From Desulfobacteraceae bacterium (GTDB lineage Bacteria > Desulfobacterota > Desulfobacteria > Desulfobacterales > JAJDOA01): DNA of 33,409 nucleotides. The position numbers were made by a program, and so were the translations under genes. This document shows positions 1-33,409 of this stretch, piece after piece. The notes beneath the pieces are model-generated. The model saw only the letters and a program-made list of their open reading frames with translations. It was not told the origin of the DNA and did not search any database. Position 1 is the stretch's first letter. Each line of letters opens with the position of its first letter. The stretch spans positions 1-33,409 of the forward strand of contig JAJDOA010000039.1 in NCBI GenBank assembly GCA_022340405.1, given 5' to 3'.

Positions 1-43
1 GCGCGCGGCGGCGGTCTCTTTTCACCACGGAGCCTGCCGCGGC

Positions 44-1396
44 TCAGGTTCCGGATGGATGAAACTGTTCTTCCTCCGTGGAGCCGGACATGGCGCCCAC
101 CGCCGTCTGCCCGGCGGTGATGGTGTTCATCACCCGGTCGAAATAACCGGCGCCGACGAATTTCTGATGGGTTATGGCCATGTAGCCGTCCTCCTTGCCG
201 TATTTGAACTCCTCCTGCTGGAATCGGGAATATGCCAGCATGCCCTCCTTGTGGTAGCCGCGCGCCAGATCGAACATGCCCAAGTTCAGCGAGTGAAACC
301 CGGCCAGGGTGACGAACTGGAATTTGTAGCCCATGGCCCCCAGCTCCCTCTGGAACTGCGCAATGGTCGCATCGTCGAGGTTGCCCTTCCAGTTGAAGGA
401 CGGCGAGCAGTTGTAGGCCAGCAGTTTTCCTGGAAACCGCTCGTGAATCCCTTCGGCGAAGCGCCGGGCCTGATCGATGTCCGGCCGCGAGGTCTCGCAC
501 CAGACCATGTCGGCATAGGGGGCGTAGGCCAGGCCGCGTGCGATGGCCGATTCCACACCGTTCTTCACGTAAAAGAAACCCTCGCTGCTCCGTTCCCGGT
601 TCAGGAGGAAAGGTCGGTCCCGCTCGTCGTGATCGCCGGTGATGAGCTTGGCCGCGTCCGCGTCGGTGCGGGCGACCAGGACGGTGGGAACGTCACAGAC
701 GTCCGCCGCCAGCCGGGCGGCCACCAGCTTGGAAACGGCCTCGGAGGTCGGCACCAGCACCTTGCCTCCCATGTGGCCGCACTTTTTGGCCGATGAGAGC
801 TGGTCTTCGAAATGAACGCCTGCGGCGCCCGCCTCGATCATCATTTTCATCAGCTCGAAGGCGTTGAGCGGGCCGCCGAAACCCGCTTCGGCATCGGCCA
901 CGATGGGCGCAAACCAGAACGGTCCGTTCTTTCTCCCGTCCAGCACCTGAATCTGGTCGGCCCGCCTCAGGGCATTGTTGATGCGCCGGACCACTGCGGG
1001 AACGCTGTTGGCGGGATAGAGGCTTTGATCCGGGTACATCTCGCCGGCCAGATTGGCATCGGCGGCCACCTGCCATCCACTCAGGTAGATGGCCAGGAGA
1101 CCGGCCTCCACCTGCTGCACGGCCTGGTTGCCGGTGAGGGCTCCCAAGGCGGCCACGTAATCCTCCTTGTGGAGCAGGTACCACAGCCGCTTGGCGCCCA
1201 CGGAGGCAAAGGTGTAGTCCACTTTCAGATTGCCCCGCAGTTTGAGCACGTCTTCTGGGCTGTAGGGTCGAACCACGCCCTTCCAGCGGGAATCATGGTC
1301 CCAGCGGGTCTGCAGATCTTCCCGTTCGTCTTCGACGACTTCGTGGCACACGAGTCGCTCACAGATTTCTGCAGCGGATTCGTCGACTGTTTTCAC
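44..1396 (-). CDS. aceA: Isocitrate lyase
   Basis: Cleaves isocitrate to glyoxylate and succinate, the first step of the cytoplasmic glyoxylate shunt. The 450-residue product has the isocitrate lyase signature KKCGHMGGK at residues 204-212, with the catalytic Cys206. It also has the Mg-binding stretch around DAEAGFGG (168-175) and the conserved SPSFNW segment near residue 330. The length is close to the E. coli enzyme (434 aa). The start codon is GTG at 1396-1394, preceded by AAGGAG seven bases upstream; the next in-frame ATG lies too far inside the conserved domain. It is the last gene of an aceK-aceB-aceA operon, 98 bp after aceB. That gap holds a 15-base palindrome but no obvious terminator, so co-transcription is likely. 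Confidence 0.97.
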
Positions 1397-1467
1397 GGCG
1401 TGTCTCCTTTTCTGTGGTCCGGATTGAAGACTCCCCGAAGCAAGGGAGGGGAATCATCCCGGCGTGG

Positions 1468-1482
1468 TTTCGATGATCGAAA
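1468..1482. promoter_or_regulatory. 15-base palindrome between aceB and aceA
   Basis: TTTCGAT-G-ATCGAAA is a perfect inverted repeat in the 98-bp gap between aceB and aceA. It is not followed by a T-run on either strand, so it does not look like a terminator. It could be an operator or an mRNA processing/stability hairpin. Function is inferred only from symmetry and position. Confidence 0.3.
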
Positions 1483-1494
1483 AGCCAAGGGCGG

Positions 1495-3111
1495 TCAGCC
1501 CAGCCGGTCGTATGCCTGCAGGGTGAGAAACTCCGCCAGTTCGTCATCGGTGACGAGGGCTTCAAACAGCTCCGCTGCCTCGATGTATCTCACCCGGGAG
1601 AACGCTTCCTTTCCGACGGCGGAGCGGATCTTTTTCATCTCGTCCCCGAGCACGGTGCGGAACAAATCGGCCGTAACCTCCCGACCGTCTTCCAGACGAG
1701 CCTCCGGGTGGTGCACCCATTGCCATACCTGGGTTCGGGAGATCTCTGCGGTGGCGGCATCCTCCATCAAATGGTACAGCGGCACGCAACCCAGCCCGCT
1801 GAGCCAGTTGGCAAGGTACTGGACACCGACGCTGACGTTGGTGCGCAGGCCGGACTCCGTGATGGCGCCGGACGGCAGCCGGAGCAGGTCCGCCGCCGAC
1901 ACCTCTACGTCCTGCCGCAGCCGGTGGATCTGGTTGGCGGACGGCATGACCTTGTCGAACTCCTCCCGGGCAAGGGCCACCAGCCCCGGATGGGCCACCC
2001 AGGTGCCGTCGTGTCCGTCGGTGGCTTCGCGGATCTTGTCCTCACGGACCTTTTGCAGAGCGGTCCGGTTGCGCTCCGGGTCGTCCTTGATGGGGATCTG
2101 GGCCGCCATCCCCCCGATGGCATGAGCCCCTCTTCGATGACAGGTCCGGATGGCCAGCTGCGAGTACGAGCGCATGCAGTGCCGGGTCATGGTGATCTGG
2201 GCGCGGTCCGGAAAGAGGTAGCCCGGTACGTTTTTGAAACGCTTGATGAAGCTGAAGATGTAATCCCACCGGCCGCAGTTCAGCCCGGCCATGTGATCCC
2301 GCAGCTCGTAGAGGATCTCGTCCATTTGAAAGGCCGCAGGAAGGGTTTCGATGAGCACGGTGGCCTTGATCGTTTTGCGGGGAACCCCCTGCGTTTCCTG
2401 CGCCATGAGGAAAACGTCGTTCCACAACCGGGCCTCCAGGCGGTCTTCCAGCTTGGGCAGGTAAAAATACGGGCCGGTGCCGGATTGCATCAACCGCTTT
2501 GCGTTGTGAAAAAAGTACAGGGCGAAGTCGAAAAGGCTGGCCGATACCGGCTCGCCGTCCACGCGGAGATGCTTTTCCACCAGGTGCCACCCGCGGGGAC
2601 GGACAATGAGAACCGCCGTTTCTTCGTCGAGGCGGTAGTGCTTGCCCTCCGGCGAAGTAAAGTCGATGGTGCGGTTCACGGCGTCCATCAAATTGGCTTG
2701 ACCTTCGATGGTCCCCTGCCAGGTGGGCGAGTGGGAGTCTTCGAAGTCGGCCATGAACGTCGATGCGCCCGAGTTCAGGGCGTTGATCACCATTTTCCGG
2801 TCCACCGGTCCGGTGATCTCCACCCGGCGGTCCTGCAAGTCTTCCGGCACGGGGGCGACGGTCCAGTCCCCTTGGCGGATGTCCCGGGTCTCTTCCAGGA
2901 AATCGGGCAGTTGACCGCCGTCGATATCGGCCTGCACCCGCTCTCTGCGCCGCAGCAGTTCCTTTCTTTCGGTTTCGAATGCACGGGCCAATCCGGCGAC
3001 AAAGTCCAGTGCATCGGGCGTGAGAACGCGGCTGCACAGCTGTTGAAAAGCAGGGGAGGCCTGCGGCTCCCGGACGATTTCGATGCCCGGAGCAACGGTA
3101 TCGGTTGTCAT
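1495..3111 (-). CDS. aceB: Malate synthase A
   Basis: Condenses glyoxylate with acetyl-CoA to malate, the second glyoxylate-shunt step. The 538-residue product matches the usual length of malate synthase A (about 530 aa), not the longer G isoform. The family segment GLNCGRWDYIFSFIKRF is present in the middle of the TIM barrel, followed by MTRHCMRSYSQLAIRTCHRRG and the GGMAAQIP motif. The conserved acidic segment FMADFEDSHSPTW lies near residue 120. The ATG at 3111 overlaps the aceK stop codon by four bases (ATGA), so the two genes are translationally coupled. The isocitrate lyase gene lies directly downstream. Confidence 0.97.
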   Translation of the reverse strand: MTTDTVAPGIEIVREPQASPAFQQLCSRVLTPDALDFVAGLARAFETERKELLRRRERVQADIDGGQLPDFLEETRDIRQGDWTVAPVPEDLQDRRVEITGPVDRKMVINALNSGASTFMADFEDSHSPTWQGTIEGQANLMDAVNRTIDFTSPEGKHYRLDEETAVLIVRPRGWHLVEKHLRVDGEPVSASLFDFALYFFHNAKRLMQSGTGPYFYLPKLEDRLEARLWNDVFLMAQETQGVPRKTIKATVLIETLPAAFQMDEILYELRDHMAGLNCGRWDYIFSFIKRFKNVPGYLFPDRAQITMTRHCMRSYSQLAIRTCHRRGAHAIGGMAAQIPIKDDPERNRTALQKVREDKIREATDGHDGTWVAHPGLVALAREEFDKVMPSANQIHRLRQDVEVSAADLLRLPSGAITESGLRTNVSVGVQYLANWLSGLGCVPLYHLMEDAATAEISRTQVWQWVHHPEARLEDGREVTADLFRTVLGDEMKKIRSAVGKEAFSRVRYIEAAELFEALVTDDELAEFLTLQAYDRLG

Positions 3112-4874
3112 AAGTCCCTCCTTTCGTTGAGGCGAAGGGTTTCATCCTGGGGCGGCCGCTCCGGAAAGAGCCTGTCGGCCTGCCGGTAGGGCGGGATTTC
3201 CCGGAGGGTGCCGGAGCGTACGTCTTGCTGGGCCTCGATCCAGAACGCCGGCCGAAACAGGTCGCCGTGCTGCTGCAGCAGCATCTCTTTCCGGTGGTCC
3301 TGCAGCCCCAGAAAAGGGGTGAATTCTTCGGGGAAAACGTCGTTGTCCTGCACGTGAAACCAGGGCTCGTCGGCCAACTCCTCGAAATCCGACCGGGCCT
3401 GGGGCAGGGAGCGAAATCGGCAGTCCGTCAGCGGGCACAGCTCGTCGTAGTCGTAGAACACCACCCGGCCGTGCCGGGTGACACCAAAATTTTTCAGCAA
3501 CAGATCGCCGGGAAAAATGTTGCTCAACGCCAGGTCGCGGATGGCCTCTCCGAAGTCGGCGACGGCAGCGGCGGCTTCCGCCTCGGCGGCGGTTTTCAGG
3601 TAGAGGTCCAGCGGTGTCACGCGCCGTTCCACGTAAGCGTGGCGGATCACCACGTCGTTGCCGGAGAGGCGGACGGTCCGCCCGGCCTCCTGCAGCAGGG
3701 TTTCCAGCAGAGGCCCGGCGAACCAGCAACGGTCGAAGGACAGGAATTCGAACTCCTGGGCCTCCACGAGCCGGCCGGCCCGGTGGTGTTTAAAAACGTA
3801 GGCGTACTGTTCGATCACCTGCCGGCGGGTAGTGGTTTTGGGACGCTGGAAACGGTCCCGGATCAGCTTGATCACCAAGTCGTGGTGCGGCATGGCGAAT
3901 ACGATCATCACCATGCCGGGAGCACCCGGCGCTTCGACGAACCGATCCTCCCCACAATGTTCGGCGTACGCCAGAAGGTCGCGGTACAGTTCGGTCTTTG
4001 CGTGCTTGAAGTGGCCGATGGACGAATAGAGCTCACCCACGAGCTTGTGCGGCAGCAGTGTGCGCAAAAAACCGACGGTTTCCCGTGGATGGGGGCAGAC
4101 CACGTGGAAGGCCGAGCGGGTGAAGGAAAACAGGATGCTCAAGCTGTCCTCGTCCAGCAGCACGGCTTCCAGGGCGATGCCATCCGGAGGGTGGCGAAAG
4201 GCCAGCACCATGGGAAGGGGCGGGGCCCCCTCCCGCACCAGCCGACCGACAAGGTAGGCACCTTGATTCCGGTAGAATAGGTTCTCCAGGACCTCGATCC
4301 GGCGAAGCCGGGCGCCGTTCTTTTCGAGCCGCTGCCGGATCCGATCCGCAATCCGTTCCAATGCCGGCCTGCGGATACCGCCCGTCAGCGGAAGTGCGGT
4401 GTCGGCCACCAGCGCCTGGAGGGCCTGCCGGATTCCGCTCCGGACAGGATAGGTGCGGAATTCGCCGGGATCCTCCCCCTCTTTTGTGTCGCGGCCGCCG
4501 CCCACAAACTCCACCGCCTCGTCCACACCGACGGTGACCAGGATCCTTCGGGTCATGGAGTTGAAAAAGGTTTCGTCCAACTCCCGGTTCGGTCGGCCGG
4601 TGGTCCACCCGGCATAGCGGGAGCGGGCCGATGCCCACACGTCCCTGTCGTCGACGACCTCGCCGAAACGATCCCGCAAAAGGTCCACTGTCCGGTTTAC
4701 GCTGTCGCCATAGAGTTCCAGGCGCTCAAGGGCATCGCTTCGCATGCCCTGCCAGTCCCGTCCCAGGAAACGGCCGCGGGCTCGGTGTGTGATCTCCGCG
4801 AATCGTTCGTGAAACGTGGAAACGGCGCTGAGGATGCATTCGGCGACCGCGTCCGCGGTTACAGCATCCGTCAT
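3108..4874 (-). CDS. aceK: Isocitrate dehydrogenase kinase/phosphatase
   Basis: Bifunctional enzyme that phosphorylates and dephosphorylates isocitrate dehydrogenase, shifting flux between the TCA cycle and the glyoxylate shunt. The 588-residue product aligns without gaps to the E. coli numbering over its core. The AceK-type ATP loop (APGAPGMVMIVFAMP) is at 315-329. Lys336 lies in VIKLIRDRF, Asp457 and Asn462 in GDLLLKNFG, and Asp475 in VVFYDYDE. The residue at position 371, Asp in E. coli, is Glu here. The start ATG has GGAGG ten bases upstream. It is the first gene of the operon, whereas in E. coli aceK is last. The clear catalytic residues make the call secure. Confidence 0.95.
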   Translation of the reverse strand: MTDAVTADAVAECILSAVSTFHERFAEITHRARGRFLGRDWQGMRSDALERLELYGDSVNRTVDLLRDRFGEVVDDRDVWASARSRYAGWTTGRPNRELDETFFNSMTRRILVTVGVDEAVEFVGGGRDTKEGEDPGEFRTYPVRSGIRQALQALVADTALPLTGGIRRPALERIADRIRQRLEKNGARLRRIEVLENLFYRNQGAYLVGRLVREGAPPLPMVLAFRHPPDGIALEAVLLDEDSLSILFSFTRSAFHVVCPHPRETVGFLRTLLPHKLVGELYSSIGHFKHAKTELYRDLLAYAEHCGEDRFVEAPGAPGMVMIVFAMPHHDLVIKLIRDRFQRPKTTTRRQVIEQYAYVFKHHRAGRLVEAQEFEFLSFDRCWFAGPLLETLLQEAGRTVRLSGNDVVIRHAYVERRVTPLDLYLKTAAEAEAAAAVADFGEAIRDLALSNIFPGDLLLKNFGVTRHGRVVFYDYDELCPLTDCRFRSLPQARSDFEELADEPWFHVQDNDVFPEEFTPFLGLQDHRKEMLLQQHGDLFRPAFWIEAQQDVRSGTLREIPPYRQADRLFPERPPQDETLRLNERRDL

Positions 4875-5001
4875 GGTACCTTGTCCTCCTGTCCTCGAGG
4901 GTTCGGGTTCCGGCTGCCGGTTTTTCCGAGGCGCTGGATTCCGAGTCGCGCTGCGTTTTTTCCGTCATCCTTCGCGATGCTCTTGGGTGCGTGAATAACA
5001 A

Positions 5002-5029
5002 ACCATAATCACTTCTGTTATGGGCGCAA
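5002..5029 (-). promoter_or_regulatory. Candidate aceK promoter with nested inverted repeats
   Basis: On the minus strand TTGCGC (5029-5024) and TATGGT (5007-5002) are separated by 16 bp and lie about 130 bp upstream of aceK. Two inverted repeats overlap the site: CCATAA-N9-TTATGG (5003-5023) and ATAACA-N15-TGTTAT (4995-5021). The overlap of dyad and promoter elements is what a repressor site would look like. The rest of the 377-bp divergent gap to the HMG-CoA lyase gene shows a TTGACA at 5195-5200 without a convincing -10 partner. Confidence 0.35.
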
Positions 5030-5251
5030 TTGAGGTTTCCCCACAGCCCGGGCGCCCGAGTTTTCCGTTTCGCTCCGAAAAGCGACGGGAAATGCCCTCG
5101 CCCCCGCCGGTCCAGCCCTGTCGAGGCATCCGGACAGCGCCGGCTTCGGACCCCCAAAACCCCGGCGCGAAAAGGAAGTGCCCGCCCGTTTTCGTTGACA
5201 AAGGCCGGGGGATGAAAAAGTTGTGCGGAAAACGGCTGCAGGAGGAACCGC

Positions 5252-6190
5252 ATGAAGATCGTGGAGGTCGGACCCAGGGACGGGCTGCAGAACGAGAGCG
5301 CACCCATTCCCACGCGTGTGAAGATCGCTTTCATCAACGCGCTCTCGATGACGGGTGTCGATGAAATCGAAGCCAGCGCATTTGTCTCGCCGCGCTGGGT
5401 ACCGCAGCTTTCCGATGCGGCCGAGGTCTTTCGGGGCATCTCTCGCCGGAAAGGCGTGGTCTATTCCGCGCTCGTGCCCAACGAAAAAGGGCTCGACCGG
5501 GCACTGGAGGCCGGCGTCGACAAAATCTCCGTGTTCACCGCCGCCAGTGAAACCTTCAACCGGAAAAACATCAACACCGGCATGGAGGAATCCATCCGGC
5601 GATTCCGGCCGGTGGTGGAGCGGGCGCGGGCCGAAGGCCTTCCCGTGCGGGGATACGTGTCCACAGCCTTCTGGTGTGCCTTCGAGGGGAGGATCGCGCC
5701 CCAGGCCGTCCAGCGGGTCGTGGAGCGTCTTGCGGACATCGGTGTCGAGGAATTCTCGATCTCCGACACCATCGGAAAGGCCTCCCCGCTGGAAGTAAAA
5801 ATGCTCCTGGAGGTCCTTCAGACCCGGATTCCCATCGAGCGGATCGCGGTGCATTTTCACGACACCTACGGCCGGGGAATGGAGAATGTTCGGGCTTCCC
5901 TTTCCTGCGGTGTCCGGATTTTCGATGCGAGTGCCGGAGGCATCGGGGGATGCCCCTACGCCCCGGGGGCTACGGGAAACGTGTCCACGGAGGCCGTGGT
6001 GCAGGCGTTGGCCTCCGAGGGTGAAATGGCAGGGGTGGATCTTCGGAAATTGCGAGAAGCCAGCCGACTGCTTTCCCCGCATCTGATGGACGAACGCCGC
6101 TCCCTGCCCAAGGAAGGTTCCCCCGCCTGCGCAACATGCTCGTTTTCGACGCGGGAAGTCTGCTGCCGGCAAGAACCCGCTCCGGCTTGA
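5252..6190 (+). CDS. Hydroxymethylglutaryl-CoA lyase
   Basis: Splits 3-hydroxy-3-methylglutaryl-CoA into acetoacetate and acetyl-CoA, the last step of leucine breakdown. The 312-residue DRE-TIM metallolyase has EVGPRDGLQNE at residues 5-15, the metal-binding HFHDTYGRG at 201-209, and the family active-site loop GGIGGCPYAPGATGNVSTE (229-247) with catalytic Cys234. The start is supported by GGAGG a few bases upstream of the ATG. An extra Cys-rich tail, CATCSFSTREVCC (293-305), follows the barrel and is not part of the catalytic core. The gene stands apart from other leucine-degradation genes, and a histidine phosphatase follows 29 bp later. The acetyl-CoA produced could feed the divergent glyoxylate operon, but that link is inference. 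Confidence 0.92.
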   Translation: MKIVEVGPRDGLQNESAPIPTRVKIAFINALSMTGVDEIEASAFVSPRWVPQLSDAAEVFRGISRRKGVVYSALVPNEKGLDRALEAGVDKISVFTAASETFNRKNINTGMEESIRRFRPVVERARAEGLPVRGYVSTAFWCAFEGRIAPQAVQRVVERLADIGVEEFSISDTIGKASPLEVKMLLEVLQTRIPIERIAVHFHDTYGRGMENVRASLSCGVRIFDASAGGIGGCPYAPGATGNVSTEAVVQALASEGEMAGVDLRKLREASRLLSPHLMDERRSLPKEGSPACATCSFSTREVCCRQEPAPA

Positions 6191-6219
6191 ACCGCTGCAG
6201 CCGAAGGTAAGGAGGCATT

Positions 6220-6795
6220 ATGCATCCGAAAAGAGGTCTGTGGGCCATCTGGGCCGGGTTGATGCTGCTCGCGTCCGGGTCCAGCGCGGCCGCCGCGGAT
6301 AACTGGAGTGAGCTTCTCGCGGCCGGCGGACGCGTTCTGATGATCCGCCATGCCTATGCGCCGGGAACCGGCGATCCCGCGCATTTTCGGATCGGCGACT
6401 GCGCCACCCAACGCAACCTGAACGCGGAGGGCCGTGAGCAGGCCCGGCGCATCGGACGATGGCTGAGGGGGCAGGGCGTGGACACCGCTCGTGTCTACAC
6501 CAGCCAGTGGTGCCGCTGCCGGGAGACGGCCGAGTTGCTGGGACTGGGACCCGTGAAGGAGCTCCCGTCCCTGAACTCCTTTTTCGAGCGGCCCGAAGAC
6601 CGGGAGCCCAACCTCGCCGCATTACGAAATTTTTTGGAACGGCAGCCCGCCGACGGGGAGCTGATCGTGCTGGTCACCCACTACGTCACCATCTCCGCGG
6701 TGTCCGGCCGGGGCGTCTCCTCCGGCAAGGGCATTTTGCTGGCCCTGGACGGCCACGGAGGCTTCACCGTGCTGGAAACGCCGGCGTTTCCGTAA
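6220..6795 (+). CDS. Secreted histidine phosphatase family protein
   Basis: A 191-residue phosphoglycerate mutase-like (histidine phosphatase superfamily) protein. Residues 1-26 form a signal peptide with the hydrophobic run LWAIWAGLMLLASGSSAAAA, so the enzyme should act in the periplasm. The catalytic RHAYAPG motif (Arg43-His44) is present, with the SQWCRCRET arginines at 95-103 and the second catalytic histidine in LVTHYVTIS (His154). The ATG follows AAGGAGG by five bases. It probably shares a transcript with the HMG-CoA lyase gene 29 bp upstream. The substrate cannot be told from sequence; related small periplasmic members remove phosphate from sugars or lipids. Confidence 0.85.
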   Translation: MHPKRGLWAIWAGLMLLASGSSAAAADNWSELLAAGGRVLMIRHAYAPGTGDPAHFRIGDCATQRNLNAEGREQARRIGRWLRGQGVDTARVYTSQWCRCRETAELLGLGPVKELPSLNSFFERPEDREPNLAALRNFLERQPADGELIVLVTHYVTISAVSGRGVSSGKGILLALDGHGGFTVLETPAFP

Positions 6796-6860
6796 GCGCC
6801 CTCTCGAAACGGCCAAAGACAACACGATTGCAATTGTCAAAAGGTTGTTCCGATGGATAT

Positions 6861-6938
6861 GGCCTTTTTTGTCTTTCGCAGGGGCGGGGACCGTCACGCT
6901 GCAACGGGAGGGGATCAACCCCTCCCCTGCATTTCCAT
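6861..6938 (+). repeat. Intergenic GC-rich repeat B, copy 1
   Basis: This 78-bp block begins GGCCTTTTTTGTCTTTCG and ends CCCCTCCCCTGCATTTCCAT. A second copy in the opposite orientation lies at 14922-15027, with an extra GC-rich palindromic segment of about 28 bp in its middle. The core GGGAGGGGATCAACCCCTCCC is self-complementary and would form a strong hairpin. It lies in the gap after the histidine phosphatase gene and may serve as a terminator-like structure, but its recurrence elsewhere marks it as a dispersed repeat. Confidence 0.75.
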
Positions 6939-6939
6939 A

Positions 6940-7027
6940 GAAGCCATCTCGAAATTGTCTTTTCGTCCCATCTCGGCGTCGGGTCCTCGTCGACCTTGAA
7001 CGAAAATCCGAATTTTGCGATGGCTTC
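6940..7027 (+). repeat. Palindromic repeat A, copy 1
   Basis: An 88-bp element bounded by a perfect 9-bp terminal inverted repeat, GAAGCCATC and GATGGCTTC, with further partial pairing inside (CGAAATT near the left end, AATTTTGCG near the right). Its core TCTCGGCGTCGGGTCCTCG and the nearby GACCTTGAAC recur in a longer copy at 9855-9992. It starts one base after repeat B, and a 20-bp sequence beside the other copy of B (TGGCGGAAACGGAACGGAAT) resumes at 7038, so A looks inserted into a B-associated block. No clear target duplication is visible. Confidence 0.7.
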
Positions 7028-7126
7028 CAGTATCGCATGGCGGAAACGGAACGGAATTCCGACCATCGACGGGATCCATCCCCGTCGGAACCGATTTCCG
7101 GCGGGTGCTCTCTTCCGGGGTGTCCA

Positions 7127-7589
7127 ATGCCCGACTTCGATCTGCAGCTGAGGAGAAAATACGCCTTCCGGGTCGGCGATCGGAAGCTCGTCCTGATCAA
7201 GAAACCGGTGGAAAGCGTTCGTCACGTCCTGATGAAGGTCCTTCTGGGGGCTCTCTACCTTCCGGCATACCCGGGCCTGCAGGTGGAGGTGTCCATCGGG
7301 GAAAGATACAAGCCCGACCTGGTGGACGCCGGACCGGAGGGCCCGTGCTTCTGGGGGGAAGCCGGCAGCGTCTGAAGCGAAAAGCTGCGCCGTTTGTTGA
7401 AACGCTTTCCACACACCCATTTTGCCCTGACCGTCTGGGATACGGGCCTCGACCCCCTTGAGCGCCGGGTGCGCCGCGCCGCAAAAGGACTGAACCGTTC
7501 GGCCCCTGTGGACGTGATCCGCTTCCCGGCCGACGCGGGGCGGCGCTTCGTCGACGACCGGGGCGTCGTGGCCGTGACCCACGCGGACC

Positions 7590-7618
<29 letters not shown>
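7127..7618 (+). pseudogene. YaeQ-like protein interrupted by an in-frame TGA
   Basis: The frame opened by ATG 7127 encodes 82 residues, meets TGA at 7373-7375, and continues in the same frame for 80 more to 7618. The two halves read as one protein: a strand-helix start (LQLRRKYAFRVGDRKLVLIK), a helix with EHVLMKVLLG-like content, then YKPDLV and FWGEAGSV. After the stop come KLRRLLKRFPHTHFALTVWD and VDVIRFPA. This order resembles YaeQ and related PD-(D/E)XK-fold proteins; the comparison is by pattern only. A nonsense mutation or sequencing error is the simplest explanation. Selenocysteine is an alternative because a weak stem with a GTTG loop starts 20 nt after the TGA. The 3' end overlaps recQ by 29 bp, convergently. 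Confidence 0.6.
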
Positions 7619-9458
<1,840 letters not shown>

Positions 9459-9854
9459 GACGGTCCGTCCTCCTTCGGGTTCCTGCGCCATGTGAAGGCG
9501 GCTTGCCGGGATCGGTTCGGTCCCTTTTTGCTCACGCGCAGCATGTCCGTGTCAACCGTCGTTGCGCACAGCTTCGTTCCCGGCCTGAGATTTCTGGTCC
9601 TTGCCGGGAAGCATGCCCTGTGCACGGCCCCGGCCACGCCTGCGTAAAGCAAATCCCGTTCCGTTCGGCCCATGAAAATTTTTCCTCTCTTTTCCGGTAT
9701 CTTTCAGATCCTCCCTTGACTCGGGCATTGGCACATGCACGGCCTGCCGTGCAGCTTGCAACGAAACCGGTGAACCAGAGACCGCCCGGCCGGATTCCCA
9801 ATGGACAATGAGGCCAAAATATGCAGACAATATCAAATCGTGCGATTACCTAGA
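9459..9854. other. Non-coding stretch upstream of recQ
   Basis: This roughly 400-bp stretch between the recQ start and repeat A copy 2 contains several overlapping open frames on both strands. None has a ribosome site, a recognisable domain or a plausible composition. I see no RNA gene or clear promoter in it. It presumably holds the recQ promoter on the minus strand. Confidence 0.5.
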
Positions 9855-9992
9855 GGCTGTTTCTAAATTGTCTTTTGGCCCCGTCTCGGCGTCGGGTCCT
9901 CGTTTCCAGTCCTCGAAATACGACAGTATTCCTGCGGCTGAAAACTCGGATCCTCCTTGACCTTGAACCCAAATCCTAATTTGGAAACAGCC
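9855..9992 (+). repeat. Palindromic repeat A, copy 2 (long form)
   Basis: A 138-bp element bounded by the 9-bp inverted repeat GGCTGTTTC and GAAACAGCC, continuing inward as TAAATT and AATTTG. It shares with copy 1 the segments AAATTGTCTTTTGG, TCTCGGCGTCGGGTCCTCG and GACCTTGAAC, and carries about 50 extra bases containing a small hairpin, AATAC-GACA-GTATT. The terminal arms differ in sequence from copy 1 yet remain self-complementary. It sits just upstream of the flavodoxin/ferredoxin gene. Confidence 0.7.
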
Positions 9993-10050
9993 CCAAGCAA
10001 AAATCCGCCTGCCAGCGAATAACCCGAAAGCCGTTACGGAGGCAACCGAG

Positions 10051-10905
10051 ATGCCGACAAACGCAGTCGTCCTTTTCATTTCCCCTGCCGGGTCCACAAG
10101 ACATGTGGCTGGTGTCATCGAAGATGCCGCAGTTGCGAGCGGTGCGCATGTCGTCACTCTGGACCTGAAGGACGCGAACCGGAAGCACGACTTCACCGAA
10201 ACGATACAGAAGATCGGAACGCAAGGTATTCTCTTTGTGGGATCTCCGGTGTACCGGGACATGGCCGTGCCACCGGTGATGCGCTTTATCGAGAGCCTTC
10301 CTCGGGTCGACGGCATCCCGGTCGCTCCGTTTGTCACGTGGGGCGGGGCCTTCAGCGGCGTAGCGCTATGGCAGATGGGACAGGCACTGACCGAATGCGG
10401 CTTTTCCTTGGTCGGAGGCGCCAGGGTGCTGGGCCGGCACTCGATGATGTGGCGGACTGCCGAACCGGTCGGAGCGGGCCATCCGGACGACGACGACGAC
10501 CGACTGGTCGCGGACTGGGTTCAGACACTGTTCCAACGCTTCCAGGAGGGTACGCTGCGCCCGATGGCACCGGCTGCGCTGGACGACCATCCGCCCGAAC
10601 ATTCCGCTTCGGCCCGGGCGCGTTTGGAACTACCGTGGACGGTCATCCCCAAAACGGTGAACGAGGAGGCCTGCACGGAATGCGGGATTTGCCGGGACGA
10701 ATGCCCGACGGCGGCCATCGTGCTCGATCCGACACCGCACTTTACAGACGCGTGCTTCGACTGTTTCAACTGCGTCCGCCTCTGTCCGGAGGAGGCTATC
10801 GAACCGGCCGTGGCCTATAAAGATATCGAGAAGATGATCCTGAACCGGGTCAGGACCTTCAACGAGACCCCCCCGACCCGGGTGTATCGAAACGACAGTT
10901 CGTAA
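10051..10905 (+). CDS. Flavodoxin-like/2[4Fe-4S] ferredoxin fusion protein (EFR1-like)
   Basis: A 284-residue predicted electron-transfer protein. Residues 1-165 form a flavodoxin fold with the FMN phosphate loop SPAGSTRHVA (11-20) and the flavin-side loop TWGGAFSG (96-103). Residues 200-250 carry two 4Fe-4S motifs, C208-x2-C211-x2-C214-x3-C218-P and C235-x2-C238-x2-C241-x3-C245-P. This layout matches the EFR1 group of flavodoxin-ferredoxin proteins common in strict anaerobes. It is probably cytoplasmic since no signal peptide is visible. The ATG follows GGAGG at about nine bases. It is the first gene after repeat A copy 2, and a PilZ gene follows 39 bp later. The physiological partner is unknown. 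Confidence 0.85.
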   Translation: MPTNAVVLFISPAGSTRHVAGVIEDAAVASGAHVVTLDLKDANRKHDFTETIQKIGTQGILFVGSPVYRDMAVPPVMRFIESLPRVDGIPVAPFVTWGGAFSGVALWQMGQALTECGFSLVGGARVLGRHSMMWRTAEPVGAGHPDDDDDRLVADWVQTLFQRFQEGTLRPMAPAALDDHPPEHSASARARLELPWTVIPKTVNEEACTECGICRDECPTAAIVLDPTPHFTDACFDCFNCVRLCPEEAIEPAVAYKDIEKMILNRVRTFNETPPTRVYRNDSS

Positions 10906-10944
10906 GGACCGGCATAAGGAAATCTTGATCCCTGGGAGATGGAA

Positions 10945-11289
10945 ATGGGAGATCCCCCCGAGAGGCGCAGGCACCCGAGAATTGCGGTAGACTGGACCGT
11001 GCAGATCGATGTCGGGGGAAAAGCCCTGGACTGCAGGACCACGAAAATCTCCGCAGAAGGCATCGGAATCATTTGCGATGAACCGCTTCCGATCGACGAG
11101 GTGGTGTATCTGTCCCTTGCACCGCCGGACCAGGAACCCATCGACATCTACGGCAAGGTCGTCTGGTCGGACGTATACGGGATCGGCGAGGAAGACAAGG
11201 TGTACGGCATCGGTGTCGTCTTCGTTCAGGTGTCGAGAAAAGAGAGCTCGCGGTATGACGAGTTGATCCAGTCCATTATCGCCACCTGA
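10945..11289 (+). CDS. PilZ domain protein
   Basis: A single-domain PilZ protein of 114 residues, the family that commonly binds cyclic di-GMP. The N-terminal RRRHPR supplies the RxxxR motif. The second motif, normally D/N-x-S-x-x-G, reads KISAEG, with Lys where the acidic or amide residue is expected, so nucleotide binding may be altered. The beta-barrel strands VDWTVQID, EVVYLSL, IDIYGKVVW and YGIGVVFV follow in the usual order. ATG 10945 is preferred over the in-frame ATG at 10939, because GGGAG lies six bases before the former and directly against the latter. No membrane segment is seen. Its neighbours do not reveal the controlled output. Confidence 0.85.
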   Translation: MGDPPERRRHPRIAVDWTVQIDVGGKALDCRTTKISAEGIGIICDEPLPIDEVVYLSLAPPDQEPIDIYGKVVWSDVYGIGEEDKVYGIGVVFVQVSRKESSRYDELIQSIIAT

Positions 11290-11431
11290 CGCTCCCCCAA
11301 GAAGGATATCGCCGCCGAATCGCTTGCCTCGGAAGGGCTGTCTGGTATATAGAAAGTACAAGGTGCATCGCAGCATCGGCTTCGCCCCGGCCCCCCGCCA
11401 CAACTTCCGCACCGAAAGCAAGGAGTCCACC

Positions 11432-11878
11432 ATGTTCTATCGACTCTTCTTCGTGGGATTGTTTCTGCTTTTTTCCGCCGTCGCGCCGAACGCCTTCGCA
11501 GGATCGGAGATCGCACAGGTGAAAACCCTCAAGGGCGAGGTGCATGTTCTCCGCGACGGGGGACGGTTTCCGGCCAGCCTGGGCGACCTGCTGCAGCAGG
11601 CCGACATCATCGAGACCGGCGCGGACGGCAGCGTTGGAATCACATTTATCGACAGCTCCCAGTTTTCCGCCGGACCGAACACGCGCATCGCGCTGACACA
11701 GTTCCGGTTCAACCCCACCACACACGAGGGCGGCTTCACCACGAACATCCAGCGCGGCACCCTGACGGTGGTGTCCGGGCAGATTGCCAAACGGCGACCG
11801 GAGGCCATGAAGATCGTCACCCCGACGACGATCCTCGGTTTTCGGGGGACCCGGGTCGCGGTGAAAGTCACGGAATAG
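11432..11878 (+). CDS. FecR-domain secreted protein
   Basis: A 148-residue protein with a signal peptide (FYRLFFVGLFLLFSAVAPNAFA) and one FecR-type beta domain: VKTLKGEVHVLRDG, DIIETGADGSVGITFIDSS, GTLTVVSGQI and the closing TPTTILGFRGTRVAV, a hallmark ending of stand-alone FecR proteins. It should be periplasmic. The start at 11432 is set by AAGGAG eight bases upstream; an in-frame opening from 11324 adds a segment with no signal-peptide character. An OmpA-type lipoprotein follows 19 bp later and a CHASE2 phosphatase converges beyond it. FecR, OmpA and CHASE2 genes are often found together, which suggests a shared envelope-sensing role (inference). It is not the sigma-factor-linked transmembrane FecR. 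Confidence 0.85.
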   Translation: MFYRLFFVGLFLLFSAVAPNAFAGSEIAQVKTLKGEVHVLRDGGRFPASLGDLLQQADIIETGADGSVGITFIDSSQFSAGPNTRIALTQFRFNPTTHEGGFTTNIQRGTLTVVSGQIAKRRPEAMKIVTPTTILGFRGTRVAVKVTE

Positions 11879-11897
11879 AACATTGCCGGAGAACCGA

Positions 11898-12512
11898 ATG
11901 TCGAACCCGAACCGACCGCCTTGGACCCGATGGGCCGTGTGCCTTTTTTTCCTGCAGCTTTTTGCCGCCTGCGGCGGCGCTCATACCCACGTGGTGCTTC
12001 TTCCCGACACGGACGGAGGCACCGGGGCCGTCTCGGTGGAAAAGGGCGATCGCCTCGTGGTGCTGGATGCGCCGATGACGGCGGCCGACGTCAACCAGCG
12101 GGGTAGCATCACCACCGGCCCGGTCACGGAAGCGGAGGTGGAGCGGGATTTTTCCGAAGCTCTTGCGGCCCAGCCCCCGGAACCGGTCACCTTCGTTCTC
12201 TACTTCGAGGAGGGAAGCACCGAGGTACGCGAAACATCCCGTCCGAAACTGGAGGCGCTGTTTCGGGAGGTGGCCGCTCGCCAGGCAGTGGAGGTGCAGG
12301 TCACCGGCCACACCGATCGGGTCGGCAAGGAAACCGACAACGACCGCCTCTCGGCGGAAAGGGCTGAGGCCATAAAGGCCATGCTCGTTCAGAAAGGGCT
12401 TCGGGCGCAATTTATCCGCGCCGTGGGGCGCGGTGAGCGGGAACCGCTGGTGACCACCGAAGACGATGTGAAAGAGCCCCGAAACCGAAGGGTTGAAATT
12501 ATCGTCCGCTGA
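11898..12512 (+). CDS. OmpA-family outer-membrane lipoprotein
   Basis: A 204-residue lipoprotein with a C-terminal peptidoglycan-binding OmpA domain. The N terminus WAVCLFFLQLFAAC ends in a lipobox-like site with Cys25 as the lipidated residue. From about residue 95 the OmpA domain follows: VTFVLYFEEGSTEV, VQVTGHTDRVGKETDNDRLS, the helix with AEAIKAML, VGRGEREP, and the closing NRRVEIIV. ATG 11898 has GGAG seven bases upstream and begins the signal sequence. A TTG at 11883 in the same frame has no such support. It lies 19 bp behind the FecR gene and ends 9 bp before the convergent CHASE2-SpoIIE gene. Confidence 0.88.
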   Translation: MSNPNRPPWTRWAVCLFFLQLFAACGGAHTHVVLLPDTDGGTGAVSVEKGDRLVVLDAPMTAADVNQRGSITTGPVTEAEVERDFSEALAAQPPEPVTFVLYFEEGSTEVRETSRPKLEALFREVAARQAVEVQVTGHTDRVGKETDNDRLSAERAEAIKAMLVQKGLRAQFIRAVGRGEREPLVTTEDDVKEPRNRRVEIIVR

Positions 12513-12518
12513 TCCGGC

Positions 12519-12534
12519 CGGTCACCGGTGACCG
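12519..12534. other. Perfect 16-bp palindrome at a convergent gene junction
   Basis: CGGTCACC-GGTGACCG is a perfect dyad spanning the stop codon of the CHASE2-SpoIIE gene, seven bases after the OmpA gene ends. It has no loop and no T-run, so a Rho-independent terminator is unlikely. It may be chance or a protein-binding site. Confidence 0.3.
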
Positions 12535-14690
12535 AGAAATCCCAGGGCCATGACGGTGATGTCGTCGGACTGAGGGGCTCCCGCCGCAAATCGCCGGATG
12601 TCCGCAAAGAGCCCGTTGCAGATCCCTGCCGCACTGGGATCCGTTCTCTGCGACGCCTCGAGCCAGCGCAGGACGCGCGCCTTTCCATAAAGCTCTCCGC
12701 CCGGGGCGTGCGCTTCGGTGATTCCGTCCGACAGCAAGACAAGGGTGTCTCCCGGCATGAGCGTGGTTTCCACCCCCGTGTACGGGTAGTCCTCCAGAAC
12801 GCACAGCGGCGGACCCGCCTCGATGTCGAGCGCCTCCGGCGAGACCCCCCCCCGGGGGCGCATCAGGAGCGGCTTCTCGTGCCCGGCGCAGCACAGCTGC
12901 AGCCGGCCGTCGTCGAGATTCACCACCCCAGCCAACGCCGTTACAAAAAGCATGGCGGGATTCTGACGGGCGATTTCCGCGTCGAGGATGCGGAACATCT
13001 CCCCCACATCCACGTCGCCTCTGAGTGCCGTGCTCTTGGCCAGGGTTTTGCAAAGAGCCATGAACAGTGCGGCGGCGACGCCCTTGCCGGCAACGTCCCC
13101 CACCAGGAAAAAAAAGCGGTGGTCGTCGATGGGAAAGGCATCGTACAGGTCGCCGCCCACCTCCTCCGCCGGTTCGATCCGGGCGAAAAAATCGATGCCG
13201 GGAATCGACCGATCAATGGCCTCGGGATCGGGCAGCATTCCCATCTGGATGTCGCGGGCCGCTGCGAGCTCGCCGGCCATTCGCATCCGTTCAAGCTTTT
13301 CGGCTTCCAAAGCAGCATCCAGTTCCCGCTGCCGCCTCCGGGCTTCTGCAAAACCGACCGCCAGCAACACCAAGAGCACAGGCAGAGCACCGGCCACGGG
13401 AAACGACGCATCCAACAATGTGCGGGTTTGTACGAACGCGGCGGCGCTGCCCGCGAGCAGGACAACAAGCGCGCCGACAAAAAAAGCGATGCCGGCCACA
13501 GGATGCATTCGCGGCAAAAAGACGATCAGAGCGACGCACAGAACAAAAAACACGCCAAGTTCGACTCGATGCGCCGGAGACGGTCGAACGAGACGGGATT
13601 GGGCGAGGATGTTCTCCACCACTTGGGCCTGAATCTCCACGCCGTCCATTCGCGCGGTCACCGGTGTGGCGACGACATCGATGGCACCGACCGCCGTCAC
13701 GCCGATAATGGCCACCTGCCGCTCGAAGGAGCCGGGGGCCATACGCCCCTCGAGCACGGAAACAGCGGAGACGCGCCGTTGGGCATAAGCGGGGGAGAAG
13801 TGGAGCCGGATGCGCCCGTCGCGGTCGGTGGGGATGAAGGATTCTCCGATCTGCACCCCCAGGACGCCGGCGGTGTCAGCCCGAACGCCGTACCAGGTGG
13901 CGCCCACCGCCGTTCGCAGGAGTTCCAAAGAGAGCGACGGTGCCAACTCGCCCCCAACGGCTAGAATCAGGGGCATGGTCCGTACGACGCCGTCCGCGTC
14001 ACGGGTGTCGTTGAGGTAGCCGCATCCGAAGGCTGCCTCCTCCAGAAGAGGAATGTTGGTCAGATGCCCTGCGTAGCCGGTGACAAAGTCTGCGGCGGGC
14101 TCGCCCACCTGCATCACCGCTGTCTGGCGCTCCCCGGCCGCCGGCCGACCTCCGCCTCCGATCAGGGCGGCTCGCGCCACCACGGACGGTGTCCGACGTA
14201 AGGTGCGGGCAAGGATTTCGTCATTGGAGGCAAGAGCCGCCAGCGCCGAACGAATGCGGGGGTCGACGTCCGTGCGCCGGGAGAGGATCACGTCCGGGGA
14301 CAAGCTGTCCGGTTCGGGCATAATGATGTCGTAGCCCACCGCCATGGCTCCGAGCCGGGTCACGGCGTCGGTGAGTTCGGCCAGCCGGTAGCGGGGCCAG
14401 GGCCAGCGGCCCAGCGCCTTCAGGCTGGCCTCGTCGATGTCCACGATCACCACGGGAAACTCTCGGACGGTACGGGGAAACAGACGCTGGAAGGTATCGA
14501 ACACGGCGTTTCGTACCGGGCGCCATCCATCGGCTCCACCGGCGGCAAAGGCAACGGCGATCAGCACCATCAGCACGGCAGCCGCCGGGCGCCCCCTGGC
14601 GCGGACGAACGCACCGTTTGCGGTATACGACCGCCCCTCGTGCCCGGGACTGGCGCCGTCGGCTTGTGCCGAATCGTCCACGGATCGCAT
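12522..14690 (-). CDS. CHASE2-domain SpoIIE-type serine/threonine phosphatase
   Basis: A 722-residue membrane sensor phosphatase. After a short cytoplasmic tail and a first membrane segment (AAAVLMVLIAVAFAAGG, 36-52), residues 55-360 form an extracytoplasmic CHASE2 sensor (VVIVDIDEASLKALGRWPWPR at 80-100). Three membrane segments follow at about 376-448, then a charged helix. The PP2C-like SpoIIE domain runs from 490 to 720 with metal ligands in GGDLYD (Asp514), GDVAGKG (Asp532), LLSDGITEA (Asp655) and SDDITV (Asp709/710). Such enzymes dephosphorylate STAS anti-anti-sigma proteins. A kinase-STAS fusion is encoded about 1.4 kb upstream on the same strand, a natural partner. The ATG follows GAAGGA closely. 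Confidence 0.92.
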   Translation of the reverse strand: MRSVDDSAQADGASPGHEGRSYTANGAFVRARGRPAAAVLMVLIAVAFAAGGADGWRPVRNAVFDTFQRLFPRTVREFPVVIVDIDEASLKALGRWPWPRYRLAELTDAVTRLGAMAVGYDIIMPEPDSLSPDVILSRRTDVDPRIRSALAALASNDEILARTLRRTPSVVARAALIGGGGRPAAGERQTAVMQVGEPAADFVTGYAGHLTNIPLLEEAAFGCGYLNDTRDADGVVRTMPLILAVGGELAPSLSLELLRTAVGATWYGVRADTAGVLGVQIGESFIPTDRDGRIRLHFSPAYAQRRVSAVSVLEGRMAPGSFERQVAIIGVTAVGAIDVVATPVTARMDGVEIQAQVVENILAQSRLVRPSPAHRVELGVFFVLCVALIVFLPRMHPVAGIAFFVGALVVLLAGSAAAFVQTRTLLDASFPVAGALPVLLVLLAVGFAEARRRQRELDAALEAEKLERMRMAGELAAARDIQMGMLPDPEAIDRSIPGIDFFARIEPAEEVGGDLYDAFPIDDHRFFFLVGDVAGKGVAAALFMALCKTLAKSTALRGDVDVGEMFRILDAEIARQNPAMLFVTALAGVVNLDDGRLQLCCAGHEKPLLMRPRGGVSPEALDIEAGPPLCVLEDYPYTGVETTLMPGDTLVLLSDGITEAHAPGGELYGKARVLRWLEASQRTDPSAAGICNGLFADIRRFAAGAPQSDDITVMALGFLGHR

Positions 14691-14896
14691 CGCATCCTTC
14701 TTTCAGGATCGTCTAGGGTCGTGTCCCGCAAGTTCCTGCCATAAAAACGGGGGTGTTTGCTGCCAATTGCGAGACGCGAACGAGCAAACATTCGAAATCC
14801 GAAACCCGAAACCAATGCAAAGCACGAATGATCCACGGATCCAAACAACGGAAAAAATCATTGAACATCCGGGCGATGCAGCAAGCAATGGTCAGG
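14691..14896. other. Non-coding stretch upstream of the SpoIIE phosphatase gene
   Basis: Together with the repeat that follows it makes a gap of about 450 bp between the CHASE2-SpoIIE and metallo-beta-lactamase genes. It contains the low-complexity run ATTCGAAATCCGAAACCCG and no plausible coding frame. The SpoIIE promoter should lie here on the minus strand, but I cannot identify a convincing -35/-10 pair. Confidence 0.45.
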
Positions 14897-15027
14897 ATTC
14901 CGTTCCGTTTCCGCCACGGGGCACCATGGAATTGTAGGGGAGGGGTTTATCCCCTCCCGTTGCGGCGTGGCGGACCCCGCAATGCGGGCGGGGATCAACC
15001 CCGCCCCTACGAAAGATAAAAAAGGCC
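14897..15027 (-). repeat. Intergenic repeat B, copy 2, with shared flank
   Basis: Positions 14922-15027 read on the minus strand match 6861-6938: GGCCTTTTTTATCTTTCG at the start, GGGAGGGGATAAACCCCTCCC in the middle and ATTCCAT at the end. Between them lies an extra GC-rich segment with its own dyad (GGGGCGGGGTTGATCCCCGCCC). On the outer side, 14897-14916 is an exact 20-base inverted match to 7038-7057. The element is therefore a dispersed, inverted duplicate rather than a simple terminator. Confidence 0.7.
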
Positions 15028-15146
15028 GTTTCTTTTTTCCCGTAACTTGTGGGACGGAACACTATGGGCTGTTTCTTTCGGAGCTGCGCAAGCCCACCGT
15101 GTTTTTCACCACCATGGCGGCTCGGGATTCCATATGGAAAGGCGCC

Positions 15147-16109
15147 TCACAAACGGAGAACCATGTCGTCGTATGCTGTCGAAATCTCAAGGGACTTTCC
15201 CTCACCCACGATCTCGGCATAGCGCCGGGTCTCCTGCAAGATCTCGTACAGCGTCGCATCGTCGTAAGCGGGCTCGTGGTGAAACATGCAGTAGTGCTTC
15301 ACGTTGGCCCTGAGGCACAGGTCCGCACCGACGATGTTGCTGGAATGGCCCCAATCCTCCTTGACAGTGATCATGTCCGCCAGGGAATACATGGCGTCGA
15401 AAATGACCAGGTCGGCCTCCCGGTAGAAGGAAACGGTCGCCTCGGTCTCCGTATCGTCCTGTTGCTTGTGCTCGGAGTCGGTGGAATAGACCAGCGCCTT
15501 TCCGTCCTTCTCGATCCGGTACCCGAAAGACCCCCCGTGATGGGCCTGCCGAAGAAGCTTGACGGCAAATCCGTTGATCCGGTGCCAGCGGTCCGTCTCC
15601 AGCCGGGTGAACCGTATAGAGGCACCGAGCTGGTCCCAGTGCACCGGGAAACAGGGTGTGGATTGCTGTCGCAGAAAAGCCTCCCGCAGGACGTTTTCCG
15701 GGTGGCCGCCGTAAATGTGAATCGTGTTGCCGGGCAGATAGGCTGGGGGAAAAAACGGAAAGCCCATAATGTGGTCCCAGTGCAAATGGGACATGAAGAA
15801 ATGAAACGTCGTAGGCCGATCCTGATCGGGAGTCTCCATGACCTGCTGGCCGAAACGACGCAGTCCGGATCCCATGTCCAGCAGCGTGGGCTCCCGCCGG
15901 GAAGCGATCTGGACGCAGGAGGTGTCACCGCCGTATCCGTTCCGGACGGGAAAAGCGAGGGCATCGTCGATGAACGCCTCCAGCTGCTCGTCCGTCTCCC
16001 ACCGTCGGCCATCGGCCTGCCGAAGGGCTTGCCGGATTTTTTCCCGGATGGACGCTCCACCGGTCGACGTGGGCAGGGACCCGCGGGTACCCCAAAACCG
16101 TACCTGCAT
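15147..16109 (-). CDS. Metallo-beta-lactamase-fold hydrolase
   Basis: A 320-residue MBL-fold enzyme, probably cytoplasmic. The opening MQVRFWGTRGSLPT and GYGGDTSCVQI are typical of the branch that includes cyclic-nucleotide and nucleic-acid phosphodiesterases. The metal motif HxHxDH is SHLHWDH with His108, His110, Asp112 and His113. Further ligands are expected in VYSTDSEH, IFDAMYS, DWGHSS and the final MFHHEPAYDD. The ATG follows AAGGAG by six bases. The gene begins 17 bp after the kinase-STAS gene and is almost certainly co-transcribed with it, which suggests a role in or downstream of that signalling circuit. The substrate is not known; hydrolysis of a cyclic nucleotide is one possibility. 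Confidence 0.85.
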   Translation of the reverse strand: MQVRFWGTRGSLPTSTGGASIREKIRQALRQADGRRWETDEQLEAFIDDALAFPVRNGYGGDTSCVQIASRREPTLLDMGSGLRRFGQQVMETPDQDRPTTFHFFMSHLHWDHIMGFPFFPPAYLPGNTIHIYGGHPENVLREAFLRQQSTPCFPVHWDQLGASIRFTRLETDRWHRINGFAVKLLRQAHHGGSFGYRIEKDGKALVYSTDSEHKQQDDTETEATVSFYREADLVIFDAMYSLADMITVKEDWGHSSNIVGADLCLRANVKHYCMFHHEPAYDDATLYEILQETRRYAEIVGEGKSLEISTAYDDMVLRL

Positions 16110-16126
16110 CGTTTCTCCTTACGGCG

Positions 16127-16951
16127 TCATTCCCGCCATCTGACTGCGGCATCGGGCGACAGCGCTTTCAGGGCGTCCGCCACCGTGGGATACACCGGCA
16201 GAACCAGGTCGAATCGGCTGATCCGAAAGATTTCTTGGATCGCCGGCTGCAGGGCGGCCACGGCCAGCTTTTGCTGCCGGCTCGTGCAGGTCTTCGCCGC
16301 AATCATCAGTACCCGCAAGCCTGCGCTGGTCATGTACTCCAAGCCGCTCAGGTCCAACACCAGAACCGGCGATCCATCCGCGGACGCTTCATCCAGGGTG
16401 TTTTTCAAAACCTCTTCGAAAGCCTTGGCGGTCTTGTGGTCTACCCGTCCTTTGACGGCGAGCAGCGTCGTGTTTTCGATCCGTTGGAATTGGGTTTCCA
16501 TGATATCATCTCTGATCGGGTGGACCGGATCTCCCGTACGGGTCGGAGGCGGCCTATCGAAGGTCAGCGTCAACACGTTGGCCCCTTCCTGCCTTCGATA
16601 GGCGACGTGATCGGCCAGCCGGCGCACAAGAAGAATCCCCAGCCCGCCCACCCCGCGGCGGGCGGTGTCCACAGTCAGTCCGGTCACGGGCACGGACAGC
16701 GGGTCGAAGGGCACGCCGTTATCCACGACGGAGACCCGAAGGCTTCGGCCATCGAATTCCCTGTGGACCTCCACAAATCCGGTGCGGTTCGGATAGGCGT
16801 AGGTCAGGATGTTGACCAGGGATTCTTCTACGGCAAGCTCGACATCCCGAACCCGATCCGGAGCAAAGCCCTCTCGCTCGGCAAGCTCCGAGGCGAACCG
16901 CAGCAGATCGTCCAGGTGCACCGCGACTGCCGGTCGTTGCATCTGCGCCAT
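16127..16951 (-). CDS. Anti-sigma-factor-type kinase fused to a STAS anti-sigma antagonist
   Basis: A 274-residue protein combining two normally separate partner-switching proteins. Residues 1-132 are an RsbW/SpoIIAB-like GHKL ATPase: N box ELAVEESLVNILTYAYP (38-54), DNGVPFDP (77-84) and GVGGLGILLVRRLAD (100-114). After a linker, residues 151-274 are a STAS domain of the SpoIIAA/RsbV type with LVLDLSGLEYMTSAGLRVL, whose Thr208-Ser209 sits at the usual phosphorylation loop. In the classical system the kinase phosphorylates the STAS protein and a SpoIIE phosphatase reverses it. Met151 begins exactly at the STAS domain with AGAG upstream, so an internal start giving free STAS protein is possible. 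The N-terminal ATG has only a weak ribosome site. Confidence 0.9.
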   Translation of the reverse strand: MAQMQRPAVAVHLDDLLRFASELAEREGFAPDRVRDVELAVEESLVNILTYAYPNRTGFVEVHREFDGRSLRVSVVDNGVPFDPLSVPVTGLTVDTARRGVGGLGILLVRRLADHVAYRRQEGANVLTLTFDRPPPTRTGDPVHPIRDDIMETQFQRIENTTLLAVKGRVDHKTAKAFEEVLKNTLDEASADGSPVLVLDLSGLEYMTSAGLRVLMIAAKTCTSRQQKLAVAALQPAIQEIFRISRFDLVLPVYPTVADALKALSPDAAVRWRE

Positions 16952-17082
16952 TTTCCGTCATCCAGGCTCGGCCCCTCGTTCGGGGGTGCGACGGCGATGG
17001 ATCCGGTTCTCCAGACTGCGAAAAATACCAAAAGGAATGGGAAGATGTCAATCAGCACGGCAAGGAGGTCGTTTGCATCCAT
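16828..17082 (-). CDS. Possible small membrane protein overlapping the kinase-STAS gene
   Basis: An 84-residue frame starts at ATG 17082 and contains one strongly hydrophobic stretch, LLAVLIDIFPFLLVFFAVW (residues 6-24), then a polar tail that enters the kinase gene in another frame. GGAGG lies almost against the ATG, which is closer than usual. The hydrophobic codons are rich in T, unlike chance frames in this GC-rich DNA. Only the first 45 or so residues, upstream of the kinase start, look protein-like. No family is recognised. It may be a real small gene with a misplaced end, a decayed gene, or chance. Confidence 0.25.
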   Translation of the reverse strand: MDANDLLAVLIDIFPFLLVFFAVWRTGSIAVAPPNEGPSLDDGKWRRCNDRQSRCTWTICCGSPRSLPSERALLRIGFGMSSLP

Positions 17083-17156
17083 TCCTCCAGCGAGGCAATC
17101 GTGCGATGGGTTTGGACACGAAAAAACAGGTGAAGGGGAAAGGCAGGCGAACCCAA

Positions 17157-17924
17157 TCAACCCTGGCCCGGTCCGAAGCGTTCGGCCAGGCTGCCGTAGG
17201 CCAGCTCGGTCCCCCCGAAGATGTCCAGGGCGCTGCCCACCGTGAAATCGATGCGGTCGCTGCCGAGATCGCGGATGCTCTCGATATCTTCCATGGAGCG
17301 GATGCCGCCGGCGTAAGTGACGGGGATCCCATCCCAGCTGCCCAGCAGGGCCACCAGCGGCGCCTCGATGCCGCTGCAGCGGCCCTCGACGTCTACGGCA
17401 TGGATCAGAAATTCGCAGCAGTAGGCGGAAAGCCGGTCCAGCAGCCGCGGCGATATCCGCTCGTCGGTGAACCGCTGCCACCTGTCGGTGACGACGAAGT
17501 AGTCGTCTCCGACCCTGCGGCAGCTCAGATCCAGCACCAGCCGCTCCGGCCCGACGGCTTCGGAAAGCCGCCGCAGCCGGTCTTTGTCCACTCGCCCGCC
17601 ATGAAACACCCAGGAGGTCACGATGACATGCGACGCACCGGCCTCCAGCCACCCGTCGGCATTGTCTGACGTGACGCCGCCCCCCAGCTGCAGTCCGCCG
17701 GGCCACGCTCCCAACGCCTCCCTCGCGGCGGCCTCGTTTCCCGGGCCTAGCTGGATGACATGCCCCCCCCTCAGCCCGTCGGCGCGGTAAAGCCCGGCAA
17801 ACCAGCGGGGGGGGCGTTCTGCGGTGAAGCGGGTCTGCAGTTCCCCGCCGTCGTCGGAGAGCGTACCGCCAACGATCTGTTTCACGACACCCTCGTGCAG
17901 GTCGATACAGGGCCTGAACCGCAT
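17157..17924 (-). CDS. hisA: Eukaryote-type phosphoribosylformimino-AICAR ribotide isomerase (HisA)
   Basis: Catalyses the Amadori isomerisation of ProFAR to PRFAR in histidine biosynthesis. The 255-residue TIM barrel opens MRFRPCIDLHEGVVKQIVGG, with the catalytic Asp in PCIDLHEG. It continues with LRGGHVIQLGPGNE, GGLQLGGGV, SHVIVTSWVF, RLVLDLSCR, VTDRWQRFTD, VTYAGGIRSMEDI and FTVGSALDIFGG. The RLVLDLSCR and VTDRWQ features belong to the fungal/plant-type His6 branch rather than ordinary bacterial HisA. ATG 17924 has AAGGAG eight bases upstream; an upstream in-frame start near 17999 falls inside the promoter and is rejected. No other histidine gene is in the window. Confidence 0.88.
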   Translation of the reverse strand: MRFRPCIDLHEGVVKQIVGGTLSDDGGELQTRFTAERPPRWFAGLYRADGLRGGHVIQLGPGNEAAAREALGAWPGGLQLGGGVTSDNADGWLEAGASHVIVTSWVFHGGRVDKDRLRRLSEAVGPERLVLDLSCRRVGDDYFVVTDRWQRFTDERISPRLLDRLSAYCCEFLIHAVDVEGRCSGIEAPLVALLGSWDGIPVTYAGGIRSMEDIESIRDLGSDRIDFTVGSALDIFGGTELAYGSLAERFGPGQG

Positions 17925-17969
17925 ACGGCCTTCTCCTTCCCGTTGATGGTCCGGCCACACCCCGGCGCG

Positions 17970-17999
17970 ATCATAGGTCCGGCGCCGAAAACCTGTCAA
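17970..17999 (-). promoter_or_regulatory. Strong sigma-70-type promoter for hisA
   Basis: On the minus strand TTGACA (17999-17994) and TATGAT (17975-17970) are separated by 18 bp, a near-consensus promoter. An A-tract of nine (about 18010-18018) lies just upstream like an UP element. Transcription would begin near 17963, giving a leader of about 40 nt before the hisA ATG. Confidence 0.7.
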
Positions 18000-18058
18000 C
18001 GAAAGAACCTTTTTTTTTCCAAGCTCTTGCTTCGCGTCTCCACTTTCGCTATGGGGGT

Positions 18059-18105
18059 ATGAAAACGGAGCCGGCGGCTCTACACCGTTGCGGCTCCGTT
18101 TTCAT
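18059..18105. other. Long perfect inverted repeat in the hisA-methyltransferase gap
   Basis: ATGAAAACGGAGCCG (18059-18073) and CGGCTCCGTTTTCAT (18091-18105) are perfect 15-base complements around a 17-base loop. Both arms start and end with A/T runs, so transcripts in either direction would form a GC stem flanked by A- and T-rich sequence, as in a bidirectional terminator. Yet the genes on both sides diverge, so a terminator is not needed here. An operator, attenuator or relic of a lost gene are alternatives. The rest of the 419-bp gap shows no gene. Confidence 0.55.
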
Positions 18106-18343
18106 CTCAATCCGTTTTCTCCCGTGCCGGGGTACCGGGACCCGCGGCAGCATCCATTCGACACGGACCTGGACCGCATAACTCTGATTCAAAACCATAG
18201 GCGTCGAACCCCGATACCACAAGCGCAAGATCCGAACCCGCCGTATCGCCCAAATCGGCGGCCGACAACACCACCATCGCCCGCGCGGCCGTTCGTCAAG
18301 GCCCACCGGCCAGCGAGTGAGGGGAAAGGAGCGGGACGAGTCG

Positions 18344-19138
18344 ATGATCATCGTAGGCGAAAAAATCAACACCAGCCGGAAGGCCATCGCCGAGGCCGTG
18401 GAGAACCGGGACACCGAGTACATTCAGGAGGTGGCCAGGGCACAGGCGGATGCCGGGGCCGACTACATCGATGTCAACGCGGGCACCTTTTTGAAACGGG
18501 AGGCTGCGTTTCTGACGTGGCTGGTGGAGACGGTGCAGGCGGCGGTGGACCTGCCCCTGTGCCTGGACAGCCCTGATCCGAAGGCCCTGGAAAGCGCACT
18601 TGGATGCCACCGGGGCGAGGCCATGATCAACTCCATATCCCTGGAGGAGGACCGCTGGGAGGCGCTTCTTCCGGTGGTGAGCGCACGGCCCTGCAAAGTC
18701 ATCGCCCTGTGCATGGCCCGGACTTCCATGCCCACCACGGCCCAGGAGCGGATCGACGTGGCCGTCGAGCTCATCGAGGGCTTGCAGGCCGCTGGCGTCG
18801 CCCTGGAAAACATTTACGTGGACCCGCTGGTACAGCCGGTTTCCGTGGACGTGCGGATGGGCCCCGCCATCCTGGACGCCATCGCTGGCATCCGGGAACG
18901 CTTCCCCACAGTGAATGCCATCTGCGGTCTGTCCAACGTGTCCTACGGGCTGCCCTCGCGAAAGATGATCAATCGCCATTTTCTCGTACTGGCCATGCAG
19001 CGGGGATTGAACGCCGCCATTCTGGACCCCACGGACAGGGAAATGCGGGCATCCCTGCTGACCGCCCGCATGCTGCTGGGCAAGGATGAATTCTGCAGCG
19101 ATTACATCGAAGGATATCAGCAAGGACTGTACGCATAG
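18344..19138 (+). CDS. Methyltetrahydrofolate:corrinoid methyltransferase (pterin-binding, MtrH/AcsE-like)
   Basis: A 264-residue TIM-barrel methyltransferase that should transfer the methyl group from the methylated corrinoid protein to tetrahydrofolate. Pterin-binding family features are present: IIVGEKINTSRK at the start, DAGADYIDVNAGTF (about 40-53), LPLCLDSPDP, NSISLEE, and the closing barrel segment AICGLSNVSYGLPSRKMIN with the Asn typical of AcsE/MeTr enzymes. ATG 18344 starts directly at the first barrel strand and has AAAGGAG about twelve bases before it; a GTG at 18317 would add nine unconserved residues. It is the first gene of an operon with a corrinoid protein, two MttB-family enzymes and a corrinoid activator. 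Confidence 0.9.
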   Translation: MIIVGEKINTSRKAIAEAVENRDTEYIQEVARAQADAGADYIDVNAGTFLKREAAFLTWLVETVQAAVDLPLCLDSPDPKALESALGCHRGEAMINSISLEEDRWEALLPVVSARPCKVIALCMARTSMPTTAQERIDVAVELIEGLQAAGVALENIYVDPLVQPVSVDVRMGPAILDAIAGIRERFPTVNAICGLSNVSYGLPSRKMINRHFLVLAMQRGLNAAILDPTDREMRASLLTARMLLGKDEFCSDYIEGYQQGLYA

Positions 19139-19191
19139 CCGCCGTTGGAACAGGGCAACACCATCATCAAACCTAGTGAGGAGGAAGCGTC

Positions 19192-19827
19192 ATGGACCTG
19201 AGCGCGTTATCGGAGGCGGTGATTCAGGGGAACATCGAAAAGGCCAAGGAGCTGACCCAGCAGGCCGTCGATGCCGGTGAAGATCCACAGATTCTTCTGG
19301 ATCAGGGCCTGATCATGGCCATGGACACCGTGGGGGAAAATTTTGCCAAAGGTCTTTTGTTCGTGCCGCAGATGCTGCGCTCGGCCAAGACCATGCAGGA
19401 ATGCCTGGCCATCCTGCAGCCGCATTTCCAGGCCGGCAGCGTGACCAGCAAAGGCAAAATCGTACTGGGAACGGTCAAGGGCGACCTCCACGACATCGGC
19501 AAGAACCTGGTGGCGATGATGCTGGAGGGGGCCGGCTTCACCGTTGTGGACCTGGGCGTCGACGTCGCTCCGGAGGCTTTTGTCAAGGCCGTTTCCGAAG
19601 AGCATCCCAACATTGTCGGCATGTCCGCCCTGTTGTCCACCACGATGCCGTCCATGGCCGACACGGTCCGGGCGCTGTCGGAGGCCGGCCTGCGCGAAGC
19701 GGTGCAGATCATGATCGGCGGAGCCCCGGTAACGGCGCAGTACGCCGAGGAAATCGGCGCCGACCGCTATGCGCCGGACGCAGGATCGGCCGTAATCAAA
19801 GCCAAGAAACTGGTGGCGTCCGCATAG
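19192..19827 (+). CDS. Methyltransferase corrinoid protein (MttC/MtgC-like)
   Basis: The methyl-carrying cobalamin protein of the operon, 211 residues. Residues 1-88 form the helical cap domain (QILLDQGLIMAMDTVGENF and FVPQMLRSAKTM). Residues 89-211 are the B12-binding Rossmann-like domain with GTVKGDLHDIGKNLV, in which His100 of DxHxxG is the lower cobalt ligand, followed by VDLGVDVAPEAFV, GMSALLSTTM and IMIGGAPV. GGAGG precedes the ATG at a good distance. It accepts a methyl group from an MttB-type enzyme and gives it to the methyltransferase encoded 53 bp upstream. It is the only corrinoid protein for two MttB-family enzymes here. Confidence 0.95.
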   Translation: MDLSALSEAVIQGNIEKAKELTQQAVDAGEDPQILLDQGLIMAMDTVGENFAKGLLFVPQMLRSAKTMQECLAILQPHFQAGSVTSKGKIVLGTVKGDLHDIGKNLVAMMLEGAGFTVVDLGVDVAPEAFVKAVSEEHPNIVGMSALLSTTMPSMADTVRALSEAGLREAVQIMIGGAPVTAQYAEEIGADRYAPDAGSAVIKAKKLVASA

Positions 19828-19906
19828 ACAGGAGGCGGACCCGGTTCAAGCCGATGCCGGATCCGCAGTCACGGACCTTCCACCGAGCAAACACAAGGAG
19901 ATCGTC

Positions 19907-21361
19907 ATGCAGCGGTTACCGATTCCGACATTCCAACCCCGTCTCAAGGTTCTCGGCCGGGAACAGGCCCTGGCCATTCACACGGCCGCATTGGAGATCT
20001 TGGAGAAAACGGGGGTCAAAATGGAGCATGCGGAAGCCCGGGAAATGCTCGTCGATGCCGGAGCCCGCCCCTTCGGAGATGACTGGATCCGCATACCGGC
20101 TTGGCTGGCCGAGGAAGCACTGGCGACCGCTCCAAGGCAGATCGCGCTTTACGACCAGAACGGCAACAAGACCATGCCCCTGGTGGACGATCGGTTTTAC
20201 TACGGCACGGGCTCGGACACCACATTCACCCTCGACCTGGAGAGCGGGGAGCGCCGGCCCTGCGTGCTCAACGACACGGGTCGCTTCGCGCGTCTGGTGG
20301 ATGCGCTGGAAAATCTCTCCTTCGTCATGTCCATGAGCAACCCGCGCGACGTTGCCAAGATCGAATTCATTTACGTCTACGCCTTTGCAGAAATGCTGCG
20401 AAACACGGGAAAGCCCGTGGTGTTCATCGCCGACCGCCTCGAAGATATGACGGTCATCCACGAACTGGCGGCCATGGTGGCCGGCGGCGAGGAGCCGCTT
20501 CGCCGCAGACCCTTTCTGTTGAACTATTCCGAGGCCATCAGCCCACTGCGGTTTCCGGCGCAGGTGGTCGACAAGCTGATGTTCTGCGCGAAGAAGGAGA
20601 TCCCCATCTGCCTGCCGTCCGGCTCCAACGCGGGAGGGGGCGCGCCGGTGACGCTGGCCGGAGCGCTGGCAATGGGCATCGCCGAAAACCTGGTGGGGCT
20701 CATCGTGCACCAGCTGACCCAGAGGGGCGCGCCCTTTCTGTTCGGGCCGAACGTGAGTGTCCTGGATATGAAAAGTTCGGTGGTCTCCTATGGATGCCCC
20801 GAGTGGAGCCTGACCCAGGCGGCGCTGGCGGATATGCGCGACGAAATCTACGGCCTTCCCATCTGGGCTTTCGCCGGCGCCAGCGACGCGAAAACCGTGG
20901 ACGCTCAGGCCGGAGCAGAAGCCATGTTCTCCATTGTCACCGCCATGCTGGCGCGCTGCAACCTCATCCACGACGTGGGGTACCTGGAATACGGAAGCAC
21001 CTCTTCTCTGGAGATGGTCGCCATCGCCGACGAATTGATCGCCATGGCACGGCACTTCACCCGGGGGATCCCGGTCAACGAGGAAACACTGGCGCTGGAT
21101 GCGCTGGAACGGGTCAAAAATGCCGGGCCCAAGGGTATCTTCCTCACCGACGACCACACCTTCCATCACTTCGAAACGGCTCTCTTTCTGCCGCAGTTGA
21201 TGGATCGCAGCCGCTACGACGCTTGGGCGGCCGAAGGTGCCCGGGACCTGTACCGCCGCAGCAACAACCGGGTGCGCGACATTCTGGCATCCCATCGCCA
21301 GACGCAGCCGAAGGACGCCGCACTGCTCGAATCCATCGAGCAGCGGCTTGCCGAACTCTGA
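19907..21361 (+). CDS. MttB-superfamily methyltransferase, first copy (non-pyrrolysine)
   Basis: A 484-residue member of the trimethylamine methyltransferase superfamily, which moves a methyl group from an N-methyl compound to a corrinoid protein. Recognisable segments are EILEKTGVKMEHAEAREML, DDRFYYGTGSDTTFTLD, SNPRDVAKIEFIYVYAFAEM, NYSEAISPLRFP, LPSGSNAGGGAPVTLAGALA and DVGYLEYGSTSSLEMV. The frame is uninterrupted, with no in-frame TAG at a pyrrolysine position. It therefore belongs with the glycine-betaine-type (MtgB-like) enzymes rather than true MttB. The substrate is probably a quaternary amine, but which one cannot be told. ATG 19907 follows AAGGAG by about six bases. The gene lies 79 bp behind the corrinoid protein. 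Confidence 0.92.
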   Translation: MQRLPIPTFQPRLKVLGREQALAIHTAALEILEKTGVKMEHAEAREMLVDAGARPFGDDWIRIPAWLAEEALATAPRQIALYDQNGNKTMPLVDDRFYYGTGSDTTFTLDLESGERRPCVLNDTGRFARLVDALENLSFVMSMSNPRDVAKIEFIYVYAFAEMLRNTGKPVVFIADRLEDMTVIHELAAMVAGGEEPLRRRPFLLNYSEAISPLRFPAQVVDKLMFCAKKEIPICLPSGSNAGGGAPVTLAGALAMGIAENLVGLIVHQLTQRGAPFLFGPNVSVLDMKSSVVSYGCPEWSLTQAALADMRDEIYGLPIWAFAGASDAKTVDAQAGAEAMFSIVTAMLARCNLIHDVGYLEYGSTSSLEMVAIADELIAMARHFTRGIPVNEETLALDALERVKNAGPKGIFLTDDHTFHHFETALFLPQLMDRSRYDAWAAEGARDLYRRSNNRVRDILASHRQTQPKDAALLESIEQRLAEL

Positions 21362-21384
21362 AACCCGTGGAGTCTGCCGGTTTG

Positions 21385-22794
21385 ATGAAGCTTCTGAGCG
21401 AAGAACAAATCGAAACGGTGGATCGTACCGCTCGCCGGATCCTGGACGAAGTGGGGGTGAAGGTCCTCGACGAAAACGTCCGAGACCGTCTGGCCGCTGC
21501 GGGCGTCCCGGTGCAGGCAGACGAACGGGTCCGTTTGGAGGGGCCTTGGCTGGATGCCCGCCTGCAGGAGGCGCCGTGCCGGTTCACCCTGTTTTCCCGC
21601 GACGGGAAGAATGACATCGCGTTGGGAAGCGGCCGCTGCCACTTCGGCAACGGAGGCCGTGTGTTCCAGATCCTGGACATGGCCACCCAGGGGTTCCGGC
21701 CAACCCTGCTCCGGGACGTCGCCAACACCGCGGCTCTGGTGGACCGGCTCGAATTCATCCGGTTCTACATCATCGCCTGCCAGGCCCACGACCTGTCCCC
21801 CGCCCACTACCACCGCAACGACTTCTATCAAGCCTTCGCCCGAACCACCAAGCACGTCATGGGAGGGGTGGACAGCCTGGAGGGGGCCCGCCAGATGCAC
21901 GCTCTGGCCGCCCGCATCGCCGGTGGAGAAGACACGCTGCGTGAAAAGCCCTTCGTATCGGTGATCACAAACCCCATCAGCCCGCTGACCCTGGATGGGG
22001 AATCGCTGCGCATTCTGGAATTTTGCGGCCGCAAGGGTATACCCGCCACCTGCGCCCCGGCCCCCATTTCCGGAGCCACAGCCCCGGCAACCCTGGCCGG
22101 AACCCTGGCCCAGCTGCATGCCGAAGCCCTGGCCGGCGTCGCGCTGGCCCAGTTTCTGGTGCCCGGCACCCCGGTCCTCTACGGGGCGGTGGCCTCCACC
22201 ATGGACCTGCGCACCATGAACCTGGCCATCGGATCGGTGGAAACGGCCATGATCAACACCTGCAGCGTCGATCTGGCCCACCGGTACGGTCTTCCCATCT
22301 ACGCCTCGGCCGGAATCACCGATGCCATGCTGCCCGACATTCAGGCCGGCTTCGAGAAGGGGGTGTCGAATCTGATGCTCGGCATGGCCGGGGCGGACTT
22401 CATTCACCTTGCCGCCGGCATGCTGGATTCCGGCAACTCCATCGCCCTGGAGCAATACGTCATTGACAACGAGATCCTCGGCATGACCGAGCGGATTCTC
22501 CGGGGCATACGGGTCTCGGATGGCACCCTGGCCCTGGAGGCCATCGCCAGGGTCGGGCCGGGCGGCAATTATGTGACGGACGAGCACACGGTGGAAAACA
22601 TGTTCGAAGAATTTTTTTATCCCACCCTGGCTGTCCGGGAACAGTACGACCGCTGGACGGAGCTGGGATCGCCCACCCCGCAGACCAAGGCCCACGACTG
22701 GGTCGAGGATACCCTCCGACGGTCCGAACTCCGTCTGGACGCTGCGCTCGTGGAGGATCTTCGCAACCGTTTCCCGGAAATCGTGGATCCATGA
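21385..22794 (+). CDS. MttB-superfamily methyltransferase, second copy (non-pyrrolysine)
   Basis: A second, clearly diverged MttB-superfamily enzyme of 469 residues. It shows the same domain order: RRILDEVGVKVLDENVRDRL, SGRCHFGNGGRVFQILD, FIRFYIIACQAHDLSPAHYH, VITNPISPLTL, APAPISGATAPATLAGTLAQ and DEHTVENMFEEFFYP. It also lacks any in-frame TAG. ATG 21385 is 23 bp after the first copy; GGAG lies twelve bases upstream, and the open frame further upstream is antecedent noise overlapping the first enzyme. Its end overlaps the activator gene by four bases (ATGA). It may demethylate a different substrate, act on the product of the first enzyme, or pair with it. Confidence 0.92.
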   Translation: MKLLSEEQIETVDRTARRILDEVGVKVLDENVRDRLAAAGVPVQADERVRLEGPWLDARLQEAPCRFTLFSRDGKNDIALGSGRCHFGNGGRVFQILDMATQGFRPTLLRDVANTAALVDRLEFIRFYIIACQAHDLSPAHYHRNDFYQAFARTTKHVMGGVDSLEGARQMHALAARIAGGEDTLREKPFVSVITNPISPLTLDGESLRILEFCGRKGIPATCAPAPISGATAPATLAGTLAQLHAEALAGVALAQFLVPGTPVLYGAVASTMDLRTMNLAIGSVETAMINTCSVDLAHRYGLPIYASAGITDAMLPDIQAGFEKGVSNLMLGMAGADFIHLAAGMLDSGNSIALEQYVIDNEILGMTERILRGIRVSDGTLALEAIARVGPGGNYVTDEHTVENMFEEFFYPTLAVREQYDRWTELGSPTPQTKAHDWVEDTLRRSELRLDAALVEDLRNRFPEIVDP

Positions 22795-24725
22795 AAAAGA
22801 ACGCGAAGGGCCGCAAGAAGAAAAAGAAAAAACCGAATCAGGTACCGCCTTCGCCCAAGGGCCGCAAAATCCTGTGGTTGAACGTGCTGCCCGAGGACAT
22901 GTGGATCAAGGTCAAGCGGGGCGCCACGGTGTACGAGGCCCTGCAGAGCCGGGGGCTGGACGTGGGCGGGGAGTGCGGAGGCGTCGGCACCTGCGGTAAA
23001 TGCAAGGTGCGCATCATCACCGCCGTGGCGCCCCCCGGCGAAGAGGAACTCGAGCTGCTGACGGCGGAGGAACGCGAGCAGGGCATCCGCCTGGCCTGCC
23101 GGGTCCGGATCACCAAGACGATCGTGGTGCATACGGACATCGCACCGGGGCAAATGGAGCTGTTCCAGATCCTCAAAGACGGACATGTGCCGCATCCGCC
23201 GGCGGATCCGCTGATCGCAAAGCATGCCGTGCGGGTGACCCCTCCGAGTCTCCAGCACCCGGAATCGGATTTTTACCGACTGCGCGCCGCCCTGGGCCCG
23301 AGGTTCAAGGCTCTTCACGTCAGCCATCACTGCCTGTCCGAGCTCTACAGCAACCTGCGCCGTGCGGATTTCGAGGGAGAGGCCATCATACACCGCCGCT
23401 ATCTCGTCGATTTCCAACCGCCGAACAGCCCTTCCGGCCGGTACGGCATCGTATTCGACATCGGCACCACCACCCTGGTGGGCAAGCTCATCGACCTGGC
23501 TGACGGCAGCGAGGTGAGCGTCATCTCCCGGCTCAATTCCCAGGCCCGTTTCGGCAGCAACGTCATCAGCCGCATTCAGTACGTCCGGCAAAAAAGCCAA
23601 GGACGCAAGCGGATGCGAGAGCTCCTGCTGCGGGACCTGAACCTCATCGCCCGCCGCCTTCTGGAGGCCAACCGGTTGAATCCCGAGCATGTTTTCGTGG
23701 CCGTCGCCGCCGGCAACACCACCATGCAGCATTTCCTGTTGAACCTGGACCCCAGCGGTATCGCAGAGGCACCGTTCTCTCCGGTCATCACCGAGGGCGT
23801 GACCTACCCGGCACCGTCCGTCGGCCTGGAGCTGCATCCCAATGCCGCGCTCTACGTCATGCCCGCCAAATCCGGCTACATCGGCGGGGACCACATCTCC
23901 TTCATTCTGGCGAGCGGGGCGTTTCATGAGAGCGACGGTCTGATTCTCGGCCTCGATTTCGGCACCAACGGGGAAATGTTCCTGGGCAACCGCCGGCGGA
24001 TGCTGACCTGTTCCACAGCGGCGGGCCCCGCGCTGGAGGGGGCGCGGATCAGCAGGGGCATGATCGCACGTGCGGGAGCGGTGGAGGGGGTGCACGTTGG
24101 GGATACGGGGCTTCAATACGACGTCATCGGCAACGTCAAGCCCAAGGGCCTCTGCGGCAGCGGGCTGGTGGACATGGTGGCGGTCCTGCTGCACTACGGC
24201 GTGGTGGACGGCAGCGGTCTTCTGGGGCCGGAGGGGATCCGGGAGTCCAAAGAGCTGTTCCTCTCCCGGGTGGTTGCACAGGCGGACGGGGCGGTGCATG
24301 ATTTTCTCGTGGCAGGCACGGAGGAGAGTTTTTACGGAGACCGCATCCTGCTCACCCAGAAAGACGTCCGGGAGCTGCAGCTGGCCAAGGCGGCCGTCGC
24401 CGCAGGGGTCCAGCTGCTCCTGCAAGAGATGGGCGCCGGGATCGAAGACGTCGATCGCATCCTGCTGGCCGGAGCACTGGGAAATTACGTCAATCCTTAC
24501 AGCGCCATGCGCATCGGCCTTATTCCGATGTTCGACCCGTCCCGCATTGAATCCGTGGGCAACGCCGCCTCCTCCGGCGCGCAAATGGCGCTGGTCAACC
24601 GGCGGCACTGGCACGAGGCCGCCGAGATCGTCGATCACGTGGAGCACGTAGAGCTGTCCGTGCATCCGGATTTCTACGACCGCTTCGTCCGGGAAATGGA
24701 CTTCCCGGAAACGAATCTCTGGTAG
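22791..24725 (+). CDS. Corrinoid activation protein, [2Fe-2S]-ASKHA (RACE/RamA-like role)
   Basis: ATP-dependent reductive activator that returns oxidised cob(II)alamin of the corrinoid protein to the active cob(I) state. The 644-residue protein starts with a very basic tail (11 of the first 14 residues Lys or Arg). A plant-type [2Fe-2S] ferredoxin follows with Cys62, Cys68, Cys71 and Cys103 (GGECGGVGTCGKCKV). The C-terminal ASKHA ATPase region begins at about residue 220 with IVFDIGTTTLVGKLIDL, and has VAAGNTTMQHFLL, LGLDFGTNGEMFLG, CSTAAGPALEGARI and LLAGALGNYVNP. It is translationally coupled to the second MttB gene. It uses the iron-sulphur type of activator, not the RamA 4Fe-4S type. Confidence 0.93.
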   Translation: MKKNAKGRKKKKKKPNQVPPSPKGRKILWLNVLPEDMWIKVKRGATVYEALQSRGLDVGGECGGVGTCGKCKVRIITAVAPPGEEELELLTAEEREQGIRLACRVRITKTIVVHTDIAPGQMELFQILKDGHVPHPPADPLIAKHAVRVTPPSLQHPESDFYRLRAALGPRFKALHVSHHCLSELYSNLRRADFEGEAIIHRRYLVDFQPPNSPSGRYGIVFDIGTTTLVGKLIDLADGSEVSVISRLNSQARFGSNVISRIQYVRQKSQGRKRMRELLLRDLNLIARRLLEANRLNPEHVFVAVAAGNTTMQHFLLNLDPSGIAEAPFSPVITEGVTYPAPSVGLELHPNAALYVMPAKSGYIGGDHISFILASGAFHESDGLILGLDFGTNGEMFLGNRRRMLTCSTAAGPALEGARISRGMIARAGAVEGVHVGDTGLQYDVIGNVKPKGLCGSGLVDMVAVLLHYGVVDGSGLLGPEGIRESKELFLSRVVAQADGAVHDFLVAGTEESFYGDRILLTQKDVRELQLAKAAVAAGVQLLLQEMGAGIEDVDRILLAGALGNYVNPYSAMRIGLIPMFDPSRIESVGNAASSGAQMALVNRRHWHEAAEIVDHVEHVELSVHPDFYDRFVREMDFPETNLW

Positions 24726-24760
24726 ACACGGCTCAAACCCCAAACCCCGAGTCCCTGCCC

Positions 24761-26722
24761 ATGGCCGACCCCGACTGGATAGCCATCGAAGCCGGAAAAT
24801 CGATCGGGCGCCTGATGCCCCGCCTGGAAGAGCTGTTCCGGGACGCCATCGAGCGCGACCCTGAAGCCTGGCGCTTGTTTCAGCGCCGCCTGGACCGGGA
24901 GTGGGTGCGGTTGTTTTCGATCCTTGTGGGGCTGTATGGTTGGCAGTACGACTTCTTCTACCACCTGGAACAGATCCTGATCACGGCGGCCCGGAGCTGG
25001 CTCGAGCGGCCCGTCGCGCTCAAACAACTCGACCGGCAACGGGAAGACCGGCCGGACTGGTTTCAGTCCGAGAAAATGGTGGGCGGCGTCCTGTATGTGG
25101 ACCTGTTCAGCGACAACCTGGCCAAGCTCCCGGAGCACATTCCGTACTTCCGTAAGCTGGGGCTGTCCTACCTGCACCTGATGCCGCTTTTCTCCGTGCC
25201 CCGCGGCGACAGCGACGGCGGCTACGCCGTCAGCGACTACCGGTCCGTCCATCCCGACATCGGCACCATGGAGGAGCTGGCCCGGCTGGCGAAGACCCTG
25301 CGGGGCGAGGGCATCAGCCTGGTGCTGGACTTCGTCTTCAACCACACCTCCGAGGAGCACATCTGGGCGCGCCGGGCCAAGGCTGGAGAAGCCGAATTCC
25401 AGGCCTACTACCACACCTTCCCCGACCGGAGGGAACCGGACCGGTACCAGCCGTTTCTGCGGGACATCTTTCCCACCGTCCGGAAGGGAAGCTTCACCTG
25501 GTACCCGGAGATGAAACGCTGGGTCTGGACCACCTTCAACAGCTTCCAGTGGGACCTGAACTACGGAAACCCCGAAGTGTTTCGCGCGATGGCGGAAGAG
25601 ATGCTGTTTCTGGCCAATCAGGGAGTGGAAATTCTCCGGCTGGATGCGGTGGCCTTCATCTGGAAGCGAATGGGGACCGACTGCGAGAACCAGCCCGAGG
25701 CCCACCGAATCATTCGCGCCTTCAACGCCCTGGCCCGCATCGCAGCCCCTGCTCTGCTGTTCAAGTCCGAGGCCATCGTCCACCCGGACGAAGTGATCCG
25801 TTATGTGGATGTCGAGGAATGCCAGCTCTCCTACAACCCGCTGCTGATGGCACTGTTGTGGGAGGCCTTGGCAACCCGGGAGGTGAAGCTGCTGGCCCAC
25901 GCCATGAACCGGCGCAGCCGCCTTCCGGCTGGCTGCGCCTGGGTGAACTATCTGCGCTGCCATGACGATATCGGCTGGACCTTCGACGACGAAGATGCCC
26001 GGCAGGTAGGCATCGATCCGGCGGGTCACCGACGCTTCCTCAACAACTTCTACACCGGACGCTTTGCCGACTCTTTCTCCCGCGGGATCCCTTTTCAATT
26101 CAATCCGGACAGCGGCGACGAGCGGATTTCCGGCACCCTGGCCTCGCTGGCAGGCCTGGAACATGCGGTGGAAAGCGGGGATCCTTCGGCCATCGAAACC
26201 GCCATACGAAGGATCAACCTACTGCGATCCATCATGCTCAGCATCGGAGGCATTCCGCTGATCTACATCGGCGACGAATGGGGCATGCTCAACGACTACA
26301 CCTACCTGTCGAATCCCCAGCTGGCCGGAGACAGCCGCTGGGTTCACCGGATCAGCCAGCGCTGGAAGAGCCAACGGAAAATTACGGACGGCGATACGCT
26401 GGAATGGCGGTTTTTTCGGGACCTGGTCCACCTCATCGAACTGCGCAAGCAACAGCCCGCCTTTCGCAACGGCGGTATGACGGTGCTCGATACCGGCAAC
26501 CCGCACCTGTTCGGTTACCGGCGGGAGGGCACCGGACAACGCGTCGTCGTCGTCAACAATTTTTCCGAACGCGCCCAGACAATGGCTGCAGCACCCCTTC
26601 TTTCCGCCGCGGGAACGGAACCGATGACAGAGCTAATCTCCGGAGCCATGGTCGATCCGAACCGACCCCTCGAACTCCGCCCCTACCAGGCGGTCTGGCT
26701 GGACAGCCGATCCAGCGGCTGA
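24761..26722 (+). CDS. Amylosucrase (GH13)
   Basis: Builds alpha-1,4-glucan from sucrose, releasing fructose. The 653-residue protein aligns with Neisseria polysaccharea amylosucrase with a constant offset of nine. The nucleophile is Asp295 in ILRLDAVAFIWK, the acid/base Glu337 in FKSEAIVHP, and the His401-Asp402 pair in RCHDDIGWTF. An amylosucrase N-terminal helical domain (1-100) and LVLDFVFNHTS (187-197) precede; LIYIGDEWGMLNDY and a C-terminal beta domain follow. A sucrose hydrolase of the same subfamily is the main alternative. The start ATG has no clear ribosome site although the N terminus matches the family. It lies 35 bp after the corrinoid activator, but nothing links the functions. 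Confidence 0.88.
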   Translation: MADPDWIAIEAGKSIGRLMPRLEELFRDAIERDPEAWRLFQRRLDREWVRLFSILVGLYGWQYDFFYHLEQILITAARSWLERPVALKQLDRQREDRPDWFQSEKMVGGVLYVDLFSDNLAKLPEHIPYFRKLGLSYLHLMPLFSVPRGDSDGGYAVSDYRSVHPDIGTMEELARLAKTLRGEGISLVLDFVFNHTSEEHIWARRAKAGEAEFQAYYHTFPDRREPDRYQPFLRDIFPTVRKGSFTWYPEMKRWVWTTFNSFQWDLNYGNPEVFRAMAEEMLFLANQGVEILRLDAVAFIWKRMGTDCENQPEAHRIIRAFNALARIAAPALLFKSEAIVHPDEVIRYVDVEECQLSYNPLLMALLWEALATREVKLLAHAMNRRSRLPAGCAWVNYLRCHDDIGWTFDDEDARQVGIDPAGHRRFLNNFYTGRFADSFSRGIPFQFNPDSGDERISGTLASLAGLEHAVESGDPSAIETAIRRINLLRSIMLSIGGIPLIYIGDEWGMLNDYTYLSNPQLAGDSRWVHRISQRWKSQRKITDGDTLEWRFFRDLVHLIELRKQQPAFRNGGMTVLDTGNPHLFGYRREGTGQRVVVVNNFSERAQTMAAAPLLSAAGTEPMTELISGAMVDPNRPLELRPYQAVWLDSRSSG

Positions 26723-26840
26723 TCCTCGCCGGCCCGCAGGAGGCCCTCCGCCGCCGTACCCAAACGGTTTCCGCAGACCGGTTGCAGCCGGAACGGGAAA
26801 GCACTACAGTATCGATATGGACATTGCAGGAGGTCGTACC

Positions 26841-27185
26841 ATGATCGACAGATACGTACGGGGAAGCCACATGGTGGTCGGAGGAAAGCGCTACGGGCAG
26901 GATCTCAAGATCATCCGCGGGCAGGTCAAGGACGGCTGGTGGCGAAGCCGGGGCCACCATCTGGATCTCGGCGATATCGAAGATATCGTTTCCGCGGGGC
27001 CGGAAATCCTGGTCATCGGGACGGGCTACGCGGAAAACATGCGCGTTCCCAAATCGTTGCAAAGCGGTTTGTCGGATCGCGGCATCCAGGTCGTTGCCAA
27101 AGCCACTCAAAATGCGGTGGAGGATTTCAACCGCCTGTGGGAGGAGGGAAAAAGCGTGGCCGGTGCCTTCCATCTTACCTGTTGA
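26841..27185 (+). CDS. Mth938/NDUFAF3-like protein (DUF498)
   Basis: A 114-residue protein of the Mth938 family, found in archaea and bacteria and as the eukaryotic AAMDC and NDUFAF3. The fold runs YVRGSHMVVGGKRYGQDLKII, WWRSRGHHLDLGDIEDIV, PEILVIGTGYAENM and the closing helix TQNAVEDFNRLWEEGKSVAGAFHLTC. ATG 26841 has GGAGG seven bases upstream; an earlier in-frame ATG at 26817 would place that site inside the gene. The molecular function is not established. It ends 35 bp before the convergent histidine kinase gene with no visible terminator hairpin. Confidence 0.85.
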   Translation: MIDRYVRGSHMVVGGKRYGQDLKIIRGQVKDGWWRSRGHHLDLGDIEDIVSAGPEILVIGTGYAENMRVPKSLQSGLSDRGIQVVAKATQNAVEDFNRLWEEGKSVAGAFHLTC

Positions 27186-27220
27186 CCCGTCGCCGGTATC
27201 GCCCCAGCCGCGGGAATCGG

Positions 27221-28711
27221 TCACGATACGCTGCGAGAAGCCGGCAGGGAAAACGAAAAGGTGGATCCCCGGTTCGGTGTGCTGGACACCTCGATGGTGC
27301 CGCCGTGCAGCTGCAGGATTCTCCGGGCAATGGCAAGCCCCAGCCCGGTGTGCAGGTGTCCGGCCTCATCCTCCATTTTTTGCTCCAGGCGGGCAAAGCG
27401 GTGAAAAATGCGATCCAAGTCTTCCGCCGACATGCCCTTTCCCGTGTCGCTGACCTGCACCGCCACCTCCCCGGACATCGGTTCGAGCAGCACACTCACC
27501 GATCCACCGGTGGATGTGTAGTGAATGGCGTTTTCCACCAGATTTTCCAGTACCCGTTCGATCAGGGCGATGTCGGCTGTGACGAAGGGGATTTCCCGCC
27601 CGACATTGGTGGTGATGGCAATCTGCTTGTTCTCGGCCGGCAGGCGGAATTTCTGCACGACGTCCTGCACCAGTTCCCCCAGTGGGAAAGACTCGAGACG
27701 GAGGGGGCTCTCCAGGGACTCCAGTTTGGCCAGTTCGAGCAGGTCGTCGACCAGGCGGCTGAGGCGGTGGCAGTGTTCGATGGCGATCTGCAGGTATTCC
27801 CTGCGCCGGTCCGGGTCGAGGCTGTCGTTCTTGAGCAGAAGGGTTTCGATGTAACCCTGAAGGGTCGCCAGGGGGGTGCGCAAATCGTGGGACACATTGG
27901 CCACCAGCTCGCGGCGGGTCTGGTCGGCGGTTTCCAGCCGCTGCATCTGCTCGCGGATCTGCCGGGCCATGCGGGTAAAGGTGCGCTGCAACCGGTCCAG
28001 TTCGTCGACCCGGCCGGCGGGAATCTCCACACCGGCCGAGTCGATGGCCTCGGCGCTGCCCCGCCCAAAGGCCTCCACGGCACCGGTCAACCGCCGCAGT
28101 CTGGCCGTAAGCAGCGCGAACAGCAGCAGACCGGCGACCAGTGCGAACAGGAGGCTGGCCAGGATCATCCAGGCGCTGAGCTGCAGGATGTAGCTTCCCT
28201 TGATCTTGTCCACGATGCTGTCATAGATCTGCCCTCCAAGGATGACGTACAGGTACCCCTTGCGCTCACCGTCTACCGTGACAGGGGCGGCCGAGAACAC
28301 TTTCCGGCCATTCGGATCCCGGGGATCCTCGCCCAGCAGCGGCAGCGGGGTCGATCCCTCTAGCCACTGCCGCACCGGCACCAGGTCCACCCGCTTGCGC
28401 TTGATCTTGCCGGCCGGCGCCGAGAAGGCGAGAATGGTGCCATCCAGGTCCAGAAGATAGATCTCAATGGCGGGGTTGATGACCATCAGCATGTGGAAAA
28501 TCTCGTCCAGGGCCTGCCGGTTCACACCGCCTTCCTCCCAGAGTGGACGGCTTGCGACAATCTGGTCGGCGAGCCCGGCGTTGAGCTTCTGGTGCACCTC
28601 CTGCTGGTACATGCGGGTGGAGAATACGGTCACGGCCACGAAGGATACGCCCACCAGGCAGAAAAGGACGGTGAGCACCGCGGCCAATTTGGAATACAAC
28701 GACTGCAGCAT
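27221..28711 (-). CDS. Two-component sensor histidine kinase
   Basis: A 496-residue inner-membrane kinase. Membrane segment 1 spans about 9-31, a periplasmic sensor domain 32-172, and segment 2 about 178-201 (ILASLLFALVAGLLLFALL). A HAMP linker (LTARLRRLTGAVEAFGRG) and the HisKA domain with VANVSHDLRTPLATLQGY and phospho-acceptor His275 follow. The HATPase domain shows ENLVENAIHYTSTGG (N box), VSDTGKGMS (G1) and HTGLGLAIARRI (G2). It begins 11 bp after the response regulator gene, so the two are certainly paired. The signal is unknown. A small secreted HMA-like protein heads the same operon, which makes a metal or redox signal possible (inference). Confidence 0.95.
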   Translation of the reverse strand: MLQSLYSKLAAVLTVLFCLVGVSFVAVTVFSTRMYQQEVHQKLNAGLADQIVASRPLWEEGGVNRQALDEIFHMLMVINPAIEIYLLDLDGTILAFSAPAGKIKRKRVDLVPVRQWLEGSTPLPLLGEDPRDPNGRKVFSAAPVTVDGERKGYLYVILGGQIYDSIVDKIKGSYILQLSAWMILASLLFALVAGLLLFALLTARLRRLTGAVEAFGRGSAEAIDSAGVEIPAGRVDELDRLQRTFTRMARQIREQMQRLETADQTRRELVANVSHDLRTPLATLQGYIETLLLKNDSLDPDRRREYLQIAIEHCHRLSRLVDDLLELAKLESLESPLRLESFPLGELVQDVVQKFRLPAENKQIAITTNVGREIPFVTADIALIERVLENLVENAIHYTSTGGSVSVLLEPMSGEVAVQVSDTGKGMSAEDLDRIFHRFARLEQKMEDEAGHLHTGLGLAIARRILQLHGGTIEVSSTPNRGSTFSFSLPASRSVS

Positions 28712-28722
28712 GGCTTCTTCCG

Positions 28723-29448
28723 TCAGGCGTCGTCCGCCTCGGCGAACTTGTAGCCGACCCCCCAGACCGTGAGGATGTAGCGCGGCCGGGCGGGGTCTTT
28801 TTCGATTTTGGACCGAAGTCGGTTGATGTGGGAATTCACGGTGTGTTCATAGCCGTCGTGGCCGTACCCCCAGACCCGGTCCAACAGCTGGGAGCGAGTG
28901 TATACGCGGCCGGGGTGCCGCGCGAACTGCACCAGCAGATCGAACTCCTTGGCGGTCAGCTCCAGCGGGCGCTCTCCTCGCAGAACCTTTCGCTTTCCCG
29001 TGTCAATCACCAGATCCGCCGCGTGGATGCGATCCGGGGTCTCAGTGCCTTTGGACGCCTCCAGCCCCTCGATGCGCCGGAACAGTGCCTTTACGCGGGC
29101 CAGCAGCTCCCGGATGCTGAACGGCTTGGTGAGATAGTCGTCGGCACCCAGCTCCAGGCCCAGCACCCGGTCCAATTCGGAGGACTTGGAAGTGAGCATC
29201 AGAATGGGAACGTACCGGTCACGACTGCGGAGGCGACGGCAGATTTCCAGGCCGTCCACACCGGGAAGGAGGATGTCGAGGATCACCAGGTCGAAGGTTT
29301 CGGATTCGGCCATGGCATAGCCGGTGACCCCGTCAAAAGCCAGTGTCACCTCAAAGGACAGATCCTGCAGATGCAGCTCCAGCAGCCGGGCCAGGTCCCG
29401 GTTGTCTTCGATGACCAGAATCCGTTTGGCCTCGGGCGTGTCCGTCAT
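28723..29448 (-). CDS. OmpR/PhoB-family response regulator
   Basis: A 241-residue transcription regulator. The receiver domain (8-125) has the acidic pair in VIEDNRD, the phospho-acceptor Asp58 in VILDILLPGVDG, Thr86 and Lys108 in DYLTKPF. The winged-helix DNA-binding domain (about 145-238) has LRGERPLELTAKEFDLL, YTRSQLLDRVWGYG and HINRLRSKIE. ATG 29448 is chosen over the TTG codon just before it at 29451. The ribosome site is weak, which suggests coupling to the gene ending 19 bp upstream. The histidine kinase follows directly. Confidence 0.95.
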   Translation of the reverse strand: MTDTPEAKRILVIEDNRDLARLLELHLQDLSFEVTLAFDGVTGYAMAESETFDLVILDILLPGVDGLEICRRLRSRDRYVPILMLTSKSSELDRVLGLELGADDYLTKPFSIRELLARVKALFRRIEGLEASKGTETPDRIHAADLVIDTGKRKVLRGERPLELTAKEFDLLVQFARHPGRVYTRSQLLDRVWGYGHDGYEHTVNSHINRLRSKIEKDPARPRYILTVWGVGYKFAEADDA

Positions 29449-29467
29449 CAATAGGGGCGCTTTCCGC

Positions 29468-29767
29468 TCATGGGGAGTCTTCCGTTCCCAGATAGGTGCC
29501 CGCCGATTTCAGGGCCTCTTCCATCTCCGTCTCCGTGACGACGGAGGGATCGTAGGTGACCGTGTTGATCTCCCGGAAACCGCGGAAGCCGTTGCGAACC
29601 TCGACAACTCCGTCGAGCCCTTCCAGGGCTCGCTTGCCAACGTCGTATCAGCGGACGAAGAACACGGCCTCGGCCGATAGCGCTTCAGCTCCGGCCGGCA
29701 GAGCCGGAACCGCCGGTACAACCCAGAGCATACCCATGGTCAACAGCAGCAGGGCGTATCGTTTCAT
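29468..29767 (-). CDS. Candidate selenoprotein: secreted HMA-like domain protein with in-frame UGA at codon 40
   Basis: Read through one TGA (29650-29648), this frame encodes 99 residues. ATG 29767 follows AAAAAGGAGG at an ideal distance. Residues 1-28 are a signal peptide (YALLLLTMGMLWVVPAVPALP). The mature part reads AEAVFFVR-U-YDVGKRALEGLDGVVEVR, then FREINTVTYDP and TEMEEALKSAGTY, the strand-helix-strand-strand-helix order of heavy-metal-associated (HMA) domains. The UGA falls at the end of strand 1, where HMA proteins carry a metal-binding Cys. The coding pattern continues without change after it. A perfect stem-loop with spacing typical of a bacterial SECIS follows. There is no Cys in the product. 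It lies 19 bp before the response regulator. A nonsense mutation is the alternative. Confidence 0.75.
29614..29632 (-). promoter_or_regulatory. SECIS-like stem-loop after the UGA codon
   Basis: On the minus strand CGAGCCC-TGGAA-GGGCTCG forms a perfect 7-bp stem with a 5-base loop having G at its second and third positions. The loop begins 22 nt after the UGA at 29650-29648, within the 16-37 nt range usual for bacterial SECIS elements. An outer CGT/ACG pairing across a 7-nt bulge can extend it. This is what SelB would need to insert selenocysteine. Confidence 0.65.
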
Positions 29768-29789
29768 GAGGGCACCTCCTTTTTCCGGG

Positions 29790-29845
29790 GGCGGCGTTCC
29801 GCCGCCCTGCGCGAAGTGGATACTGCCCTGGACGATAGCGGTCAA
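29790..29845 (-). promoter_or_regulatory. Candidate promoter and leader hairpin for the selenoprotein-two-component operon
   Basis: On the minus strand TTGACC (29845-29840) and TATCCA (29822-29817) are 17 bp apart in the 103-bp gap behind the GNAT-nitrilase gene. Downstream, GGCGGCG-GAA-CGCCGCC (29806-29790) forms a tight hairpin in the predicted leader, just before the ribosome site. It lacks a T-run, so it is more likely regulatory or mRNA-stabilising than a terminator. Confidence 0.35.
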
Positions 29846-29870
29846 ATCTCACAGGCGCATCACGGGGCGG

Positions 29871-31436
29871 TCACGTTTTCGTTTCGTCGGCAAGGGTGTC
29901 TCCGTGCCATCGGACCTGATACAGGTCATGGCGCCGGTTTTCCAGGTTTCGAACACTGCCCTGCTTGCGAAGCTCTTTGAGCAGGTCCAGGTCCAGATCG
30001 GCCAACAGCGTCATCTCGGTGTTCGGCGTGGCCTCTGCGGCGATGGCGTCGTGGGGAAAGGCGAAGTCCGAGGGAGTGAAAATCGCGGACTGCGAATACT
30101 GGATGTCCATATTCTCCACCTTCGGCAGGTTGCCCACGCTCCCGGTGACGGCCACGTAACACTCGTTTTCGATGGCCCGGGCCTGGGCGCACCGGCGCAC
30201 CCGCAGGTATCCGCTTTTGGTGTCCGTCCAATAGGGAACGAGCAGGACCTGCATGCCGCCGTCGGCCAGGATCCGGGCCAGCTCGGGATACTCCACGTCG
30301 TAGCAGACGAGGATGCCGATCCGCCCCACGTCGGTATCGAACACCCGCAACCCCTCCCCCCCCTGCACCCCCCAGTAGTGGCTTTCGTCGGGGGTGATAT
30401 GCAGTTTGTACTGAGCGTCGGTGGTTCCATCTCTTCGGCAGAGGTAGGAGACGTTGTACAGACGGTTTTCCGCGTACACCGGCAGACTGCCGGCCACGAT
30501 GTTGATGTTGTAGCTTACGGCCAGAGAGAGGATCTCCTCGCGCAGGCCTTCTGTGTGTTCGGCCAGTGAGCGCATAGCCGCAGCCGGGTCCTCCTGAGGG
30601 TAGAGCGCCAGCAGCGGAGCATTGAACATCTCCGGAAACAGCAGCAGGTCCGCGCCGTATCCCGACTGCGCGTCCACGAAGAACTCCACCTGCTGGATCA
30701 CGTCGTCCAGGCTGGAAAAACGCCGCATCTGCCACTGGGCGACACCCAGGCGAAGGTTGGATTTGCGCCCCCAGACGATCCGCTTCTGTTCCTTGTAGAA
30801 AATGTTGCTCCACTCCAGCAGAACGGCAAAACTCTTGGACCGCCGATCCTCGGGGATGTAGTTTTCCAGGGCCCGCTTGGGATAGAAATCGTTGGCCAAC
30901 TGGAAGGTCAGCACGGGATCCACGATCTCCTTGCGCTTGACCCGGTCTATGTATTGCTTCGGGGTAAGCCTGTCGGCATGTTCGGCGTATCCGGGAATCC
31001 GTCCCCCCACCAAGATGCCCTTCCGGTTGAGCCGCTCGCAAAGCTCCTTTCGTGCGTCGTACAGCCGCCGGCCCAGCCGCATGTCCCGATAGTCGGGATG
31101 CACGAACAGGTCGATGCCGTAGAGGTAGTCCCCATCGGGGTCGTGGTTCCGGAATCGGCCGTCGGAGACGATGTCATTGTAGGTATGCCGGTCTCCGTGC
31201 TTTTCGTAGTCGATGATCAATGTCAGTGCCGCGGCCACCACACGGCCCTTGTCTTCGATGCAGATCTGGCCTTCGGGGAAGATGCGGAGCAGGCGGTCGA
31301 ACTCGGAGGGGGACCAGGCCCCGCCCATCCCCCGGTAGACGCGGTCCATGATCTCCCGCACACCGGCATAGTCCTCCGGGCGCAGGTTGCGGGTTTTCAG
31401 CTTGTGCTCCTGGGTGAACGAGGATGGTTCGCTCAA
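29871..31436 (-). CDS. GNAT acetyltransferase-carbon-nitrogen hydrolase fusion
   Basis: A 521-residue two-domain enzyme. Residues 12-170 form a GNAT N-acetyltransferase (RNLRPEDYAGVREIMD, VVAAALTLII, YGIDLFVHPDYRDMRLGRRLYDAR). Residues 226-505 form a nitrilase-superfamily amidohydrolase with the triad Glu269 (LLFPEMF), Lys344 (AQYKLHITPDE) and Cys378 (ILVCYDVEYPE). This architecture is a known bacterial fusion; substrates are not established. The start appears to be a TTG at 31436-31434 with AAAGGAG about eleven bases upstream, since no ATG exists before the GNAT core. It follows the TauE/SafE permease gene on the same strand. Confidence 0.92.
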   Translation of the reverse strand: MSEPSSFTQEHKLKTRNLRPEDYAGVREIMDRVYRGMGGAWSPSEFDRLLRIFPEGQICIEDKGRVVAAALTLIIDYEKHGDRHTYNDIVSDGRFRNHDPDGDYLYGIDLFVHPDYRDMRLGRRLYDARKELCERLNRKGILVGGRIPGYAEHADRLTPKQYIDRVKRKEIVDPVLTFQLANDFYPKRALENYIPEDRRSKSFAVLLEWSNIFYKEQKRIVWGRKSNLRLGVAQWQMRRFSSLDDVIQQVEFFVDAQSGYGADLLLFPEMFNAPLLALYPQEDPAAAMRSLAEHTEGLREEILSLAVSYNINIVAGSLPVYAENRLYNVSYLCRRDGTTDAQYKLHITPDESHYWGVQGGEGLRVFDTDVGRIGILVCYDVEYPELARILADGGMQVLLVPYWTDTKSGYLRVRRCAQARAIENECYVAVTGSVGNLPKVENMDIQYSQSAIFTPSDFAFPHDAIAAEATPNTEMTLLADLDLDLLKELRKQGSVRNLENRRHDLYQVRWHGDTLADETKT

Positions 31437-31609
31437 GATGAGATCTTCTCCTTTCCCTGCCCATGCTGCCTTGCGGCTCCCGGCGATGCCCGTTGTTTCG
31501 CCATCTGCGAGCGCCCTGCCAGCGTATCAGCTTGCACGGGAGCCGTAAAGTTCGAGGCCGCTTTGTTTTCCGGCCGCGGCTGAACGTCGGCGGTTTCATG
31601 GGAAGGCAT
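31433..31609 (-). CDS. Possible 58-residue coupled small ORF
   Basis: This frame fills the 172-bp gap between the permease and the GNAT-nitrilase gene. Its ATG overlaps the permease stop (TGATG), and its TGA overlaps the downstream TTG start (TTGA). The translation is polar (many Ala, Gln, Arg, Ser), with no domain or membrane segment. The tidy overlaps argue for translational coupling, but composition gives no support, so it may be chance. Confidence 0.2.
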   Translation of the reverse strand: MPSHETADVQPRPENKAASNFTAPVQADTLAGRSQMAKQRASPGAARQHGQGKEKISS

Positions 31610-32370
31610 CAGAGCAAAACAAACTGCCCCACCAGCAAAACCGCGATGCAGTAGAGCACCCGGCGCAGCCACCCGCGATAGGTTTCCGGATCGATGCGGT
31701 TCCTCAACCGCATCCCGACGAGCAAGGCGGCAAGCGCCAGCACCGCCAAAGGAAAGGTGGACAAAAGGGTCGCTCCGGTCAACACGCCGGACGCGGCGAA
31801 GGTGGCCCCCTGGGACACTTTCCCGAAGAAGAAGCAAAAATTGAACGTCTGGATCATTGCCGTCGGGGTCAGCCCCATTTCCAGGGCGAAGACCACCAGC
31901 GCCGGCAGCATGACGTTGACCGTTCCGGCCAGGAACCCCCCGGTAAGCCCGAATACCGCATACGCCAGCCGGGGCCGATGCTGCACCCATTCCATGCGCA
32001 TGCCGAAGCGGTGTACGTTGAGGTAAAGCAGAATCGCCGCCGATAGCAGGAGGCGATAGGGGTCCGGATCGGTGACCACCAGCAGCCGCGTTCCGATGAC
32101 GCTGCCCGCCGCACCGTAGGCCGCCAGCCAGCCGTACCGCCCGATGCTCTCTTTCCAGTTGCCCCCCTTGAAAATATTGGCGATGTTGATGCAAAGCGTC
32201 GGCAGCAGCAGCATAACCATGGCGCTGCGCACATCGGTGAACAGAGCGATCAGCGGTGTCGCCACCATCGGGAACCCGATGCCGAGAGTGCCGTGCACCA
32301 TACCGCCGATCAGCACGATCCCGGTGAGCAGTACCCAGTGGAGGACGTCAAAATCCTGAAACAGTTCCAT
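31609..32370 (-). CDS. TauE/SafE-family membrane permease
   Basis: A 253-residue integral membrane protein of the sulfite exporter TauE/SafE family, with about seven or eight membrane segments. The N-terminal WVLLTGIVLIGGMVHGTLGIGFPMVATPLIAL has the family's glycine-rich first repeat (HGTLGIGFP). The second half repeats this layout (AVFGLTGGFLAGTVNVMLPALVVF). Members export sulfite, sulfoacetate or other organic anions; the substrate here is unknown. It starts 6 bp after the nitroreductase gene, with only a weak ribosome site, so the two are probably coupled. Confidence 0.85.
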   Translation of the reverse strand: MELFQDFDVLHWVLLTGIVLIGGMVHGTLGIGFPMVATPLIALFTDVRSAMVMLLLPTLCINIANIFKGGNWKESIGRYGWLAAYGAAGSVIGTRLLVVTDPDPYRLLLSAAILLYLNVHRFGMRMEWVQHRPRLAYAVFGLTGGFLAGTVNVMLPALVVFALEMGLTPTAMIQTFNFCFFFGKVSQGATFAASGVLTGATLLSTFPLAVLALAALLVGMRLRNRIDPETYRGWLRRVLYCIAVLLVGQFVLL

Positions 32371-32376
32371 TTCCCA

Positions 32377-32904
32377 TCAGGATCCGAACCGCTGGTAGTG
32401 GACCTTCTCCCGCTGGAGGTAGGATTCGGGATGCCCAGGCTTCTCCTCGGCCGGGTATCCGACGGCAACGATGGATTCGACCCGCATGCTTTCCGGTATG
32501 CCCAGCAAATCGGCAACATAGTTCTCCGCTGAGCGGCTGTCGTCATGGGGCCTTTTTCGAATCTGGATCCAGCAGCTGCCCAGGCCCATGTCCCCGGCGG
32601 AAAGGTGCAGAAAAATCGATGCAATAGAGGCGTCCTCCACCCAGACATCGGATTCCTGCGGATCCGCACAGACCACCACCGCCAGCGGGGCATTGCGCAA
32701 AAAGGAGGCCCCGTGCGGTTTGGCCTCGGACAGTCGAGCCAGCGTTTCCTTCTGCGTCACGACCACGAACCGCCACGGATTGAAGCCCCGGGACGACGGG
32801 GCGCGGAGGGCGGCCTCGACGAGCTGGTCGATCTTTTCCTCCTCTACGGGGCGGTCCAGGAAGCGACGGATGCTTCTTCGCTTTCGAATCAAATCGATAA
32901 ACAT
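32377..32904 (-). CDS. Nitroreductase-family FMN oxidoreductase
   Basis: A 175-residue flavoprotein of the nitroreductase family, expected to bind FMN as a homodimer and reduce a nitro, quinone or similar group with NAD(P)H. The FMN phosphate-binding start FIDLIRKRRSIRRF is present, followed by LRAPSSRGFNPWRFVVV, APLAVVVCAD, DASIASIFLHLSAGDMGLGSCWIQ and IVAVGYPAEEKPGHP. ATG 32904 has GAGGAG five bases upstream and begins directly at the family N terminus; longer in-frame starts add unrelated sequence. It is the first gene of a minus-strand run with TauE/SafE and the GNAT-nitrilase. Confidence 0.9.
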   Translation of the reverse strand: MFIDLIRKRRSIRRFLDRPVEEEKIDQLVEAALRAPSSRGFNPWRFVVVTQKETLARLSEAKPHGASFLRNAPLAVVVCADPQESDVWVEDASIASIFLHLSAGDMGLGSCWIQIRKRPHDDSRSAENYVADLLGIPESMRVESIVAVGYPAEEKPGHPESYLQREKVHYQRFGS

Positions 32905-33145
32905 GGATCTCCTCTTCGCTGGTGGTTTCCATCGCGTCGTCCGCAACCGCGCCGCGCCGGGCGTTAGCGACGCGCAAGCACCGTCATGAAACGGCTGCGG
33001 ATGTTGAACGTCGAAGTGCAGCGCCATGGTACCACAAGTGATCCGGCAACCAAAGTGGGGAATACCGCTGCGGTTTTCCGCCGGCAAAGCCTGCGCGCCC
33101 CGCTCCGAAATTGCGCGGGGTGCACCCCCTGCACCACTGTGCAGA

Positions 33146-33174
33146 TTGACGCTGCCAGGATCATGATCTATAAG
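33146..33174 (+). promoter_or_regulatory. Near-consensus promoter before the NlpC-like gene
   Basis: TTGACG (33146-33151) and TATAAG (33169-33174) are 17 bp apart. The expected transcription start is near 33181, the same position as an in-frame GTG codon, so the mRNA could be leaderless or start translation further in. The remaining 240 bp up to the nitroreductase start show no gene. Confidence 0.6.
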
Positions 33175-33180
33175 AGAATC

Positions 33181-33409
33181 GTGAACCGAAACCTTCCCAT
33201 CGCATTGATGTTTTCAACCGTTTTTCTCCCTTTTCTGCTCGTGCTGCTGCACGCGGCACCGGGGGAGCCGGCGGTGCGGAAAGAGGAATTCATCCGGTTT
33301 GAAGAGGCCGTCTCGTTGGTCGCCCGGCAGTATATCGGCACCCCTTACGGATGGGTCAAATCGGCCGGCGAATCCGGGGCCGTCGACAATTCCCATCTGT
33401 TTCATCTCA
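33181..33409 (+). CDS. NlpC/P60-like secreted protein, 3' end outside window
   Basis: A partial frame running off the window. It begins with a signal peptide (LPIALMFSTVFLPFLLVLLHAAP). It then reads EEAVSLVARQYIGTPYGWVK, the usual start of an NlpC/P60 peptidase domain. The catalytic D-C-S motif is expected next; the sequence gives AVDNSHLFHL, with Asn in the Cys position. It may be a non-catalytic or divergent member. The start could be ATG 33163, GTG 33181 or ATG 33208. The promoter position excludes the first if correct, and AAGAG lies five bases before the GTG. Confidence 0.55.
   Translation, partial: MNRNLPIALMFSTVFLPFLLVLLHAAPGEPAVRKEEFIRFEEAVSLVARQYIGTPYGWVKSAGESGAVDNSHLFHL

Follow-up and report, generated by a model that had tools for sequence, protein, structure and literature searches.

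Does the in-frame TGA at codon 40 of a small exported gene end translation or encode selenocysteine (Sec), and, if it encodes Sec, what might a protein with one Sec and no Cys do in the cell envelope? The gene lies on contig JAJDOA010000039.1 of a Desulfobacteraceae draft genome (GCA_022340405.1; 4.0 Mb, 375 contigs, 93.7% complete). We refer to the whole stretch of 33,409 nucleotides that was analysed as the window. A first-pass annotation, made from sequence alone, had proposed an unannotated, HMA-like selenoprotein with a lone Sec and no Cys, heading a two-component operon. The coordinates it gave were correct, with the minus strand left unstated, and the ribosome-binding site, the exported N-terminus, the TGA at codon 40 and the 59 in-frame codons that follow it all held (Table 1). 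On comparative evidence, as we discuss below, the exported lone-Sec protein is almost certainly a selenoprotein.

The open reading frame starts with the ATG at 29767-29765, runs to 29471 and is closed by a second TGA at 29470-29468. The read-through product is MKRYALLLLTMGMLWVVPAVPALPAGAEALSAEAVFFVR-U-YDVGKRALEGLDGVVEVRNGFRGFREINTVTYDPSVVTETEMEEALKSAGTYLGTEDSP. Its N-terminus (residues ~1-27) is of the exported type, a hydrophobic stretch with AxA at its end, and is followed by a mature domain resembling HMA domains and the MsrA core (residues ~33-95), with the Sec in the motif VxUYDVG. A scan for sigma-70 promoters and terminators found no signal exceeding that of shuffled sequences.

Table 1. 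Features of the selenoprotein locus in the window.
Feature	Position	Strand	Basis
Selenoprotein gene (very probable), 99 codons + TGA stop	29468..29767	-	Sequence, homologue alignment, AlphaFold2
Ribosome-binding site AGGAGGT	29774..29780	-	Sequence; precedes the selenoprotein ATG
In-frame TGA, codon 40, very probably read as Sec	29648..29650	-	Same codon TGA in 49/49 homologues
Bacterial SECIS-type stem-loop CGAGCCC-UGGAA-GGGCUCG, loop 29621-29625	29614..29632	-	Fold, codon invariance, compensatory changes
OmpR-type response regulator	28723..29451	-	Pfam PF00072 + PF00486
Sensor histidine kinase (HAMP, HisKA, HATPase), 496 aa	27221..28711	-	Pfam domains

Elsewhere in the window, a glyoxylate shunt set (44-4874, minus strand) combines ORFs resembling isocitrate lyase and malate synthase with an upstream AceK, in a genome from a mostly anaerobic order. 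A CHASE2 sensor fused to a SpoIIE-type phosphatase (12522-14690, minus strand) lies near FecR-like and OmpA-like ORFs. A corrinoid methyltransferase cluster (18317-24725, plus strand) encodes a pterin-binding methyltransferase, a B12 protein, two MttB-family proteins and a RACo-type activator; the MttB-family frames are open without TAG, and so are not of the pyrrolysine type.

Decoding of the internal TGA

Fifty-eight related genomes were searched first and yielded seven homologues (45-58% identity), all of which carry a single TGA, located at the Sec column. Profile searching of 389 class genomes, together with a scan of GTDB species genomes, extended the family to 49 distinct full-length sequences, the window protein included. 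The homologues align across the TGA, and the Sec codon is TGA in 49/49. The mature domain has exactly one Sec and no Cys in every member, and the fourth position of what would be a UxxU or CxxC motif is V or A, never Cys or Sec. Both the lone Sec and, for the mature part, the absence of Cys that had been claimed are thus supported. The invariant Gly at +13 is encoded by GGC (22), GGT (15), GGA (6) and GGG (6); such free third bases at conserved residues after the TGA indicate selection on the protein downstream of it. Most carriers belong to Desulfobacterota, with SAR324 and Nitrospirota also represented in the GTDB scan. Seemingly decayed or frame-shifted copies also occur (L087, 1882-2067, and matches in G384, G352 and G327).

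The first-pass annotation had expected homologues with Cys in place of Sec, and this expectation failed. Only TGA forms were found; no Cys form was detected in 84,980 GTDB species by peptide patterns, nor in the 389 class genomes. The GTDB pattern had Cys at the Sec position, so that Cys forms would have shown up. As far as searched, the family is Sec-only, a case where Sec has not been swapped for Cys.

The hairpin after the TGA provides support at the RNA level. A perfect stem with a GG-containing loop 22 nt past the TGA had been proposed and held: the stem has 7 pairs, or 8 counting the loop-closing U-A, the loop is GGA closed by that pair (UGGAA), and the TGA-to-loop spacing is 22-23 nt. 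The 51 nt from the TGA onward have a minimum free energy (MFE) of -20.2 kcal/mol (z = -2.8), and 2 of 200 shuffles were equally good. The published bSECIS model calls for a loop of 3-9 nt, a stem of 4-16 bp, G in the first two loop positions, a UGA-loop spacing of 16-37 nt and MFE <= -7.5 (PMC13188914), and the window hairpin satisfies all of these. An Rfam search for a SECIS element gave no significant match. Codons inside the hairpin are frozen across the family, with Leu as CTG in 49/49, Ala as GCC in 43/46 and Gly as GGG in 42/48. Among 47 distinct sequences, 91.5% of stem cells are paired and 4 of the 7 stem pairs have changed on both sides; in one homologue (L083) the stem is still perfect although the amino acids shift from EG to VE. 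The exceptions are four homologues with one inner mismatch each (L007, L070, L080 and L086). In 500 shuffles, none of five measures rose as high as in the real alignment; when the stem partner is slid, pairing falls to 33-62% and covariation is also far lower. The frozen codons and the compensatory changes together indicate RNA-level selection on the hairpin.

Selenocysteine machinery is encoded in the same genome. SelA (615 bits) and SelB (375 bits) both score over their cut-offs, and a second TGA gene encodes an exported Sec-MsrA with the motif GUFWG (C249:31047; L138 ~1048, plus strand). That Sec-MsrA is probably a lipoprotein, and many class genomes contain similar MsrA genes with a TGA. 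The tRNA-Sec gene, selC, was not found in the draft with an Rfam model, ARAGORN on candidate loci or a pattern search. The draft has no 16S rRNA match either, which makes it plausible that RNA genes are absent from the assembly. Co-occurrence with selA, considered as a test for the family, was rejected as uninformative, selA being present in 363/389 class genomes.

Two rival explanations deny a Sec here. In the first, the TGA is a real stop, and the gene a truncated leader peptide, a pseudogene or the result of a sequencing error. A standard gene caller would indeed cut it to a 39-codon stub (~40 residues), and no tRNA-Sec was identified in the draft. Against this stand the TGA in 49/49 homologues, the strong protein conservation beyond it and the covarying SECIS, and we consider the explanation very unlikely. 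In the second, the genetic code is changed genome-wide, with TGA encoding Trp or some other residue. No evidence in support was found; TGA is the final stop of the window gene and of 14/49 homologues, and SelA, SelB and the SECIS fit Sec, so that a code change is all but excluded. It is thus almost certain that UGA codon 40 is decoded as Sec via the downstream hairpin; with similar confidence, the product would then be exported and its mature domain of ~70 residues would contain a single Sec and lack Cys.

Fold and database relatives

The HMA-like character claimed for the protein needed partial refinement: the fold is HMA by prediction, and the sequence is about equally MsrA-like. AlphaFold2, run on the 49-row alignment with Sec modelled as Cys, gave a beta-alpha-beta-beta-alpha-beta ferredoxin-like fold with pLDDT 90.8. 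The closest structures are HMA domains (MerP 1osd, TM 0.78), followed by MsrA (TM 0.70). Profile matches in the PDB likewise rank HMA domains (CopA, ATP7B, MerP and CopZ) ahead of MsrA. Profile-profile probabilities are 96.6% for HMA and 95.8% for MsrA, with shuffled-column controls at ~1% or less, and the MsrA profile alignment sets the Sec on the MsrA catalytic Cys. By these model predictions, the sequence resembles HMA metal-binding domains and the MsrA core to about the same degree, HMA being slightly ahead.

Family models matched only weakly. The HMA model PF00403 does not match the window protein and matches 7/49 members at E <= 1 (best 0.008); the MsrA model PF01625 gives the window protein 12.1 bits vs a gathering threshold of 23.7, with weak matches in 14/49 members (best E 0.002). 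In NCBIfam, the nearest models, NF041383 and NF041115, match 49/49 members, with the window protein far below both cut-offs, and the CopZ and MerP models match the family weakly. Full-length NF041383 was considered as the true family and rejected; there are no full-length matches in the sample, and the matched region is MsrA-like. A plasmid search gave no match, and phage families gave only a weak one, its function unknown.

The domain is not covered by any family in Pfam, NCBIfam (2026) or the 2026 catalogue. That catalogue, which spans 119 prokaryotic selenoprotein families, includes UxxU metal-binding, VPGUxxT and MsrA proteins; the lone-Sec domain is absent from it by name or motif. The literature searched contains no paper with the motif YDVGKA, and a mention in the 2007 Olavius symbiont paper is not excluded. 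The family thus appears new to current databases, while its kind, a bacterial selenoprotein on a ferredoxin-like fold, is already known. We attribute its absence to the fact that standard searches look for Cys versions: searches for bacterial selenoproteins mostly depend on Cys homologues, and homology-based finders need Cys/TGA pairs. The deep-Sep authors note that filtering may remove selenoproteins that have no Cys homologue (PMC12013277). A lone-Sec family common in Desulfobacterota marks a blind spot in selenoproteome catalogues.

The two sets of relatives give rise to two rivals to the functional reading that we prefer. In one, the protein is a periplasmic selenolate metallochaperone or scavenger of the HMA type, acting on soft metals such as Cu(I), Ag(I) or Hg(II). 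HMA domains are its top PDB profile, fold and profile-profile matches, and there are weak NCBIfam matches to UxxU_metal_bind, CopZ and MerP. Being slightly the better match, HMA domains leave metal binding not excluded. Against this, HMA metal sites are CxxC, and the second such position is never Cys or Sec in the family. In the other rival, a miniature MsrA, the selenol alone would reduce oxidised methionine (Met-O) or another sulfoxide in the envelope. The position of the Sec on the MsrA catalytic Cys supports it, as does the Sec-MsrA encoded in the same genome. An invariant Glu lies six residues ahead of the YDP Tyr, spaced as in the E...YDP of MsrA; this Glu was rejected as an MsrA hallmark, because local HMA domains show the same spacing and it is therefore not diagnostic. 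Against this rival, the substrate loop and C-terminal residues of MsrA are missing.

Gene neighbourhood and proposed function

The claim that the gene heads a two-component operon held. The ATG of the response regulator (29448) lies ~20 nt past the selenoprotein stop, and the kinase comes next; upstream, the selenoprotein gene adjoins a GNAT/carbon-nitrogen hydrolase fusion. Regulators 64-71% identical and kinases 52-61% identical to those of the window adjoin the selenoprotein gene in seven other loci.

Among 53 flanked loci of the family, MsrA, MsrB or an MsrP-like protein of PF00174 is encoded within 8 kb in 30 (MsrA 24, MsrB 24, MsrP-like 9), nearly always on the same strand as the selenoprotein and ~1.3 kb away or closer. 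Several MsrAB-selenoprotein pairs overlap by 4 nt, and the remainder are mostly 10-80 nt apart. By a rough estimate that was not computed, and assuming about three msrA per 5-Mb genome, chance adjacency to msrA would be well below 1%. A two-component system is found near the selenoprotein in 26/53 loci, with kinases of two types: a 360-aa kinase accompanies MsrAB, and a 493-499-aa kinase is orthologous to that of the window (52-61% identity). The latter lies upstream of the selenoprotein in other genomes and downstream in the window, and some loci that have it also contain MsrP-like or spondin-domain genes. The presence of two kinase types and both gene orders suggests that the association reflects function and not inherited order. 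The spondin-domain gene (NF038123; L054 7168-7842, L083 2076-2744, also L068 and L071) lies between kinase and selenoprotein wherever both are seen. Neither an Msr gene nor a matching kinase was found in 19/53 loci, several of them on short contigs.

No Msr gene adjoins the selenoprotein in the window itself; its tie to Msr genes rests on the orthology of its two-component system to those of Msr-linked loci. The MsrP-like protein (~218 aa) scores 39.5 vs an MsrP cut-off of 207 and 67.4 for the sulfite dehydrogenase SorA, also far below cut-off. Since it is nearer SorA than MsrP, with all scores sub-cut-off, its substrate is uncertain. The first-pass annotation had suggested that the regulator and kinase sense a metal or redox state; the neighbours elsewhere point to envelope methionine-sulfoxide repair, not to metal handling alone.

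These neighbourhoods bear on both rivals. A metallochaperone could share its regulation with Msr genes, given that methionines are oxidised under metal stress; in E. coli, CusSR induces MsrPQ along with a copper pump and the chaperone CusF (PMC9302797). Against this, Msr genes recur as neighbours, whereas the recurring clusters contain no metal transporter or P-type ATPase. The metallochaperone remains possible. For the miniature MsrA, a full MsrA is often encoded next door, which would make its activity redundant; we regard it as unlikely, and as a special case of the redox-module reading.

That reading, which makes the protein a Sec-only redox module in envelope methionine-sulfoxide repair, is the one we favour by a modest margin (probability ~0.6); the redox role is inferred, without biochemistry. 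Two of its parts, inferred from the conserved operons, seem likely: the selenoprotein would take part in an envelope response to oxidised methionine, with the adjacent two-component system as inducer, and in many relatives it would be made together with an exported MsrAB or MsrP-like molybdoenzyme. The chemistry is more tentative. A lone Sec without a resolving Cys suggests one of two routes: the selenol attacks a sulfoxide directly and an external thiol serves as resolver, or it reduces oxidised MsrA/B in the manner of a monothiol. The selenol, predicted at the N-terminus of helix 1, the site of the MsrA catalytic Cys, may attack the sulfoxide or the oxidised MsrA/B active site, although we would not bet on this step. 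That it would act as a monothiol-type reductant, regenerated by another envelope thiol, is inferred and falls likewise short of an even chance. A bolder version of the redox-module reading, in which the protein is the dedicated, Sec-only selenol component of envelope Met-O repair, with a single chalcogen and its own two-component control, could as easily be wrong as right. It may take two forms, a pared-down MsrA or the reductant still missing for exported MsrAB/MsrP, and the balanced odds apply to the two jointly. What is new is the conserved linkage of a lone-Sec family to Msr genes and to two different two-component systems. The operons give a specific link between selenium and the repair of oxidised methionine in the cell envelope.

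Comparison with known systems

Several known proteins share part of this design. The UxxU metal-binding (seleno)protein NF041115 (PMC13188914, Table 1) resembles the family in its HMA-type fold and in having Sec at the first metal-ligand position. It has UxxU, whereas the family described here has one U only and V or A in place of the second; the window protein scores at best 27.6 bits vs a cut-off of 95. HMA/MerP/CopZ proteins (PF00403) are alike in fold and size, and in export as in MerP, and differ in that the selenoprotein has no CxxC metal site. The VPGUxxT type 2 model NF041383 spans 287 positions and describes a protein of two parts, one of them a thioredoxin-like Sec domain. Its region 142-203 matches 49/49 members and also matches MsrA; the window protein aligns with only the C-terminal part of the profile (34.5 bits vs a cut-off of 275), and the family lacks the thioredoxin part.

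MsrA and Sec-MsrA (PF01625, TIGR00401) share with the family the ferredoxin-like core, Sec at the catalytic Cys and the gene neighbourhood, and the GV..V..G[YF].G and YDP motifs are similar. The MsrA domain has ~150 residues and the selenoprotein ~70, without the GCFW (G[CU]FW) motif, the substrate loop, the resolving Cys and the C-terminal part of MsrA. A precedent for a Sec protein serving Msr is a Sec-glutaredoxin that reduces Sec-MsrA, according to the title of ref. 85 in PMC13188914. E. coli MsrPQ with HprSR or CusSR is likewise a two-component-controlled system of envelope methionine-sulfoxide repair; it has no selenoprotein, whereas the family described here has an MsrP-like gene (PF00174) adjoining in 9 loci.
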